A stretch of 64,000 bases of DNA from Exiguobacterium antarcticum DSM 14480 (lineage in GTDB: Bacteria; Bacillota; Bacilli; Exiguobacteriales; Exiguobacteriaceae), in assembly GCF_000685865.1 (NCBI RefSeq), contig NZ_JMKS01000003.1, positions 1,803,001 through 1,867,000 on the forward strand, read 5' to 3'. The notes under the pieces were generated by a model, which saw only the letters and a list, made by a program, of their open reading frames with translations, did no database searches and was not told where the DNA came from. This document shows positions 1 to 64,000 of the stretch, one piece after another. A program made the translations under genes and the position numbers. Each line of letters starts with the position of its first letter. Position 1 is the first letter of the stretch.

Positions 1-669
1 GAAGCGATTGAAACGGTTGCTGCCATCAAGAAAACAACAGCCAGCACGTTAAAAGATACACCACTCGAGCAGGCACAAGTGGCTTACGGTGGTATTTCGA
101 GTATCAACAGTGATTTAAATGATACGTCAAAAGCTGACTTTACCCGGACGGTCGTCATCATGATCGTCAGCTTGTTCGTCATCCTTGCAGTCATGTTCCG
201 TTCGTTGATCATGCCACTGTTTATGATCGGTTCATTGTTATTGACGTACTATACGTCGGTCTCGATTACTGAATTGATTTTCGTCAATGGACTTGGTTAC
301 GATGGAATCAGCTGGGCCGTTCCATTCTTCGGATTCGTCATGCTGGTTGCCCTTGGGATTGACTATTCCATCTTCCTCCTTGATCGTTTCCGGGAAGAAA
401 CGATCAACGGATTGGATACAAAAGAAGCCATGTATGTCTCGATGAAGAAAATGGGCTCGGTCATCATTACGGCGGCCATCATTTTGGCCGGAACGTTTGG
501 TGCCATGATGCCATCTGGTGTTCTCAGTCTTGTCCAGATTGCGACGATTGTCATAACGGGTCTCCTGTTATACGGATTGATTGTCCTACCACTTCTGATT
601 CCAGCGATTACAGTTTCGTTTGGACCAGGTGTCTGGTGGCCATTCCGTCAAAAACAGAATAAAAAATAA
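1..669 (+). CDS. MMPL/RND-family membrane transporter, C-terminal part
   Basis: The gene enters from the left edge in frame 1, with no start in the window, and ends at the TAA at 667. About 222 residues are visible. They hold a hydrophilic stretch (the end of an extracytoplasmic loop) followed by five strongly hydrophobic segments. A charged turn, reading roughly DYSIFLLDRFREE, matches the conserved aspartate/arginine segment of the MMPL family. Members are proton-driven exporters of lipids, peptides or drugs (YdfJ-like in Bacillus). The substrate cannot be told from this fragment. A strong hairpin follows the stop. Confidence 0.85.
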   Translation, partial: EAIETVAAIKKTTASTLKDTPLEQAQVAYGGISSINSDLNDTSKADFTRTVVIMIVSLFVILAVMFRSLIMPLFMIGSLLLTYYTSVSITELIFVNGLGYDGISWAVPFFGFVMLVALGIDYSIFLLDRFREETINGLDTKEAMYVSMKKMGSVIITAAIILAGTFGAMMPSGVLSLVQIATIVITGLLLYGLIVLPLLIPAITVSFGPGVWWPFRQKQNKK

Positions 670-681
670 GAAATTCCAGTC

Positions 682-713
682 GTCCATCCGGGCATCCCCC
701 GGATGGACTTTTT
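682..713 (+). terminator. Rho-independent terminator after the MMPL gene
   Basis: An 11-bp perfect stem (arms 682-692 and 698-708, starting GTCCATCC) with a 5-nt loop is followed by TTTTT at 709-713. It ends the MMPL transcript, so an ATG at 703 inside the hairpin is an unlikely start for the next gene. Confidence 0.9.
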
Positions 714-741
714 CGGTATACTGAACAAGGAGGCGATCATC

Positions 742-1593
742 ATACAACAATTTAAACAGTTAACCCACCGGATTTGGTACCAGACACCGGTCAGTGAGAC
801 GGATCGACCCATCGTCGCGGTGATTACGGGGGACGACCGGAGTCTCGTCATCGATGCCGGAAATTCGAGCCAACACGCCGCTCTATTTTTAGAGGAGATG
901 AAAAAACAAGGGCTGAAACAACCGGACCTCGTTGCATTGACGCATTGGCACTGGGATCATATCTTCGGAATGAAACAGATGGCCGTGCCGACGATTGCGA
1001 CGAAACGGACGGTTGAAGAGATGCAAAAGATGATGGATTACGAATGGTCGGATGAGGCACTCGAGGAACGGATCCAACAAGAGATTGAAATTCCGTTTTG
1101 TGCCGATGCGATCAAACTGGAGTTCGGAGCAAACCGTGACATCGAGATCGTCTTGCCGACGATTCAATTCGAAGGGCAACTTGAAGTGGATCTTGGTGGA
1201 GTTCAGTGTCTCCTGCGGCAAGTCGAAAATGATCATTCGCCAGAGAGTGCATTGATCTATATTCCACAAGAACGGGTCCTGTTTTTAGGGGACGCGATGT
1301 ATGCGGATATCTTTTCTGCCAAGTGGAACTATACGACCGACCAAACAACCCGTTTACTGGATGTCATCGCGGAATATGACGCCGACTATTACGTCTGGTC
1401 ACATGGCGAAGCGATGCCAAAGGATGAATTTGAACAAGAAGTCATGGTGTTGCGTCGGGCGATTGAGGTGACGCAGCAAGCTTCAGGCCAGGTATCCGAC
1501 ATGCGCCGGTTGTATCGTGAGAGGGTCGAACGGGACTTGACGACGGGTGAGGAAGAAACACTCGTGTTTTTCGCAAACGGAACCAAAAAATAA
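742..1593 (+). CDS. MBL-fold metallo-hydrolase
   Basis: This is a metallo-beta-lactamase-fold hydrolase of about 283 residues. The Zn-binding signature HWHWDH lies near residue 68. A downstream H-S segment (NDHSPES), the GDAMYAD aspartate and a late SHGEAMP histidine complete the usual metal ligands. The substrate is unknown. A perfect AAGGAGG (727-733) lies 8 nt before ATA at 742 and 5 nt before ATC at 739; no in-frame ATG, GTG or TTG follows it closely. The in-frame ATG at 703 is inside the preceding terminator and upstream of the ribosome-binding site. The start shown is therefore a non-standard codon. Family assignment is firm; the start is uncertain. Confidence 0.8.
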   Translation: MQQFKQLTHRIWYQTPVSETDRPIVAVITGDDRSLVIDAGNSSQHAALFLEEMKKQGLKQPDLVALTHWHWDHIFGMKQMAVPTIATKRTVEEMQKMMDYEWSDEALEERIQQEIEIPFCADAIKLEFGANRDIEIVLPTIQFEGQLEVDLGGVQCLLRQVENDHSPESALIYIPQERVLFLGDAMYADIFSAKWNYTTDQTTRLLDVIAEYDADYYVWSHGEAMPKDEFEQEVMVLRRAIEVTQQASGQVSDMRRLYRERVERDLTTGEEETLVFFANGTKK

Positions 1594-1680
1594 TTGAAGC
1601 GAATCGGCAGGTTTGTGTGGTTCAAACGAGAATTCCTTATTATATAGAAAAATTTGGATTATAGTAAGGGAGTTCTACTG

Positions 1681-1809
1681 ATGGAGCACAAACCGAAAGA
1701 TCGGAATGAAGCGGCGAATCGTGTCTTTTTTGGAACGGGTAATATCTTTACCGTCATTTTAGTCATTGGATTTGCTTTGTATCTGTTGTATCAGTTTTAT
1801 ATACGATGA
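1681..1809 (+). CDS. Small single-span membrane protein (42 aa)
   Basis: ATG at 1681 follows AAGGGAG (1666-1672) at a normal distance. The product is 42 residues: a charged N-terminus (MEHKPKDRNEAANR), then one hydrophobic segment of about 20 residues (TVILVIGFALYLLYQFY) and a final arginine. A terminator follows the TGA within 10 bases, giving a compact one-gene unit. No function is recognised. The ribosome-binding site, membrane segment and terminator support a real gene. Confidence 0.6.
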   Translation: MEHKPKDRNEAANRVFFGTGNIFTVILVIGFALYLLYQFYIR

Positions 1810-1813
1810 CGTG

Positions 1814-1842
1814 ATCACCCTGTACTTCAAGGGTGATTTTTT
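1814..1842 (+). terminator. Rho-independent terminator
   Basis: ATCACCCT (1814-1821) pairs with AGGGTGAT (1830-1837), followed by a T run to 1842. It closes the small membrane-protein unit. Confidence 0.85.
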
Positions 1843-1927
1843 CGTTTTAGGGGAGTGCAAGCGAATCAGATATTGGGTAATCCTTAACGGAGGACAAAAA
1901 GAATGTTCATTAGAAGGAGGCACCCCC

Positions 1928-2632
1928 ATGAAACGCATCCAGATTGCCGACTTTGATCGTCGCATGCCACCACTTGAACTGCGGGAGATGGATGATTATT
2001 ACGAAACGGTATTTGTCTTAAACTACGATGAACTGTATCCGTCGACACAAGTACGGACGATCCAGTTAGCTGATATTTATATCAATCTTGTCATTACGCC
2101 AGAAGGTACAAAACTCGTCTCGGCACTGTTCTTAAAACCGGTCGTGGTCTCGGACATCGTCTCGTGGATGCAACTGTATACGATTAGTTTTGCGACAGCT
2201 GACGCATCCGGGTATTACACGGAAGGGGCTGATGAAATTTTAGAAATTGTTTTATACCAGGGCAATCCGATTGTCATTGCGACGAGAGGAACGGACCGCT
2301 TGTATTATGAGACCGAGGGAGCGATTGAGATGCGGCGAGAATCCAGTGAAGTCATTGGAAAAAAACCATTACTGTATCTAAACGGAGAAGCTTGGTTTGG
2401 GGTTCCCCACCTTGAATTCAATTCAAGTCAGGATGAAATTCATGTCAACGGAACATTTTTGTTCGCGGACTATATGGACACGTACCAGGGACGTGTCGGT
2501 TTTTTTCGTAAAGCAGATCCCGGTTTACCGGTCGTCCTGTTAGTAGGGGAAGCGATCATTGAAGTGGAGTTGACTGAAAATCCAGACGGAAGCCGGGTTC
2601 TCGTCATCGAACAGCCGTATGATGAAGCATGA
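1928..2632 (+). CDS. Hypothetical protein (234 aa), unrecognised
   Basis: ATG at 1928 sits behind a strong GAAGGAGG. The reading frame stays open further upstream, but that part lacks a ribosome-binding site and crosses the terminator at 1814-1842. The product is an acidic soluble protein of 234 residues with no signal peptide or membrane span. It is rich in short beta-type hydrophobic stretches (IYINLVITPEG, VVVSDIVSWMQLYTI, GFFRKADPGLPVVLLVGEAIIEVEL). I do not recognise the family. It precedes a ROK regulator gene but is separated from it by about 180 bases and is probably independent. Confidence 0.7.
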   Translation: MKRIQIADFDRRMPPLELREMDDYYETVFVLNYDELYPSTQVRTIQLADIYINLVITPEGTKLVSALFLKPVVVSDIVSWMQLYTISFATADASGYYTEGADEILEIVLYQGNPIVIATRGTDRLYYETEGAIEMRRESSEVIGKKPLLYLNGEAWFGVPHLEFNSSQDEIHVNGTFLFADYMDTYQGRVGFFRKADPGLPVVLLVGEAIIEVELTENPDGSRVLVIEQPYDEA

Positions 2633-2814
2633 TTCCAACTAGAGATAGATTCGAAAATGATTTTGATCACAGGTGGCAACCAGATTGTGTTCTTTTCACA
2701 AGAGTTCGTCCGGAAAAAAGTCAGAGACAGAGAATCCGGACGGAATCATGAAATCCCTTACAAAATATGCGAGAATAAGATAAGAGACATGAATGGAAGG
2801 GATGCGGGGCGAAC

Positions 2815-3975
2815 ATGGTCAAAGAAATGCCACGAAATTCAAAGTGGATGCGATCCTACAACCGGGCACTCGTGTTACGTTTGATTCGGATGCATCAACC
2901 GATTTCACGAGTCGAACTGGCACAACAAACAAAATTAACAAAACCAACCGTTTCGAACATCGTCGGAGAATTGATTGCGGATCAACTCGTGATGGAACGT
3001 GAACTCGGTGTCTCAAACGGAGGACGAAAGCCGATTCTGCTCGAACTGGTGGCAAAAGAACAATACGTCATCGGGATTGATGCGACAAGTCACCGCTTTA
3101 TTGGAGTCATCGCGGATTTAAGCGGGAATACGATTCACGAAGTGGAAACGATGGGGAAATTTGATACGAATGAAGAACTGATGGAGGCTGTCGTTCAATT
3201 GTGTCAAGAACTGATTGACGCAACAGAGCAGGTCGGAACGATTCATGGAATCGGTATATCCGTTCACGGGATGGTCAATCCGGAGACTGGAGTCATTCTG
3301 TTTGCTCCACGTTTTCATCTCCATGATGTTGCATTAAAAGAACATTTGGAGCAGCGTTTTGCGTATCCGGTCTTCATTGAAAACGATGTCCGGGCCCTGG
3401 CCTCGTTCGAATTGTTATTCGGAGAAGGTGTCGGCGTCGATCAATTCTTCTACCTGTATGCAGGGGAAGGGATCGGAGGAGCGTATGTCCTCGATGGAAA
3501 GCTGATTGACGGAGAAAATCATATCACCGGTGAAGTGGGGCATATGCGGCTTGATTTGGATGGACCAATCTGTTCGTGTGGAAATCGGGGATGTCTTGAA
3601 GCCTTGGCCGGTGAAAAAGCCTTGCTACGTGATTTTGAAGCGATTGACCCACAAGTCAAGACCTTGACCGACCTTCGGCGACGTCTGACGGAAGGCGATT
3701 CCCATGCAAAAGCGGCATATCACCGGGCAGGTGAATACATCGGCATCGGTGTCTTGAACACGATTCACTTGATTAATCCAAAACGCATTTTACTGGGGGG
3801 ACCGATGTTTGAACTGGCTCCTTCCATCGTGGATCAAATTAAAGAACGGGTCGCGCACACTGCCTTGACGACGGCTTCACGTGAAACCGATGTCAAGATG
3901 GTTCCGTGGAGCGAAAAACAAGGAGCGCTTAGTGCGGCCGCTTTGGCGACGAACAGTATTTTTCAAACGATTTGA
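2815..3975 (+). CDS. ROK-family transcriptional repressor (XylR/NagC type)
   Basis: The protein has 386 residues. An N-terminal winged helix-turn-helix (about residues 15-70, helix pair VELAQQTKLTKPTVSN) is followed by a ROK sugar-kinase-like domain. The ROK zinc site C-S-C-G-N-R-G-C-L-E lies at about residues 252-262, and glycine-rich GEGIGGAYV and GEVGHM motifs are present. ROK repressors bind a sugar in the kinase-like fold and release DNA. It is transcribed toward the galactoside operon and stops 82 bases before that promoter, so it is the probable repressor, sensing galactose or a galactoside. That link is an inference. ATG at 2815 has only a weak GGGG upstream; ATG at 2827 is an alternative. 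Confidence 0.9.
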   Translation: MVKEMPRNSKWMRSYNRALVLRLIRMHQPISRVELAQQTKLTKPTVSNIVGELIADQLVMERELGVSNGGRKPILLELVAKEQYVIGIDATSHRFIGVIADLSGNTIHEVETMGKFDTNEELMEAVVQLCQELIDATEQVGTIHGIGISVHGMVNPETGVILFAPRFHLHDVALKEHLEQRFAYPVFIENDVRALASFELLFGEGVGVDQFFYLYAGEGIGGAYVLDGKLIDGENHITGEVGHMRLDLDGPICSCGNRGCLEALAGEKALLRDFEAIDPQVKTLTDLRRRLTEGDSHAKAAYHRAGEYIGIGVLNTIHLINPKRILLGGPMFELAPSIVDQIKERVAHTALTTASRETDVKMVPWSEKQGALSAAALATNSIFQTI

Positions 3976-3978
3976 TGC

Positions 3979-4026
3979 AAGCTTGTGGGGACACGGTGAA
4001 ATCACCGAGTGCTCATAAGCTTTTTT
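3979..4026 (+). terminator. Terminator after the ROK gene
   Basis: AAGCTT at 3979-3984 pairs with AAGCTT at 4017-4022. An inner CGGTGAAATCACCG hairpin lies between them and a run of T follows to 4026. It separates the repressor transcript from the galactoside promoter. Confidence 0.75.
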
Positions 4027-4057
4027 GTCGTCCATTTCGCCTAGAAAATATTTTTTA

Positions 4058-4071
4058 TGAAACCGTTTACA
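4058..4071 (+). promoter_or_regulatory. CcpA cre site at the galactoside operon promoter
   Basis: TGAAACCGTTTACA matches every fixed position of the cre consensus TGWNANCGNTNWCA. It overlaps the -35 element, a position where CcpA with HPr-Ser-P would repress initiation when preferred sugars are present. The sequence match is seen directly; the repression is inferred. Confidence 0.85.
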
Positions 4072-4095
4072 AATCGAAATGGCATGTGCTATAGT
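4066..4095 (+). promoter_or_regulatory. SigA-type promoter of the galactoside operon
   Basis: A -35 TTTACA (4066-4071), an 18-bp spacer and a -10 TATAGT (4090-4095) preceded by an extended -10 TG (4087-4088). Transcription would begin near 4102, leaving a leader of about 110 bases before the first gene. Confidence 0.75.
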
Positions 4096-4102
4096 TTTCT
4101 TA

Positions 4103-4133
4103 AAGTTAGATAATAAATTTAATTTACTAAGTT
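4103..4133 (+). promoter_or_regulatory. Imperfect palindrome, candidate ROK-repressor operator
   Basis: A 31-base AT-rich inverted repeat with half-sites of the form AA(G/C)TTAGWWAAT spans 4103-4133, directly at and after the predicted transcription start. ROK repressors such as XylR bind long AT-rich palindromes with similar TTAGT-type half-sites. The position suits steric repression. Assignment to the repressor encoded at 2815-3975 is an inference. Confidence 0.6.
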
Positions 4134-4209
4134 TTCATCAACTAGTGGAGGTGGATGCAGACCGGCAGGGACCGGTTAAGCTGAAACAAAAGAAGGGGGC
4201 GTCGCGCAG

Positions 4210-4692
4210 ATGGAAACAGAAGATTTATGGGTTTCCTACCGTGAAGCTTTCGGGCGTTACGGAGCAATCCGTGGCTTTTATATGAACCGTTTGACAGGGC
4301 AGATGACGGAACAACAACCGGGAGATGAGCGGTCTTCGGATCAAGACGGCGTTCTCGTTCGTCCACGGCAAGATGGAGTCTTTCAATTTCGGATGTCGTC
4401 CGTACAAGGGGTACTGACGATTCGGTCTTCAGAGCTTCATCTTCGAAAAAATGAGAACGGATACATTGAATTACGGGTGTTGATGCAACAGATGCGATCA
4501 GCCGGTTGTCTGACGCTCGGCGGTGAATTTTATCTGTTCGTCGCACAAGAAGTCGATACACTCGACTATCGTCTCCGGCTGATCGCACGGGTTTTGATTC
4601 AACTGCAACGGATGCCGATCGGCACGGAAATCATCGAACAATGGTGTCAACAAGCAACACAGGAAGGATACCAGCTTAAAAAATACGCTTGA
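4210..4692 (+). CDS. Unrecognised protein, first gene of the galactoside operon (160 aa)
   Basis: A soluble protein of 160 residues without signal peptide or membrane segment. The N-terminal third is polar (SYREAFGRYGAIRGFYMNRL). The middle has strand-like stretches (VFQFRMSSVQGVLTIRSSEL, YIELRVLMQQM) and the C-terminus is helical. A GGGGGC motif lies about 12 bases before the ATG. It opens the operon downstream of the promoter, cre and palindrome, and stops 28 bases before the solute-binding protein gene. I do not know the family. Its place suggests a role tied to galactoside uptake or breakdown, but nothing in the sequence names an activity. Confidence 0.7.
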   Translation: METEDLWVSYREAFGRYGAIRGFYMNRLTGQMTEQQPGDERSSDQDGVLVRPRQDGVFQFRMSSVQGVLTIRSSELHLRKNENGYIELRVLMQQMRSAGCLTLGGEFYLFVAQEVDTLDYRLRLIARVLIQLQRMPIGTEIIEQWCQQATQEGYQLKKYA

Positions 4693-4720
4693 CCACTCAC
4701 ATACAAAGGGGATCACTCAC

Positions 4721-6031
4721 ATGAAATTCAAAAAAACAAAAGTTCTCGCAGCAGCTTCAGTCTTAACATTATCGGCACTTCTTGCTGCGTGTGGCGGCGA
4801 AGACGAGAAACAAGCAACAACAAAAGACGGAAAAACAATCATTTCCTGGTGGGGTTGGGCACCTCAGCCGGAAGCTGGTAAGGAAGTCGTCGACGCGTTC
4901 AATAAATCACAGGATAAATACGTCGTCGAATTCAAACGGTACAGCGAAGACTATGAAAAGCAACTTCAAGTCGCAATGTTATCTGGTAAGGGACCAGACA
5001 TCATCGGCTTAAAAGAACCGATGATTCAACAATACAAAGACCGTGTCGTACCGGTTGATTCCTACATGGATAAAGCAGCCGGCAAAGGCTGGAAAGATAA
5101 GTTCGTCGAGCTCGGCATCGAGCAGACGACGATCGACGGCAAACAATACGCGGTTCCAATCGGCTTCACAGGTCAAGCCTACTTGATGTACAACAAAACG
5201 ATGCTCGACAAATACGGCGTCACACCACCGAAAAACTACAAAGAAACAGTCGACGCTGTCAAAAAGATCAAAGCGTCCGGCGATAAAGTCATTCCATTGA
5301 TGTTAGGTGCAAAAGACGCCTGGATCGACATCGATGTCTACAACGTCTTAAGCCACCAGGTCGCACCGGGCTACATCCAAAAAGTCTTATCGGGTGAAGC
5401 GAAATGGACGGATGACGAGATGGTCAAGACAGCGCAAGTCTGGCAAGACCTGTTCGAAGATAAAGTCTTCCAAGAAGGAGCACTTGGCCTTGCGACATAC
5501 AATGACGGGATGAACCAATTCTTCGATAAAAAAGCAGCGATGTGGGTCATCGGTTCATGGGAGGCCCACTCGATGACGACGGCTGAGAAAAAAGACAAAT
5601 GGAAAATCAAAGATGAGCTTGGCTTCACGCCACTTCCGAACTTAGCGGGTGGAACAGAACAACCGGTCATCGCCTCAATCGACATGGCACTTGCCGTCAA
5701 TAAAGAGTCGAAACAACAAGAAGGCGCAGCAGAATTCGTTGCCTTCATGAGTCAAGGTGAAGGACAAGAAGTCTACATGGGTGAATTCGAAATGGCTCCG
5801 GGCATCAAGGAGGTCAAAATTGATTCAGATGCTGCCTTCACATCAGAAGGTGAAAAAGAGTCGTACAAAATGCTGAACGAAACACTTTCTAAAGCTGTAG
5901 CGAGCCGTGGAATCCGTGATACGAAACTTAACGATATCCTCGGTAAGGAACTTCAAAACATCGCGACTGGTCAAGATCCAAAAGAAGCACTCCAACGTGT
6001 TCAGGATGCAGCCGATCAATCGAAAAAATAA
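4721..6031 (+). CDS. ABC-transporter sugar-binding lipoprotein (galacto-oligosaccharide type)
   Basis: The 436-residue precursor has a lysine-rich start and a lipobox LLAAC with the lipidated Cys at residue 24. The rest is a family-1 extracellular solute-binding fold of the maltose/multiple-sugar type (ISWWGWAPQPEAG near the start, then a typical MNQFFDKKAAMWVIGSWE segment). It would capture oligosaccharides outside the membrane and hand them to the two permeases encoded next. GanS of Bacillus subtilis is the closest kind of analogue because the gene lies beside a GH42 enzyme; exact specificity is inferred from context. A stem-loop follows the stop. Confidence 0.9.
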   Translation: MKFKKTKVLAAASVLTLSALLAACGGEDEKQATTKDGKTIISWWGWAPQPEAGKEVVDAFNKSQDKYVVEFKRYSEDYEKQLQVAMLSGKGPDIIGLKEPMIQQYKDRVVPVDSYMDKAAGKGWKDKFVELGIEQTTIDGKQYAVPIGFTGQAYLMYNKTMLDKYGVTPPKNYKETVDAVKKIKASGDKVIPLMLGAKDAWIDIDVYNVLSHQVAPGYIQKVLSGEAKWTDDEMVKTAQVWQDLFEDKVFQEGALGLATYNDGMNQFFDKKAAMWVIGSWEAHSMTTAEKKDKWKIKDELGFTPLPNLAGGTEQPVIASIDMALAVNKESKQQEGAAEFVAFMSQGEGQEVYMGEFEMAPGIKEVKIDSDAAFTSEGEKESYKMLNETLSKAVASRGIRDTKLNDILGKELQNIATGQDPKEALQRVQDAADQSKK

Positions 6032-6043
6032 GCACGAGACAGT

Positions 6044-6079
6044 GAAGTGGTGCGCCCTGCGTGCCACTTCCTGATTTTT
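6044..6079 (+). promoter_or_regulatory. Intercistronic stem-loop between binding protein and permease genes
   Basis: GAAGTGG (6044-6050) pairs with CCACTTC (6064-6070), and the stem extends inward through TGCGC/GCGTG. A short T run follows at 6075-6079. Such hairpins commonly act as partial terminators or protect the upstream mRNA, so binding protein exceeds permease. That function is inferred. Confidence 0.6.
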
Positions 6080-6106
6080 AGAGATCAAGAAAGTGGGGAA
6101 ATCGTT

Positions 6107-7072
6107 ATGCAGACAGAGCAACAAGAATTGCCGATCAAACCAAAAGCCGAGCCGCTAAAACCAGCACCACGTTCAAACGTTCCCAAAAAGAAGAGAAAAG
6201 GCAAAATGAAACAAAACATGGTCGGTTGGGCGTTCGTCGGACCCATCGTCCTGTTTGTCGTCGCGTTTATCTATTACGGGATTTTCTATAACGCCTATAA
6301 CTCCTTCTTCTCATGGGACGGGATTTCGTTTGATAAAGTCTTCGTCGGGTTTGAAAACTACGCGGAAATGTTCCGTGATCCGGATTTCTATCTCTCGCTT
6401 AAAAATACGTTCATCTTCACGATTTTAACCGTCACGATTCAAGCCTTTATCGGTCTTGTTCTCGCGTACTTCCTGCACACACAGGGACCGTTACGGACTG
6501 CGATGAAATCGGTCTTCTTCTTCCCGGTCGTCTTGAGTCCGGTTGTTCTTGGGGCCGCGTTCTCACAAATTTATGACTTCCAATTCGGTTACATCAACGA
6601 GTTTCTCCGGGCGATTGGTCTCGGTAGCTTAGAGCAAAACTGGCTCGGTGATCCGGATATCGCACTTTATTCGGTCATCGCGATCAACATCTTCCAGTGG
6701 ACCGGTTCATCGATGGTCATGTATTACATGGCGATGCTGACAATTGAAAAAGAGATCTTTGAAGCCGCTAAAATCGATGGGGCCGGATTCTTCCGGACAC
6801 TCTGGAGCATCGTCTTCCCGAACTTAAAAGGAACGACGTTCACGTTATCGATTCTCGGCGTCATCGGTGGTCTGAAGACGTTTGACCTCGTCTGGATCAC
6901 GACAGCCGGCGGACCCGGTTCTTCAACAGAGTTCATCTCGACTTACCTGTTCCGTAAATCGATGCTGCAACAAGAAGTCGGCTTTTCAAGTGCCGTTGCC
7001 ATCATACTGCTTACAATCGCCTTACTGATCACGTACTTCCAGTTACGTGTTCAAAAGAAAATGGATAACTAA
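6107..7072 (+). CDS. Sugar ABC-transporter permease 1 (MalF/GanP type)
   Basis: This 321-residue permease has a basic, proline-rich cytoplasmic N-terminus (KKKRKGKMKQ) and about six membrane spans. The EAA coupling loop reads EIFEAAKIDGAGFFRTLWSI, where the shared ATPase docks. The frame is open upstream to 6047, but ATG at 6107 follows AAAGTGGGGAA and avoids translating through the intercistronic hairpin. It forms a heterodimer with the next permease. No ATP-binding subunit gene is in the operon, so an MsmX-like ATPase encoded elsewhere is expected. Confidence 0.9.
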   Translation: MQTEQQELPIKPKAEPLKPAPRSNVPKKKRKGKMKQNMVGWAFVGPIVLFVVAFIYYGIFYNAYNSFFSWDGISFDKVFVGFENYAEMFRDPDFYLSLKNTFIFTILTVTIQAFIGLVLAYFLHTQGPLRTAMKSVFFFPVVLSPVVLGAAFSQIYDFQFGYINEFLRAIGLGSLEQNWLGDPDIALYSVIAINIFQWTGSSMVMYYMAMLTIEKEIFEAAKIDGAGFFRTLWSIVFPNLKGTTFTLSILGVIGGLKTFDLVWITTAGGPGSSTEFISTYLFRKSMLQQEVGFSSAVAIILLTIALLITYFQLRVQKKMDN

Positions 7073-7085
7073 GGAGGAACGTCCC

Positions 7086-7871
7086 ATGAATGTAGAATCT
7101 AAAAAAAGCCGTTGGATGATTAACCTCGTTCTGATGCTCGCTTCCATCGTCTGGCTGTTCCCGATCTTCGTCATGTTCAAGGAGAGCTTACGTGTCAACG
7201 GATTCGAAAACTATATCGCAACGCTGCAAAACCCGAATTTCCCGACCTTCGTCTTCAACAGTTTCTTCGTCGCTTTCTTCATGATCATCATCTCGATCAC
7301 AATCCTGGCGTTTGCGGCATTTGCGTTCTCGAAACTCGAATTCGCCGGAAAACGTCTATTGTTCAACATGATTTTAGCCGGTCTGATGTTACCGGTCGCT
7401 TCGATGATCGTTCCGTTGTTCTTTACATTGCGGTCGTTTGACGGACTCAACAACCATTGGGGATTGATCGGAGCCGAAGTCGCCTTTTTCCTTCCGTTTG
7501 GTTTGATGCTGATCAAAGGATACTTCGATGAGTTGCCAAATGAACTGATGGAAGCAGCTTTTATCGATGGTGCGACGATTTTAGAAGTCTTCTTCAAAGT
7601 CATGTTGCCACTGGCGAAACCCGCTTTAGCAACAGCATTGATCTATGCGTTCCTCAACTCATGGAATGAATACTTGATGGTCCTGACGTTCATGACGGAT
7701 CCGGCCTATCAAACGGTCACGATGGCACCAAGCTTCTTTAAAGATGCCCTTGGTGGTGACCCTGGGAAAATCTATGCGTCACTCGTCTTGATCAGTTTAC
7801 CGACCATGGTCTTCTATATCTTCTTCCAACGTTTCTTCCAAAAAGGAATGACAGCAGGTGCAGTAAAATAA
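7086..7871 (+). CDS. Sugar ABC-transporter permease 2 (MalG/GanQ type)
   Basis: This 261-residue inner-membrane permease of the MalG class has six predicted spans. The EAA loop reads ELMEAAFIDGATILEVFFKVMLP and the C-terminal region is typical (QRFFQKGMTAGAVK). The ATG at 7086 is preceded by AAGGAGG, 13 bases after the stop of the first permease gene. The two permeases and the lipoprotein make the importer for the galactosides split by the following hydrolases. Confidence 0.9.
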   Translation: MNVESKKSRWMINLVLMLASIVWLFPIFVMFKESLRVNGFENYIATLQNPNFPTFVFNSFFVAFFMIIISITILAFAAFAFSKLEFAGKRLLFNMILAGLMLPVASMIVPLFFTLRSFDGLNNHWGLIGAEVAFFLPFGLMLIKGYFDELPNELMEAAFIDGATILEVFFKVMLPLAKPALATALIYAFLNSWNEYLMVLTFMTDPAYQTVTMAPSFFKDALGGDPGKIYASLVLISLPTMVFYIFFQRFFQKGMTAGAVK

Positions 7872-7896
7872 TTTGTTTTCAGTCAGGGGGAGCACC

Positions 7897-9891
7897 ATGT
7901 ATTTAGGCGTCGATTATTACCCGGAACAAACTCCACGTGCGTTATGGGAGGAAGACTTCCGTTTGATGAAAGAACTCGGTGTCAACGTCGTCCGGCTGGC
8001 GGAATTTGCCTGGACGATGATGGAGCCGGAAGAAGGAGTCTACGATTTCCGGTTTTGGGATGACATCATCGAACGTTTGAGTGCCGCCGGTTTTGACATC
8101 GTCCTCGGGACACCGACCGCGACACCACCGGCCTGGATGTGTCATAAATATCCGGAGATTCTTCCGGCAGACGAGCATGGCGTGACGATCAGCTTTGGAG
8201 CCCGTCGTCACTACACGGTTCACAGTGAGACGTACCAACGCTTTTCCGTTGCCATCACGACGGAAATGGCGAAACGGTACGGAAAACATCCGCGTGTCAT
8301 CGGTTGGCAGACGGACAATGAATACGGTCATGAAAAATCGGATCGTTCGTACAGTGAAATCGACCGTGCCGCGTTCCAGGTATGGCTGAAAAACCGATAC
8401 GAGACGCTTGACGCGTTAAACGAGACGTGGGGAACGGTCTTCTGGAGTCAGACGTACACGGCGTGGGAGCAAATCCCAGTACCGCGGAAAGTCTACCAGG
8501 AACATAACCCGTCGTTACTCGTCGACTTCGACCGCTTCTGTGCCGACGGTTACAACCATTACAACAAACTGCAGGTCGATGCGCTTCGGGAACACATTCA
8601 TCCGGACGCGTTCATTACACATAACCTTGTCTACAGTGATATGGCCGTCAATCAACAACAGATGGCACAGGATCTCGATTACGTCGCCTTTGATAACTAC
8701 CCGGTCTGGGGTGGTTTGCCTGAACCGAACCGTTTCGAGAAGATGGCGAGCGATCATGACCTGTGCCGATCGTCGAAACAAGGAAAAGGCTTTTGGGTGA
8801 TGGAGCAACTCAGCGGAGCGCAAGGCTGGAGTAAAATCGGTTACTTGCCGCGCCCCGGTCACATCCGTTTGTGGACGTATCAAGCGGTCGCACGTGGTGC
8901 CGAAGCCATCGTCTACTTCCGTTTCCGGGCGGCGTTGTTCGGAACGGAAGAGTTTTGCCACGGTATCATCGATCACGATGGAAAACCAAAACGTAAATTC
9001 AATGAAGTCAAACAGATCATGACCGAGCTGAATACGTTCGGAGACGAGATTAATGCGAGTAGCTATCAAGCAGAAGTCGGTGTCTATTTTGATCAAGAGA
9101 ACGTTTGGGCCTGGACCCATCAGCCGCACAGTGATGCGTTTGACTTCCGGACCGAGTTCGTCCGGTTCTACGGAGGCGCTGTCCGTCGTCAGGCAGCAAC
9201 CGATATCGTCTTCCCGGGTGACCGGCTCGATCAATACAAATTGATTATCGTTCCGCTGTATTTCCTGACGAATCCGACGTTTGACCAGTCGTTAATCGAT
9301 TACATGGAGCAGGGGGGACATGTCATCTTCACGTACCGGACCGGTGTCAAGGATCCGCATAACAATGTCATTCCATTGACGTTACCAGGCAAGTTCGCCC
9401 CGTACGCAGGAATCGAAATCGACGAGTACGAATCGTTGCAGGCGGTACAGGAAAACCGGGTCGAAGGCATTGGAGCATTCGCCGGACAAGGTTCACCGGC
9501 CCGTCTCTGGTGTGATTTGATCACACCGACGACAGCCGAACCGCTCGCTGTCTACCGCGATACGTTTTATGACGGAGTCGCTGCCGTCACACGCAACGAA
9601 TATAAAGGAGCAATCACGTACATTGGTGCATCGATTGATGATGCGATGATCGATACGATTTACCGACAAGCGTTTCTCGATGCCGGTGTTCAGACGTTTG
9701 AGGCACCGGATCAAGTCGAAGTCGTCCGCCGTCACGGGGAAACACGTGATTTCATCTTCTTCATGAACCACGATACAAAAGCCAGCCGGGACGTGGTGCT
9801 TGATGCTGCTTATAAAGAAGTGAATACGAACGAGACATATAGTGGAACAGTGACGCTCGCACCGCTCGAGACACTGATTCTGACAACATAA
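7897..9891 (+). CDS. Beta-galactosidase, glycoside hydrolase family 42
   Basis: A 664-residue cytoplasmic GH42 enzyme with the TIM-barrel start YLGVDYYPEQ. The acid/base Glu142 is in WQTDNEYG and the nucleophile Glu303 is in WVMEQLSG. A central trimerisation domain and a short C-terminal beta domain follow. It releases galactose from beta-linked galactosides such as galactan oligomers or lactose. The ATG at 7897 follows AGGGGG; the upstream in-frame codons lack a ribosome-binding site. No signal peptide is present, so the substrate must be imported first, fitting the adjacent ABC genes. GanA of B. subtilis is the functional parallel. Confidence 0.95.
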   Translation: MYLGVDYYPEQTPRALWEEDFRLMKELGVNVVRLAEFAWTMMEPEEGVYDFRFWDDIIERLSAAGFDIVLGTPTATPPAWMCHKYPEILPADEHGVTISFGARRHYTVHSETYQRFSVAITTEMAKRYGKHPRVIGWQTDNEYGHEKSDRSYSEIDRAAFQVWLKNRYETLDALNETWGTVFWSQTYTAWEQIPVPRKVYQEHNPSLLVDFDRFCADGYNHYNKLQVDALREHIHPDAFITHNLVYSDMAVNQQQMAQDLDYVAFDNYPVWGGLPEPNRFEKMASDHDLCRSSKQGKGFWVMEQLSGAQGWSKIGYLPRPGHIRLWTYQAVARGAEAIVYFRFRAALFGTEEFCHGIIDHDGKPKRKFNEVKQIMTELNTFGDEINASSYQAEVGVYFDQENVWAWTHQPHSDAFDFRTEFVRFYGGAVRRQAATDIVFPGDRLDQYKLIIVPLYFLTNPTFDQSLIDYMEQGGHVIFTYRTGVKDPHNNVIPLTLPGKFAPYAGIEIDEYESLQAVQENRVEGIGAFAGQGSPARLWCDLITPTTAEPLAVYRDTFYDGVAAVTRNEYKGAITYIGASIDDAMIDTIYRQAFLDAGVQTFEAPDQVEVVRRHGETRDFIFFMNHDTKASRDVVLDAAYKEVNTNETYSGTVTLAPLETLILTT

Positions 9892-9905
9892 GGAGGAGAA
9901 CGACC

Positions 9906-12038
9906 ATGGCCATTCTTGAACTGCCGAATCAGCGGTTCGTCCTCGAAGGACAACACGTCGCGCATGTCGTGACGATCGGACAGCACGGCAAAGTGTTGCA
10001 TACGTATTTTGGAGCCCGCCTGCCGTATCGATCTGATTATGAAGCCTTACCGAATCCGGTCCTGACACACAGCTCGTTTGAATCACCGGATGGGGTTGCG
10101 GTCTATGATTTCATTCCATTCGGTGAGATGGTCTACACAGAACCGACTTTGAAATCAGAACGGGAGGACGGTCAACGAATCAGCCAGTTCGTCTTTGAAC
10201 GCGCCGAGCAATCCGACAGCGGATTGATCTTATGGTTGTTTGATTCGTTACAAGAACTTCGGGTCGGCATCAAATACGACCTGTACGAAACCTACGATAT
10301 GATCGGACGGTCACTCGTGATTGAAAACACCGGAACACAACCGGTGCAATTGACGGCAGCCCAATCGTTTGCGATGGGAATTCTACAACGGCCGAGCTTG
10401 AACCTGCATCATTTTGCCGGAACATGGACCGGTGAATTTCAAAAGCAGGTGACGCCGCTAACGCCGGGGCGTAAGACGATTGACAGCCGGCGGGGTGTGA
10501 CGAGTCATCAGGCGAATCCGTGGTTTGCACTTGAACACGGGGCGACGGAAGCGACCGGTGAAGTCATCTATGGTCATTTCGCGTATTCCGGCAACTGGTC
10601 GATGCACTTCGAACAGGATGCGTTTGGATTTGTCCAAGTATCAGGCGGGATGAATGCGTTTGATTTCGGTTGGACACTTGAAGCGGGTAAACAGCTTGCG
10701 ACACCGGACTTTTACATCGGCTACGCGGCAGACGGCTTTGCCGGGATGAGTGCCCGGGCGCACGATTTCCAGCGTCAGATCATCATGCCGGAATCGGACC
10801 GGAACAAGGTCCGGCCTGTCCTCTACAATTCCTGGGAAGCGACCTATTTTGACGTGACGGAACACGGACAACGGACACTCGTCGATCAAGCAGCCGCGAT
10901 CGGTTGTGAACTGTTTGTCGTCGATGACGGCTGGTTTGGTGAACGAAACTCCGATCAGGCCGGTCTCGGTGACTGGGTCGTCAATCCAGAGAAATTCCCG
11001 AACGGTTTAACACCGTTGATTGATTATGTGAAACAACAAAACATGCAGTTTGGTCTATGGGTCGAACCGGAAATGGTCAATCCTGATTCAAATCTGTACC
11101 GGACGCATCCTGACTGGATCTACCATAGTCCCGGTGCCCACCGGACGACATCACGCAATCAGTTTGTTCTGAACCTTGGTTTACCGCAGGTCGAACAATT
11201 CGTGTTCGAGATGATGGACGAGTTGCTTGGGACACACGCGATTGATTACATCAAATGGGACATGAACCGTGCTTTTTCGGAACCGGGTCTCCCGGGTGCG
11301 ACACCAGCACAACAACAAGAATTATGGAAGCGTCATGTCGATGCGCTGTACCGGATTTTTGATGAGTTGCGGACACGTCATCCGGAAGTAGACTTTGAAG
11401 CTTGTGCCGGAGGCGGCGGACGGATTGATCTTGGAATCCTCCAACGGACGGAACAGGTCTGGACGAGTGACAACACGGATCCACTGGACCGGTTGACGAT
11501 CCAGCACGATTTCTCATTTGCCTATAATGCGAAGATGATGAGCTGTTGGGTGACGGACGGTCCGAACTGGCTGAATGGTCGGAACTTACCGCTTGCGACA
11601 CGTTTCGTCTCCTCGATGCAGGGGACACTCGGTATCGGTGGCAACTTAAGCGAATGGACAGCAGAAGAATTAACAGAAGCAACCGAGTGGATTGCGACGT
11701 ACAAGACGATTCGGGAAACCGTCCAATTTGGACGCCAGTACCGCTTGACGGCAGACCGCCGGACGGCATCGCTCATGCAATACACATCAAACGATCAAAC
11801 GGTTGTCCTCGCGGTAGCGCCGATGCGTCAGCACGGTTCAAACCAGTACCATTTCCGTCTGCATGGACTTGAGAAAACGGGTTTGTATCAGGTCGACGAA
11901 CGTCAGCTCAGCGGTGCTTACTTGATGCAGCAAGGATTGACGATCACTTATACGACGGATTATGAAGCCTGTTGTCTACACATTCAGCCGGTTCACGGCA
12001 ACGTCATCACATCAGAGTCAAAGGAGCCGATCGCATGA
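9906..12038 (+). CDS. Alpha-galactosidase, glycoside hydrolase family 36
   Basis: A 710-residue enzyme, close to the usual length of tetrameric bacterial GH36 (AgaA/RafA type). The nucleophile Asp452 lies in IKWDMNR and the acid/base Asp522 in WTSDNTD. The substrate-binding motif CAGGGGRID and a C-terminal beta-sandwich are present. It removes terminal alpha-1,6-galactose from melibiose, raffinose-family sugars or galactomannan fragments in the cytoplasm. The start at 9906 has AGGAGG before it. Together with GH42 it lets the operon handle both alpha- and beta-galactosides. Confidence 0.95.
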   Translation: MAILELPNQRFVLEGQHVAHVVTIGQHGKVLHTYFGARLPYRSDYEALPNPVLTHSSFESPDGVAVYDFIPFGEMVYTEPTLKSEREDGQRISQFVFERAEQSDSGLILWLFDSLQELRVGIKYDLYETYDMIGRSLVIENTGTQPVQLTAAQSFAMGILQRPSLNLHHFAGTWTGEFQKQVTPLTPGRKTIDSRRGVTSHQANPWFALEHGATEATGEVIYGHFAYSGNWSMHFEQDAFGFVQVSGGMNAFDFGWTLEAGKQLATPDFYIGYAADGFAGMSARAHDFQRQIIMPESDRNKVRPVLYNSWEATYFDVTEHGQRTLVDQAAAIGCELFVVDDGWFGERNSDQAGLGDWVVNPEKFPNGLTPLIDYVKQQNMQFGLWVEPEMVNPDSNLYRTHPDWIYHSPGAHRTTSRNQFVLNLGLPQVEQFVFEMMDELLGTHAIDYIKWDMNRAFSEPGLPGATPAQQQELWKRHVDALYRIFDELRTRHPEVDFEACAGGGGRIDLGILQRTEQVWTSDNTDPLDRLTIQHDFSFAYNAKMMSCWVTDGPNWLNGRNLPLATRFVSSMQGTLGIGGNLSEWTAEELTEATEWIATYKTIRETVQFGRQYRLTADRRTASLMQYTSNDQTVVLAVAPMRQHGSNQYHFRLHGLEKTGLYQVDERQLSGAYLMQQGLTITYTTDYEACCLHIQPVHGNVITSESKEPIA

Positions 12039-13207
12039 CAGACCAGACATTAGAACAGATTTTTGAACAACAATTCGGTCAACCGTCGACCCACCGCTTT
12101 TTTGCACCGGGCCGGATCAATTTGATCGGAGAACATACGGACTACAATGGTGGACATGTCTTTCCGTGTGCCTTGACGCTTGGAACGCATGCGGTTGCCC
12201 GCAAGCGCGATGATGCAGTCTTCCGGTTTTATTCGCTGAACTTTGAAAATGACGGCATCATCGAAGTCACAGGTGATGACTTGACGCATCGATCTGCCGA
12301 TGGCTGGGCCAACTATGCCAAAGGGATGATTCATATCTTACGGGAAGCCGGTTACCGGATGGATACAGGATGCGACATCCTGATCAAAGGGGATATCCCG
12401 AACGGTGCCGGACTGTCTTCGTCCGCTTCGCTTGAACTGGTCATCGGTGTCTTGCTCGACAAACTGTACAATCTGAATGTCGACCGGATCGAACTCGTCA
12501 AGTACGGCCAACAGGTCGAAAACCAGTACATCGGTGTCAATAGCGGCATCATGGATCAATTCGCGATCGGTATGGGCAAAGCAGGATCCGGACTATTGCT
12601 TGACTGTGAGACACTTGAATATACGTATGCACCGCTCGATTTATCCGGTTATACGATCATCATCATGAATACGAATAAACGGCGTGAGCTGGCCGATTCG
12701 AAATACAATGAACGCCGCTCGGAATGTGAAGAGGCGCTCGCCTATTTGCAACAGTACCGTCCGTATGCGTCTCTCGGTCAATGGTCGATGGATGAATTCG
12801 AAACGGTTTCTTTTGAGGACGAACGATTGCAACGGCGGGCACGTCACGCGATTTCTGAAAACGAGCGCACATTGCAAGCGCTCGACGCATTAAAAGAAGA
12901 GCGACTTGAAGCCTTTGGTCAACTGATGAATGCATCACACCGTTCTTTGCGAGTGGATTACGAAGTGACGGGGAAAGAACTGGATACACTGGTCGAAGCA
13001 GCTTGGGCGCAACCGGGAGTCCTTGGCGCCCGGATGACAGGTGCCGGTTTTGGCGGTTGTGCGATTGCCATCGTCGAAGACGAGACGGTCGAGACATTCA
13101 TGACGGCAGTCGGTCAAGCATACGAGACCGCAATTGGTTATCCGGCATCGTTCTACACGGCAACGGTTGGTGATGGAGCACGAGAAGTCGAACAGGAGGT
13201 CATTTAA
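12035..13207 (+). CDS. galK: Galactokinase
   Basis: A 390-residue GHMP kinase that makes galactose-1-phosphate from galactose and ATP. The galactokinase signature with R27, E33, H34 and D36 lies in GRINLIGEHTDYNGG. The ATP loop GAGLSSSASLE is near residue 125, and the C-terminal motif is GARMTGAGFGGC. The ATG overlaps the alpha-galactosidase stop (ATGA), implying translational coupling. The frame is open further upstream, but AAGGAG lies correctly before 12035. It is the first Leloir step. Confidence 0.97.
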   Translation: MTDQTLEQIFEQQFGQPSTHRFFAPGRINLIGEHTDYNGGHVFPCALTLGTHAVARKRDDAVFRFYSLNFENDGIIEVTGDDLTHRSADGWANYAKGMIHILREAGYRMDTGCDILIKGDIPNGAGLSSSASLELVIGVLLDKLYNLNVDRIELVKYGQQVENQYIGVNSGIMDQFAIGMGKAGSGLLLDCETLEYTYAPLDLSGYTIIIMNTNKRRELADSKYNERRSECEEALAYLQQYRPYASLGQWSMDEFETVSFEDERLQRRARHAISENERTLQALDALKEERLEAFGQLMNASHRSLRVDYEVTGKELDTLVEAAWAQPGVLGARMTGAGFGGCAIAIVEDETVETFMTAVGQAYETAIGYPASFYTATVGDGAREVEQEVI

Positions 13208-14206
13208 ATGGCAGTACTCGTAGTAGGTGGAGCAGGATATATCGGGTCACATGCAGTCTATCAACTGGTGGATGCCGGTCAGGACGTCGTCGTGATTGAT
13301 CATTTAAAGTCGGGTCACCGGGAAGCCGTTCATCCGGAAGCCCGTTTTTACGAAGGGGATATCCGGGATCGTGCCTTCCTTGATACGGTGTTTGAGACGG
13401 AAACAATCGATCAGGTCGTCCATTTCGCGGCCTTTTCATTAGTCGGTGAATCAATGGAACATCCACTCGTATATTTTGATAACAACGTCTACGGCACACA
13501 AGTCCTGCTCGAAGCGATGATGGCACATGATGTCAAACAGATCGTCTTCTCGTCGACCGCTGCCACATACGGGGAGCAGGAACAGATGCCGATTCTTGAA
13601 ACGGCAGTGACGAACCCGACGAATGCCTACGGCGAAACAAAGCTGATGATGGAGAAGATGATGCGTTGGTGTGAAACGGCGTACGGTCTGAACTATGTGG
13701 CACTCCGTTACTTTAACGTTGCCGGTGCCCGGTCAACAGGCGAAATCGGGGAAGATCATACACCGGAAACCCATTTGGTTCCGCTTGTCCTCGAAGTCGC
13801 CAATGGTCAACGACCGATGATTTCGATTTACGGCGATGATTATGCGACGGAAGACGGCACGTGTATCCGTGATTATATCCATGTCGAGGATTTGATTGAT
13901 GCCCACGTACTTGCACTCGACTATTTAAAACAAGGCAATACGAGTGATGTCTTTAATCTCGGCTCAAGTCGCGGCTTTTCGGTCCGGGAAATCATTGAAG
14001 CGGCACGCCGTGTGACGGGTCATGCGATTCCGGAACAAGTCGTCGCAAGACGTGCCGGAGACCCGAGCACGTTGATTGCCGGATCCGATAAGGCGAAAAC
14101 GGTATTAGGCTGGAAACCACGTCGGACGGACATCGACACAATCATTCAAGACGCTTGGCGTTGGCATGAACGACGTCCGCACGGCTATAAAACAAAAGTC
14201 CGGTAA
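13208..14206 (+). CDS. galE: UDP-glucose 4-epimerase
   Basis: A 332-residue short-chain dehydrogenase/reductase-fold epimerase. The NAD-binding GGAGYIGS is at residues 7-14, the STAATYG serine/threonine region is present, and the catalytic Tyr141-x-x-x-Lys145 lies in YGETK. It interconverts UDP-galactose and UDP-glucose. The ATG is immediately after the galK stop with AGGAGG inside the end of galK, so the two are tightly coupled. Confidence 0.97.
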   Translation: MAVLVVGGAGYIGSHAVYQLVDAGQDVVVIDHLKSGHREAVHPEARFYEGDIRDRAFLDTVFETETIDQVVHFAAFSLVGESMEHPLVYFDNNVYGTQVLLEAMMAHDVKQIVFSSTAATYGEQEQMPILETAVTNPTNAYGETKLMMEKMMRWCETAYGLNYVALRYFNVAGARSTGEIGEDHTPETHLVPLVLEVANGQRPMISIYGDDYATEDGTCIRDYIHVEDLIDAHVLALDYLKQGNTSDVFNLGSSRGFSVREIIEAARRVTGHAIPEQVVARRAGDPSTLIAGSDKAKTVLGWKPRRTDIDTIIQDAWRWHERRPHGYKTKVR

Positions 14207-14236
14207 AGAGAGAATGGATTTAGGGGAGTGAAGGCG

Positions 14237-15730
14237 ATGAATGAACTCATCAAACAACTAGTAGAGCAGGCAGTCCGTCAGCAATTGATCGAGCCGGAAG
14301 ATACGGTGTATGCGCAAAACCGGTTATTGGCTTTGCTGGGCGAAGCGGCGTACAACGATCCAGGTATGGTCGAATCACGTTCGATTCCGGATATTTTGGA
14401 TGCGATGATTGAACGGATGGTTGCATCAGGACAACTGGCAGCACGTCTTGACGAAAAAGAACGGCTGGCAGCGGAACTGATGGATGTGTTCGTTGATCGC
14501 CCGTCCCAGATCACGTCGACTTTCCGTCGTCTATATGGAGAAAGTCCACAACAAGCAACCGATTATTTTTATCAACTTAGTCAGGCGAACAACTACATCC
14601 AGACGAAGCGGATTGCCAAAAACATTCAATATCAGGCCGAAACGGTTTATGGCACGATTGACATCACGATCAACTTATCAAAACCCGAAAAAGATCCGCG
14701 TGAAATCGCGGCAGCTCAGACGGAGGTCGTCGAGTCGACGTATCCGACGTGTCTGCTTTGCGTTGAAAATGTCGGGTATGCGGGACGCGTCAATCATCCT
14801 GCACGGGCCAATCATCGGATCATTCCGATTTCCTTGCAGGACGAGCCGTGGGCGCTGCAGTATTCACCGTATGTCTATTACAACGAACACAGCATTATCT
14901 TGTCGCAGGAGCACCGGGATATGGTGATCAACCGTCAAGCCTTTGCGCGGTTGCTTGGATTCGTTGCCCAGTTCCCGCATTATTTTGCAGGATCGAATGC
15001 GGATCTGCCGATCGTCGGTGGATCGATTTTGACGCATGACCATTATCAAGGCGGACGGTATGAATTTGCGATGGACCGGGCGAAGACGCTAAGTCAGTTC
15101 GTTTTACCGGATCATCCGGATGTCACCGGTGAAACGTTACATTGGCCGTTGACGGTCGTTCGTCTGAGCAGTACCGATTCTGCCGCGTTACTCGATGCGG
15201 CGGACGACGTCTATCAGACCTGGTTGACGTACGAAGATACCGAGCATGAGATCCTTGCGGCAACAAATGGTATCCGCCACAACACGGTGACACCGATTGC
15301 CCGGATGCGTGGCGAACGATTTGAACTGGATCTCGTGTTACGCAACAACCGGACGTCGACGGACCATCCGGACGGCATCTTCCATACCCATGCCGACATT
15401 CACCACATCAAACGCGAAAACATTGGTTTGATTGAAGTGATGGGACTCGCCGTTCTGCCGGCCCGTCTGCTCAGTGAACTCGAGCAAGTCGAGCAGTTCG
15501 TCGCGGGAACGGGCATTTCGATGGCTCCTTCCCACCAGGAATGGGCAACAGAATTGAAAGCGGCGTACAGCGGACAAGACGTGACGGAATATGTCCGACA
15601 AGCTGTCGCAGCAAAATTCGTCCGTGGTCTCGAAGACTGCGGTGTCTTTAAACAAACTCCGGGCGGGCAGGCGGGACTTGACCGCTTCCTTGAAACGGTC
15701 AGCCGGCAAGTGGCAGGTGATCGGCGATGA
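14237..15730 (+). CDS. galT: UDP-glucose--hexose-1-phosphate uridylyltransferase, class II
   Basis: A 497-residue enzyme of the Gram-positive class II GalT family, unlike the shorter class I enzyme with an HPH motif. Characteristic segments are SYPT-like STYPTCLLCVENVGYAGR, NHPARANHRIIP and ILTHDHYQGG. It swaps UMP between UDP-glucose and galactose-1-phosphate. ATG at 14237 is preferred over GTG at 14228 because AGGGGAG at 14222-14228 is the ribosome-binding site. It overlaps galM by four bases. Confidence 0.95.
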   Translation: MNELIKQLVEQAVRQQLIEPEDTVYAQNRLLALLGEAAYNDPGMVESRSIPDILDAMIERMVASGQLAARLDEKERLAAELMDVFVDRPSQITSTFRRLYGESPQQATDYFYQLSQANNYIQTKRIAKNIQYQAETVYGTIDITINLSKPEKDPREIAAAQTEVVESTYPTCLLCVENVGYAGRVNHPARANHRIIPISLQDEPWALQYSPYVYYNEHSIILSQEHRDMVINRQAFARLLGFVAQFPHYFAGSNADLPIVGGSILTHDHYQGGRYEFAMDRAKTLSQFVLPDHPDVTGETLHWPLTVVRLSSTDSAALLDAADDVYQTWLTYEDTEHEILAATNGIRHNTVTPIARMRGERFELDLVLRNNRTSTDHPDGIFHTHADIHHIKRENIGLIEVMGLAVLPARLLSELEQVEQFVAGTGISMAPSHQEWATELKAAYSGQDVTEYVRQAVAAKFVRGLEDCGVFKQTPGGQAGLDRFLETVSRQVAGDRR

Positions 15731-16746
15731 CGGAGCAGACACAGTTGATTCAGGAAACGGATCTCATTCGTCACACGCTGACGCAACCGGGAATCGAAGT
15801 CGAGATTTGGAACTATGGCGGCATCATCAACGACATCCGTGTTGCGGATCGGGATGGCCGGATCGAGAGTGTCGTCTTGGGTTTTGATACAGTAAAGGAA
15901 TACCAGGACCACTCCCCGTACTTCGGGGCAATCGTCGGACGGGTTGCCGGACGTATCGGACAAGCGCAAATGGAAGTGGAAGGAACCGTCTATCCGCTCG
16001 CAACAAACGATGGAACGCATCATCTGCACGGAGGAATCAAAGGATTTGATCAAGCACTCTTTGAGGTTGTCGAAGCCACGACGGACCGACTCCATCTCCA
16101 GTTGTTCAGTCCGGACGGGGCGGAAGGCTACCCTGGTAACGTCACACTCGACGCCGTCTATCAGCTCGAAGGTCTTGCCTTGACGTTGACGATGCACGCG
16201 ACGACGAATCAGACGACACCGTTGAATCTGACGAATCATACGTACTGGAACCTGTCGGGGAACTTACGACGGGATATCCTCGACCATCACTTGACGATCC
16301 CGAGTGAAACGTACTTACCTGTCGGAGCGGATTTACTGCCAACCGGTCAGCTGCAGGACGTGACAGGAACACCCCTTGATTTTCGAACCGGGCGGCTGAT
16401 TCGAAGCGGAGCAGAATCCGATCATCCGGAAACGGTAGCCGCGGGAAATGGATATGATCATCCGTTTCTCTTATCGGGACAGCCGATCCGGTTGGAAGAC
16501 GCGTCAAATGGCCGGTATGTAGAAGTGACGACGAATCAACCGGTCGTCATCCTCTATACGGGGACGCAGCTCGAGACGAATTATACGATTCGCGGTGTCG
16601 GTGCCCGTCCGTCGCTCGGACTGTGTCTCGAAACACAAGTCCATCCGAATGCGGTGAACGAACCAAACTTCCCGGACATCCTGGTTCAGCCGGATCAGAC
16701 GTACCACTGGGAAACGACGTATCGGTTTGGCGTAAATGCCGGGTGA
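15727..16746 (+). CDS. galM: Aldose 1-epimerase (mutarotase)
   Basis: A 339-residue beta-sandwich mutarotase that converts beta-galactose released by GH42 into alpha-galactose for GalK. Catalytic histidines lie in NGTHHLHGG and NLTNHTYWNLSG, and the catalytic Glu in LCLETQVHPNAVN. The ATG overlaps the galT stop (ATGA). It is the last gene of the operon; a long hairpin follows 34 bases after the stop. Confidence 0.95.
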   Translation: MTEQTQLIQETDLIRHTLTQPGIEVEIWNYGGIINDIRVADRDGRIESVVLGFDTVKEYQDHSPYFGAIVGRVAGRIGQAQMEVEGTVYPLATNDGTHHLHGGIKGFDQALFEVVEATTDRLHLQLFSPDGAEGYPGNVTLDAVYQLEGLALTLTMHATTNQTTPLNLTNHTYWNLSGNLRRDILDHHLTIPSETYLPVGADLLPTGQLQDVTGTPLDFRTGRLIRSGAESDHPETVAAGNGYDHPFLLSGQPIRLEDASNGRYVEVTTNQPVVILYTGTQLETNYTIRGVGARPSLGLCLETQVHPNAVNEPNFPDILVQPDQTYHWETTYRFGVNAG

Positions 16747-16780
16747 AACACCGGTACAGCTAACATCACATCTTTTAATC

Positions 16781-16832
16781 TTAATAGAGAAAGGGGCGCC
16801 GGATTTGAATCCGACGCCCCTTTCTCTATTAA
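16781..16832. terminator. Long hairpin between converging galM and ogt genes
   Basis: A nearly perfect stem of about 24 bp: TTAATAGAGAAAGGGGCG on the left pairs with its complement on the right, around CGGATT-TG-AATCCG. It lies between two convergent genes and can serve both strands, although the flanking T runs are short. Confidence 0.7.
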
Positions 16833-16859
16833 ACTGGCTGGTGTACAGATGCTGTTCGA

Positions 16860-17381
16860 TCAATGAAAAGGAAGTTTCGAGGATGATACCCGCTCGATTT
16901 CTAACAGTTTCCGTTTCATGTTCAGACCACCCCAATAGCCCGTCAAATCACCTTTTTTTCCAATGATTCGATGACAGGGGACGACGATCAAGACACGATT
17001 TTTACTGATAGCGGTTCCGACGGCACGCGTCGCACTGGGACGGTAGATTCGTTCCGCGATATCCGAATAGGTCGCGGTCACACCATACGGAATCTGACAT
17101 AAGGCGTTCCAGACTTCCAGTTGAAACGGAGTACCGATCAAATGGAGGGGAAGGGAAAAGTGCGTGCGTGTTCCATTTAAGTATTCGACGAGTTGTTCCT
17201 GATACGGTTGCATGATGCGTGGATCCTCGATCAGATCAGCACGGGGCAACTGTTTTCGGGCCCAGTCGCTAAATAAGTCTCGAGGTTCGTTCAATGCCCC
17301 GACATAACAGAGTCCGGTGTCCGTTGCCGCGATTGGAAACGATGTCTCGTTCCAGTTCAACGTCGTGAAGTATAAATCCAT
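16860..17381 (-). CDS. ogt: Methylated-DNA--protein-cysteine methyltransferase
   Basis: A protein of about 173 residues that moves O6-alkyl groups from guanine to its own cysteine in the PCHR motif (VVPCHRIIG). The preceding helix-turn-helix is RPSATRAVGTAISKN. Two ATG codons (17384 and 17381) follow GGAGG at 4 and 7 nt; the second is better spaced. It is a one-step DNA repair protein without turnover. It lies just downstream of the keto-acid operon in the same direction and may be partly co-transcribed. Confidence 0.93.
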   Translation of the reverse strand: MDLYFTTLNWNETSFPIAATDTGLCYVGALNEPRDLFSDWARKQLPRADLIEDPRIMQPYQEQLVEYLNGTRTHFSLPLHLIGTPFQLEVWNALCQIPYGVTATYSDIAERIYRPSATRAVGTAISKNRVLIVVPCHRIIGKKGDLTGYWGGLNMKRKLLEIERVSSSKLPFH

Positions 17382-17417
17382 CATCGTACCTCCTTCAACC
17401 AAAAGATTCGCGCAAGA

Positions 17418-17461
17418 AACCGGTCACGCCTCCTCAAAAAGGGAACGGGGACCGGTCTTCG
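17418..17461 (-). terminator. Possible terminator after the lpd gene
   Basis: Reading the minus strand, ACCGGT repeats at both ends of a GC-rich segment and is followed by TTTCTT. The interior pairs poorly, so this is a weak call. Confidence 0.35.
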
Positions 17462-17463
17462 GA

Positions 17464-18864
17464 TTACGACTTCGTTAAGACATCTTGTTGACGGGGCGAC
17501 AGGTGGATCGCATGTCCGACTAACGATTCGACGGCTTCCGTCCAGGCTTCGCTCCGGCTCGGGTGTGGCATGATCGGGAAGCGGACATCTTCTTCCTTGG
17601 CAGCCATCTCAAGTGCTTGTGCAAACGTTCCGGCGAGTTCGACTGCGCCTTCGCCCATCATATGAACGCCTAAAAGGAGACTCGTCGTCGCATCGGAGAT
17701 GACCTTGATGAAGCCAGTTCCGGCTTCGATCATCGTTGCGCCATTGGCATTTAAGGTAAATTGACCCGTCCGAATCGCGTGACCGGCTTCGATCGCGGCA
17801 TCTTCCGTCAGTCCAATCGAGACGATTGGCGGAAGCGACCGAATGATTGTCGGATAGTAAGGAAGAGTCGTGTCAGGTGTTTGCCCCGCCAAGCGTTCAG
17901 CTGTCCGTTTGGCTTCGTGGATGGCCCGTGTCGCAATTGCCTGCCCTGGCGTGACGTCACCAATCGCATAAATATGCGGACGATTTGTCTGCCCGAACGG
18001 ATCGACGGGAATCGTTCCGTCTTCCGCTAATGTCACACCAATCCGTTCAAGTCCTAACTCGAGCGTATGCGGGACACGGGGCAATGAATGAAACAGGAAG
18101 GGAGCGGTCCACGTCGTTTCCTGCCCTTGTTTTACGACCGTTACGGTCACGTCGTCCCCGGCTTCGATGGCGGTGACGGTCCCGGAGACAAGTTGAATCT
18201 TTTGTTTTTTGAAGAGGCGTCGGAGTTCTTTGTTTATACTTGGATCCAACTGGAAGTCGTCGGCGATCAAGGTGACATTCGTGCCAAGCGCTTGAAAGCT
18301 CATTGCGGCCTCGAGGGCCAGATAATCCTGACCGATGATGACAAGGCGGTCAGGTAAATCGGTCAATTGGTAAAGCTGTTCTGCGTTCAAAATGGCAGGA
18401 GAATCGTGTCTGATGCTATGGCTCCCTGTCGCAATCACAACGTCATTAAACCAATACGTATCAAACTGATGTCCTTGTTCGACACCAATCCGGTCATCCG
18501 CTAAAAACGAAGCGCTCCCTTGGACGTATTCGATAGCATTTACCTGACATAAGGATTCGACGCCACTTCGTAATTGACGGACGACTTGATCGCGGTAATG
18601 GACCAATTGATTGAAATCATGCGTGGAATCAATTGAAAAGCCCAGTGCGGTCAAATGTTTTAATTGGTGTTTTATTTCTGCAGCGTGCGCCAAAACCTTC
18701 GAAGGAATACAGCCCCGGTTCAGACACAGTCCACCGAGCTGCGCTTGTTCAATCAAGGTCACCTTACGCCCTAATTGGCTGGCGCGAATCGCAGCCGTGT
18801 AACCGGCTGGTCCGCCACCAAGGATAATCACATCACGTTCTTGTGTCAGTTCACCTACGACCAT
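17464..18864 (-). CDS. lpdA: Dihydrolipoyl dehydrogenase (E3) of the branched-chain keto-acid complex
   Basis: A 466-residue flavoprotein disulfide reductase. FAD binding is at ILGGGPAGYTAA near residue 15. The redox pair lies in GGLCLNRGCIPSK, a second dinucleotide fold follows, and the C-terminal active-site histidine is in MPHPSRSEAWTEA. It reoxidises the lipoyl group of E2 with NAD+. The gene starts directly at the end of the E2 gene and is last of the operon. Placing E3 last differs from B. subtilis bkd, where lpdV precedes E1. Confidence 0.93.
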   Translation of the reverse strand: MVVGELTQERDVIILGGGPAGYTAAIRASQLGRKVTLIEQAQLGGLCLNRGCIPSKVLAHAAEIKHQLKHLTALGFSIDSTHDFNQLVHYRDQVVRQLRSGVESLCQVNAIEYVQGSASFLADDRIGVEQGHQFDTYWFNDVVIATGSHSIRHDSPAILNAEQLYQLTDLPDRLVIIGQDYLALEAAMSFQALGTNVTLIADDFQLDPSINKELRRLFKKQKIQLVSGTVTAIEAGDDVTVTVVKQGQETTWTAPFLFHSLPRVPHTLELGLERIGVTLAEDGTIPVDPFGQTNRPHIYAIGDVTPGQAIATRAIHEAKRTAERLAGQTPDTTLPYYPTIIRSLPPIVSIGLTEDAAIEAGHAIRTGQFTLNANGATMIEAGTGFIKVISDATTSLLLGVHMMGEGAVELAGTFAQALEMAAKEEDVRFPIMPHPSRSEAWTEAVESLVGHAIHLSPRQQDVLTKS

Positions 18865-20073
18865 TTAGATCAGCTCCATCAATAAAGTTGTGGGGTGTTC
18901 AATCAGTCCTGCGAACCGATTCGTAAAGGCGACGGCTGTCGCACCATCTGCGACACGATGGTCAAATGACATCGATAGATTCATCATCGATCGGATGACG
19001 ATTTGATCCTGCTCATCGACACAGACCCGTTTTTTCGTTTTATGGAAGGCGATTAATGCCGTTTCCGGATAATTGATGATGGGTGTCGCACCCGTACTAC
19101 CAAGTGGGCCGACATTACTCATCGTGAAGGTGCTCGGTTTCAGATCCGCAGCGCGCAAGTCTCCCGTCTTGGCGCGGGAAGACAGTTCCGCGACACGCGT
19201 ATGCAACTGTTGCATCGTCATCTTATCTGCATCTCGAACGACCGGAACAATCAGTCCGTCCGTCGTCTCGGTCGCGACACCGATATGATACTGTTGCTCG
19301 AGGATGATCTGTTCGTTGGCTTCGTCGAGCTTGGCGTTAAAGACCGGGAAGTCTTGGAGTGCGACTATCAAGGCTTTGATGAAAAAGGCGTTGACACTGA
19401 TCGGTTGACCGGCCGCCTTTAATTCTTCGCGCAAGGCGAGCAATCGAGTCATATCCACTTCTTCGAAATGCGTGACGTGCGGAATCGTAAAGAGGGATTG
19501 CGTCATTTTTTTGGCAATCTGTTTCCGGATGCCGCGGAACGGGATCGTTTCGACGGAAGGAGATGGCGTCGTTTGTGCCACGACCGGCTGCTGCGTTTCG
19601 GCAGAACGGGTTCCTGTTTCAAGGAATCGACGGACGTCGTCTTCTGTGACGCGACCGGATGGATCAGTGGCTGGGACAAGCTCTAAATCAATCCCATGAT
19701 CACGGGCGATCTTTCGTGTATAGGGTGTGGCTAAGACACGCCGTACCGCTGGGGCGATGGTCGGTGTCATCGTTGTTTGTTGCGGTTGCTCGACCACGCG
19801 TTTGATTGTTCGTTCGACGGTGGCGGCGGTTTCCGTCTCTTCTTCATCGATTAATAATAAGATTGTCCCGACGGAAACGGTTTGTCCGACAGGGATTAAG
19901 ATGTCGGTCACTTTTCCAGACACGGGAGCCGGTAATTCGGCGACCATCTTATCGGTCGATACTTCAACGACCGGTTGATCAATCGTGACGCGATCGCCAA
20001 CCTGGACGAGATAGTTCGCGATTTCGCCTTCTGTCATCCCTTCACCGACATCATGTAATTTCACTTCGATCAT
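18865..20073 (-). CDS. bkdB: Dihydrolipoamide acyltransferase (E2) of the branched-chain keto-acid complex
   Basis: A 402-residue E2. It has an N-terminal lipoyl domain with the lipoylated lysine in STDKMVAEL and an acidic/Thr-rich linker. The peripheral subunit-binding domain is ATPYTRKIARDHGIDL, followed by the catalytic core with the HRVADG (HxxxDG) motif. It transfers branched acyl groups to CoA. ATG at 20073 is chosen because AAGGAG lies about 8 nt before it; the frame also has a GTG at 20082 next to that site. Branched-chain rather than pyruvate specificity is inferred from the leucine dehydrogenase gene in the operon. Confidence 0.9.
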   Translation of the reverse strand: MIEVKLHDVGEGMTEGEIANYLVQVGDRVTIDQPVVEVSTDKMVAELPAPVSGKVTDILIPVGQTVSVGTILLLIDEEETETAATVERTIKRVVEQPQQTTMTPTIAPAVRRVLATPYTRKIARDHGIDLELVPATDPSGRVTEDDVRRFLETGTRSAETQQPVVAQTTPSPSVETIPFRGIRKQIAKKMTQSLFTIPHVTHFEEVDMTRLLALREELKAAGQPISVNAFFIKALIVALQDFPVFNAKLDEANEQIILEQQYHIGVATETTDGLIVPVVRDADKMTMQQLHTRVAELSSRAKTGDLRAADLKPSTFTMSNVGPLGSTGATPIINYPETALIAFHKTKKRVCVDEQDQIVIRSMMNLSMSFDHRVADGATAVAFTNRFAGLIEHPTTLLMELI

Positions 20074-20085
20074 CACGTTCACTCC

Positions 20086-21084
20086 TTAAAAATCGACCGT
20101 ACGCTGGATCGCTTCAAGCACACGCGTCGGCGTCGGGATGTAATGGTCCTCCAGGGCGAATAAGGGAACAGGCACGTCAAACCCGGTGACACGAGCAATC
20201 GGTGCCCGTAAGTATAAGAATGAAGTGTCGTTGATGAGCGCAATCAAATCGTTTCCAAGACCACCCGTTGCCTGTGCTTCATGAATGATGACAGCGCGTC
20301 CCGTTTTTTGGACAGACGCCGCAATCGTCGACCGGTCGAGCGGATAGAGGGTCCGTAAATCAATCACTTCACAGGAGATGCCGCGGGTCGCAGCTTCCGT
20401 CGCGGCTTTTTGTGCGACCTGCACCATCGCCCCCCAAGCGATGAGCGTGACGTCTTGACCTTCTGTCACATATTTTGCTTTTCCAATTTTAATCGTGTAG
20501 GACTCACTCGGAACCGGTTCCTTGAAGGCACGGTAACTGCGCATCGATTCGAGGAACAAGACCGGATCCGGATCCTCGATTGCCGCAATCAATAAACCTT
20601 TTGCATCATAAGGGGTTGCCGGACAGACCACTTTTAAACCGGGCATCGAAGTGAAGAGGGCTTCCGTACTGTCCGAGTGAATTTCTGGGGCACGGATACC
20701 GGCACCATAGGGCGCCCGGATGACCATTGGCACACCATAACGTCCCATCGTCCGCATCCGGATGCGGGAGACATGGGTCATGATTTGTTCGTAAGCAGGG
20801 TAGATGAAACCGAGAAATTGGATTTCGACGATCGGCTTAAATCCGTTGACTGCTAAACCGATCGACGTTCCGACGATTCCGGCTTCGCTGAGCGGCGTAT
20901 CGATGATCCGATCCTCACCGAACTCTTCCTGTAGACCGTCCGTTGCCCGGAAGACGCCGCCGTTTTTTCCGACATCTTCACCTAGTACAAGCGTCGTCTC
21001 ATCGTCCGTCAGTTTCGTCCGTAAGGCATCGGTGACCGCCTGGACGAGTGTCATCTCCGTTTGTCGATTGATAGGTGTCGCCAT
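20086..21084 (-). CDS. bkdAB: Branched-chain keto-acid dehydrogenase E1 beta subunit
   Basis: A 332-residue transketolase-like beta subunit with GEDVGKNGGVFRAT near the N-terminus, VRAPYGAGIRAPEIHSDS-type motifs in the middle and a transketolase C-terminal domain (LRTLYPLDRSTI). With the alpha subunit it decarboxylates 2-keto-acids from valine, leucine and isoleucine using thiamine diphosphate. One base separates it from the alpha-subunit stop. Confidence 0.92.
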   Translation of the reverse strand: MATPINRQTEMTLVQAVTDALRTKLTDDETTLVLGEDVGKNGGVFRATDGLQEEFGEDRIIDTPLSEAGIVGTSIGLAVNGFKPIVEIQFLGFIYPAYEQIMTHVSRIRMRTMGRYGVPMVIRAPYGAGIRAPEIHSDSTEALFTSMPGLKVVCPATPYDAKGLLIAAIEDPDPVLFLESMRSYRAFKEPVPSESYTIKIGKAKYVTEGQDVTLIAWGAMVQVAQKAATEAATRGISCEVIDLRTLYPLDRSTIAASVQKTGRAVIIHEAQATGGLGNDLIALINDTSFLYLRAPIARVTGFDVPVPLFALEDHYIPTPTRVLEAIQRTVDF

Positions 21085-21085
21085 G

Positions 21086-22138
21086 TCAATTCCCCCTTGC
21101 GGTCAGATAATCCGTTTTCTGACGAAGCAAATCGTCAGGTAGTGTTGCGTACGTATGATCAAACAGATCGTTGACGTCAGGAGGCGGGAAGGCTTCCATC
21201 GTCTTGACGGCGGCTTCGACCTCTTGTTGATGCCGATTCCGGATCGCTTCGATTTCCTGCTCGTCGTAGAAGCCTTGTTCTTTCATGAAGTCTTCGAGCC
21301 GGGTGATCGGGTCAACCCGATCATGGGACCGTTCTTGGTCCCGGTATTTGGATGGATCATCGGCCGTCGTATGGGCACCAAACCGCCACGTGACCGCTTC
21401 GATCAGCGTTGGTCCACCACCAGACCGGGCGCGTTCGACGGCTTCCAGCATCGTGAAATAGACGGCGAACACATCATTTCCGTCAATCCGAATACTTGGC
21501 ATGCCGTACGCCAGAGCTTTTTGGGCAATTGTTTCTGAATGCATCTGTTTCTGGATCGGAACGGAAATCGCATACCCGTTGTTTTGATTAAACAAGATGA
21601 CCGGGGTCTGGAAGACACTCGCGAAGTTCATCCCTTCATGGAAATCACCTTCAGACGTCGCACCGTCTCCAAAATAGGCGATAGCGACGTGTGTTGTCCC
21701 TTTCCGTTTTTCGGCCCAGGCGGCACCAACAGCATGAGGAATCTGTGTGGCAATCGGTACAGCAGGTGGGAAGATATGCAGTTCATCGGTCGGGACGCAG
21801 CCTTCGACACGACCATTCCAATATAAGAAGGTTCGGACCATATCCGCACCGAACGTCAACGTCGCACCATGATCACGGTACGTCGGGAAAATCCAGTCCT
21901 TGTCCTGCAGTGCATACGCACTGCCGACTTGTGCTGCTTCCTGCCCTTCTAAAGGGGCGTAGGTTCCTAATCGTCCTTGGCGCTGTAAGTTAATGGCCTT
22001 ACGATCAAACGTCCGGATTCGGTTCATATGTGTGAATAGCGCGAGGCTCAAGTCTTTTGTCAGCAGATCAGTTTTAGATGTATCGATCACGTGTCCCGCA
22101 TCATCAAGGATCCGGTAAATCGGAAATTCAGTTTCCAT
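21086..22138 (-). CDS. bkdAA: Branched-chain keto-acid dehydrogenase E1 alpha subunit
   Basis: A 350-residue thiamine-diphosphate-binding subunit with the GDGATSEGDFHEGMNFA motif (GDGx...N) and the phosphorylation-loop-like region RFGAHTTADDPSKYR. GGAGG lies 8 nt before ATG 22138, so the ATG at 22153 is rejected. The N-terminal segment (YRILDDAGHVID) is typical of branched-chain E1 alpha, separating it from pyruvate dehydrogenase. Confidence 0.92.
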   Translation of the reverse strand: METEFPIYRILDDAGHVIDTSKTDLLTKDLSLALFTHMNRIRTFDRKAINLQRQGRLGTYAPLEGQEAAQVGSAYALQDKDWIFPTYRDHGATLTFGADMVRTFLYWNGRVEGCVPTDELHIFPPAVPIATQIPHAVGAAWAEKRKGTTHVAIAYFGDGATSEGDFHEGMNFASVFQTPVILFNQNNGYAISVPIQKQMHSETIAQKALAYGMPSIRIDGNDVFAVYFTMLEAVERARSGGGPTLIEAVTWRFGAHTTADDPSKYRDQERSHDRVDPITRLEDFMKEQGFYDEQEIEAIRNRHQQEVEAAVKTMEAFPPPDVNDLFDHTYATLPDDLLRQKTDYLTARGN

Positions 22139-22152
22139 CAGTGTCACCTCCA

Positions 22153-23295
22153 TTAGTCGTTACGGATGTTCCATTTCGGTTTGATCGTATTCGTAAAGAT
22201 GTTGTTATGACGAGAGCGGATTTGAATCCGTTTGTTACACATCCGGTTGGCGGCTTCGAGTGTCGTGATCGATTCCGCATGCGACTCATGGAATACTTCG
22301 AGGACGGCATCATAGATATGTTTTGTTTTTAATAAGACACGTTCATGGTTCGCACCGTATAATTCGTCGGCAACTTGAATCAGACCACCGCCGTTGACGA
22401 TATAATCGGGCGCATATAAAATGCCGCGTTGCTTTAATTCGAGCGCAAGTGCATCATCGGCGAGTTGATTGTTGGCCGATCCGCAGATCGCCTTACACTG
22501 GAGCTGTCCGATGTTCGTCGATTGGATGACACCACCATAGGCACAAGGGACAAAGATGTCGGCATCCGTCAGATGAATTTCATGAGCGGAAATGACACGA
22601 ACCGTTCCAGGTGTTTTTTCCGCTTGCTCGACGAGAGCAGCGAGAACGGATTCGCTCAAATCGGACACGTACAGGTTGGCACCGGCAGACAATAACTGTT
22701 CTGCGACTTTATAGCCGACCTTTCCCAGTCCTTGGACAGCGTAACTCGCCCGGCTTAAATCATCTGATCCGTATAACGTTTCGACGGTTGCCCGTAATCC
22801 GTAAATGACGCCTTCCGCCGTTGGAATCGATGAATCCCCGCTGCCGCCGAACGCTTCCGGAATCCCAACGATACGTGAAGTTTCCCGGCTGGCATGGACG
22901 AAATCGTCCATCGTCGTGCCCATATCCGTCCCGGTGTAGAAACGTCCGCCGAGCGAATCGACGAATCGTCCGAAAGCGCGGAATAATTCCGGCGTCTTAT
23001 CGGTTGCCGGATTGCCGATGATGACAGCTTTCCCGCCGCCGAAATCGACGTCGGCCGCTGCGCATTTATACGTCATGCCGCGTGATAGCCGCAAGACATC
23101 ATCGAGTGCTTCGTCGACGGTCGAATATGGTGCCATCCGGCAACCACCGAGGGCGGGGCCGAGTGTCGTATCATGAATGGCGATGATCGCCTGCAAACCG
23201 GAAATCGGATCGTTACAAAAAACGACCTGTTCGTGACCAGAAATCTTTTCCATGATTGATGGTGATGGATCCGTGGATGGGTTCAACATGTTCAT
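22153..23295 (-). CDS. bcd: Leucine (branched-chain amino acid) dehydrogenase
   Basis: A 380-residue Glu/Leu/Phe/Val dehydrogenase. It has [12 protein letters not shown] and the catalytic lysine region [16 protein letters not shown], a Rossmann domain ([15 protein letters not shown]) and NNQLAD near the cofactor. It deaminates leucine, isoleucine and valine to the keto acids consumed by the next four gene products. AGGAGG is 7 nt before ATG 23295. The C-terminal tail ([11 protein letters not shown]) slightly extends the usual 364-residue family length. Confidence 0.93.
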
Positions 23296-23314
23296 AAAAC
23301 ATCCTCCTGACTTT

Positions 23315-23328
23315 AGTAAGCGCTTTCA
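23315..23328 (-). promoter_or_regulatory. cre-like site upstream of the leucine dehydrogenase gene
   Basis: On the minus strand TGAAAGCGCTTACT fits TGWNANCGNTNWCA at all but the last position. It lies in the 42-base gap between the hotdog gene stop and the leucine dehydrogenase start. It could block transcription elongation (roadblock) or control an internal promoter, placing branched-chain amino acid catabolism under CcpA. Confidence 0.65.
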
Positions 23329-23337
23329 TTTTACTCT

Positions 23338-23733
23338 TTAGAAAACACGCGGCGTCAACTTTTCCTGAATCAGCTGCTTATTTAAGATGATTTGTTTGAC
23401 TTCACCAAGACCGATGACACGATCGCCGTGTCTGACTTCGACTTTTGCCAAGACGCGGTCGGGTGTAAGTTCGATGACGATGGCTTCGATGCGGATATTT
23501 GATCCAAGTGTCGCCATTCCTAAATGTTTCAAGGAAACGGCACCACCGACTCCTTCTTCCTGTTCTTCCAGGTAGGGGAGGATGAGTTTTCGAGCCGCCC
23601 ATTCCATATGATAGACCATCGAGACGGTTGAATAGGCCGGATGGACAACCACACCTTCAAACTGAGCGAACATTTCTTCTGTGACGATCGCCTCGATGAC
23701 AGCAGAGTCGCCGAGCGACAAACCGTTTTTCAT
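23338..23733 (-). CDS. Hotdog-fold thioesterase (FlK-like)
   Basis: A 131-residue single hotdog domain. The pattern resembles the fluoroacetyl-CoA thioesterase FlK family: a Thr/Ser turn (HPAYSTVSMVYHMEW) with a Glu on the helix, and a histidine in SLKHLGMA that would polarise the thioester. AAGGGGG lies before the ATG. It is first in the leucine dehydrogenase/BCKDH operon, 42 bases upstream, and diverges from the phenylacetate operon. Hydrolysis of an acyl-CoA (branched acyl-CoA or an aromatic CoA shunt product) is inferred; the substrate is not visible from sequence. Confidence 0.75.
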   Translation of the reverse strand: MKNGLSLGDSAVIEAIVTEEMFAQFEGVVVHPAYSTVSMVYHMEWAARKLILPYLEEQEEGVGGAVSLKHLGMATLGSNIRIEAIVIELTPDRVLAKVEVRHGDRVIGLGEVKQIILNKQLIQEKLTPRVF

Positions 23734-23962
23734 ATCGTTTCCCCCTTGCCTGTGACCACAGCTGGTCTTACCAAAAATAGTATAACACTTGTCACACGAT
23801 ATTTTATCAATCAGTTACGAAATGAGCAAACATTTTCAGGAATATTTTCCAAAAAGAAATATCATTTTCTGACTTTCTTTATAAGAAAGGTCTTTATTCA
23901 GACTTTTGATAGAAATAAGGACCAGTATCAAGAAAGTTGGGAGCTTTTAACAAAATGAAGGA

Positions 23963-23991
23963 TTGACAACATTGTGAACGTATCGTAGTTT
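23963..23991 (+). promoter_or_regulatory. Promoter of the phenylacetate operon
   Basis: -35 TTGACA (23963-23968), a 17-bp spacer and -10 TAGTTT (23986-23991). Transcription would start near 23998, within the adjacent palindrome. Confidence 0.65.
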
Positions 23992-24021
23992 AATGGTATA
24001 ACCATTTTAAAACGGACGTTT
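23992..24021 (+). promoter_or_regulatory. Two palindromes at the paa promoter, candidate operators
   Basis: AATGGTATAACCATT (23992-24006, 6-bp arms, 3-bp centre) covers the predicted start site. AAACGGACGTTT (24010-24021, 5-bp arms) follows directly. They are suitable repressor sites, and PaaX encoded at 34640-35524 is the obvious candidate. The regulator match is inferred. Confidence 0.5.
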
Positions 24022-24913
24022 ATTTATTGTGTTATATAGACGCGGGAAGGGGTGCCACTTGTATAACGAAATCCTGGAAACGATGGAAGCGGAAGAACGA
24101 TTCCGCTTACAGCTGACAAGTCTACGAGAGACCGTTCGTCATGTGATGGAACATGTTCCGTTTTATCACACCCGCTTCATGGAACGGGGACTTGATGCCG
24201 AAGCATTGCACACGATGGCGGATATTCAAAAGTTACCGTTCACATACAAAAGTGATTTGCGGGAACAGTATCCGTTTGGCTTGTTTGCGGTTCCGCCACA
24301 GGAAGCGGTCCGGATCCATGCCTCATCCGGAACAAGCGGAAAACCAACCGTCGTCGGTTATACCCAAAGTGACCTGGATGATTGGTCGACAGCTGTCGCA
24401 CGTGGTCTGATCGCAATCGGCGCGCAAAAAACCGACTTGTTGCACAATGCTTACGGATACGGCTTATTCACCGGCGGACTGGGTCTGCACAGCGGAGCCG
24501 AACAACTCGGCATGACGATTGTCCCCGTGTCCGGTGGCAATACGGACCGGCAGATCACATTGATTGAAGACTTTCAGCCGCGGGGAATTTGCGGAACACC
24601 TTCTTATATGTTGCATCTCGCGGAACGTATGGAAGAAAAGGGTCTAAATCCGAAGACGAGCAGCCTGCAGTACGGGATTTTCGGAGCCGAGCCGTGGTCG
24701 GAAGAATTACGGCAAACCCTCGAAAACAAGTGGGGGATCCGGGCTTTTGACATCTACGGTCTCAGCGAAATCATGGGGCCCGGTGTCGCGATGGAGTGTC
24801 AGGAACAGGACGGATTGCATCTGATGGATGATTTGTTCATCACAGAAGTCATTGATCCCGTGACGGGGGAACCGATGCCGGAAGGACAAGTCGGGGAACT
24901 CGTTTTTACAAGT

Positions 24914-24940
24914 GACGAATTGTAATATTAAGTGCAACAC
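24914..24940 (+). repeat. IS30-family left terminal inverted repeat
   Basis: The segment ends in ATTAAGTGCAACAC and mirrors the right end at 25941-25966, with about four mismatches over 26 bases. Confidence 0.85.
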
Positions 24941-25019
24941 CTAGCTGAAAACACAAAAAAACCCATAACGACCTCGTGTAGAATAGAGTTACCACACAAA
25001 ATTCAACGGAGGATTCGTT

Positions 25020-25958
25020 ATGAGCTATGTTCATCTTACCACATCAGAAAGAGTCAAAATAGAGACGTATCTCGAGCTAGGTTTCTCTGTCCGAAAGATT
25101 GCTGGACGCCTGGGGCGTCAACCTTCTACGATTTCACGAGAATTGAAACGAAATCCTCACTATGATTCTTCCCATGCCGACCAGCGTTATGTGGAGCGAA
25201 AAAAGAAGTGCGGTGCACGGACGAAGTTTACGCTCGAAAAAGGAGTCCGCATCCTCGAAAAGTTACGGGAGACGTGGTCCCCTGAACAGATTGCCGGACG
25301 ATTATTCCAAGAAGAAGGACTTTCGTTCAAGACAATTTATCGTTGGATTTATATGGGCCTCGTCGAGGCCGATTCTGGACTCCTTCGACAAAAGGGAAAG
25401 CGTCAGAAACCACGTGAGACGCGTGGACGCTTTAACGTCGGACTGCCAATCAGTAAACGTCCGTCTGACGTCAAAGGGCGCCAAACGTTCGGACATTGGG
25501 AGCTTGATACTGTTGTCTCGTGTAGAGGGAAATCCAAAGCCTGTGTCGCAACGTTCGTCGAGCGAAAGAGCCGTTTTTATCTCGCTGTACCGATGGAAGA
25601 TCGGTCCGCTCAATCGATGGAGTCTGCGATTCAAGCATTGCATCTTTACTTCCCGTTGGGAACGTTCCAAACTGCGACGACAGATCGTGGAAAAGAGTTT
25701 AGCTGTCATGAACGAATTCGTGACACGTTAGGCGTACCGATGTATTTTGCGGATCCGTATTCTTCTTGGCAGCGTGGGAGTAACGAGAACGCCAATGGTC
25801 TTCTCCGTGAATTTTTCCCGAAGGGGACAGATTTCGGAAAGGTCAGTCGTTCTGAACTCGCTCAAGCGCTCGCCTGGATCAATGGGAGACCGCGAAAATG
25901 TCTCAACTGGAAAACTGCATACGAGGTCTTCACGGAAGAAGTGTTGCACTTAATTTGA
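25020..25958 (+). CDS. IS30-family transposase
   Basis: A 312-residue DDE transposase with no frameshift. An N-terminal helix-turn-helix of IS30 type (SVRKIAGRLGRQPSTISRELKRN, residues about 23-46) is followed by a catalytic core. First Asp is in GHWELDTVV, second in TTDRGKEF, and the Glu in GSNENANGLLREFFPKG. GGAGG lies before the ATG. The stop lies inside the right inverted repeat, as is usual for compact IS elements. The length is typical of the family. Confidence 0.96.
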   Translation: MSYVHLTTSERVKIETYLELGFSVRKIAGRLGRQPSTISRELKRNPHYDSSHADQRYVERKKKCGARTKFTLEKGVRILEKLRETWSPEQIAGRLFQEEGLSFKTIYRWIYMGLVEADSGLLRQKGKRQKPRETRGRFNVGLPISKRPSDVKGRQTFGHWELDTVVSCRGKSKACVATFVERKSRFYLAVPMEDRSAQSMESAIQALHLYFPLGTFQTATTDRGKEFSCHERIRDTLGVPMYFADPYSSWQRGSNENANGLLREFFPKGTDFGKVSRSELAQALAWINGRPRKCLNWKTAYEVFTEEVLHLI

Positions 25959-25966
25959 CAAACCGT
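25941..25966 (-). repeat. IS30-family right terminal inverted repeat
   Basis: GTGTTGCACTTAAT and onward, the complement of the left end. It is followed directly by the CAAGT target duplication at 25967-25971. Confidence 0.85.
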
Positions 25967-26429
25967 CAAGTTTAAAAAAGAAAGCGCTTCCAATCATCCG
26001 GTATCGTACCGGAGACTTGGCATCCGTCACAACAAAAGTATGTGCCTGCGGTCGGACGACGACCCGGATGTCGCGGGTCAAAGGGCGAACGGACGACATG
26101 ATGATCATCCGTGGTGTCAATGTCTTTCCGTCTGAGATTGAACGGGTCCTGCTGCAACAACCGGGTGTCACACCGCATTATCAAATTCACCGGATTCAAC
26201 GGGCCGGTCTCGATGCATTGGAACTGCACATCGAACTCGAAACGGGGACAGTTGCTGAAGATCTGAAACGGATCATCTGCCATGCCATGAAAACCGAATG
26301 TCTGATCTCGGTTGATCTCGTTTGTCATCCGCCATACGGTCTTCCACGTTCTGAAGGCAAAGCTGTCCGCATCATCGACCGTCGCACAGCGTCTGAGAAG
26401 AAGTTTGTTTAAGCAGAGGAGGAAATGAA

Positions 26430-27401
26430 ATGTACGATGCGACGCATCTTTTTGAACCACCGGTCATGACCGAAGAAGAAAAATTGGAACATTTTAAAGA
26501 ACGGATCGAAAACGGGGAAAAAATCGAAGCTGACGACTGGATGCCTGATTTTTACCGCGACACGCTGATCAAATTGATTTCGATGCACGGAATCAGTGAA
26601 ATCATGGGCGCTTTACCGGAAAAAGAGTGGGTACCCAAAGCCCCGTCCTTACGCCGGAAGCTCGGCATCATGGCAAAAGTCCAGGATGAGATGGGGCACG
26701 GTCAACTCCTGCTGCGGGTCGTCGAGGACTTGATGAAACCGTACGGAAAAACGCGGGCCGACTTGATGGACGATTTGTTTACGGGACGTCTCAAATTCCA
26801 TAACGTCTTCCACATGCCGACCCGTTCGTGGGCAGATGCCGGGACGATCGGCTGGCTCGTCGACGGAGCAGCAATCATTACCCAGACGAACATGCTCGGG
26901 GCGTCCTACGGTCCTTATGCCCGGGCGTTGCAACGGATTTGTGCAGAAGAAGTGTTCCATGCCCAGCATGGTGAATCGATCATCATGGCATTGGCTGAAG
27001 GGACACCGGCACAAAAAGCGATGATTCAGGAATCCCTCGATGAGTGGTGGGAATCCCTGTTGATGTTCTTCGGACCGGCGACAAAAGAGACGACCGGGAC
27101 GTCAAAACAAGACGTGACGATTGCTTATAAAATCCGGACGAAGACGAACGAAGAGCTGCGTCAAAATTTCTTTACGAAATATGTTCCCCGGATCCGTTCG
27201 CTTGGTCTTGTCATTCCGGATCCGACATTACGGTTTGATGAGGAAACCGGACAATGGATTTACGCCCAGCCGGACTGGACGGAATTCAAGAAAATCATTC
27301 AAGGCGGCGGTCCCCGTTCGAAGGAGCGACTCGCCTTACGTCAAACTTCGTATCAAAACAATGCGTGGGTGCGCGAGGCACTTGCTGAGACGATCGGCTG
27401 A
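26430..27401 (+). CDS. paaA: Phenylacetyl-CoA epoxidase subunit A
   Basis: A 323-residue catalytic subunit with a ferritin-like di-iron fold. Probable metal ligands lie in KVQDEMGHGQLL and CAEEVFHAQHGESI. The complex epoxidises the aromatic ring of phenylacetyl-CoA with O2. The ATG follows GAGGAGG, 17 bases after the paaK stop. Despite the insertion in paaK, this gene is open and conserved throughout. Confidence 0.95.
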   Translation: MYDATHLFEPPVMTEEEKLEHFKERIENGEKIEADDWMPDFYRDTLIKLISMHGISEIMGALPEKEWVPKAPSLRRKLGIMAKVQDEMGHGQLLLRVVEDLMKPYGKTRADLMDDLFTGRLKFHNVFHMPTRSWADAGTIGWLVDGAAIITQTNMLGASYGPYARALQRICAEEVFHAQHGESIIMALAEGTPAQKAMIQESLDEWWESLLMFFGPATKETTGTSKQDVTIAYKIRTKTNEELRQNFFTKYVPRIRSLGLVIPDPTLRFDEETGQWIYAQPDWTEFKKIIQGGGPRSKERLALRQTSYQNNAWVREALAETIG

Positions 27402-27414
27402 AGGAGGAAAGACC

Positions 27415-27759
27415 ATGACGGAAACGTTTTATCAAGAGTTCGAGATTTTCAGTAAACGGACGCCGAATGCTGCCTTTACGCATCAGTTCAGTCTACTGGC
27501 ACCGAATAAAGAGATGGCCTTAATGATGGCGCAGGAAAACTTCATGCGGCGCGAACCGGTCGTCGACATCTGGGTCGTTAAACGGGAAGATATCCGGGGA
27601 ATGACGCCGGATGAAAAGCAGATGCTGCAACGGCTGGATAACAAAGATTACCGGACGACGAAAGGGTACGGCTATCTGAAGAAAAAATGGCGGCATTATG
27701 AACAGCAGATGCTCGACGAAAAAGAAATCATGTCCTGGCAAGGAGGCGATTCCAAATGA
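27415..27759 (+). CDS. paaB: Phenylacetyl-CoA epoxidase subunit B
   Basis: A 114-residue protein of the PaaB family (QEFEIFSKRTPNAAFTHQFSLLAPN, then MAQENFMRREPVVDIWVVKRED). It bridges PaaAC units in the epoxidase. The frame is open far upstream inside paaA, but ATG at 27415 follows AAGGAGG and fits the family N-terminus. The stop overlaps the paaC start by four bases. Confidence 0.93.
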   Translation: MTETFYQEFEIFSKRTPNAAFTHQFSLLAPNKEMALMMAQENFMRREPVVDIWVVKREDIRGMTPDEKQMLQRLDNKDYRTTKGYGYLKKKWRHYEQQMLDEKEIMSWQGGDSK

Positions 27760-28541
27760 CGGAAGCAGAACGTTTGGCGTTGGCCTCACTGCTTTATCAA
27801 TTAGCAGATGATGACTTTTTATACGCCTACCGCGGATCGGAATGGTTGGGACTCGCTCCGCATATCGAAGAAGATGTTGCGTCGTCCTCGATTGCCCAGG
27901 ATTCGATGGGGCATGCAGCGATGTACTACCAATTGCTCGAAGAAATCGGTGAAGGAAAGGCTGATGCTTTGGCGCACGTGCGGCTCGCACATGAACGGAA
28001 AAATTCGGTCCTCGTCGAACGGGTCAACGGACCGGGATATTATATGGAGAATCCGGAATATGACTGGGCGTATGCCGTCGTCCGCAATTATTGTTATACG
28101 CTTGCGAAAAAGGTGCGGATCGATTCGTTGAAAAAAAGCAGTTATGCGCCGCTCGCAGCACTCGCCGTCAAGATCAACATGGAGTTGTATTATCATTTGT
28201 TGCACTGGCAGACGTGGTTCACCCAGCTGTATCAATCAACCGAAACCGCCCGTCAAAAAATGGACGCCGCCCTTGAACGGGTATTGGCTGACTTCGGTGA
28301 TCTGTTTGATTACGGGGAAGCGACACAGCTGATTGACGAGATGCAGCTCATGGAAGATCAGGGAGTGTTGCTTGACCGCTGGTATCAGGCATTGACACCG
28401 GTCCTCGTCGATTTAAACGTCACGTTGCCGGAAATGAACATGACCTACAACGGACGAAACGGGGAGCACTCGCCTGATTTGAACGATGCCTTATCGACGC
28501 TCGGGGAAGTCTATCTGCTCGATCAGTCGGCTGTATGGTGA
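27756..28541 (+). CDS. paaC: Phenylacetyl-CoA epoxidase subunit C
   Basis: A 261-residue ferritin-like structural partner of PaaA. The N-terminal segment reads LYQLADDDFLYAYRGSEWLG, and EEDVASSSIAQDSMGHAAMYYQLL holds the helix corresponding to the metal site. The ATGA overlap with paaB supports coupled synthesis of a fixed-ratio complex. Confidence 0.93.
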   Translation: MTEAERLALASLLYQLADDDFLYAYRGSEWLGLAPHIEEDVASSSIAQDSMGHAAMYYQLLEEIGEGKADALAHVRLAHERKNSVLVERVNGPGYYMENPEYDWAYAVVRNYCYTLAKKVRIDSLKKSSYAPLAALAVKINMELYYHLLHWQTWFTQLYQSTETARQKMDAALERVLADFGDLFDYGEATQLIDEMQLMEDQGVLLDRWYQALTPVLVDLNVTLPEMNMTYNGRNGEHSPDLNDALSTLGEVYLLDQSAVW

Positions 28542-28555
28542 AGGAGGAAGGGCAG

Positions 28556-29050
28556 ATGACGATCTTGCTGGAGCAAGAAATCCGGGACGCGCTAGATACG
28601 GTCAAGGACCCTGAAATCGATGCCGTCAGTATTCTGGATCTCGGGATGTTCGAAGCGATGGAGTGGACGGAGACAGCTGTCGGATACGATGTCCGGATTA
28701 CACTGCTGCCGACATTTTTAGGATGTCCGGCGCTTGAGATCATTCAAAAAAATACGGAATCCGCGTTGTTGCAAGTACCTCGGGTCAATACGGTGAAAGT
28801 CGTCTTCCTGTTTGATCCGCCTTGGACATCGGACCGGATTACGGAACAAGGGATTGCCGGTCTGAAGTCCTTCGGGATTGCCCCGCCGCGAGTCGTCGAC
28901 GGAAAGTGGGAAATCGACTGTCCGTACTGCGGATCGACGTTCGTTTCGATTGAAAACCTGTTTGGTCCGACGGCTTGCCGGAGTATTTTATATTGTAAAT
29001 CATGCAAAAATCCATTCGAGGCGATGAAACCCGTCTCTACTCTCATGTGA
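28556..29050 (+). CDS. paaD: PaaD, MIP18-family maturation factor of the epoxidase
   Basis: A 164-residue protein. It has an N-terminal MIP18/DUF59 domain (VKDPEIDAVSILDLGM, then PTFLGCPALEII) and a C-terminal zinc ribbon (CPYCGS ... CKSCKNPF). PaaD is thought to help assemble metal centres of the epoxidase. AAGGAGG lies 8 nt before ATG 28556, so the upstream in-frame GTG at 28535 is rejected. No paaE reductase gene follows. Confidence 0.9.
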   Translation: MTILLEQEIRDALDTVKDPEIDAVSILDLGMFEAMEWTETAVGYDVRITLLPTFLGCPALEIIQKNTESALLQVPRVNTVKVVFLFDPPWTSDRITEQGIAGLKSFGIAPPRVVDGKWEIDCPYCGSTFVSIENLFGPTACRSILYCKSCKNPFEAMKPVSTLM

Positions 29051-29065
29051 AGGAAGGTAATCATT

Positions 29066-29389
29066 ATGGTAAAACTAATCGCGCTTTATACACATCCGGA
29101 AAACAAGGAACAGTTTGACGAGCATTACTTCAACGTCCACGGTCCACTGACGGCAAAGATTCCCGGTCTGCAACAGATGACGGTCACGAAAATCGTCGGT
29201 TCACCGATGGGCGGAGACGGTAAATATTATCTGATGTGCGAAATGGTCTACGAAAGTCCTGAAACGATGAAAGCCGGCATGCGTTCGCTCGAAGGAAAAG
29301 CGTCGGGTAAAGACTTGATGGGCTTTGCGGGAGATCTCGTGACGTTAATGATTGGTGAGGAAGTCCATGCTGACGCCACAGTACGTTAA
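29066..29389 (+). CDS. EthD-family protein in the paa operon
   Basis: A 107-residue dimeric alpha-beta-barrel protein of the EthD/ABM type (LIALYTHPENKEQFDEHYFNVHGPLTAKIPGL with the family Asn/His/Gly pattern). It lies between paaD and an enoyl-CoA hydratase gene, overlapping the latter by 23 bases, so it is clearly in the operon. Its role in phenylacetate breakdown is not established. A small chaperone or isomerase function is only a guess. Confidence 0.8.
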   Translation: MVKLIALYTHPENKEQFDEHYFNVHGPLTAKIPGLQQMTVTKIVGSPMGGDGKYYLMCEMVYESPETMKAGMRSLEGKASGKDLMGFAGDLVTLMIGEEVHADATVR

Positions 29390-30143
29390 GACGAGTATCG
29401 AGGAGCGAATCGGCCGGATTCGACTGAATCGGCCGGAACGTTACAATGCCCTGAACCGGACGATGATCCGGGAAATCGTCGAAGCGATGGAACAATTCGA
29501 TCAGGATGAGGCGGTCGCCGTCATCGTCCTGGACGGTGAAGGAAAGTCCTTTTCCGCCGGAGCCGACATCGAGGAGATGCTCGACGCGACACCGATTTCC
29601 ATGGAACTGCTGGATCCGTTTGCTGATTGGGACCGGATCAGCCGGCTGCATAAACCGCTGATTGCGGCTGTCCACGGATTTGTGCTCGGCGGCGGTTTTG
29701 AACTGGCACTGGCCTGTGACTTGATTTATGCGACACCCGAGACGCAGTTCGGTTTTCCGGAAGTCGGACTCGGCGTCATGCCGGGAGCCGGCGGAACCCA
29801 ACGACTGACGAACCGGATCGGTCGGACGCGGGCCCTTGAATGGTTGTGGACGGGCGACCGGATGTCGGCGTCGGAAGCAAATCATCTCGGAATCATCAAC
29901 CGGATCGTGGAAGCGGACCAACTCGAAGCAAACGTTTTGGCGGTTGCCGGACGGATTGCGGCACAACCTATGATGTCCGTGCGACTGATCAAAGATGCCG
30001 TCGATAAGGCAGGCGATCTGTCACTGCAGGACGGCATGGACCATGAAAGAAGAAATTTCTACTTACTATTCGGCACGAGTGATCAGACGGAAGGGATGCA
30101 AGCCTTCCTCGACAAACGTCAACCGACATTCAAAGGAAACTAA
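29367..30143 (+). CDS. Enoyl-CoA hydratase/isomerase (PaaF/PaaG type)
   Basis: A 258-residue crotonase-fold enzyme. The oxyanion-hole segment is GKSFSAGADIEEM. Both crotonase glutamates are present, in GGGFELALACD and FPEVGLGVMPGAGGTQRL, favouring true hydratase activity (PaaF-like, on dehydroadipyl-CoA). ATG at 29367 follows GGTGAGG inside the end of the EthD gene. Whether it acts as PaaF or PaaG cannot be decided from sequence alone. Confidence 0.88.
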   Translation: MLTPQYVKTSIEERIGRIRLNRPERYNALNRTMIREIVEAMEQFDQDEAVAVIVLDGEGKSFSAGADIEEMLDATPISMELLDPFADWDRISRLHKPLIAAVHGFVLGGGFELALACDLIYATPETQFGFPEVGLGVMPGAGGTQRLTNRIGRTRALEWLWTGDRMSASEANHLGIINRIVEADQLEANVLAVAGRIAAQPMMSVRLIKDAVDKAGDLSLQDGMDHERRNFYLLFGTSDQTEGMQAFLDKRQPTFKGN

Positions 30144-30157
30144 AAGGAGTGGAAGCT

Positions 30158-31666
30158 ATGTCAACGGTACATGAAAAAACAATCGAGATGAAACGTTCCG
30201 TTTATCATCTGGTCATCAACGGCGAGCAAGTCGAAGGGGCAACAGGGGAGACATTCAAGACCTATAATCCGGCAACGGGCGAAGTCATCGCGGAAGTCGC
30301 GAAAGCTTCAAAAGCTGATGCCGATCGTGCCGTACAGGCGGCACGGGAAGCGTTTGATCACGGGAAGTGGAAAATGTGGCCGGTCGGTCGCCGGTCGCAA
30401 GTTCTGAATAAAATTGCCGGCATCATGCGTTCACGTTTCAATGAGCTCGTGGAACTCGAGATTCTTGATACCGGGAAATCCCTCGCGGCAGCGCAAGGGC
30501 AAATCACGCAAGCGATTGAAGACTTTGAATTTTATGCCGGAGCCATCGTCGGTCACCGCGGTGCCGTCAATAACGTGCCGGGGCAATTCCATAACTACAC
30601 GGAAAAAGAACCGGTCGGTGTCTGCGCCCAAATCATTCCGTGGAACTATCCGTTGATGATGGCGGCATGGAAAGTCGCACCGGCGATCGCCGTCGGTTGT
30701 TCGGTGGTCGTTAAACCGGCAACGCTGACGCCGTTGACAGCAATCATCCTCGGCGAAATTTGTCTCGAAGCCGGTGTACCGGCGGGAGTCGTCAACGTCA
30801 TTCCGGGATCAGGCCGCGAAATCGGCAACCACTTGGTCGAACACCCGAATGTGGATAAAGTTGCTTTTACCGGTTCAACACCGGTCGGAAAAGACATCAT
30901 GGGTCGGGCATCGGAAAGCTTAAAACGCGTCACACTCGAACTCGGCGGCAAATCACCGAACCTCGTGTTTGAGGATGCCGATATCACGGCAGCTGTCGAT
31001 GGTTCGCTGTTCGGTATCTTCTACAACAGCGGCCAGTCGTGTGAAGCCCGGTCCCGCCTGTACGTCCACGAAGACATTTACGAAACGTTCATGGAACAGT
31101 TTGTCGCGAAGACGAAACAATTGGTGCTCGGGAATCCGTTTGACAAAGGGACACACGTCGGGGCGATCATCGACCAACAACAGCTCGATGTCATCGATGG
31201 CTATGTCCAATCGGCGAAAGCGGACGGAGCAACGATTTTGACTGGGGGTCAAGTCGAGAAAGTGGCTGGTTTTGAAGAAGGTTTCTGGTATGCGCCGACC
31301 ATCATTGCCGATGTCACACACGAGATGAAAGCCGTCCAGGAAGAAATCTTCGGACCGGTCGTCGTCGTGATGAAGTTCAAGGATGAAAAAGAAGCGGTCC
31401 GTCTCGCAAACGATACGGAATTCGGACTCGGGTCAGCAATTTGGACAAAAGACGGGGCACGGGCGACGCGGATTGCGAATCAAATCAAAGCCGGTATCGT
31501 CATGATCAACTGTCCGTTCTCGGCCTTCCCGGGCACACCGTTCGGCGGCTACAAACAATCTGGTTTCGGACGCGAACTGTGTATCGAGACACTGGATTTA
31601 TATACGGAAACGAAAAGTATCCTGTCGTATTACGGCAGTCGTCCACTTAATCCGTTCGGACTGTAA
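30158..31666 (+). CDS. Aldehyde dehydrogenase of the phenylacetate pathway
   Basis: A 502-residue NAD(P)-dependent aldehyde dehydrogenase. The catalytic Glu is in TLELGGKSPN and the catalytic Cys in NSGQSCEARSR; IIPWNYPLMMAAWKVAPA and AFTGSTPVGK are also present. In many Gram-positive clusters a stand-alone enzyme oxidises the semialdehyde formed after ring opening, replacing the ALDH half of PaaZ. That role is inferred from context; by sequence it also resembles betaine-aldehyde dehydrogenases. AAAGGAG precedes the ATG and a terminator follows. Confidence 0.88.
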   Translation: MSTVHEKTIEMKRSVYHLVINGEQVEGATGETFKTYNPATGEVIAEVAKASKADADRAVQAAREAFDHGKWKMWPVGRRSQVLNKIAGIMRSRFNELVELEILDTGKSLAAAQGQITQAIEDFEFYAGAIVGHRGAVNNVPGQFHNYTEKEPVGVCAQIIPWNYPLMMAAWKVAPAIAVGCSVVVKPATLTPLTAIILGEICLEAGVPAGVVNVIPGSGREIGNHLVEHPNVDKVAFTGSTPVGKDIMGRASESLKRVTLELGGKSPNLVFEDADITAAVDGSLFGIFYNSGQSCEARSRLYVHEDIYETFMEQFVAKTKQLVLGNPFDKGTHVGAIIDQQQLDVIDGYVQSAKADGATILTGGQVEKVAGFEEGFWYAPTIIADVTHEMKAVQEEIFGPVVVVMKFKDEKEAVRLANDTEFGLGSAIWTKDGARATRIANQIKAGIVMINCPFSAFPGTPFGGYKQSGFGRELCIETLDLYTETKSILSYYGSRPLNPFGL

Positions 31667-31670
31667 AACC

Positions 31671-31702
31671 AAGCGTGCGGACGTTCGTCCGCACGCTTTT
31701 TT
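31671..31702 (+). terminator. Terminator inside the paa cluster
   Basis: A 12-bp stem AAGCGTGCGGAC (31671-31682) with a GTTC tetraloop and its complement at 31687-31698 is followed by T residues. It splits the paa cluster into an upstream and a downstream transcription unit, or gives partial read-through to paaH. Confidence 0.9.
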
Positions 31703-31718
31703 AAAGGGGGAAAATCAG

Positions 31719-32591
31719 ATGATAGTTCAACAGATGGTGGTCGTAGGGTCAGGTGTCATGGGAAGAGGGATTGCGTACGTGGCAGCAGCAAGCGGATTTG
31801 ATGTGACGTTAGTCGACGTCGAACAAAAGCTGTTGACGTCCGCGCAACAGGAATTAGAAACGATTGCCGATAAAGCCATCATCCGCGGGAAAATGACGAC
31901 GGAAGAAGTCGAACAGCTGTTCAGCCGTTTGAGTTATGCAACGGATTTAAAGGAGTCTGTCAAAGGCGCAAATCTTGTAATTGAGGCTGTCCCGGAACGA
32001 CTCGACATCAAACGGACTGTGTTTGAGACGCTCGATCAGTATGCGCCGGCTGGTTGTATTTTTGCGACCAATACGTCGACGATGAGTCCGACCGAGATTG
32101 CGTCTTTCACGAAACGTCCGGAACGGGTCATGGCGATGCATTTCTTTAATCCGGTGCACCGGATGCCGCTCGTCGAACTGGCACAGGGGCTTGAAACGTC
32201 GGACGAAACGGTCATGATCTGTGAAACCGTCGCTCAACAAATGGGGAAAGAGACCGTCGTCATCCAAGAATTCCCCGGATTCGTCACGTCACGAATCAGT
32301 GCACTCGTCGGCAACGAAGCGTTTTATATGTTGCAGGAAGGACTCGGAACACCGGAAGAGATTGATAAAGCAATTAAGCTCGGACTGAATTATCCGATGG
32401 GACCGTTTGAACTCGGCGATCTTGTCGGACTCGACACCCGCTTGAACAATCTACGGTATCTGCATGAAAAACTGGGTGAAAAATACCGTCCGGCACCACT
32501 GCTCGAACAGTATGTCAAAGCAGGACGCCTCGGACGGAAAACCGGGCGCGGAGTCTACGATTATTCGGACAGCGGGGTGAAGACACGATGA
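31719..32591 (+). CDS. paaH: 3-hydroxyacyl-CoA dehydrogenase
   Basis: A 290-residue NAD-dependent dehydrogenase. The Rossmann motif GSGVMGRG is at residues 8-15. The catalytic His lies in MAMHFFNPVHRMPLVE, and the C-terminal helical domain includes NYPMGPFELGDLVGLD. It oxidises 3-hydroxyadipyl-CoA in the lower phenylacetate pathway. AAAGGGGG precedes the ATG. The stop overlaps the thiolase start (ATGA). Confidence 0.92.
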   Translation: MIVQQMVVVGSGVMGRGIAYVAAASGFDVTLVDVEQKLLTSAQQELETIADKAIIRGKMTTEEVEQLFSRLSYATDLKESVKGANLVIEAVPERLDIKRTVFETLDQYAPAGCIFATNTSTMSPTEIASFTKRPERVMAMHFFNPVHRMPLVELAQGLETSDETVMICETVAQQMGKETVVIQEFPGFVTSRISALVGNEAFYMLQEGLGTPEEIDKAIKLGLNYPMGPFELGDLVGLDTRLNNLRYLHEKLGEKYRPAPLLEQYVKAGRLGRKTGRGVYDYSDSGVKTR

Positions 32592-33796
32592 GACGTGTCG
32601 CCATCATTGATGCCGTCCGTACACCGATTGGCCGGTATAACGGAGTTTTGAAAGACGTCCGTCCGGATGATTTAGGAGCTTGTGTCATCAAAGCATTGAT
32701 TGATCGCAATCCGGAGGTGGATCCGGTCCGAATCGAAGAAGTGATTTTCGGAAATGCCAATCAGGCAGGGGAGGACAACCGGAATGTCGCCCGGATGTCC
32801 GGTTTGCTTGCAGGTCTGCCGGTCGAAGTTGCTGGGACAACCGTCAACCGGCTCTGTGGTTCCGGACTCGATGCTGTCATCGCAGCAGCCCGGGCGATCG
32901 CAATGAACGAAGGGGACATCTACATTGCCGGCGGAACGGAAAGTATGACCCGGGCACCGCTCGTCATGGCAAAGACGGAAACAGGCTTTGCCCGCGGGAA
33001 CACGACGATCTATGACACGACGATCGGCTGGCGCTTCGTTAATGAAAAACTGAATGCCAAGTACGGAACAGACTCGATGCCGGAGACGGCGGAACACGTC
33101 GCAACCCGGTACGGGATTTCTCGGGAAGAACAGGATGATTTTGCCTATTTAAGTCAGCAACGGGCCAAACAGGCGATGGTGACACAACGTTTTCAAACAG
33201 AACTTGTGCCGGTGCAGTATATGACACGCAAAGGACAGGTCGTCGAAGTGAATACGGACGAACATCCACGTCCCGACACGAGCCGTGAAAAGCTCGGAAC
33301 ACTCAAAAGCCTGTTTCCCAATGGCACCGTCACGGCAGGGAATGCTTCCGGTGTCAATGACGGAGCAGCCGCCCTGTTGTTGATGAGCGAAGAAACGGCG
33401 GAACGTCTTGGTCTGACGCCGCTTGCCTATTACCGGGCCAGTGCCGTCGCCGGTGTCGAACCCGCCGTCATGGGAATCGGACCGGTCGATGCGACCCGTA
33501 AAGCGCTGAAACGGGCGGGATTGACGATTGAGCAACTGGATTTGATTGAACTCAACGAAGCCTTTGCGGCGCAAAGTGTCGCCTGTATGCAAGAACTTGG
33601 ATTACCGCCGGAAAAAGTCAACGTCAACGGAGGAGCGATTGCATTTGGTCATCCGCTTGGTGCCAGCGGGGCACGGATTTTAACGACGCTTTTACACGAG
33701 ATGTGCCGAACGAACCAGACATATGGTCTGGCGACGATGTGTGTCGGCGTCGGACAGGGTATCGCCTTGATCGTCGAACGGGAGGGACTTGTATGA
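32588..33796 (+). CDS. paaJ: Thiolase (3-oxoadipyl-CoA/3-oxo-5,6-dehydrosuberyl-CoA thiolase)
   Basis: A 402-residue thiolase with the nucleophilic Cys in NRLCGSGL near residue 91. The His is in [14 protein letters not shown] and the second Cys in MCVGVGQG, completing the catalytic set. It has the conserved start [13 protein letters not shown]. It would release acetyl-CoA and succinyl-CoA at the end of the pathway. It is coupled to paaH and to the next gene by ATGA overlaps. Confidence 0.93.
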
Positions 33797-34563
33797 TCCA
33801 CTTTGAACAAACAGGACACATTGGCTTGATTCGAATTGACCGGCCGGAACGAATGAACTGCTTTGACTATCCGACACTGGTTGAACTGCAACGGCTGGTC
33901 GATATGGTCCGTGTCAATCCGGTGATTCGTGTTGTCCTGTTCACAGGGACGGGGAAAGCCTTTAGCGCAGGAGCCGACTTAAAGGAACGGATGACCTTGA
34001 CGGAAACGGAAGTCCGGCGAAACGTCGTCGCGATCCGTGACGTTTTTTCAAGTATCGCCGGCCTACCTCAACCGACGATTGCCGCCGTCAACGGACATGC
34101 ACTTGGTGGTGGGTTCGAGTGGATGCTCGCGTGTGATTTCCGGATCATCGTCAAAGGGGCACTGGTCGGATTGACGGAAACGAGTTTCGGCATCATTCCC
34201 GGTGCCGGTGGGACACAACGGTTGCCGCGGTTGATTGGAGAGACACGAGCGAAGGAATTGATTTTCACCGCTAAAAAGATTGATGCCGAAACCGCTGAAC
34301 GGTACGGAATCGTATCACGGGTCGTCTCGACGGTGGAAGAACTGATGGAGGTCTGTCTCGCCTTCGCTAACGAGATGTTGAAAAACGGACCGGTCGCCAT
34401 CCGTCAGGCGAAACAGGCGATTGATCACGGACTTGATCACACGCTTGCCGAAGGATTAAAAATTGAGACCAATGCCTACGAAGTGGTCATCCCGACCGAA
34501 GACCGGCTGGAGGCTTTACAAGCCTTTGCTGAAAAACGAACGGCGCAGTTTCAAGGCAAATGA
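33793..34563 (+). CDS. Enoyl-CoA hydratase/isomerase (second paa crotonase)
   Basis: A 256-residue crotonase-fold protein with GKAFSAGADLKERM and GGGFEWMLACDF. LTETSFGIIPGAGGTQRL aligns a Glu at the second catalytic site. One of the two crotonases should be the PaaF hydratase and the other the PaaG oxepin-forming isomerase; the assignment is open. ATG at 33793 overlaps the thiolase stop. The upstream open frame lacks a ribosome-binding site. Confidence 0.88.
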   Translation: MIHFEQTGHIGLIRIDRPERMNCFDYPTLVELQRLVDMVRVNPVIRVVLFTGTGKAFSAGADLKERMTLTETEVRRNVVAIRDVFSSIAGLPQPTIAAVNGHALGGGFEWMLACDFRIIVKGALVGLTETSFGIIPGAGGTQRLPRLIGETRAKELIFTAKKIDAETAERYGIVSRVVSTVEELMEVCLAFANEMLKNGPVAIRQAKQAIDHGLDHTLAEGLKIETNAYEVVIPTEDRLEALQAFAEKRTAQFQGK

Positions 34564-34639
34564 GGATGGTCGCGCTCTGAAATAACACGTATACTAACGG
34601 TAGACAAAAAAACGTTATATTAAAGAGAGAGTGAATGAC

Positions 34640-35524
34640 ATGAGTGCGAATACACAATCGATGATTTTCACCGTATACGGGGACTACATTCGACATTACG
34701 GCAATCAGATTTGGATCGGGAGTCTGATTCGTCTGCTGAAAGAGTTTGGTCATAACGAACAGGCAGTCCGTGTGGCCGTCTCACGGATGGTCAAACAAGG
34801 CTGGTTGACCTCTGAAAAGCAAGGCACTAAAAGTTTTTATTCGTTGACACCACGTGGGGTCGAGCGAATGGAAGAAGCTGCGCGACGGATTTATAAATCG
34901 ACGCCCCACGTCTGGGACGGAAAGTGGCGGACGTTGATGTATACGATCCCGGAAGACAAACGACAAATTCGGGATGAGTTGCGAAAAGAGTTGTCCTGGA
35001 GCGGTTTCGGTAATTTATCGAACGGCGTCTGGATTTCCCCCAATCCGCTCGAAAAAGAAGCGGAACGTCTGATTGAGGCATACGGAATCACCGAGTATGT
35101 CGATTTTTTCGTCGGTGAATACCATGGTCCACAACAGGATCAATCGCTGGTCGAACGTGCTTTTCCGCTTGACGAACTCCAAGAACGGTATGAGACGTTC
35201 ATCGCCGAGTACAGCCGGCGTTATATCGTCCATCAAAGCCGGATCCAGCTCGGTGAGATGGACGACGAACAATGTTTCGTCGAACGGACGACACTCGTCC
35301 ATGAATACCGGAAGTTTTTGTTCAGCGATCCCGGTCTGCCGCAAGAATTATTGCCGGACGCATGGAGTGGCCAGCATGCTGCCTTATTGTTCGAGCAGTA
35401 TTACCGATTACTCGCGGAACCGGCAAGCCGATTCTTTGAAACGATTTTTCAGAAAACGCATGACGTGTCACAAAAAAGCGCCGATTATGATGCATTGGAA
35501 CATCCGTTATTTGCCGAGCGGTAA
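34640..35524 (+). CDS. paaX: PaaX-family transcriptional repressor
   Basis: A 294-residue regulator. An N-terminal winged helix of PaaX type (SLIRLLKEFGHNEQAVRVAVSRMVKQGWL) is followed by the PaaX central domain (WRTLMYTIPEDKRQIRDELRKELSWSGFG) and a C-terminal PaaX domain. PaaX proteins repress paa genes and are released by phenylacetyl-CoA. With PaaK broken, the inducer would not form unless another ligase supplies it. ATG at 34640 is preferred over GTG at 34631. Confidence 0.93.
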   Translation: MSANTQSMIFTVYGDYIRHYGNQIWIGSLIRLLKEFGHNEQAVRVAVSRMVKQGWLTSEKQGTKSFYSLTPRGVERMEEAARRIYKSTPHVWDGKWRTLMYTIPEDKRQIRDELRKELSWSGFGNLSNGVWISPNPLEKEAERLIEAYGITEYVDFFVGEYHGPQQDQSLVERAFPLDELQERYETFIAEYSRRYIVHQSRIQLGEMDDEQCFVERTTLVHEYRKFLFSDPGLPQELLPDAWSGQHAALLFEQYYRLLAEPASRFFETIFQKTHDVSQKSADYDALEHPLFAER

Positions 35525-35570
35525 TCAAGAAAACGCTCATCCCGAGGTTTCGAGATGAGCGTTTTCTTGA
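35525..35570. terminator. Bidirectional terminator between paaX and the gamma-carbonic-anhydrase gene
   Basis: A 17-bp stem beginning TCAAGAAAACGCTCATC (35525-35541) pairs with 35554-35570. A-rich and T-rich flanks on the stem let it work on both strands between convergent genes. Confidence 0.85.
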
Positions 35571-35576
35571 TGAAAA

Positions 35577-36095
35577 TCAGTCCTGTGCAAACTGTTTCCG
35601 GAAGGCATATCCTTTATCGACATACGAATCAATCGATTCTTGAATCATCTCGAGGTCTGCTGCCGTGAGTTCACGCACGACTTTACCGGGTGATCCGATG
35701 ATCAACGAACGAGGCGGGAATTTTTTACCGGACGGAATTAATGTGTTGGCGCCGATGATACATTCTTCCCCGATTTCGGCATGATCGAGAACAGTCGCCC
35801 CCATACCGACGATGGAACGCCGACCGATTTTACAACCGTGCAAGATGGCATTGTGCCCGACCGTCACTTCATCCGCGATGATGACCGGTGCTCCTTCGTA
35901 GAGATGGATGGTCGCATTGTCCTGGATACTGCAACGTTTCCCGATCGTAATCGGACCTTCATCGCCTCGAAGGACGGCATTGAACCAAATCGTCGATTCT
36001 TCACCGACGGTCACGTCACCAATCAAAAAAGCACCGGGAGCGACAAAAACGTGTTCTGCTAAGCTTGGAGAAACATCGCGGTACGGAATATTCAT
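35577..36095 (-). CDS. Gamma-carbonic-anhydrase-like hexapeptide protein (YtoA/PaaY type)
   Basis: A 172-residue left-handed beta-helix protein built of hexapeptide repeats. The metal-binding histidines of the gamma class appear in ATIHLYEG and TVGHNAILHGC. B. subtilis YtoA and the PaaY thioesterase of phenylacetate gene sets share this fold. Its position next to paaX makes PaaY a reasonable idea, but it is on the opposite strand with its own terminator. The fold is clear; the activity is not. Confidence 0.85.
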   Translation of the reverse strand: MNIPYRDVSPSLAEHVFVAPGAFLIGDVTVGEESTIWFNAVLRGDEGPITIGKRCSIQDNATIHLYEGAPVIIADEVTVGHNAILHGCKIGRRSIVGMGATVLDHAEIGEECIIGANTLIPSGKKFPPRSLIIGSPGKVVRELTAADLEMIQESIDSYVDKGYAFRKQFAQD

Positions 36096-36177
36096 GAGAA
36101 TGCCTCTTTTCTAAAAATGAATTAAAATTCAGTCTTACTTAGTATACCATTCTTAGCAACGGAAACGGAGGGAGACC

Positions 36178-37113
36178 ATGTCTCGTCTATGTACCAAATT
36201 ACAGATCGATGTGCCCATTATTCAAGGCGGCATGGGAAACATCAGCCATGCCGAACTGACGGCAGCAGTCTCGAATGCTGGGGGACTCGGAACGATTGGA
36301 TGCGGGACGATGACGCCTGCTGAAGTCAAACGATTGATTGAAGAGACACGCCGCTTGACGTCGCGTCCTTTTGCCCTGAATATCGCCATCCGGGTCTCGC
36401 CTCATGTCGAGCAGTTGATTGCGTTGGCGATTGAGGAACGGATTCCGGTCGTGTCCCTGTCGGCCGGTAATCCGGCACCTTTCTTGGAAAAGTTACGGGA
36501 GGCGGGGATCCAGACGATTGGTGTGGTCGCTTCCGTCAAACAGGCTGTCAAAGCCGAACAGGCAGGAGTGGATGTGCTGGTGGCGGAAGGGGTCGAAGCA
36601 GCGGGTATCAATTCACCGCTTGAGTTGACGACGATGACCTTGATTCCGCAAATCACGGATCATGTCACGATTCCTGTCCTTGCAGCCGGTGGAATCGGCG
36701 ACGGGCGAGGCCTTGCCGCTGCCTGGATGCTCGGAGCAGAAGGGGTGCAGCTTGGAACCCGATTGATTGCGACACAAGAATCCCGTGTGCACGAACAGTA
36801 TAAAAGACATCTCGTGCAGGCGGATGATCTCGCGACACGAATCATTGGCCGTGAAGTCGGACAAGTCCGCCGTGTTTTGAACGGACCGTATGTCGAGACA
36901 TTGCAACCAACATCACTTGCTGCCTTTCAAGAACAGACGAACGAATCGTTTCATATCAAAGGAGCACTCGAGGGCGACGAGACAGAAGGGTACGTCAACG
37001 CCGGTCTCGTTTCCGGTTTGATTGATGATGTTCCAACCGTTGCGGAACTGTTTAACCGAATGATGGACGACGCGTTCGGGCGGATCGAACGGATGTACCG
37101 GACACTCCAGTAG
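36178..37113 (+). CDS. Nitronate monooxygenase / FabK-like FMN protein
   Basis: A 311-residue TIM-barrel flavoprotein of the 2-nitropropane dioxygenase family. Evidence is PIIQGGMGNISHAELTAAVSNAGGLGTIG at the start, then AEGVEAAG and VLAAGGIGDGRGLAAAWMLGAEGVQLGTRL, the FMN phosphate loop. Members oxidise nitronates or reduce enoyl-ACP (FabK). Sequence alone does not separate the two. GGAGGGAG precedes the ATG, and a terminator follows. Confidence 0.85.
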   Translation: MSRLCTKLQIDVPIIQGGMGNISHAELTAAVSNAGGLGTIGCGTMTPAEVKRLIEETRRLTSRPFALNIAIRVSPHVEQLIALAIEERIPVVSLSAGNPAPFLEKLREAGIQTIGVVASVKQAVKAEQAGVDVLVAEGVEAAGINSPLELTTMTLIPQITDHVTIPVLAAGGIGDGRGLAAAWMLGAEGVQLGTRLIATQESRVHEQYKRHLVQADDLATRIIGREVGQVRRVLNGPYVETLQPTSLAAFQEQTNESFHIKGALEGDETEGYVNAGLVSGLIDDVPTVAELFNRMMDDAFGRIERMYRTLQ

Positions 37114-37124
37114 TGTGAATTCAA

Positions 37125-37158
37125 AAGAAGCAGGCCTACGTGGTCGGCTTCTTTTTTA
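37125..37158 (+). terminator. Terminator
   Basis: AAGAAGC (37125-37131) pairs with GCTTCTT (37147-37153) with further internal pairing, followed by T residues. Confidence 0.75.
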
Positions 37159-37234
37159 TTTTTCAGGACATTTGTCCTTTTCAAAGGATAATAGAATGCG
37201 GTCTACTCATAATTAGAGAAAAAGGAGGATGAAG

Positions 37235-37663
37235 ATGCAAGGAATCATTTTTGCTTTATTCAGTGGACTGTTTATCGCACTGCAAGGCATCTTTAATGCC
37301 CGGCTCGGTGACGCGGTTGGTCCATGGTTATCCGTGACAATCGTCCACTTCGTTGGGTTAATCGGCTGTTTGTTGATTTATGGATTCGTCCGGGATCGGA
37401 AAATCGGTGGTTTTCGTACGTTGCCGCTTGTGTATGCAAGCGGCGGATTACTCGGCGTCCTAGTCGTCGTCACGGAACTGACGTCGATTCAACTGCTTGG
37501 GATGACATGGGCGATGTCGCTGTTGCTCGTCGCCCAGATCTTATGTGCCTTTGTAATTGATTTGAACGGCTGGTTTGGTGTCATTAAAAAAAGCAGTAAC
37601 AAAGGACAATGGATCGGTGTCGGCTTGATGTTGACCGGCGTCTTGATCTTTTCGCTCGCATGA
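37235..37663 (+). CDS. Small DMT-superfamily transporter subunit, YdcZ family (1)
   Basis: A 142-residue membrane protein with five hydrophobic segments and the family start IIFALFSGLFIALQGIFNARLG (DMT_YdcZ, formerly DUF606). AAAGGAGG at 37221-37228 is directly adjacent to ATG 37229, so ATG 37235 (6 nt away) is chosen. Its neighbour encodes a second half-size protein of the same family. The pair probably works as a heterodimer; the substrate is unknown. Confidence 0.85.
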   Translation: MQGIIFALFSGLFIALQGIFNARLGDAVGPWLSVTIVHFVGLIGCLLIYGFVRDRKIGGFRTLPLVYASGGLLGVLVVVTELTSIQLLGMTWAMSLLLVAQILCAFVIDLNGWFGVIKKSSNKGQWIGVGLMLTGVLIFSLA

Positions 37664-37686
37664 AGTGAATCAAAGGAGGAAATCAA

Positions 37687-38166
37687 ATGGGGTTAGGAAT
37701 GTTTTGTGCCATCGTCGCAGGGATAATGATCAGTTTACAAACCGTTTTGAATGCACGGATGAGTCATGCCTTTGGCGCCTGGGCGACGACAACGTTAGTC
37801 TTTTTTGTCGGATTGCTCGGTTCGTTGCTCGCATTGGTCTTCTTTCGGGGCGGAACACTTGCGGCGCTTACAGAGGTCGAACCGCTTTATCTATTTGGTG
37901 GTTTCGTCGGAGTCGGTGTCGTGTTTTGTGTCATGCGGGGGATTCAACTGCTCGGACCGTCGATTGCGATTTCCGTCGTCTTGATTTCGCAACTCAGTTT
38001 TGCGCTGTGTGTCGACGTCTTTGGCTGGTTCGGTTTACCGAAAGTTGATTTGTCGTTTGGACAGATCATTGGATTGGTCGTCATGCTGAGCGGAATTTTC
38101 GTCTTGAAACGGTATCAAGTCGTGGATGAGGCGAAACAAATAGCCGACATCAAAGCGATTTCTTAA
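37687..38166 (+). CDS. Small DMT-superfamily transporter subunit, YdcZ family (2)
   Basis: A 159-residue paralogue of the preceding protein with the same opening pattern (IVAGIMISLQTVLNARMS) and five membrane segments, plus a charged C-terminal tail. AAGGAGG precedes the ATG, 23 bases after the first stop. Paired YdcZ genes are common in Bacillota and suggest a two-subunit exporter or carrier. Confidence 0.85.
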   Translation: MGLGMFCAIVAGIMISLQTVLNARMSHAFGAWATTTLVFFVGLLGSLLALVFFRGGTLAALTEVEPLYLFGGFVGVGVVFCVMRGIQLLGPSIAISVVLISQLSFALCVDVFGWFGLPKVDLSFGQIIGLVVMLSGIFVLKRYQVVDEAKQIADIKAIS

Positions 38167-38197
38167 GCGAATCGCCAACAAATCAGCGGATGAATCG

Positions 38198-38259
38198 AAA
38201 AAGAGATCCCCCTTTCGCACGACTTTTACGTAAAGTGCATGAAAGGGGGGTCTCTTTTG
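38198..38259. terminator. Bidirectional terminator between ydcZ pair and msrA
   Basis: GAAAAAGAGATCCCCCTTTC (38197-38216) pairs with GAAAGGGGGGTCTCTTTT (38241-38258) around a 24-base inner loop. Converging genes use it from both sides. Confidence 0.85.
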
Positions 38260-38277
38260 AAAAACGTCCGATTTGAA

Positions 38278-38808
38278 TCAGACGGATACTTCTTCTTTCC
38301 AGGCCACATCGATGAAGGCATCGCGACCGGATGCTTTCCGGTCTTTTTTGTAATGTTCCGGATTTTTTTTGTGGAAGTCTTGATGGTATTCTTCCGCCGG
38401 ATAGAAGGCGTGTGCCGGTTCGATCCGTGTGACGATCGGTTGCTTAAAACGGTTTGTCGCAGCTAGCGCATCACGTGACGCGATGGCTGCAAGTCGTTGT
38501 TCTTCCGTATGGTAAAAAATCGCCGGAGCATACTGTGTACCGCGGTCCTGGAATTGTCCGCCGGCATCGGTCGGATCCGTTTGTGGCCAATACAGTTCCA
38601 GTAACCGTTCGTATGAAAAGAGTGCCGGATCAAATGTAATCTCGACGACTTCGGAATGTCCGGTCGTTCCGGTTTTGACCTGCTCATATGTCGGGTTGTC
38701 GACGTGTCCTCCTGTATAACCGGACACGATACTGTGAATCCCCGGTAATTCCTCAAATGGTGTCACCATGCACCAGAAACATCCTCCTGCAAATGTTGCT
38801 TTTTCCAT
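38278..38808 (-). CDS. msrA: Peptide-methionine (S)-S-oxide reductase
   Basis: A 176-residue MsrA. The catalytic Cys is in GCFWC, with [16 protein letters not shown] and [12 protein letters not shown] motifs and the HQDFHKKNP tail. It reduces methionine-S-sulfoxide with thioredoxin, rescuing free or protein-bound methionine. Its leader is a SAM-I riboswitch with terminator, so expression should rise when SAM (methionine) is low. It has no msrB partner next to it. Confidence 0.95.
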
Positions 38809-38872
38809 GTCATCTCTCCCTTTCCCTTGGCTTCTTGAGCCGTAGTCCTGTCATTTCCGACAGCGAGAAAAC

Positions 38873-38908
38873 GAAAACGACTCCTCTGCTTGGTTGCAAA
38901 AGGAGTCG
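38873..38908 (-). terminator. Riboswitch-controlled terminator upstream of msrA
   Basis: On the minus strand GCGACTCCT pairs with AGGAGTCG, followed by TTTTCGTTTT. It sits directly after the SAM aptamer and would form when SAM is bound. Confidence 0.85.
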
Positions 38909-38912
38909 CCGC

Positions 38913-39014
38913 TTTTTATCAACCAAAGCTTTCGCTTTGCTGGTCGTAGCACCTTGCTGTGCGCAGGTTGCTGGGACGTCATCGATCCAGATCTCTCGGT
39001 CCACTCTTGATAAG
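38913..39014 (-). ncRNA. SAM-I (S-box) riboswitch controlling msrA
   Basis: The transcribed strand begins CTTATCAAGAG and continues through GATGACGTCC, CAGCAACC and AAGGTGCTACGACC. It closes with GATAAAAAG pairing to the start (P1). These are the conserved S-box blocks in order. A terminator follows, and msrA starts about 60 bases beyond it. Confidence 0.9.
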
Positions 39015-39054
39015 TGTTATATGAAGTTGATGTAAGTTCGTTATCATTGGGATG

Positions 39055-39084
39055 ATAATACCATTCATAAAAGTGGAAAGTCAA
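39055..39084 (-). promoter_or_regulatory. Promoter of the SAM riboswitch-msrA unit
   Basis: Minus strand -35 TTGACT (39084-39079), an 18-bp spacer and -10 TATTAT (39060-39055). It lies about 40 bases upstream of the aptamer and just after the stop of the M20 gene. Confidence 0.7.
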
Positions 39085-39087
39085 TCC

Positions 39088-40260
39088 TTATGTTTGCAAG
39101 GCACGCAGAACGGTCGCCCCTAACGTTTTGGCCCCGATCAGTAAGGCCTGTTCATTGATTTCGTACTTCGGGTGATGTTGTGGATAGATGGTGCTTCCGT
39201 CTGTCTTCGCAGAACCGGTAAAGAAATAACTTCCCGGGACGTGTTCTAAATAATAAGCAAAATCATCCGCTGCCATCATCGGTTTGACTTCACGGACCTG
39301 TGCCTCCGGTAAAAACGAAGCCGCTTCTTGGACCAACTTCGTCTCATTCGGATGATTCCAGAGCGACGGGTAACCGGTCGTGAAATCAATCGAATATGTA
39401 GCGCCAATTCCAGCACACGTCGTTCGGGCAACGAGATCGACCTGTTGGCGTAACTGATGCCGGAGTTGCTCGTTGAACGTCCGGATTTCACCGACGATCC
39501 GGGCTTCGCCGGTGACGATGTTCGGTGCCGTCCCGGAATGGAACGAGCCAATCGCGACGACGGCAGGTTCAAAGGGATCGACCCGTCGGCTGACGAGATG
39601 CTGTAAATTACAGACGAGTTGTGCTCCAGCGACGAGTGCATCTTGCGTCCGGTGCGGGGCTTGCGCATGACCACCTTGTCCATGGACGACGATTTCGAAT
39701 TCATCGATCGCGCATAACGTATGGCCGCTGTGATAGCCAATCGTTCCGACCGGGAGATCATTTTCAAGATGGGTCCCGAAAATCGCATCAACCCCGTCGA
39801 GACAACCATCTTCGATCATTTGAATCGCACCTCCCGGAAAGACTTCTTCGCCATGTTGATGAATGAAGACGATGGTCCCTTCGAGTTCCTCTTGCAACGG
39901 CTTGAAGGCAGCGGCGAGTCCGAGGACGATCGCCGTATGGCCGTCATGTCCACAGGCATGCATGACACCGGGGCGGATTGAACGGAACGAAAGATCGGTT
40001 TCTTCCTGGAGCGGTAACGCGTCAAAATCCGCCCGGACAGCAATCGTTTTTCCGGGACGTGTCCCTTTGAGTGTCGCGACGATGCCGCTCCCTCCGACTT
40101 GTTCGCGGTAGGGGATACCAAGTGCTTCATAAAAGGCGATGATTTTTGCGGGTGTCCGGACTTCTTGGAACGATAATTCCGGGTGACGGTGAAAATCACG
40201 CCGTAAACGAATCATCTCGGCTTCGTATTGATCGAGAGCAGCAAATAAATTTTCTTGCAT
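39088..40260 (-). CDS. M20-family amidohydrolase (aminoacylase/HipO type)
   Basis: A 390-residue zinc peptidase-like amidohydrolase. Metal-binding motifs are HACGHDGHTA, HQHGEEVFPGGA and the late HHPKYEINEQ histidine; FHRHPELSF is at the N-terminus. Family members split N-acyl amino acids (hippurate, N-acetyl amino acids, IAA conjugates). ATG at 40260 is chosen because AAAGG lies about 9 nt before it; ATG at 40269 is too close. Its exact substrate is unknown. The msrA promoter starts just after its stop. Confidence 0.9.
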   Translation of the reverse strand: MQENLFAALDQYEAEMIRLRRDFHRHPELSFQEVRTPAKIIAFYEALGIPYREQVGGSGIVATLKGTRPGKTIAVRADFDALPLQEETDLSFRSIRPGVMHACGHDGHTAIVLGLAAAFKPLQEELEGTIVFIHQHGEEVFPGGAIQMIEDGCLDGVDAIFGTHLENDLPVGTIGYHSGHTLCAIDEFEIVVHGQGGHAQAPHRTQDALVAGAQLVCNLQHLVSRRVDPFEPAVVAIGSFHSGTAPNIVTGEARIVGEIRTFNEQLRHQLRQQVDLVARTTCAGIGATYSIDFTTGYPSLWNHPNETKLVQEAASFLPEAQVREVKPMMAADDFAYYLEHVPGSYFFTGSAKTDGSTIYPQHHPKYEINEQALLIGAKTLGATVLRALQT

Positions 40261-40338
40261 CGAAATCATCCTTTTCGGTATGTCTTGAGGAAAAACGGGT
40301 ACAGATAGAGGTAATCAAATCAGAGGAGGAATTAACAC

Positions 40339-40632
40339 ATGGGTGAAATCATCGTCAATGCCGTTCTTACAGTCAAAGCAGGATTAGCTGATCAAGTCTT
40401 TCCAATTTTAAGTACAGTCTACAAAGCCGCACAAAACGAGCCGGGCTGCCTACGTTATACGTTGCATCAATCGATTGAAAATGAACATCAGTTCATGCTC
40501 TATGAAGTCTATCAAGACGAAGCAGCACTCGAGACACATATCGCATCGGACCACTATAAAGCCTACCGGGAACAAATCGAATTATACCTTGAGGACCGTC
40601 AAGTGACGAAATACGTCGAGATGACATTCTGA
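40339..40632 (+). CDS. Putative quinol monooxygenase (ABM domain)
   Basis: A 97-residue antibiotic-biosynthesis-monooxygenase fold protein (EPGCLRYTLHQSIENEHQFMLYEVYQDEAALETHIASDHYKAY), similar in layout to YgiN-type quinol monooxygenases. Strong AGAGGAGG precedes the ATG, and a terminator follows. It is a single-gene unit divergent from the M20 gene. The fold is clear and the substrate unknown. Confidence 0.85.
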   Translation: MGEIIVNAVLTVKAGLADQVFPILSTVYKAAQNEPGCLRYTLHQSIENEHQFMLYEVYQDEAALETHIASDHYKAYREQIELYLEDRQVTKYVEMTF

Positions 40633-40643
40633 ATCAAGGAAAG

Positions 40644-40683
40644 AAGGGCGTACGGATCCTCAAGGGTCCATACGCCTCTTTTG
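40644..40683. terminator. Bidirectional terminator
   Basis: GGCGTACGGATCC pairs with GGGTCCATACGCC around CTCAA, with A-rich left and T-rich right flanks, between two convergent genes. Confidence 0.8.
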
Positions 40684-40685
40684 TG

Positions 40686-43238
40686 TTACATCGATTTAAA
40701 GCCAAGGAAATGTTCGCGCCAGCGTGGTTCATAAATCGAATTGATCTGGAGCTGTGAGCCCCCGGCATGGATGAAGTATTCATTGTCGAGCATGATGCCG
40801 ATATGCGACGGACCATCGGTATACGTATTTTCGAAAAAGACGATATCCGAGCGTTTTCCGCTGCTGATCGTCGTGCGACGGTTCGTAAAGAAGGCGCCGT
40901 ACCAATAGCCGCTGACATTTGTCCGTCCACCGTATTTCCCGGCTTGGTTCGTGGCGTAATGTATCAAACCCGAACAGTCAAAGCCGCCATTGGCTGCCGT
41001 TTGCGAACCCCATGTATACGGCGTTCCTAGGTGTTTGGCGGCCGCTTGGATCAATTTTTCGCCACGTGACGTATTTTTTTGAGCAATCCGTGTGTCGCTT
41101 GTGACGGTGACAGCGCTGACCGGCAGATAGACAGGAGACCAGCCGGACTGGATGACATAAAAGTTTCCGACCCGGTACCGGGGATAAACCCGTTTTCCCT
41201 GTTCGATCAAGCCGGTACCTTTCGGACTGACGGGTGTCGCAAAATAAGACGTCGTTGTTTTGACCGTATAGATTTTTTGACGGTTGATTGCCTGTTGGGT
41301 GTAGCGCATATCCGGTTTCGTCGTCCCGATATACGGGTTGATGACATAACCGGTCGTCCCGTTCGGTAACCGGACTTTCCAGAAATCATCGTCAATCGCC
41401 TTCAGACCGATCAGCTTTGTCCCTTTACTTAAATAGCCAGCAGGACGGCTGTAAGCGACATCGGCTGAAAACAGCGGTGTCTGATCAAAATGAACATAAA
41501 AAACTGTTCCGATTTTAGACGGTGCGACCGGTTTGTTGAGACCGAGTTTACTCGAGTCGACGAAGCCGAACGTCGTTCCGATTTTGACACGTGTGTAGTA
41601 ACCGCTTTTGCCGTAAATCGACAGCGCCGTATTCTTTTTCAGTGTCCCGATTTTTCCAGTCAGGCTTGCTTTTGGATGAATGACCAGTTTATCTTCGAGC
41701 ACATACCGTGTCCCGGTCACATCATACAGATCAGGTTTTTTTGTTACGAGATCTGTCGTCTTGACGTAGCCATAGACGGTACCAAGCTTGACGCGTGTGT
41801 ACGCGCCGCTTGTTCCGTAAATATCAATCTGTTCTGCTCGTTTCATAGTACGGACAATGGTTTTCGCCGTCGTGTCTTTAAAAATCGATGTCGATTTGCT
41901 GGTATACCGGAGACCTGTCTTCGCATAGACTTTTGTTTTCGCAAGGGCACTCGTCAAGACGAAGGCATACTGACCGCGGAACAGAATCCGGCTGTAGGCC
42001 CCACTTGTGCCATAGACGGTCAATAACGTATTCGTTTGATGATTTTTCAAAATCGGACTGGAGCTGCTTGCTGCCTGACGAATCGGGGTTGATGCCTGGA
42101 CATAAAGGCGGTCCGTTTTGGCATACACTTTTAATGGTGCCAATGCACTTGTTAAGACGAAGACATGCTGACCGCGGAATAAAATCCGGCTATACGCGCC
42201 GCTCGTTCCATAGACCGTCAGGAGTGTATTCGTCTGATGCTGTGCGAGTATCGGGCTCGTACTGTTCGCAGCTTGACGGACCGGCGTCGGACTTTGCACA
42301 TAGAGGCGGTCAGTCTGCTCAAAAAATGCAAGATCCCCAAGGTGTGCCGTCAAGACAAAACCATACGTATCATTCAACCGGACACGCGTGTAGTTACCGG
42401 AGACGCCGTAGATGTCGATACGTTGATTTTGTGCCAGTGTTCCAAGTGGTTTTCCGGTTGCGGAAGCGGTCGGATAGACAGTCGTGAGGTGTTGGCTGTA
42501 TTTTTTGCCGGTCACCGAGTACGAGGTGACTTTTTTTGTTCCGAGATGAGCTGTCAAAATGAAAGCATAACGATCGTTCCACTTGATCCGGGTAAACGTG
42601 CCGGACGTTCCGAATGTTTCGACGGGTTGATTGACGGCGTATTCTGCAAGAACTGTTCCGCTAGTATCAGCCGTCGGATAGACCATCGTTTTCTGTTGGA
42701 CAAAGCGTTCCCCGGTCGTTACATAGACAGGGGTTGCACTGAGATCAGCCGTCAAAACGAACTGATACACCGTGCCCTGTTTGATGCGTGTGAAAAGACC
42801 TTCTTGACCGTATGTATCGACTGCTGCATTTTGAGCCAACGATTCGGTTGTCACCGTTTCTGAAGCAGCTGCTGTATAAAGTGGCGTTGATTTATTCGTA
42901 TATCGGCTGTCGATTTTTGAGTAGGTTGGAGCAACGGCCAATTGTTCGGTCTTGACGAAGCGATAAACACCGTCGAGCAGGATGCGCGTAAACAGACCTT
43001 CTGTCCCGAACGTCTCGACTTCCGTCGCAGCAGGTAACGTTTGAAGTGCGTCAGTACTGTCCGGTGTTTCAAATACAGGGGTGACCGCTTGGGTGAACTG
43101 TTTGCCGGTCGCAACGTCCGTCTGTTCGTCGACGACTGCCGGAGCAACGTCACCTTCTGCAAGACCGTTGACCGGAAATGAACTAAACAACATGACGGAA
43201 GCAGCCAGTGAGGTGAACCATTTTTTTGATAAAGGCAT
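40686..43238 (-). CDS. Secreted SH3-repeat NlpC/P60 cell-wall hydrolase
   Basis: An 850-residue secreted protein. A signal peptide (KKWFTSLAASVMLFSSFPVNGLAEG) is followed by eight tandem SH3-like repeats of about 65-70 residues with the core pattern (D/E)(I/T)(Y/F)G-x-(S/E)G-x-(Y/F)(T/S)R(I/V). Two diverged SH3 domains come next, then a C-terminal NlpC/P60 domain. Its catalytic Cys is in GGFDCSGLI and the His in SHIGIMLDN. Such enzymes cut peptidoglycan stem peptides, with the SH3 repeats holding the wall. ATG 43238 is preferred over the more upstream frame because GGAG precedes it and the signal peptide begins there. Confidence 0.9.
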   Translation of the reverse strand: MPLSKKWFTSLAASVMLFSSFPVNGLAEGDVAPAVVDEQTDVATGKQFTQAVTPVFETPDSTDALQTLPAATEVETFGTEGLFTRILLDGVYRFVKTEQLAVAPTYSKIDSRYTNKSTPLYTAAASETVTTESLAQNAAVDTYGQEGLFTRIKQGTVYQFVLTADLSATPVYVTTGERFVQQKTMVYPTADTSGTVLAEYAVNQPVETFGTSGTFTRIKWNDRYAFILTAHLGTKKVTSYSVTGKKYSQHLTTVYPTASATGKPLGTLAQNQRIDIYGVSGNYTRVRLNDTYGFVLTAHLGDLAFFEQTDRLYVQSPTPVRQAANSTSPILAQHQTNTLLTVYGTSGAYSRILFRGQHVFVLTSALAPLKVYAKTDRLYVQASTPIRQAASSSSPILKNHQTNTLLTVYGTSGAYSRILFRGQYAFVLTSALAKTKVYAKTGLRYTSKSTSIFKDTTAKTIVRTMKRAEQIDIYGTSGAYTRVKLGTVYGYVKTTDLVTKKPDLYDVTGTRYVLEDKLVIHPKASLTGKIGTLKKNTALSIYGKSGYYTRVKIGTTFGFVDSSKLGLNKPVAPSKIGTVFYVHFDQTPLFSADVAYSRPAGYLSKGTKLIGLKAIDDDFWKVRLPNGTTGYVINPYIGTTKPDMRYTQQAINRQKIYTVKTTTSYFATPVSPKGTGLIEQGKRVYPRYRVGNFYVIQSGWSPVYLPVSAVTVTSDTRIAQKNTSRGEKLIQAAAKHLGTPYTWGSQTAANGGFDCSGLIHYATNQAGKYGGRTNVSGYWYGAFFTNRRTTISSGKRSDIVFFENTYTDGPSHIGIMLDNEYFIHAGGSQLQINSIYEPRWREHFLGFKSM
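41919..42315 (-). repeat. Nearly identical tandem SH3 repeats within the wall hydrolase gene
   Basis: Repeats five and six (about 42315-42117 and 42116-41919) are almost identical in protein. They share TNTLLTVYGTSGAYSRILFR and the flanking YAKTDRLYVQ and FVLTSALA segments, unlike the other six. This points to a recent tandem duplication of about 198 bases. Confidence 0.75.
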
Positions 43239-43370
43239 CGTATGTAAGACTCCATTTCTTGAAAAATTAATTTTGAACCAATTATAACTAAGTTTACCAT
43301 GTTCATTTTTCATGAAGTAGTAAGATATCAAAAAAAGTCAATTTCAGACTAAAAATTGGGAACAAAGGAA

Positions 43371-43403
43371 AAGGTGTTCTCCTGTTTTGGAGAAACACCT
43401 CTT
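43371..43403 (-). terminator. Terminator after the GNAT gene
   Basis: On the minus strand AGGTGTTTCTCC pairs with GGAGAACACCT, followed by TTTTCC. Confidence 0.75.
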
Positions 43404-43406
43404 TCA

Positions 43407-43964
43407 TCATTTCGTGTCGTCTTCATGGTCGACTTGCCACTCCCAATCGAGCATGCCGTAGATCAGTGAGTCGCGCCAATGATCTTCCAAGTAGACAGTC
43501 TCACGCAGTTGTCCTTCCTTTGTCATCCCGACTTTTTGCAAGACACGTTCTGAGGCAAGGTTTCGCGGATCACAGGTCGCCGTAATGCGATGTAATTCTA
43601 ACTTCTCGAAGCCGAATTCGAGTAAAAAACTAGCGATGGACGTCGCATACCCATTACCCCATTCGTCGGGAGACAGGATATAGCCAATTTCCGCACTTTT
43701 ATGTTCGGCATCGGTGATGACAAGTTCGCCAGCACCGATAACATGGTCGTTTGAAAAGGTAACGGCAAAGACATAGCGGCGTCTCGGATTTTCAAGCTCA
43801 CTTTCGAGCGCATCATGGATGAACTGTTTACTATCACTTTCGGAGTTTGGTCCCCATGACTGATACTGGCTGACAATCGGTTGTGAAGCATAGGCATGGA
43901 CGGCTTCTAAATCCTCTGGCGTGAAACGACGAATACGTAGTTGCTCGTTGATTTTATAGCGCAT
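43407..43964 (-). CDS. GNAT acetyltransferase, RimJ/RimL type
   Basis: A 185-residue N-acetyltransferase of the RimJ/RimL subfamily. LRIRRFTPEDLEAVHAYASQP opens the fold. The acetyl-CoA loop region is EIGYILSPDEWGNGYATSIAS, with LHRITATCDPRNLASERVLQKVGM as the typical C-terminal part. The acceptor (ribosomal protein, amino acid or antibiotic) is not known. GAGGAGG precedes the ATG. Confidence 0.88.
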   Translation of the reverse strand: MRYKINEQLRIRRFTPEDLEAVHAYASQPIVSQYQSWGPNSESDSKQFIHDALESELENPRRRYVFAVTFSNDHVIGAGELVITDAEHKSAEIGYILSPDEWGNGYATSIASFLLEFGFEKLELHRITATCDPRNLASERVLQKVGMTKEGQLRETVYLEDHWRDSLIYGMLDWEWQVDHEDDTK

Positions 43965-44027
43965 GATGGACTCCTCCTCTATAGTTGACTCTCTCTATAT
44001 ATTGGCCATTCGGTCTGATTTTCCTGT

Positions 44028-44056
44028 TTGACAGGCAAAATCAAGCGTGCTAAAGT
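44028..44056 (+). promoter_or_regulatory. Promoter of the guanidine riboswitch-SMR operon
   Basis: -35 TTGACA (44028-44033), a 17-bp spacer and -10 TAAAGT (44051-44056), about 20 bases upstream of the aptamer. Confidence 0.75.
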
Positions 44057-44071
44057 CGGTGTATCGAATGA

Positions 44072-44165
44072 AATGAATAGTGATCCTCTAGGGTTCCGTT
44101 CGGCTGGACCAAGGGAGGAACATAAGGGAAACCTTATGCAACGGAGGGATAAAAGCCCGGGAGTA
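44072..44165 (+). ncRNA. Guanidine-I (ykkC) riboswitch
   Basis: The leader carries the ykkC signature blocks in order: CTCTAGGGTTCCG, GGCTGGACC, then ACGGAGGGATAAAAGCCCGGGAG at the end. It precedes two small multidrug resistance genes, the classic guanidinium exporter targets of this riboswitch. The final CCCGGGAG also forms the left arm of the terminator, giving the switch. Confidence 0.92.
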
Positions 44166-44197
44166 AAGCGTTTTGGCGCTTGCTCTCGGGCTTTTTT
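44153..44197 (+). terminator. Riboswitch-controlled terminator
   Basis: AAGCCCGGGAG (44153-44163) pairs with CTCTCGGGCTT (44183-44193) and is followed by TTTTTT. An inner AAGCG/CGCTT pair extends the stem. Guanidine binding should free transcription into the exporter genes. Confidence 0.88.
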
Positions 44198-44222
44198 GTT
44201 GGAGATATAAGGAGGAAATTAT

Positions 44223-44552
44223 ATGACTAAGTATTGGTTGAGTATCGTTTTAGCGGCATTTTTTGAAGTCGGCTGGGTCATCGGATTAAAACACGCGGCG
44301 ACACCACTCGAATGGGGGGCGACGATCATCAGTATCATCGTCAGTTTCACCGTTCTGATCAAAGTCAGTAATCATTTACCGGTCGGAACGGTGTACGCGG
44401 TATTCGTTGGGCTTGGAACGGCAGGGACTGTCCTGACAGACATCCTATTGTTTGGTCAATCCGCGTCGATCGTCAAATTGATGCTGATTGTTGTTTTGCT
44501 CGTCGGTGTCATCGGATTGAAGTTAGTCAGTGGGGAGGGTGAAAAACAATGA
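44223..44552 (+). CDS. SMR-family guanidinium exporter subunit 1
   Basis: A 109-residue small multidrug resistance protein with four membrane spans. The conserved Glu is in the first span ([15 protein letters not shown]), as in SugE/Gdx members. It exports guanidinium in exchange for protons. AAGGAGG precedes the ATG. The guanidine riboswitch upstream strongly supports guanidinium rather than general drug export. It overlaps the next gene by four bases. Confidence 0.92.
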
Positions 44553-44866
44553 GTTGGTTTTATTTGATTCTCGCAGGATTATTTGAGATGGTTGGTGTCG
44601 TTTTGATCAACACGTTTAATCAACAAAAAAATGCAAAAAATCTTCTGTTGATGTTCGCTGGTTTTGGATTCAGTTTTTTATTCCTGACCTTGGCGATGAA
44701 CGAACTTCCGATGGGAACGGCATATGCAGTCTGGACCGGAATCGGTGCAGCAGGCGGCGCAGTTCTCAGCATGATTTTTTATAAGGAAGCGAAAGATTGG
44801 AAACGGCTGGTCTGTATCGGTTTGATCATCAGTGCGACCATCGGTTTGAAGCTGATTGGAGAATAA
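44549..44866 (+). CDS. SMR-family guanidinium exporter subunit 2
   Basis: A 105-residue partner of the preceding protein, also with four spans and a first-span Glu ([16 protein letters not shown]). The ATGA overlap implies fixed stoichiometry, and paired SMR proteins of this kind (YkkC/YkkD type) form heterodimers. The two proteins differ clearly in charge distribution, fitting an opposite membrane orientation of the two subunits. Confidence 0.92.
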
Positions 44867-44988
44867 ACATAACATTTAGATTACTTTTCCGATCAGAGCC
44901 GACTTAGTGGCATATTTTAGTGTGAAAAAGGAAATACTCCTTATAAGACAGTACGTCATTAAAATCGTGCATAAGGGGATGGATCGGT

Positions 44989-45744
44989 ATGAAGACGAAA
45001 CAGTATATCGGAACGTTTTATAAAGAAGAAGAATTGATCTCGAAAATGGATGAGTTGCATCAGCAAGGTCATCGCGAAGAAGATTTTTATATCATCGTCA
45101 AAGAGAAATCGAATCTGCAACTCGTTCGGAGCCAAATGGACGCGGAGATCGCAACGACGAAACCATCATGGCTTGACCGGATTCGGGGCAATCAGGGACG
45201 CGATCAGGAAGTAGATAGTCTGTTTGGTTCACTGGAGTTACCGGCTGATCAAGTCGAAGTCCATAAAACAGAAGTCGAAGGCGGCGGATTCGTGTTATTA
45301 CTCGAAGTCCAGGACATCCAGTTCGATCCCCATCTGAATACGGACAATACCCATCCGGATGTCAAAGTTCGTTATGGCAGTTATGAAGAAACACGTACGT
45401 CAGAGGATGCCAATTCGAATGCCCAGCTTGGATCAGGGAATCCGCTTGATGTCGATAAGGATTCAAAAGAAGAGCATGCCGAAATTGATCTGCATCGAGC
45501 GGGTACAGATAAGATGCCGCAAGATGAACAAGCGATTGATCACGCAAAGCTTAATGGAGACCGCGAACCGAACATTGCGATGCGGCGTGATGATGACTTC
45601 AAACGTCCCGAGTGGGAAGAACAAAAAGCACGTCACGAAGACAAGGATGAAGATGAAAAACAAGAGCTTCATCGTCCGAACCGTTCGGCAGACCACTCAG
45701 ATGATCTGGCGAAACAAGATCATGGGAATGATTTGGATCGTTAA
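44989..45744 (+). CDS. YflT-domain (general stress 17M-like) protein with acidic tail
   Basis: A 251-residue protein. The N-terminal 105 residues form a YflT/heat-induced stress domain (YIGTFYKEEELISKMDELHQQGHREEDFYIIV). The remaining 140 residues are very hydrophilic, rich in Asp, Glu, Lys, His and Asn, and probably disordered. In B. subtilis, YflT belongs to the general stress regulon; no clear SigB promoter is seen here. AAGGGG lies before the ATG. The molecular role is unknown. Confidence 0.8.
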   Translation: MKTKQYIGTFYKEEELISKMDELHQQGHREEDFYIIVKEKSNLQLVRSQMDAEIATTKPSWLDRIRGNQGRDQEVDSLFGSLELPADQVEVHKTEVEGGGFVLLLEVQDIQFDPHLNTDNTHPDVKVRYGSYEETRTSEDANSNAQLGSGNPLDVDKDSKEEHAEIDLHRAGTDKMPQDEQAIDHAKLNGDREPNIAMRRDDDFKRPEWEEQKARHEDKDEDEKQELHRPNRSADHSDDLAKQDHGNDLDR

Positions 45745-45753
45745 AAAATAAAA

Positions 45754-45822
45754 ACGGAGTGCTCTAAGCACTCCGTCAACATCAAACGATGTTCACTTTA
45801 CCTGTGAGCATCGTTTTGTTTT
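45754..45822. terminator. Two consecutive hairpins between converging genes
   Basis: ACGGAGTGCT/AGCACTCCGT (45754-45776) is followed by AAACGATG/CATCGTTT (45784-45816) with TTGTTTTT after it. The first is symmetric; the second has its T run on the plus strand. Confidence 0.75.
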
Positions 45823-46647
45823 TCATTTTTTATGCATCTCGTCCGGATTCGAACCGGTCCGTTCATCCCGGTTCAGCTGATCGATTTGCTTCATGTCATC
45901 AGACGATAAAACAAAATCAAAGACATCTAAATTTTCTTGAATCCGGTTTGGTGTGACGGATTTTGGAATCGCGATGATGTCATGCTGCAGGTGCCACCGT
46001 AAAATGACTTGAGCCGGTGTTTTGGCGTGACGTGTCGCGATGTCTGTGATGACAGGCTCCGTTAAGGCGTCGCGTCCTTTCATTAAAGGACTCCATGCTT
46101 CGACGACAATTCCGTTTTTCTGACAAAAATCACGAATCGCTTTTTGGCTCAAGAACGGATGCAGTTCAATCTGATTGACGGCAGGGACAATCGTTCCTTC
46201 TTCGAGAATCCGCTTGAGATGCGGGATGTGGAAGTTTGAGACACCGATGGCTTTGGTTTTTCCTTCTGCATAGAGGTGCTCGAGGGCCCGCCACGTGTCC
46301 ATATATAAATCCTCATCCGGCATCGGCCAGTGAATCAAATACAGATCGACATAGTCGACACCTAATTTTTGAATGCTCGTTTCAAAAGCGGTCAGCGTTT
46401 CCTCATAACCTTGATCCTTGTTCCAGACTTTCGTCGTCAAAAAGATATCTTTCCGCGGAATCCCCGAATCTCGTAAAGCGCGTCCGACACCGGCTTCGTT
46501 TTCATAAATCATCGCGGTATCAATCGAACGGTAACCTGCCCGTAAAGCTTCGAGTACGGCCTCATAGACGTCTTGTTCAGGAACTTTAAACACACCATAA
46601 CCCAGTTGTGGCATGACAAGTCCATTGTTTAATGTGATGTAATCCAT
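45823..46647 (-). CDS. Aldo/keto reductase
   Basis: A 274-residue NADPH-dependent aldo/keto reductase. GYRSIDTAMIYENEAGVG holds the catalytic Asp and Tyr, TKVWNKDQGY the Lys, and YLIHWPMP the His. IPKSVTPNRIQENLDVF near the end binds the cofactor phosphate. It resembles the YvgN/YtbE group that reduces methylglyoxal and other carbonyls. The ATG follows AAAGGGGG; the upstream TTG is too close to it. Confidence 0.93.
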   Translation of the reverse strand: MDYITLNNGLVMPQLGYGVFKVPEQDVYEAVLEALRAGYRSIDTAMIYENEAGVGRALRDSGIPRKDIFLTTKVWNKDQGYEETLTAFETSIQKLGVDYVDLYLIHWPMPDEDLYMDTWRALEHLYAEGKTKAIGVSNFHIPHLKRILEEGTIVPAVNQIELHPFLSQKAIRDFCQKNGIVVEAWSPLMKGRDALTEPVITDIATRHAKTPAQVILRWHLQHDIIAIPKSVTPNRIQENLDVFDFVLSSDDMKQIDQLNRDERTGSNPDEMHKK

Positions 46648-46729
46648 CAAAATTTCCCCCTTTGGATGACAAATCTGTACTCACTTCAGTGTACGCCTTC
46701 CGTTACGGAAAATCGAATCAAACGAAGGG

Positions 46730-46758
46730 TTGAACCAGGGGACGGATTTCCGTATACT
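46730..46758 (+). promoter_or_regulatory. Promoter of the Fe-ADH gene
   Basis: -35 TTGAAC (46730-46735), a 17-bp spacer and -10 TATACT (46753-46758), 33 bases before the ATG. Confidence 0.7.
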
Positions 46759-46791
46759 GAGCGTTAACAAATAATGGAATGAGGGGTCAGG

Positions 46792-47817
46792 ATGATTCGT
46801 CAAGCAGTCTTACAATACATACACGAAGAACGCGCAGTTGACCGTCTAACGGAATTGTTAGCGGGAAGAAAAACCGTCATGATTCACGGAGAGAAGGCGC
46901 TGCAAGCGGCCTCACCGTATTTAGGAAAATTCCCTACACTTGTTTTCCGTGGGCACTGTACGGATGAACAAGTCGGACAGCTCGTAGATGCATGTGAGAC
47001 CTATGAAATCATCATTGCTCTCGGTGGCGGTTCCGTCATTGATACGGCAAAACAAGTGGCCGTCAAACGGAATTGTCCCTTGATTGTCATTCCGACGATC
47101 GTCTCGAACTGTGCCCCATGGACACCCCTTAGTGTCATGTACGACGAACGGGGGCAGTATCTTCGTTTCGATACGATTCCCGTCGTCATCGAAGCGTTAT
47201 TGCTCGACCACCGGATTTTAGCAGCCAGTCCATATGATTATTTTGTTGCCGGACTCGTTGATACGTTAGCCAAGTGGTATGAGGCACGCGCTCTCAGCGG
47301 CACGACGGCAGACGATCCGGTTGTCGAGTCCGCACTGCGGATGGCAGAACACTGTAAAGAGCTGATTTTGCGGACGCCGATCAGTCCGGAACAATTTAAG
47401 GACTATCCGTCATCGATTCAATATCTGGTGGAGACGGTCATTCCCCTTGCCGGAAGTGTCGGTGGATTCGGTGACGAAGCAACACGGGGAGCAATTGGTC
47501 ATGGTATCCACAATGCGTTGTCTCCGTTTCCTTCGACGCATCGGATGCTGCATGGAAGTAAGGTCGGATATGGGCTGTTGATTCAAGAGTTGTTGCTCGG
47601 ACAGACGGAGTCCTATGCAGAATTGCAGCACTATTTAGTAACCAATCAGCAACCGACGACGAGTGCACAACTCGGATTGACGGAGGCAGAACGGCAAAAA
47701 ATAGCAGAGCGGATTGGCCAGGAGCCGCTTTGTCAGTTGATCAAAACGGATTTGTCCCCGGAAACAGTTCTTTCAATTTTAATGAAAAACGACCAGCACG
47801 TTGCGTACGCTCGTTGA
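46792..47817 (+). CDS. Iron-containing alcohol dehydrogenase family protein
   Basis: A 341-residue member of the Fe-ADH/glycerol dehydrogenase superfamily. The NAD-binding loop is IALGGGSVIDTAK. Likely metal ligands are in AGLVDTLAKWYEA and ATRGAIGHGIHNAL. VIPTIVSNCAPWTPLSVMYDERG is conserved with the YbdH/HcxA subgroup. It is a cytoplasmic oxidoreductase; its natural substrate is not known. A bidirectional terminator follows. Confidence 0.87.
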   Translation: MIRQAVLQYIHEERAVDRLTELLAGRKTVMIHGEKALQAASPYLGKFPTLVFRGHCTDEQVGQLVDACETYEIIIALGGGSVIDTAKQVAVKRNCPLIVIPTIVSNCAPWTPLSVMYDERGQYLRFDTIPVVIEALLLDHRILAASPYDYFVAGLVDTLAKWYEARALSGTTADDPVVESALRMAEHCKELILRTPISPEQFKDYPSSIQYLVETVIPLAGSVGGFGDEATRGAIGHGIHNALSPFPSTHRMLHGSKVGYGLLIQELLLGQTESYAELQHYLVTNQQPTTSAQLGLTEAERQKIAERIGQEPLCQLIKTDLSPETVLSILMKNDQHVAYAR

Positions 47818-47830
47818 AGCAGGTACGAAA

Positions 47831-47880
47831 TAAAAAGCAAATCCGACGCCCGAATTGACCGGGAATAGGATTTGCTTTTC
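47831..47880. terminator. Bidirectional terminator
   Basis: AAAAAGCAAATCC pairs with GGATTTGCTTTTC around an inner CCCG/CGGG pair. It lies between two convergent genes. Confidence 0.85.
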
Positions 47881-47884
47881 TTGA

Positions 47885-48850
47885 TTACTGTGCTTTGGCA
47901 AATTCAGAATAAGGCGCAGGACGACCAAGCAGATAACCTTGTCCGAAGTCAAAACCAAGTTCGCGGCATAAGTCGAGCTCTTCCTGGCGTTCGATGCCTT
48001 CCGCGAGGATTTGAATCCCCATCTCTTTTGTTAAGTGACGTGCTTTTCGTAAAAAGGTTTCATTTTCAGCTACCGTATCACAATGGGAGATGAAGTCACG
48101 ATCGATTTTGATGTAGTCCGGTTGCAGGAGGGACAACATATCGAGTGTCGAGAAGCCCGCTCCGACGTCGTCGAGCGCCACTTGGATCCCTTGTTTCTTA
48201 TACTGTTCGAAGACGTGTTTCAAATGATTGACGTCTTCAATTTTTTCCGTTTCAACGACTTCAAACACAAGCCGGCTTGGATCCACATTATACCGTTCGA
48301 CGATCTCGAACGTATGGCGAAGGCAATATTCCGGGTTGTAGATGGTCGAAGGAAGGAAATTGATAAACGTTTTTTCTGTCCCGCCAACTAAATGTGTCGC
48401 ACGAATGGCCTCTTCGCGAGCACGTTGGTCGAGTCTTGAATGGAGACCCATCTTCGAAGCCGTCGAAAACAGCAAACCAGGTGACATGGAAACGTTTTGG
48501 TCCGCGGCTCGAAGTAATGCTTCGTTAGCGAACAGCGTGTTGTCTTGAATGTTGAAGATGGGTTGTAAATGACTGGTCATGACGCCGTTCTGGATAAAGT
48601 CAATCGTCTGCCGGTGACGCACCTGCTCGAGTAAAACCGAGGCGGCAAGCACCGGAGTGACGAGGCGAGAACCAGTTGCCCGGCAGGAGACCGGGAAATC
48701 TGCAATCCGTAACGTCGATTCGAGTAATTGCTCCAGTTGTTCAAAGGAATCATAAGAAACCACTTCGGATTCAGGTGACTGGATATGTAGGGAACCAGTC
48801 TCAATAAAGCGGATTGTCGTAGTACATTCAGCGCAAGGATGCCATATCAA
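47885..48850 (-). CDS. EAL-domain cyclic-di-GMP phosphodiesterase
   Basis: A protein of about 321 residues. The N-terminal 90 residues start with IWHPCAEC, a possible metal-binding His-x-Cys-x-x-Cys. The EAL domain follows (residues about 90-310). Active-site elements are intact: NEALLR (EAL), FINFLPS (Asn), FEVVETE (Glu), DDVGAGFS (DD), KIDRDF (Lys) and AEGIE. It should hydrolyse c-di-GMP. AGGAGAGGTGG is 7 nt before TTG 48850; the ATG at 48886 lies upstream of that ribosome-binding site, so TTG is preferred. No transmembrane region is seen. Confidence 0.85.
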   Translation of the reverse strand: MIWHPCAECTTTIRFIETGSLHIQSPESEVVSYDSFEQLEQLLESTLRIADFPVSCRATGSRLVTPVLAASVLLEQVRHRQTIDFIQNGVMTSHLQPIFNIQDNTLFANEALLRAADQNVSMSPGLLFSTASKMGLHSRLDQRAREEAIRATHLVGGTEKTFINFLPSTIYNPEYCLRHTFEIVERYNVDPSRLVFEVVETEKIEDVNHLKHVFEQYKKQGIQVALDDVGAGFSTLDMLSLLQPDYIKIDRDFISHCDTVAENETFLRKARHLTKEMGIQILAEGIERQEELDLCRELGFDFGQGYLLGRPAPYSEFAKAQ

Positions 48851-48980
48851 TAGATTTCCACCTCTCCTAGTAAAATACATTTTCAAAAGATGTATTTATT
48901 AAATTAGTTAAACTCTTTACCCGAAGATAATCCATCGCTAAACCGGATATCAACTATTTGTCCTTCTATTGACCAAACTA

Positions 48981-49030
48981 AAAAAAGAGATAGGTGAATT
49001 CGTCTAAGAAACGAATTCTCTATCTCTTTT
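48981..49030. terminator. Bidirectional hairpin
   Basis: AAAAAGAGATAG-GTGAATTCGT pairs with ACGAATTC-TCTATCTCTTTT. It lies between the DUF1294 gene stop and the start region of the EAL gene, on the minus strand of both. It could end the DUF1294 unit. Confidence 0.65.
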
Positions 49031-49059
49031 ATCGGTATCTGTCGATTGATTCTAAAGGA

Positions 49060-49332
49060 CTAAAGTCGCATCCACAAAATCCAGGCGGTCAGATGAAGCA
49101 GTAAAGCAAGTGGAACAAACAATTGAAACTTCGCTGTCCGCGTTTTATGGCGGACAAGTTGCATCGCAAGTAACGTACCAAGTGCTCCACCAAGGAAAGC
49201 GATCGTTAATAAGGTGGCTTCCGGTGTCCGCCATGCCCGGTGTTTCGCCTGACGTTTATCCCGCCACATCGAAACGAAACCAATCCCGGTCATGATGCTG
49301 TAAAACAGAAGAATAATGGAGAAGGGTGTCAT
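49060..49332 (-). CDS. DUF1294 membrane protein
   Basis: A 90-residue protein with three hydrophobic segments and the DUF1294 hallmark DKRQAKHRAWRTPEATLL followed by GGALGTLLAMQLVRHKT. No function is known for the family. It lies eight bases after the TPM-domain gene and may share its transcript. Confidence 0.85.
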   Translation of the reverse strand: MTPFSIILLFYSIMTGIGFVSMWRDKRQAKHRAWRTPEATLLTIAFLGGALGTLLAMQLVRHKTRTAKFQLFVPLALLLHLTAWILWMRL

Positions 49333-49340
49333 TCGATACC

Positions 49341-50078
49341 TTACCTTTCTGCGCCGCCGCCGCCGGAACTGCCCCCGCCGCCACGACTTCCACCACCGCC
49401 ACCGCCGCCACGCATAATGGCAGAGAAGATGTTGATGATGGCAAAGAAGAACATTCCGCCGGTGAACTTCATGTCAAGAAGCAGCAACAGGACAAGTCCG
49501 GCGCCAATCAGGACTTTTGCCCAGGTACTTAAACCGCCGTCAGCACTCTTTTTGACCGGATCCTGCGATTCAAGCGATTGTTCTTTTGAGATGACGCTGA
49601 CGACGGCTTTATACGTTTCAGAAGCCGCCTTACCATAGTCCCCTTGGTCGCGGTAGGGGACCGCATACTGATCAAGAATCCGTCCGGCAGTGATATCGGT
49701 CAGAATTCCTTCCAATTTATAGCCGACTTCGATCCGGAAATTTCGGTCTTTTTCGTTTGGAGCGACGACGACTAAAATGCCGTTATCTTTTCCGGCCTGT
49801 CCAATGCCTTGTGCCCGGAAGGTTTCATTGGCATACGTGCTTAAATCTTGTCCTTTTAAATCCGGCACAGTCTTGAGCACAACCTGTGCCGTTGTATATT
49901 GTTCGAGTTCTTGCCCGAGACGAGCGAGTTCCGCTTCTTCCGACGCGGTCAGCAGCTGTGCATCATCCTGGATGAAGAATGCTGCGCCCGTGCGTTCTGA
50001 CACGGCTTCGGCAGTCGGAGTCAGAAGGAAGAAGACGAGGAACGCGGTGAAAAGCAGTCGCGTTCGTCGCCAAATCAT
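49341..50078 (-). CDS. TPM-domain (YgcG-like) membrane-anchored protein
   Basis: A 245-residue protein. It has a signal peptide (LLFTAFLVFFLLTPTAEA), a TPM domain (residues about 30-170) containing DDAQLLTASEEAELARL, and VVVAPNEKDRNFRIEVGYKLEG. A transmembrane segment follows, then a Gly/Ser-rich tail ending in GGGGAER. TPM proteins are linked to membrane protein quality control and phosphatase-like activity. It overlaps lemA by four bases, the usual LemA-TPM pairing. Confidence 0.88.
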   Translation of the reverse strand: MIWRRTRLLFTAFLVFFLLTPTAEAVSERTGAAFFIQDDAQLLTASEEAELARLGQELEQYTTAQVVLKTVPDLKGQDLSTYANETFRAQGIGQAGKDNGILVVVAPNEKDRNFRIEVGYKLEGILTDITAGRILDQYAVPYRDQGDYGKAASETYKAVVSVISKEQSLESQDPVKKSADGGLSTWAKVLIGAGLVLLLLLDMKFTGGMFFFAIINIFSAIMRGGGGGGGSRGGGGSSGGGGAER

Positions 50079-50668
50079 TTCGAGTCACTATTGAAGTCGA
50101 CCGTTGGGTTTTCACGGTCACTGTCTGAGATTTCATAATATGGTTTTTTCTCAAAACCAAACGCCGAAGCATAAAGCGAAGTTGGGAAACTGCGACGTTT
50201 TTTATTATAGACGGTCACGGCGTCATTATAATCCTTACGGGCGATACCGAGACGATTTTCCGTTCCTTCGAGTGTATCCATCAACGATTGGAACCGTTCA
50301 CTTGATTTGAGTTCCGGATACGTCGTTTGCAAGGCAATCAGTCCGCGAAGTGAAGACGTGACTTGCTGATCGGCTTCGATCCGCTGTTCCGTCGAAGCGG
50401 CCCGTGCGAGACCAGCTTGTGCCTCAGCAATATCACCATACACTTTTTGTTCCTGACCGGCGACACCTTTGACGGTTTCGACGAGATTCGGAATTAAATC
50501 CGCTCGGCGTTTGATTTGGTTATCGACTTGCGACCACTTATTTGAAACATCTTCTTCGACATTGACGAGACTGTTGTATTGTCCGATTGCTAAAAAGGCA
50601 ATCAGGACGACGACAGCAATCCCGATGATAAGAGGTAACTTGGAACCTCCACGATTTCTACGTGCCAT
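50075..50668 (-). CDS. lemA: LemA-family protein
   Basis: A 197-residue protein with one N-terminal membrane segment (IIGIAVVVLIAFLAIG) and a long helical LemA domain (YNSLVNVEEDVSNKWSQVDNQIKRRADLIPNLVETVKG). GTG at 50680 lies inside the AAGGAGTG ribosome-binding site, so ATG 50668 is chosen. LemA and TPM proteins are encoded together in many bacteria and act at the membrane; their exact task is unresolved. Confidence 0.92.
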   Translation of the reverse strand: MARRNRGGSKLPLIIGIAVVVLIAFLAIGQYNSLVNVEEDVSNKWSQVDNQIKRRADLIPNLVETVKGVAGQEQKVYGDIAEAQAGLARAASTEQRIEADQQVTSSLRGLIALQTTYPELKSSERFQSLMDTLEGTENRLGIARKDYNDAVTVYNKKRRSFPTSLYASAFGFEKKPYYEISDSDRENPTVDFNSDSK

Positions 50669-50740
50669 AAATTCGTTCACTCCTTTTTCTGTATCTCATC
50701 TGTATATACCCTAATCCCTTCAATTAGTTTCACGAAAATG

Positions 50741-50770
50741 AAAAAAACCATCAGCGTCTGCTGACAGTTT
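50741..50770 (-). terminator. Terminator after uppP
   Basis: On the minus strand CTGTCAGC pairs (with wobbles) to GCTGATGG, followed by seven T residues. Confidence 0.75.
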
Positions 50771-50776
50771 TCAGGA

Positions 50777-51613
50777 TTACATGTAGACGATGACGGCGAG
50801 AATCGTTGCTAAGACCAGACGATAGATCGCAAACGGGACAAGCTTGATCTTATTAATCAGTTTCAGGAAGAAACGAATCGACAGTAAGGCGAATGCGAAT
50901 GAGGCGATGAAGCCGACTGCATAAAAACCAAGGTCTCCAGCATTGATATATTGCCAGTTCTTGACGAGTGATAAGGCACTTGCACCGAACATGATCGGGA
51001 CGGCCATGATGAACGTAAAGTCAGCCGCTGTCCGGTGATTCATCCCGAGGAACACCCCTCCGGAAATCGTCGAACCGGACCGCGAGAAGCCCGGCCAAAG
51101 CGAGATACACTGGAAGAGACCGATCAGAGCCGCTTGGCGGTAAGAAATCTGATCGAGTGTCGTCGTTTTTGGTTCTTTTGGTCCAAGTTTATCCGCTGCA
51201 ATCATCAGGATCGCACCGGCTGCAAGACCGATGATGACGGTATCAATCGAGAACAGGTTCTCGTCGATGAAGTCTTCAAACAGCAGACCGAGAACGGCTG
51301 CCGGGAGTAAACCGATCAGGACGTGACGTAATTTCAGTTTGTGTGTCCCAGACGCGTCATGTTCCCCTTCGATCTTATAGAGACCAATCAGGCTGAACAA
51401 CCGTTTCCAAAAGACGACGATGACGGCGAGGATTGATCCCAGCTGGATGACGATCTTAAACGTATTCGCGGAATACTGACCTAAGAATTCTGATGTCTGA
51501 AGCCACATATCGTCAACGATGATCATATGTCCGGTTGAGGAAACAGGCGCGAATTCCGTCATCCCTTCGACGAAACCGAGTAAAAGTGCTTTAAGTAATT
51601 CAATGATAGTCAT
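50777..51613 (-). CDS. uppP: Undecaprenyl-diphosphatase
   Basis: A 278-residue integral membrane BacA/UppP enzyme that recycles undecaprenyl pyrophosphate for wall synthesis. The N-terminal signature GFVEGMTEFAPVSSTGHMI and the second motif WPGFSRSGSTISGG are both present, with seven to eight spans. Its action also gives bacitracin tolerance in the family. GAAGGAG precedes ATG 51613. Confidence 0.95.
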   Translation of the reverse strand: MTIIELLKALLLGFVEGMTEFAPVSSTGHMIIVDDMWLQTSEFLGQYSANTFKIVIQLGSILAVIVVFWKRLFSLIGLYKIEGEHDASGTHKLKLRHVLIGLLPAAVLGLLFEDFIDENLFSIDTVIIGLAAGAILMIAADKLGPKEPKTTTLDQISYRQAALIGLFQCISLWPGFSRSGSTISGGVFLGMNHRTAADFTFIMAVPIMFGASALSLVKNWQYINAGDLGFYAVGFIASFAFALLSIRFFLKLINKIKLVPFAIYRLVLATILAVIVYM

Positions 51614-51750
51614 GTTATTCTCCTTCTATATTTTTCTAATTAAAAACATATCATGTTTTATTCTTCTGAGATAGAACTAATCGAAATATCGGGCGCAAGT
51701 CTGAGAAAAATGTGACTTGTTGAAAAATCAAAAAGAGCGTAAACTATTCT

Positions 51751-51774
51751 TATAATCAAACAATCGTTTGAATG
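51751..51774 (+). promoter_or_regulatory. -10 element and CadC-like operator of the metal ATPase gene
   Basis: TATAAT (51751-51756) is followed directly by TCAAAC-AATC-GTTTGA (51756-51771) and then ATGAGG. The layout resembles the ArsR-family CadC operator of staphylococcal cad operons, which has CAAAT and TTTGAATGA arms. No good -35 is seen. The regulator gene is not in the window. Confidence 0.5.
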
Positions 51775-51784
51775 AGGTGAGAAG

Positions 51785-53887
51785 ATGGAAACCAAAACAG
51801 AACGACTTCACGTGACCGGAATTGATTGTGCCAACTGTGCAGCCAAAGTCGAACGTGGTGTTTCGAACGTCAACGGCATCGAGCAAGCCAATTTAGATTT
51901 TGCCGGGCAAAAACTGTATCTGACGTATGAAAAAGAAGCAATACTCGACGATACCTATCGTGCGGTCGTCAATCGAGTCCGGGAACTGGAACCAAATGTC
52001 GTGCTCACGCGACCGGATGCACCAGACGGCGAGGACGATCACGGTCATCACCATGATCACGGACCATTCCTGAATAAAACGAAAAAAATTCAATATGGTG
52101 TGGGTCTGCTTTCCTTCGCCGGGGCTTATCTGGTCCCGGGATCAATTGACCTTCTATTTTTTGCGATTGCGTACTTGTTGATCGGATGGGAAGTCTTGCG
52201 AACGGCCGTCCGGAACATACGACACGGACAGATTTTTGATGAGAACTTCCTGATGTTCATTGCGACGATCGGTGCGTTTTTGATTGGCGAATATCCGGAA
52301 GCCGTCGCCGTGATGCTGTTTTATCAAATCGGTGAGTTTTTCCAACATCGTGCGGTGGATCAATCCCGGAAATCGATTGCTGAACTGATGGACATTCGCC
52401 CGGATGTCGCGACGCTTGTAGACGGACGACAAGTCCGGCCGGACCAAGTGATGATTGGTCAACGGATTCTCGTCCGGGCAGGTGAAAAAATCCCTTTAGA
52501 TGGGACAGTCCTTGAAGGAGAAGCCTTCATCGACACAACCGCCCTGACCGGCGAGTCGGTCCCGCGACGGGTCCGACCGGCCGATCCGATTTTAGCCGGG
52601 ACGATCAATACAGATGGACACCTGTTGATTCAAGTCGACCGCCGGTATGGTGAGTCAACGGTTGCTAAAATTCTTGATTTAGTGGAAAATGCATCGCGTC
52701 ATAAAGCACCAACGGAAAAATTCATCACCCGCTTCGCGCGTGTCTACACACCTGTCGTCGTTGTGATTGCAACATTGCTCGCGGTCGTGCCACCACTCCT
52801 GATCAGCGGGGCGATATGGGGGGACTGGATTTACCGGGCACTTGTCTTCCTGGTCATCAGCTGTCCGTGTGCGCTTGTCATTTCGATTCCGTTAGGATTC
52901 TTCAGCGGGATTGGTGCTGCTTCAAAACGGGGGATTCTCGTTAAAGGAGGCAATCACCTTGAAGCGTTGCAACAGCTGGATACGGTTGTGTTCGATAAAA
53001 CCGGGACACTGACAGAAGGTGTGTTTGAAGTCGTCGAACTGCGTCCGGTAAGTGGATCGGACGAAGAACTGTTGCAGGCGGCTGCGACGGTCGAACAACA
53101 CTCGAATCATCCGATTGCGAAATCCATCCAACGCCTGTACGCGACACGTGGTGTCGTCACAGTGAAGGGACAAGATTACCGGGAAGTAGCCGGATCCGGT
53201 GTCACCGGACGGTTTGGAACGGATCAGATGGAGGCGGGGAACGCCCGTTGGTTCAAGGAATTGGGCTTTACGCCGCTTGATCAGACGGAAGACGGGACGT
53301 ATGTCCATGTTGCCAAAAACGGAACGTACCTCGGGTTTATCCGGATTGCGGACCGGATTAAATCCAGCACGGTTGACGCCTTACAGGATCTAAAAAAACT
53401 GGGTGTCCGTCGAACGGTCATGTTGACCGGCGACCGGCAGGAGACGGCACAACGAATCGGTCAACAGATTGGCATCGATCAGATCGAAGCGGAACTTTTA
53501 CCGAATCAAAAAGTCGAACAGCTGGAAGCGATCTTGCGACAAGCAAAAGGGAAAGTCGCGTTCGTCGGAGACGGCATCAACGACGCACCGGTTCTGACAC
53601 GGGCAGATGTCGGTATCGCGATGGGCGGACTCGGAAGTGACGTCGCGATTGAAGCGGCAGATGTCGTCTTAATGACGGATGAACCGAAGCAACTCGTGGA
53701 AGCAATCCACGTCGCGCGTGCCACCCGGAAAATCGTCTATCAGAACATCATCTTTGCACTCGGTGTCAAAGGAGTTTTCTTACTCCTCGGCGCCTTCGGG
53801 ATTGCGACGATGTGGGAAGCGGTCTTTGCGGACGTCGGTGTGACCGTTCTTGCTGTCTTGAATGCGATGCGGATTTTACGGAAATAA
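51785..53887 (+). CDS. cadA: Cd2+/Zn2+-exporting P1B-type ATPase
   Basis: A 700-residue heavy-metal ATPase. It has an N-terminal metal-binding domain (GIDCANCA), then a His/Asp-rich linker (DDHGHHHDHG), eight membrane spans, the TGES actuator motif and the CPCAL transport site. DKTGTLT holds the phosphorylated Asp and SNHPIAKS the nucleotide-site HP. The CPC site and His-rich linker favour Zn/Cd/Pb over copper. ATG at 51785 follows GAGGTGAG. A CadC-like operator precedes it. Confidence 0.94.
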   Translation: METKTERLHVTGIDCANCAAKVERGVSNVNGIEQANLDFAGQKLYLTYEKEAILDDTYRAVVNRVRELEPNVVLTRPDAPDGEDDHGHHHDHGPFLNKTKKIQYGVGLLSFAGAYLVPGSIDLLFFAIAYLLIGWEVLRTAVRNIRHGQIFDENFLMFIATIGAFLIGEYPEAVAVMLFYQIGEFFQHRAVDQSRKSIAELMDIRPDVATLVDGRQVRPDQVMIGQRILVRAGEKIPLDGTVLEGEAFIDTTALTGESVPRRVRPADPILAGTINTDGHLLIQVDRRYGESTVAKILDLVENASRHKAPTEKFITRFARVYTPVVVVIATLLAVVPPLLISGAIWGDWIYRALVFLVISCPCALVISIPLGFFSGIGAASKRGILVKGGNHLEALQQLDTVVFDKTGTLTEGVFEVVELRPVSGSDEELLQAAATVEQHSNHPIAKSIQRLYATRGVVTVKGQDYREVAGSGVTGRFGTDQMEAGNARWFKELGFTPLDQTEDGTYVHVAKNGTYLGFIRIADRIKSSTVDALQDLKKLGVRRTVMLTGDRQETAQRIGQQIGIDQIEAELLPNQKVEQLEAILRQAKGKVAFVGDGINDAPVLTRADVGIAMGGLGSDVAIEAADVVLMTDEPKQLVEAIHVARATRKIVYQNIIFALGVKGVFLLLGAFGIATMWEAVFADVGVTVLAVLNAMRILRK

Positions 53888-53899
53888 CAATGGACATGC

Positions 53900-53938
53900 A
53901 ATAAGACCTCTCCCGTGTCTCACAGGAGAGGTCTTATT
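53900..53938. terminator. Bidirectional terminator
   Basis: AATAAGACCTCTCC (53900-53913) pairs perfectly with GGAGAGGTCTTATT (53925-53938). It lies between the converging metal ATPase and ZIP genes. Confidence 0.85.
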
Positions 53939-53957
53939 CGTTTGCTGTAATACTACA

Positions 53958-54770
53958 TTATCCGAGTGCGACGTCCAAAATCATCATGACGGTGAAACCG
54001 ACCATCAGACCAAGTGTTGCCAAGTCTGAGCCGTTTTCAGCCTGCGATTCGGGAATCAATTCTTCGACGACGACGAAAATCATCGCACCGGCGGCAAACG
54101 CCAGGGCATATGGTAAGAGCGGCTGGATGAAGAAGACAGCGGCCGCCCCGACCATGGCGGCAATCGGTTCGACGATCGCCGACAATTGTCCGTAGTTAAA
54201 GGCACGCCGGCGTGACATCCCTTCACCACGGAGCGGAATCGACAAGGCTGCCCCTTCCGGCATGTTTTGAATCCCGATCCCAAGTGCGAGTGTCAAGGCG
54301 CCGGCGACTGTCGCCCCGTCCATGTTGAGCGCTGCTGCACCAAAGGCAACACCAATCGCTAAACCTTCCGGGATGTTGTGTAAAGTAATCGCGAGAAACA
54401 ACAGCGTTGTCTTTTTCAGACCGGTCGACGGACCTTCGGCTGTTTCGAGCGGAGCGGATAAATGCAGGTGGGGAGTTACGAAATCCAGGAGGCGGACAAA
54501 AAAACCACCTGCCAGGAAACCGATTGCGGCCGGCAACCAGGCAATTCCACCATCATTTTCCGTAAATTCAATTGCCGGGGCGAGCAATGACCAAAACGAA
54601 GCCGCAATCATAACACCGGCGGCAAAGCCGAGCATCATATTCATGACCCGTTTTTCAATCGTCGTAAAGACGAGGACAAGTGCGGCTCCGAGTGCCGTCA
54701 ATCCCCAAGTCATCATGCCGGCAAGCAACGCTTGCACGACGACCGGAAGTCCGGTAAACCATTCCATCAT
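53958..54770 (-). CDS. ZIP-family metal transporter (ZupT type)
   Basis: A 270-residue divalent-metal importer with eight spans. The central binding motifs are LAITLHNIPEGLAIG and GIGIQNMPEGAALS, the two halves of the ZIP metal site. A histidine-containing loop (PHLHLS) lies between spans three and four. The start at ATG 54770 follows GAAGGA; the in-frame TTG at 54791 lies before that site. It converges with the metal-export ATPase gene, so import and export of zinc-like metals sit side by side. Confidence 0.92.
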   Translation of the reverse strand: MMEWFTGLPVVVQALLAGMMTWGLTALGAALVLVFTTIEKRVMNMMLGFAAGVMIAASFWSLLAPAIEFTENDGGIAWLPAAIGFLAGGFFVRLLDFVTPHLHLSAPLETAEGPSTGLKKTTLLFLAITLHNIPEGLAIGVAFGAAALNMDGATVAGALTLALGIGIQNMPEGAALSIPLRGEGMSRRRAFNYGQLSAIVEPIAAMVGAAAVFFIQPLLPYALAFAAGAMIFVVVEELIPESQAENGSDLATLGLMVGFTVMMILDVALG

Positions 54771-54839
54771 ACCAATCAATCCTTCTTTCAATGCTAATTC
54801 GTAAGATAAGTGCGTAAGATACAGCAGCTTCTGTCTCTT

Positions 54840-55169
54840 CTACCCGTTTTCAATCCGAATGATTCGTCCGAGCGGAATCTCGATCCGTGATAATCCACGC
54901 AATATGAGATAGGCACGTTCACGATGCACCTGCTCGATGAACCCGGAGGTCGTGACATAGCCTCTTTCACTATAATACGTGATTTCAAGCTCGGTTCCTT
55001 CTATTAATGCTTGTTCAAGTAAGAACTGCCAGGGATACTGCAATTGTTCATCGATGATTGGAAGATCGATTTGATGGTTTTCAAGATAATAGGCTTTGAG
55101 AAGTTGAATGTGTTCCGGCATCAGAAAGGGAAGCCATTTGAGGTCTCCACGATCATGATAACGTGTCAT
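54840..55169 (-). CDS. YolD-like protein
   Basis: A 109-residue YolD-family protein (DRGDLKWLPFLMPEHIQLL start, then GLSRIEIPLGRIIRI end). GGGAGGTGACC precedes ATG 55169; the longer frame upstream lies inside the polymerase gene. It overlaps the end of uvrX by 17 bases. YolD proteins are encoded with Y-family polymerases in SOS operons and may act as an accessory or UmuD-like partner. Confidence 0.88.
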   Translation of the reverse strand: MTRYHDRGDLKWLPFLMPEHIQLLKAYYLENHQIDLPIIDEQLQYPWQFLLEQALIEGTELEITYYSERGYVTTSGFIEQVHRERAYLILRGLSRIEIPLGRIIRIENG

Positions 55170-56478
55170 GCTGGTCACCTCCCGGATGGCCGCCGACGAA
55201 CCGGAGCCGGCGTTTTGCGACACTTGTATCGAGGAAGGACACAGCGAGCCGGATCGTTCCTTTTCCGTAACGTAAATTGACGTGGTCGATGGCTTTTAAC
55301 AAGCGCTTTCTGCGCCAGACCTTTGTATTGTCTTCAAATAAGGACAACTGAAGTGTTCCCTGATCCGGAGTGAGTTGCCCGAGGGCGACCGATAAAAAGC
55401 GGACCGGTTCACCGTCGAGCCAATTCGGTTCGAACAATTGGAGGACGTAACGCAACAACAGCCGTTCATCAGATGTCGGATAAGGCAGGCGGAGCTGTTT
55501 CGAAAAGCCGTCCCGGGTGACATGGCGGGAGTAGCGAACGCCGAGATGCACCGTCCAACCGACTTGATTAGAAAAACGGACCCGTGCCGCGACATCGCCT
55601 GCTAATTCGGCCAGAACTAAACGAATCTGTTCGTACTGGTAATAATCGCGCATCAAGGTCACTCCATGTCCGATTGTTCTTTTGGTATCCGGCGCAGTCT
55701 GGAATAAGGTCATCGGATCAATGATGGTCGGAGAACTGTCGATTCCCCAGGAATGGTGCCAAAGTTCTGCCCCGAGGACTCCAAACCGTTCGTGTAAGTC
55801 TTCAACCCGTGCTGCGGCCAGGTCACCAATGGTGTTGATCCCCATTACCGACAAGTGTTGCTCCATCATCCGTCCGACTCCCCACATCTTGCGAACCGGA
55901 AAATCATGCAACAACCGGGAGACATCTGCATAACCGCATTGTGCGATGCCTTCACGTTTTCCACGTAAATCGAGCACCAGTTTTGCGATGACGTTGTTCG
56001 GACCGATGCCGATCCGGACCGGAATGCCGGTCTGTTGCCAAATCGCTGTCTGGATTTTTTGAGCCGTTTCAACATCTGATCCAAAAAGCCGTTCCGTTCC
56101 GGTCATGTCGATAAAATTTTCGTCAATTGAATAGATCCGGATCGCATCGGGCGGGGCAAACTGATGCAAGACATCCAATACTTCAATTGATGTTTTCATA
56201 TATGCGAGCATCCGCGGTTCAACGAGCATAATCTGCTTTCGCTCCCGATAAGGCAATTGTTCAATCTGATAGAGTCGACTGGCGGTCTTGATTCCGAGTT
56301 GTTTTAAGGCAGGGCTGGCTGCGAGGACAACGGATCCGGAGCGGGTCAAGTCCGATACGACAGCAAGTTTTGTCGTCAAGGGAGGCAAATTTCGATAACG
56401 GCATTCACAACTGGCATAAAAAGAGACACTGTCGACACAAAAGATCCGTCGATCGGGAAAAGAGATAGTCAGGTTCAT
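55153..56478 (-). CDS. uvrX: Y-family DNA polymerase, UvrX type
   Basis: A 441-residue translesion polymerase of the Gram-positive UvrX/DinB group. The catalytic metal Asp is in FCVDSVSFYASCE and the second acidic pair in YSIDENFID. KRTIGHGVTLMRDY marks the little-finger region. The C-terminal portion carries a region that may contact the clamp (LQLSLFEDN). CAAGGAGAG precedes ATG 56478. A consensus LexA box lies at its promoter, so it is part of the SOS response. Confidence 0.93.
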   Translation of the reverse strand: MNLTISFPDRRIFCVDSVSFYASCECRYRNLPPLTTKLAVVSDLTRSGSVVLAASPALKQLGIKTASRLYQIEQLPYRERKQIMLVEPRMLAYMKTSIEVLDVLHQFAPPDAIRIYSIDENFIDMTGTERLFGSDVETAQKIQTAIWQQTGIPVRIGIGPNNVIAKLVLDLRGKREGIAQCGYADVSRLLHDFPVRKMWGVGRMMEQHLSVMGINTIGDLAAARVEDLHERFGVLGAELWHHSWGIDSSPTIIDPMTLFQTAPDTKRTIGHGVTLMRDYYQYEQIRLVLAELAGDVAARVRFSNQVGWTVHLGVRYSRHVTRDGFSKQLRLPYPTSDERLLLRYVLQLFEPNWLDGEPVRFLSVALGQLTPDQGTLQLSLFEDNTKVWRRKRLLKAIDHVNLRYGKGTIRLAVSFLDTSVAKRRLRFVGGHPGGDQHDTLS

Positions 56479-56502
56479 CGGAAACTCTCCTTGGTACATA
56501 AA

Positions 56503-56516
56503 AGAACATTTGTTCT
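56503..56516. promoter_or_regulatory. LexA (DinR) box upstream of uvrX
   Basis: AGAACATTTGTTCT fits the Gram-positive LexA consensus CGAACNNNNGTTCG, with only the outermost C/G changed to A/T. It lies just downstream of the uvrX -10 element. Confidence 0.85.
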
Positions 56517-56529
56517 TGTTTTTGATTTG

Positions 56530-56557
56530 ACTATATCATGGTCTCAGTCGGTCTCAA
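56530..56557 (-). promoter_or_regulatory. uvrX promoter
   Basis: On the minus strand -35 TTGAGA (56557-56552), a 16-bp spacer and -10 TATAGT (56535-56530). The LexA box begins about 14 bases after the -10, over the start region. Confidence 0.65.
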
Positions 56558-56637
56558 ATCAAAAAACCAAAAAAAGAGTCAATCTTTGCTACACTGAGAA
56601 AGATGAAAGTGATGTAGAAGGAAAGAAGGGGAAGTAC

Positions 56638-57285
56638 GTGAAAAAACAAATCATTCAATTACCCGAGTTACCGCACCAGCTGACACCGGAAACCTTTGCG
56701 GATGTCGAAATCGATGATCCGTATCTGTATCAAACGTTGTATGAAAAAGAGACATTACCGGTCGAGTTGACAGAACGGCTCGACGTCAATCAAGTCTGTT
56801 TTCGAAATGTCTCGTTTGCGGGACTGGTTTTTGAACGGGCTTCATTTGAAAATGTCCGCTTTGAACAATGTGACTTGACGGGGTGTCAGTTCCAGGACAG
56901 TCGTTTTCACCGGGTCGTTTTTGAGGATTGTCGCCTGACCGGAATTCACTTTGAATCGAATACGGTTGATCATGTGACGATCAAAAACTGTCAGGCCAAT
57001 TATGCCCAACTGATTCGGACAGCGTTACGTCACGTCGCACTGGAGCAGACGACGATGCGGGAAAGTCATTTCTTTGAAATGAAGCCAACCGATTTCCGGC
57101 TGCATGAAGTTGATTTGTCGGAAAGTCAATGGGTCGAGACGGCATTAAAAGGACTGGATCTGCGGCAAGCCGACCTGTCCGGAATCACGATTGATCCACG
57201 TTTCTTACCAGGTGCTATCGTTACGGAAAGCCAGGCCATCACGTTTGCCCGGTTACTCGGACTCGTCATTCCAAGTCATGATTAA
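56638..57285 (+). CDS. Pentapeptide-repeat protein
   Basis: A 215-residue protein with a helical N-terminal region of about 50 residues, then pentapeptide repeats (A/C)(D/N)(L/F)xx from about residue 55 (RNVSFAGLVFERASFENVRFEQCDLTGCQF) to near the end. This gives a right-handed quadrilateral beta helix. GTG at 56638 follows AAGAAGGGG. Size and fold recall the Qnr/MfpA group that shields gyrase, but many pentapeptide proteins have other or unknown roles, so no activity is assigned. It diverges from the SOS-controlled uvrX. Confidence 0.82.
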   Translation: MKKQIIQLPELPHQLTPETFADVEIDDPYLYQTLYEKETLPVELTERLDVNQVCFRNVSFAGLVFERASFENVRFEQCDLTGCQFQDSRFHRVVFEDCRLTGIHFESNTVDHVTIKNCQANYAQLIRTALRHVALEQTTMRESHFFEMKPTDFRLHEVDLSESQWVETALKGLDLRQADLSGITIDPRFLPGAIVTESQAITFARLLGLVIPSHD

Positions 57286-57296
57286 CGATCAAAAAA

Positions 57297-57344
57297 AAAC
57301 GAAGTTCACTGTCCCGAATACTACCGGGATAGTGAACTTCGTTT
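57297..57344. terminator. Bidirectional terminator
   Basis: AAACGAAGTTCACT pairs with AGTGAACTTCGTTT around an inner CCCG/CGGG pair, between convergent genes. Confidence 0.88.
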
Positions 57345-57347
57345 CGT

Positions 57348-58103
57348 TTAGAGGGAAATGGTTTCGCCGTCATCTGGAATGAGGAAATGAGCGGATAAAT
57401 GATGGGCAGCCAAGAAATCAGCAATCATATCACGACGCAGAAGACAATGATTGACGGATTCGAGGTGCGAGACGATGATTGTCGACTCAGCAGCTGCTTG
57501 ATGAACGGCGAGTAAATCGCGCTGGGACATCGTAATCGGTTCTCCGGTCAAGAATTGTGCCGCACCACTGTTGACGACGATGATGTCGGGTGCATGTTGT
57601 TCGATCGCAGTCGCGACGTCATCACACCAAATCGTGTCACCGGTGATATAGAGTGTCGGTTCGTCGGGATGCGTCAAGACGATACCGGAAACGGTACCCA
57701 TCCGTTGGCCGATTTCTCCAACGCCGTGTTGACCCGATGTATGAGAGACGCGGATATCGCCGAGCGTCAATCCATTCTCAAACGACGAGACGTTCGTGAA
57801 TCCGGCTTCGCGGATCGTGGCAACGTCCGCCTCATTTTGCGCATAAAGCGGGATTTGTTTCGGCAAAACCTTTTTGGCCGTCTCATCAAAGTGGTCGGCA
57901 TGCAGATGGGTGACGAAAATTGCGTCCGGATCGAGTAACGTCGAGACATCGACCGGTAAGTCGACGAGCGGGTTCGGAACGGCATTGGGTGTTTGCCCAA
58001 ACGGCGGCAAGGTTCCTTTTTCACCGAGAAACGGATCGATTAAAAATACTTGATTGGCATAAGTGACGACGAGGGTTGCATTACGAATCTGTTGAATATC
58101 CAC
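57348..58103 (-). CDS. MBL-fold metal-dependent hydrolase (UlaG-like)
   Basis: A 251-residue beta-lactamase-fold hydrolase with the zinc motif THLHADHFD near residue 65 and TSGQHGVGEIG in the middle. Later ligands are ITGDTIWCDD and VSHLESVNHC. It resembles the UlaG-like lactonase/UPF0173 branch. The substrate is unknown. It is a single gene with its own terminator. Confidence 0.85.
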   Translation of the reverse strand: MDIQQIRNATLVVTYANQVFLIDPFLGEKGTLPPFGQTPNAVPNPLVDLPVDVSTLLDPDAIFVTHLHADHFDETAKKVLPKQIPLYAQNEADVATIREAGFTNVSSFENGLTLGDIRVSHTSGQHGVGEIGQRMGTVSGIVLTHPDEPTLYITGDTIWCDDVATAIEQHAPDIIVVNSGAAQFLTGEPITMSQRDLLAVHQAAAESTIIVSHLESVNHCLLRRDMIADFLAAHHLSAHFLIPDDGETISL

Positions 58104-58171
58104 GGGCAGTCTTCCTTTCGGGTTGGGAATGTGTCAGTGTTCGTTCATTTCCCATTCAGACGCCGTGTTAA

Positions 58172-58681
58172 TCATATTTGATCGTCAATCGTCTTTGAAA
58201 GTACCTTTTCCATCGCCAGAACATCAACATAATACCCATTGAGCATTCCTTGTTCCTTAAATGTCCCGACGATCCGGAAGCCGGACCGGATATAGAGTTT
58301 TTGACCGAGTTTATTAAACGGGAAGGTAAACAGGATCAATTTATGGAATCCCTGCGTGATCGCGTGTTCCTCGATGATCCGTAAGAGCTGTCGTCCGATG
58401 CCTTGACCGCGGTGGGTCCGGGTGATGTAGACAGACAGTTCACCGACGGATTGATAGACCGGACGCGGATTGTACGGGTCAAGCGAGATGAAGCCAAGAA
58501 TCGTCGTTCCTTCATACGCCACAAACCCGGCATAACGTGTCGTTCGTTCCTGATACCAGTCTTCCATGAAAGATAATTCCTTGGTATCCGTTTCAAGCGT
58601 CGCAATCCGATCTTCGATGCCTTCGTTATAGATGGCGAGGATGTCTTTCAAATCAGCTTCTTGGACAGGGCGAATCATCAT
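58172..58681 (-). CDS. GNAT acetyltransferase, phosphinothricin-type
   Basis: A 169-residue GNAT protein whose layout (IRPVQEADLKDILAIYNEGIEDRIATLET, then GELSVYITRTHRGQGIGRQLL and the LYIRSGFRIVGTFKEQG end) follows the phosphinothricin/methionine-sulfone acetyltransferase group. The acetyl-CoA loop is RGQGIG. GGAGG lies 8 nt before ATG 58681. Acceptor specificity is inferred only from family similarity. Confidence 0.87.
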   Translation of the reverse strand: MMIRPVQEADLKDILAIYNEGIEDRIATLETDTKELSFMEDWYQERTTRYAGFVAYEGTTILGFISLDPYNPRPVYQSVGELSVYITRTHRGQGIGRQLLRIIEEHAITQGFHKLILFTFPFNKLGQKLYIRSGFRIVGTFKEQGMLNGYYVDVLAMEKVLSKTIDDQI

Positions 58682-58761
58682 ACACGTGACCTCCAGTTCA
58701 AATGAGTCTTTTCTTCATTATATAGGAGGAAACGGAAACAAGCGGTATGTTTGTAGGATAG

Positions 58762-58800
58762 AAAAAAACAGACAGCCGGATAAACCGGACCATCTGTTTT
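58762..58800 (-). terminator. Terminator after mtnD
   Basis: On the minus strand AAACAGA-TGG-TCCGG pairs with CCGG-CTG-TCTGTTTT, followed by T residues. It ends the mtnWXBD operon. Confidence 0.85.
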
Positions 58801-58812
58801 CAGGAGAATGCT

Positions 58813-59352
58813 TTAGTTAGTTGTTTCAATTGGATCTTTTTCATAAATCGGCACCCACCCGTCCGTCGTCACGAAAATCCGCACGGCAACGACTTGACGG
58901 TCGTCCTGGAGCGTGAAGTAATGACGGGTGTTGACTGGGACGGAAATCAAATCACCCGGATTCAACTCAATGTTGTAATAGCCGACTTCGTCATCCTGGA
59001 TGGCAAAAACACCGTGACCGCTGACGATGAACCGGACTTCGTCATCCGTGTGATGGTGTTCTTTCTGGAAGTTGACGAGCAACTCATCCAAGTTCGGTGT
59101 TGCGTCAGACAGGGAGATGATATCAGCCGTCTGATAACCGCGACGTTCCGAGACATCCGTGATTTCCGGTTGGAACGTACCGAGAATCGTTTGTTTGTCC
59201 GCATCCGTCAACGTGTACGTGTCGACCAGTTCCGCTGGGAGTTTCGTGACATCCCATTGTTCATACAAGACGCCGCGTGAAGCCAGAAACGCAGACACCT
59301 CGTTTTGATCCGTATACCGTTCGTTTGTTTTTTGGAAAAGTACTGTTGCCAT
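58813..59352 (-). CDS. mtnD: Acireductone dioxygenase
   Basis: A 179-residue cupin. The metal site is EHHHTDDEVRF, with a second His in NTRHYFTL, giving the His-His-Glu-His set. With Fe2+ it yields the methionine precursor 2-keto-4-methylthiobutyrate. It is last in the operon mtnW-X-B-D and reads from AAGGAGG. It catalyses the final oxidative step before transamination to methionine. Confidence 0.95.
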   Translation of the reverse strand: MATVLFQKTNERYTDQNEVSAFLASRGVLYEQWDVTKLPAELVDTYTLTDADKQTILGTFQPEITDVSERRGYQTADIISLSDATPNLDELLVNFQKEHHHTDDEVRFIVSGHGVFAIQDDEVGYYNIELNPGDLISVPVNTRHYFTLQDDRQVVAVRIFVTTDGWVPIYEKDPIETTN

Positions 59353-59367
59353 TGTAAATTCCTCCTT

Positions 59368-59988
59368 TTAATGAATCGCCTGTCGGCACGTTTGTAGTTT
59401 TAAGGTGTAACTGAACAAAAACTCGAATGCTTCCAACTGTTTTTTGGCTTCAAAGGCAGTCGGTGCCCAGACAGTGATGCCGTGATTGCGGATCAGGACG
59501 GCGCCGCTCTCGGCATGCACATGCGCTGCAAAGGCAGCGGCAAGTGTCGGAATGTCTGCATAGTTCGGGATAATCGGCACACGGACTTCCGCATTTTCTT
59601 CCCAAAGGCCGAGTGCTTTGATGATTTCCTGACCGGCAAACCGAATCTCGCCTTGGTCCCCGTACAGTTCCGAAATGACATTGTTGTCGATCGTGTGGAC
59701 GTGAAGGGAACACCCGGCAGTCGTTCGGTTGAAGACCTCGACGTGGAGCAAGGTTTCGGCAGAGGGACGACCCGTCTGTTCGCCGATCAGTTGACCGGAC
59801 GCGTCGACATGGACGAAGTCGTCCGGTGTATCCTGCCGTTTGTCCTTACCGCTTGCCGTCACGAGAAATTCAGTCGGTTGATCGGCTGTCCGGATGGCGA
59901 GGTTACCGCTCGTACCGGGAAACCAGTCGCGTGCGGCGAACTCCTGTTTAATGGCACGTAATTCTTCGTATCGTTTCAAGAATGTCAT
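59368..59988 (-). CDS. mtnB: Methylthioribulose-1-phosphate dehydratase
   Basis: A 206-residue class II aldolase-fold enzyme with the zinc histidines in LHVHTID and [29 protein letters not shown] lies near the N-terminus. It dehydrates 5-methylthioribulose-1-phosphate to the diketone used by MtnW. The ATG overlaps the mtnX stop by four bases and follows GGAGGTG. Confidence 0.94.
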
Positions 59989-60644
59989 GCGTACACCTCC
60001 GTTGTCTGTAAGTGTTCGACGATGTCATAAAACGTTTCAAACGGTGTATAGGGAATACCGTGTTGTTCACACAGTGTAATCAGATAGTCCCGGGCATAGA
60101 CGTGGTCAGCTTGTTTCGCCAGTTCGAAATCCGTCACGGAGTCACCGATGGCGATGATCGTGTCACCGTCCTGCTTGAGCTTTCGGGCAATCGACGTTTT
60201 ACAACACCCGCATTGATTGTTGCATGCCGCATCGCAAGCGTGTGGCCATTCAATCCGAATCGTCTCTTCGCTAAAGTCACTGCCGTTGCAATAAATCGCT
60301 TCATCTGTCAGTAATCCTTTAAGAATGGGTTGGACAAAAAAGTCGATTCCGCCGCTGACGATCGCAAAGTCGATCCTGTTCGATTTGGCAAAGGCGAGTA
60401 AGGTCTTAAAGCCGGGACGAATGACAGCCCGCTGTTCCAAAAAATCAACATAGTCTTGTTTCCGGTCTGACGGAAGCAGCCGAAACATCTGTCCGACGCC
60501 GGACTGGATCGAAAGGGACCGGTCGAGCACACCTTTTTTCAACGGCTCAAAAGCTGCCGGTGGAGCAAATTCTTTCATCAACGCGATGATGTTGTCGTGT
60601 TCCGTCACCGTGCCGTCGAAGTCACATAAAATCCGGATCGTCAT
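59985..60644 (-). CDS. mtnX: 2-hydroxy-3-keto-5-methylthiopentenyl-1-phosphate phosphatase
   Basis: A 219-residue HAD-superfamily phosphatase. Motif I is [10 protein letters not shown] (nucleophile Asp), and [14 protein letters not shown] is the acidic motif IV. A Cys-rich segment ([12 protein letters not shown]) lies near residue 150. It removes phosphate from the enol product of MtnW. ATG 60644 overlaps the mtnW stop and follows GGGGGATC. Separate MtnW/MtnX enzymes replace the fused MtnC of proteobacteria. Confidence 0.94.
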
Positions 60645-61831
60645 TTCGTGATCCCCCAAGCGTCAAGGGCGACCCGTAATTCTTCCTGCCGCGTTGCGGC
60701 ACTTGTCAACGATTCTCCGGTCAGTGCGGCGTCGAGCGCCTGACGGAATGCAAGGACACCGGCAGCGGCACCTTGCGGATGACCGTGAACGCCGCCTCCG
60801 GCATTGATGACGGAATCGATGCCGAAATCATGAACGAGTTGGGCGATGAGACCGGGATGGATTCCGGCGGACGGGACCGGGAGAATCGTTTTTGTATTAC
60901 CGATTCGGGTCGCTTCGACCGCAATCCCGCGGGCCAAGTCTTTGGCGAGGGCGACGTTCCCGTACGGCGACGGGAACAGTGTCAAGTCGGCACCAGCGAG
61001 TCGCGGTAACGTCCCGAGTAACACGGGAGCGGAAATCCCGTAATCAGGACTTGCGATCAAGGCACCGCTTAAGGCCGGGTGATTAAAGATTGGAACGGAA
61101 ATGTCCGGATCAGCAGCTAACTCGCGCAGGACATCGAGTCCGTATGTAAACGTGTTGAGCAGGAAGGCCGTCGCACCTGCTTCAATCAAACGTTTTGCCT
61201 GCTCTTTCAAGCGGAAGACCGGACCGCTCAACGTAATCGCATAAAGAGCCCGTTTACCGGTCTGTTCATAATGTGCATGGAGAACTTCTCGTCCAATCCG
61301 TGCCCGGTCGAGTGCCGGTGTCAACGGATTGTCGTATAAGATTTCATCATCTTTGACGAGATCAATCCCACCGGCAAGCTGGGCTTCAAGTTGTTCCCGT
61401 AAAAAAACGAGGTCCCGTCCGATGACGCCTTTAAATATGCTCATCAACAGAGGGCGGTCATGGACTTGGATCAATTGACGGACGCCCTCGATGCCGAATT
61501 TAGCACCGGGAAAATCCGGTGTGAACGTAGCGGGAAGCTGAAGATCCGTCAGTTTGATTTGACCGTCGAGCGACAGCTTGCCGAAGACGGTCGTCAAAAT
61601 CGCCGAAAAGTCTCGTGAGACGTTGTGTTCCGGATAACGGATTGTGACATACCCTTTTCCGTCGTGTTCTTCCGTATGGACGACTTGTCCTTTAAAGGAT
61701 TCAAGCTGTTGTTGTTCCAAATGATTCAAATCGGTCCATGAGCCGACCGTCAGACCGAGGGCGATTTGCTCTGCCCGTTTTGGTAACTGATCGGTCACGC
61801 CGAGTTGGTACGTTGCGGTAATGTACGCCAT
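60641..61831 (-). CDS. mtnW: 2,3-diketo-5-methylthiopentyl-1-phosphate enolase (RuBisCO-like)
   Basis: A 396-residue RuBisCO-like protein of the methionine-salvage branch. GGIDLVKDDEILYDNP matches the KDDE motif of the metal site and is near residue 160; GGGVHGHPQGAAAGVLAF near the end binds phosphate. It lacks carboxylase function in this family and enolises the diketone. It is the first gene after the SAM riboswitch, and GGGAGAG precedes ATG 61831. Confidence 0.95.
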   Translation of the reverse strand: MAYITATYQLGVTDQLPKRAEQIALGLTVGSWTDLNHLEQQQLESFKGQVVHTEEHDGKGYVTIRYPEHNVSRDFSAILTTVFGKLSLDGQIKLTDLQLPATFTPDFPGAKFGIEGVRQLIQVHDRPLLMSIFKGVIGRDLVFLREQLEAQLAGGIDLVKDDEILYDNPLTPALDRARIGREVLHAHYEQTGKRALYAITLSGPVFRLKEQAKRLIEAGATAFLLNTFTYGLDVLRELAADPDISVPIFNHPALSGALIASPDYGISAPVLLGTLPRLAGADLTLFPSPYGNVALAKDLARGIAVEATRIGNTKTILPVPSAGIHPGLIAQLVHDFGIDSVINAGGGVHGHPQGAAAGVLAFRQALDAALTGESLTSAATRQEELRVALDAWGITK

Positions 61832-61861
61832 GATCGTCGTCTCTCCCTTGTTAAAAAATAC

Positions 61862-61894
61862 AAAAATGGTCCCTCGTCAATGACAAGAGACCAT
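61862..61894 (-). terminator. Riboswitch-controlled terminator upstream of mtnW
   Basis: On the minus strand ATGGTCTCTTGTCA pairs with TGACGAGGGACCAT, followed by TTTTTG. It is immediately after the SAM aptamer. Confidence 0.85.
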
Positions 61895-61911
61895 GAAGAA
61901 TTGCGCGTGGA

Positions 61912-62011
61912 CTCTTATCTGTCAGCGTGTTAGCTGCAAGAATTAGCACCGTGCCAAATGGTCGGTTGCTGCGACATCGTAGGGCTCGTCCCTCCGTCTG
62001 CTCTTGATAAG
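61912..62011 (-). ncRNA. SAM-I (S-box) riboswitch controlling mtnWXBD
   Basis: The transcribed strand starts CTTATCAAGAG and contains CGGAGGGACGAGCCC. It continues with GCAGCAACCGACCATTTGG and CACGGTGCTAATTC and ends with the pairing GATAAGAG. All S-box core elements are present. Confidence 0.95.
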
Positions 62012-62042
62012 AATTGGATGAAATTGTGAAATATAATTGCAA

Positions 62043-62070
62043 TTTTTACATGAGATGACGGACTTGTCAA
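62043..62070 (-). promoter_or_regulatory. Promoter of the mtnWXBD operon
   Basis: Minus strand -35 TTGACA (62070-62065), a 16-bp spacer and -10 TAAAAA (62048-62043), with an upstream TG. The -10 is a weak match. Confidence 0.5.
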
Positions 62071-62154
62071 ACTATTTTTTGAAAATTTATTTTTTTGAAA
62101 ATACTTCTTCTATAGACGATTCCGTTTTTGAATCCGTTTCACTAAAAATTGGAA

Positions 62155-62184
62155 TTGACAGACTACCAGCAACGCACGTAGTAT
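62155..62184 (+). promoter_or_regulatory. Promoter of the mtnKA operon
   Basis: -35 TTGACA (62155-62160), an 18-bp spacer and -10 TAGTAT (62179-62184). It lies about 40 bases before the plus-strand S-box. Confidence 0.65.
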
Positions 62185-62221
62185 TCAAATCAACATCAAA
62201 TCACACGACAACTACATATGA

Positions 62222-62324
62222 CTCTTATCGTGAGTTGGCAGAGGGAATTGGCCCGAAGACGCCGCAGCAACCGACCATCCGGCACGGTGCTACATCCAAC
62301 AGACATTCGTCTGAGAGATAAGAG
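62222..62324 (+). ncRNA. SAM-I (S-box) riboswitch controlling mtnKA
   Basis: CTCTTATCGTGAG opens the P1 stem. GCAGAGGGAATTGGCCCGAA, GCAGCAACCGACCATCCGG and CACGGTGCTACATCC follow, and GAGATAAGAG closes P1. The core is almost the same as in the divergent mtnW aptamer. Confidence 0.95.
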
Positions 62325-62340
62325 GACGGAGTATTCTACT

Positions 62341-62375
62341 GCGCCTCTTTTCTTTGACGAAAAGGGGCGTTTTTT
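62341..62375 (+). terminator. Riboswitch-controlled terminator upstream of mtnK
   Basis: CGCCTCTTTTC (62342-62352) pairs with GAAAAGGGGCG (62359-62369), followed by TTTTTT. Confidence 0.9.
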
Positions 62376-62402
62376 CGTGTGATCATCAAGGGGGAAATCA
62401 TA

Positions 62403-63572
62403 ATGGGATATCAAGCATTTACAGTACAGGACGCCATCGAACGGGTTCGGACACTCGGTCTGATCGGCAATGAACCGGTGACGGCAGAAGAAATCGGGGA
62501 CGGCAATTTAAACCTGGTCTTTCGGATTCATGCGGGGGACCAGCACCTGATTTTAAAACAAGCGTTACCGTATGCGAAGGTCGTCGGTGAAAGCTGGCCG
62601 CTGTCGCTCGAGCGGGCATGGATCGAACAGTCAGCGTTAAAAGAATTCGCGAAAGTCGCGATTCCGTTCGTCCCGCGTGTTTATCATGCCAGTAAAGAAG
62701 AAGCCTTTACGGTGATGGAAGACTTGTCTCATCTGACAATCGTCCGGGCTGGATTGCTTGAGGGAGAGAAGTATCCGTTGCTCGCGGAACACATCGGTTC
62801 GTATTTGGCACGGACGCTCTTTTATACGTCGGATTTTGCCCTCGGCCCGGTCGCGAAAAAACAGATCGCCCGTCAGTACTACAATCCGGATCTGTGCGAC
62901 ATCACGGAGAAACTGATCTTCACGGATCCGTTTTATGACGCGGAAACGAATGCGATTGAAGCAGGACTGGAAGCGGAAGTCGACCGGGTCTGGAACGACG
63001 CGGAGCTGAAACGGGAAGTCGCGAAGCTCGAAGCACTTTTCATCACGAAAGGTGATGCCTTGCTGCATGGCGACTTACATACCGGAAGTATTTTTGCTTC
63101 AGCCGATGAAACGAAAGTCATCGATCCCGAGTTCGCGTTTTACGGACCGTTTGGGTTTGATGTTGGTCAGTTCATCGCGCATCTGTTTTTTGCCGCTTAT
63201 CCGAACTATGACCAGTTGCGCGAGGAACGGATCAAGGACATCGATACGTTTTGGCTGACGTTTGCGTCGACGTTCAAGGCGTTGTGGGAGCGGGAAGCGG
63301 TGGAACCGTTCCGTTCAGCGGACGGTCTCGTCGAGGATGTTCTCAGTACGATTTTACAGGATGCGCTTGGATTTGCCGGATGTGAATTGATCCGCCGGAC
63401 GATTGGACTGGCACTGGTCGCGGACTTGGAACAGATTGCCGATCCGACCGTTCGTCTCGAACGGAAACGCCATGCGTTACGCCTCGGTGCTGCGTTGATC
63501 AAACGCCGGACGGAATGCAAGACGTTTACGGATCTGCGGAACTTTGACGTAACGGAGGAACTCAGCCGATGA
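62403..63572 (+). CDS. mtnK: Methylthioribose kinase
   Basis: A 389-residue kinase of the choline/aminoglycoside kinase fold. LHGDLHTGSIFA is the catalytic loop and VIDPEFAFYGPFGFDVGQFIAHL holds the metal-binding Asp. EEIGDGNLNLVFRI is the nucleotide loop and LILKQALPY the lysine. It phosphorylates 5-methylthioribose at the start of this branch. AAGGGGG lies before ATG 62403, and the gene overlaps mtnA by four bases. Confidence 0.95.
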   Translation: MGYQAFTVQDAIERVRTLGLIGNEPVTAEEIGDGNLNLVFRIHAGDQHLILKQALPYAKVVGESWPLSLERAWIEQSALKEFAKVAIPFVPRVYHASKEEAFTVMEDLSHLTIVRAGLLEGEKYPLLAEHIGSYLARTLFYTSDFALGPVAKKQIARQYYNPDLCDITEKLIFTDPFYDAETNAIEAGLEAEVDRVWNDAELKREVAKLEALFITKGDALLHGDLHTGSIFASADETKVIDPEFAFYGPFGFDVGQFIAHLFFAAYPNYDQLREERIKDIDTFWLTFASTFKALWEREAVEPFRSADGLVEDVLSTILQDALGFAGCELIRRTIGLALVADLEQIADPTVRLERKRHALRLGAALIKRRTECKTFTDLRNFDVTEELSR

Positions 63573-64000
63573 GTCAATTCGTTCAGAGCATCATCTATGA
63601 AAATGGGACGGTGACGATTTTGGACCAAACCCGTCTGCCGCAAGAAGAACGGTATGAAGTGATCCAGGACTTGGCGCAAGCGATTGACGCCATTAAACAA
63701 CTTCGTGTCCGTGGGGCACCGGCAATCAGTTTATTTGGTGGTTTTATCCTGGTCCAAGAAGCGTTCCGTCGGACGACAGGACCGCTTGACGAGGTGAAAC
63801 AGGAACTGTTGACGGTGTCGGCACAATTACTGTCCACCCGGCCGACCGCCGTCAATTTGCGAAACGTCCTTGACGAACTGAATCAACTCATTGTTTCGGC
63901 AACGACGCTTGCGGAACTGCCGAAACGTCTGGAACAAAAAGCACTGGCGCTTTATGAGGCGGATGCCAAGACCTCCCGGCAAATCGGTATTCATGCGCTA
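63569..64000 (+). CDS. mtnA: S-methyl-5-thioribose-1-phosphate isomerase, N-terminal part
   Basis: The gene runs off the right edge; 144 codons are visible without a stop. It starts MSQFVQSIIYENG, then has LDQTRLPQEERY and IKQLRVRGAPAISLFGGF. The RVRGAPA segment is the substrate phosphate region of MtnA and related eIF2B-like isomerases. It converts methylthioribose-1-phosphate to methylthioribulose-1-phosphate. The ATG overlaps the mtnK stop, so the two form a single unit behind the SAM riboswitch. Confidence 0.93.
   Translation, partial: MSQFVQSIIYENGTVTILDQTRLPQEERYEVIQDLAQAIDAIKQLRVRGAPAISLFGGFILVQEAFRRTTGPLDEVKQELLTVSAQLLSTRPTAVNLRNVLDELNQLIVSATTLAELPKRLEQKALALYEADAKTSRQIGIHAL

Follow-up and report, generated by a model that had tools for sequence, protein, structure and literature searches.

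Methionine sulfoxide reductases are usually classed as enzymes of oxidative-stress repair. One of them, MsrA, reduces methionine-(S)-sulfoxide both as the free amino acid and bound in peptides. Methionine regulation in Gram-positive bacteria was reportedly surveyed by Rodionov and colleagues in 2004. As far as the available text of the papers cited here goes, the closest known case to the locus we describe is that of Shewanella, whose MetJ regulon includes msrA and where a methionine sulfoxide reductase also lies inside the methionine regulon of one taxonomic group (PMC4239095); there, however, a protein repressor acts at the DNA, in Proteobacteria, whereas the regulator here would be an RNA switch. 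The msrA-msrB genes of Bacillus subtilis, whose products belong to this family of enzymes in an order related to that of Exiguobacterium, differ in being placed under oxidative-stress control by Spx in the portion of PMC2885750 available. The S-box control of B. subtilis metNPQ involves the same signal, but there the signal governs uptake and here reduction (PMC3458967, in part); according to the title of a reference cited in that text, MetNPQ of B. subtilis imports methionine sulfoxide.

We found no link between a SAM riboswitch and msrA in the literature searched, supplementary tables aside, and the pairing may be listed somewhere. It is absent from the accessible portions of PMC4239095, PMC4342826, PMC2885750, PMC7438776, PMC3458967, PMC11477304, PMC2258182, PMC8066629, PMC7701990, PMC4409812 and the riboswitch-regulon survey PMC3766115. 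Here we describe such a pairing in a window of 64,000 nucleotides (the whole stretch of DNA analysed) from Exiguobacterium antarcticum DSM 14480. The msrA leader resembles known SAM-I riboswitches (RF00162) in having a full-length aptamer above the gathering score, an intact loop-J3/4 pseudoknot and a terminator with a complementary competing strand. It differs from them in its target, msrA alone, a pairing not met with in the parts of the literature searched. Both the riboswitch and the enzyme are of known and ordinary kinds; the novelty lies in their pairing, in its conservation and in its restriction to a family that appears to require methionine. We consider it likely that this riboswitch acts by attenuating the transcription of msrA alone, which would be induced at methionine shortage for the salvage of methionine sulfoxide.

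The msrA transcription unit

The first-pass annotation of the window had recognised a complete S-box and terminator ahead of msrA, within an interval (38873-39014) that covers both elements, and the covariance-model search bears this out (Table 1). The encoded protein carries the MsrA active-site motif GGCFWC and has two cysteines only (C10 and C13). A terminator-like hairpin overlaps the msrA stop codon and the next sizeable ORFs, at 37687-38166 and 37229-37663, both lie on the opposite strand, so that the msrA unit looks monocistronic. The same annotation had called msrA the sole target of the switch. This holds for the transcription unit that the S-box itself precedes; it does not hold in the sense of a single S-box, since the window contains two more, at 62013-61912 (-) and 62222-62324 (+), and the genome 11 in total.

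Table 1. Features of the msrA locus on the minus strand of the window.
Feature	Coordinates	Strand	Evidence
Sigma-A-type promoter	39055..39084	-	TTGACT 39084-39079, 18-nt spacer, TATTAT 39060-39055; consensus scan 10/12 matches (1.1 such sites expected by chance in the region, 2 found)
SAM-I (S-box) riboswitch aptamer	38913..39016	-	RF00162 (Rfam covariance model) 59.4 bits (gathering score 44.4); E 3.1e-11 in a search of all 64 kb; full length, 39016-38913 on model positions 1-108
Predicted antiterminator 5' strand (P4 3' arm and P1 3' strand)	38913..38930	-	AGCUUUGGUUGAUAAAAA; duplex with 38902-38887, -13.5 kcal/mol, matched by 3 of 300 mononucleotide shuffles
Predicted antiterminator 3' strand (terminator 5' arm and loop)	38887..38902	-	CUUUUGCAACCAAGCA; duplex with 38930-38913
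Intrinsic terminator	38868..38909	-	Hairpin 38909-38877, arms GCGACTCC...GGAGTCGT, -18.6 kcal/mol; T tract 38877-38868
Likely ribosome binding site	38814..38823	-	AAAGGGAGAG, read from sequence
msrA, peptide-methionine (S)-S-oxide reductase, 176 aa	38278..38808	-	Profile search: TIGR00401 198.9 bits (cut-off 108.1); PF01625 209 bits
Terminator-like hairpin overlapping the msrA stop codon	38265..38284	-	Pattern scan

Conservation and specificity of the msrA S-box

We surveyed 38 genomes of the Exiguobacteriaceae, 19 from Exiguobacterium, the genus of the window, and the others from the second genus of the family. Of these, 37 contain a close match to msrA (E up to 1e-70). Using Rfam, we detected an S-box before the msrA orthologue in 18/18 cases in Exiguobacterium and 12/12 in the second genus. 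Seven further loci of the second genus all carried one at 88.9 to 94.7 bits according to a model, R1, which was trained on Exiguobacterium S-boxes and whose training had not included those seven leaders. Each of the 37 msrA leaders has a sigma-A-type promoter whose boxes are 18 nt apart, then the S-box and a terminator hairpin with a T-rich tail. A survey of leaders in related genomes had been proposed in the first-pass annotation as a check on the switch, and its outcome agrees: the complete arrangement recurs at every orthologue. The start codon is TTG at two of these loci (L076 and L086). Among the matches listed, a near relative by msrA is Exiguobacterium sp. RIT594, with 99% identity.

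The surroundings of the switch differ between the genera. The gene upstream of the leader encodes an M20 peptidase in Exiguobacterium (in the genome of the window and at L021) and is, by eye, a short ORF in the second genus. The terminator sequence also differs by genus (CGACTCC...GGAGTCG versus CGCTCATG...), while a terminator is kept in each. Retention of the switch despite a different upstream gene and terminator sequence is the pattern expected from selection on the switch.

The sole genome without an msrA orthologue (G005, Exiguobacterium, 2.7 Mb) also has no PF02574 match and carries seven S-boxes; scavenging genes may have been lost together in it. The number of S-boxes is 11 in 17 of the 19 Exiguobacterium genomes and nine in another (G007).

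The association is specific to one of the MsrA copies. The genome of the window encodes three MsrA-domain genes, the S-box msrA and two genes for MsrAB fusions, in which PF01625 is joined to PF01641. Of the MsrA paralogues listed in the two genera we examined 25 places and detected an S-box at none of them, the MsrAB fusions of this genome included, nor at five family paralogues among the matches listed, two of which repeat places of the 25. One MsrAB paralogue just outside the window (L089, 940-2040) has, by eye, a hydrophobic N-terminus before the MsrA domain, and its product may be membrane-anchored or exported.

The association is also specific to the family. Among the best 80 msrA loci of named genomes that were listed, the one from Exiguobacterium has an S-box, and model R1 detected none upstream of msrA at the 79 others. 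The model may miss distant S-boxes at loci outside a set of 40 of the 79 that we rechecked with Rfam, in which no riboswitch directly precedes msrA. The sole S-box near any of the 79 lies about 1.1 kb downstream of msrA in Sporolactobacillus (L163); it was detected by R1 and precedes an ORF that resembles, by eye, a PLP enzyme of cysteine/methionine metabolism. In a second collection of 299 genomes, R1 found no S-box upstream of msrA in 85 regions from other families of Bacilli among the PMSR matches listed (25 and 60 further rows outside the family, taken in list order). The two sets total 164 loci and, coming from two collections, may overlap. The msrA S-box is present in both genera of the family and was not found before these 164 loci of other Bacilli, so on this distribution the family ancestor most likely acquired the link.

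A possible relative of the msrA leader exists within the genome. The S-box nearest to that of msrA precedes an alpha/beta hydrolase gene and is 74% identical to it, whereas eight others are 50 to 63% identical; the metK S-box (L011) fell outside the alignment. For comparison, the msrA S-box of the window is 69 to 75% identical to six msrA S-boxes of the second genus. The 74% pairwise identity to the hydrolase S-box suggests a leader duplication. The hydrolase S-box (L009; G000:C3:1067141-1067243 +) lies ahead of a gene with PF12146 and PF12697 matches that is divergent from a MetN-type transporter gene, and such an esterase-like enzyme stands out as unusual among S-box targets.

Methionine supply and the proposed purpose of the switch

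The wider S-box regulon was defined by the first gene behind each of the 11 S-boxes, assigned to its best profile family. Three of these genes encode ABC ATPases that match MetN best, each falling short of the strict cut-off for that family. One encodes a carrier resembling S-methylmethionine permeases (711.9 bits against a cut-off of 716), with a PF02574 gene of the homocysteine-methyltransferase family directly downstream, and another an NhaC-type carrier (PF03553; under the NCBIfam cut-off). The genes mtnW, mtnK and metK each score above the cut-off, and the alpha/beta hydrolase and msrA are further targets. The two other S-boxes of the window form a divergent pair, 61912-62013 (-) and 62222-62324 (+), that fronts mtnW and mtnK of methylthioribose salvage. 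Another S-box (L002; G000:C3:1318580-1318685 -) precedes a luciferase-like monooxygenase nearest to SfnG, a dimethylsulfone monooxygenase, below the cut-off, hinting at a possible use of another oxidised sulfur compound.

We searched the same 38 genomes for methionine synthases. MetE (PF01717) was found in none of them, with a match in 10 of 14 control genomes for the same search. PF02574 occurs in 18 of the 38, each time in one frame of 320-329 aa. MetH also contains this domain, but these frames are too short for it, and no PF02574 protein of MetH size was found among the 38 genomes. PF02965 and PF04204 have no match in the genome of the window. The genome does encode one strong PF01053 PLP enzyme, so some interconversion of cysteine and methionine exists. 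Judged by these profile searches, the Exiguobacteriaceae appear to be without a methionine synthase and without de novo methionine synthesis. The part of PMC2615787 available reaches a similar conclusion for E. sibiricum, which appears to need methionine or methylthioribose, is unable to use sulfate and can convert methionine into cysteine. That portion also names a cobalamin-independent homocysteine S-methyltransferase in E. sibiricum, which we take to be the PF02574 protein. The missing synthases sit uneasily with the accessible text of PMC5399880, which places canonical met biosynthetic genes among the SAM-riboswitch targets of E. chiriqhucha.

With no synthase found and the S-box targets mostly given to uptake, salvage and metK, low SAM should mean a shortage that is met by scavenging. 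Methionine would serve such an organism as an amino acid, as the precursor of the methyl donor and perhaps as a sulfur source, and it makes sense as scavenging to switch on a methionine sulfoxide reductase when SAM falls. MsrA is thus probably made at methionine shortage and not under oxidative stress alone. Uptake and reduction of methionine sulfoxide may share one signal, given that MetNPQ of B. subtilis imports this compound and that MetN-type transporters are S-box-controlled here. The first-pass annotation had proposed that oxidised methionine is treated as a methionine source; the proposal draws support from the S-box at 37/37 orthologues, the specificity for one paralogue and one lineage, the failure to find MetE or a PF02574 protein of MetH size, and the targets in uptake, salvage and metK. 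Conservation of a SAM riboswitch before one MsrA copy out of three, where the family is seemingly incapable of making methionine, points to nutrient acquisition.

On balance we lean towards a fuller reading. The stand-alone S-box MsrA would be nutritional, acting with the S-box transporters to turn environmental methionine sulfoxide into a source of methionine and possibly of sulfur, and the two MsrAB proteins would deal with oxidative damage. The switch would go back to a single gain in the ancestor of the family, probably through duplication of a leader from which the hydrolase S-box also descends.

The strongest competing explanation, which we hold to be unlikely, accepts the switch as real and gives it an antioxidant purpose: methionine would be a renewable oxidant scavenger, regenerated by an Msr cycle, and control by SAM would track the methionine pool. 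Precedents come from the available portions of several papers. In Streptococcus suis, Msr cycling is argued to be a peroxide defence and PerR controls metQIN (PMC3458967), MsrA and MsrB of B. subtilis are at least partly under Spx (PMC2885750), and Listeria msrA is among the oxidative-stress genes induced by sigma-B (PMC8066629). However, the sign of the expected response is wrong for such a role, as the enzyme would be wanted when oxidants rise and the S-box is expected to raise msrA when SAM falls. Furthermore, two MsrAB fusions without an S-box are left for stress. If the nutritional reading is right, the msrA case suggests that a riboswitch regulon can absorb a repair enzyme after the loss of biosynthesis. 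An S-box msrA and MsrAB paralogues in one organism also offer a clean comparison between starvation and peroxide.

Aptamer integrity and predicted switching

The proposed mechanism follows the layout of the leader. From the riboswitch family and the leader anatomy we infer that the RNA binds SAM, acts as an off-switch and alters msrA expression. When SAM is abundant, P1 would be stabilised and the strand at 38930-38913 kept in the aptamer, the terminator at 38909-38868 would fold, and transcription would end ahead of msrA. When SAM is scarce, the same strand would pair with 38902-38887 to form the antiterminator, and msrA would be transcribed. Low SAM would signal methionine shortage, and MsrA would return methionine-(S)-sulfoxide to the methionine pool, alongside systems that take up methionine, salvage methylthioribose and use S-methylmethionine, all answering to one signal. 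The computations show the aptamer, promoter and terminator, a complementary competing strand, the conservation, the specificity for paralogue and lineage and the missing synthase families; that the leader uses its antiterminator and that the switch serves nutrition are likewise inferences.

We compared the 19 distinct msrA aptamers of the family with the Rfam structure. The pseudoknot between the P2 loop and J3/4 (CUGG with CCAG) has 4/4 pairs in all 19; being invariant, these pairs give no covariation evidence. In the helices P1-P4, 82.8% of cells are paired, compared with a maximum of 42.5% after sliding one side, and P3 reaches 97.4%. P1 comprises five canonical pairs, and its outer three pairs are absent. 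The third P2b pair is missing in all four distinct Exiguobacterium sequences. P2a is 52.6% paired in the Exiguobacterium register, which fails in the second genus; one column over, 5/5 pairs form in all 15 distinct sequences of that genus. Two-sided changes between the genera affect one P1 pair and one P4 pair, and 306 of 500 shuffles reach two such pairs. The covariation score was 0.044 versus 0.024 and was reached by 1 of 500 shuffles. Covariation within the msrA aptamer set is thin. By score (59.4 bits), the msrA aptamer ranks tenth among the 11 S-boxes in the genome, above metK (57.2) and below the others (66.9 to 91.0), and it may respond at a different SAM level.

The competing strands are complementary to differing degrees. 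Their duplex has -13.4 to -13.5 kcal/mol in all 18 Exiguobacterium leaders (0 to 4 of 300 shuffles as good) and -13.1 kcal/mol in seven of the 19 leaders of the second genus (1 to 4 of 300); in the remaining 12 it has -10.0 to -11.0 kcal/mol (22 to 45 of 300). The complementary strand is thus clear in 25/37 leaders and weak in 12/37. We also folded the leaders without SAM ligand and without the pseudoknot. In transcripts cut before the 3' arm of the terminator, the antiterminator form lies below the ligand-free P1 form in 36 of 37 leaders, as expected of an antiterminator when no ligand is bound. The antiterminator belongs to the lowest-energy fold of 15 truncated leaders, all from the second genus (15/19); in the genus of the window it does so in 0/18, where its distance from the best fold is 1.0 to 4.5 kcal/mol. 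Of the 37 full leaders, 9 include P1 in their lowest-energy fold. On these models, antiterminator use in the msrA leader is plausible, with better support in the second genus than in Exiguobacterium. The minimum-energy folds also suggested a pairing of leader bases ahead of the aptamer with the P1 3' strand. We rejected it, because in 36/37 leaders the best such pairing was at chance level, being equalled by 97 to 290 of 300 shuffles of the 40 upstream bases; the exception was L076, with 24 of 300.

Taken on their own, the low score, the short P1, the P2b mismatch in Exiguobacterium and an antiterminator that is weak or non-optimal in many leaders would also fit a decayed aptamer with little or no SAM control, in which a leaky terminator sets msrA transcription at a fixed low level. 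We regard this as quite improbable, given that a full-model aptamer match and a terminator are kept in 37/37 leaders and that the pseudoknot is invariant in 19 distinct sequences from two genera with different terminators. It is less probable still that the terminated leader, expected to be about 180 nt long on the assumption of a start point some 7 nt beyond the -10 box, is the main product and acts in trans on other messages as Listeria SreA does, msrA control being secondary, because the leader precedes msrA in each of the 37 genomes with an orthologue.

Two short sequences stand out in the leader outside the predicted switch. A perfect inverted repeat, TTATCATCCCAATGATAA, at 39041-39058 overlaps the -10 region and the start of the msrA leader and is partly kept in Exiguobacterium. 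We considered TTATCATCCCAATGATAA as an operator and discarded it, since TTATCA-N6-TGATAA occurs once in the genome, equal to the reversed-control count, and none was seen in leaders of the second genus. Between promoter and aptamer, the string CA(T/C)CAACT(A/T)CATAT (39019-39032 in the window) is present in 35 of the 37 msrA leaders, spanning both genera, and the two others (L019 and L020) are one base off at its start. A similar string is also found ahead of the mtnK S-box (L008).
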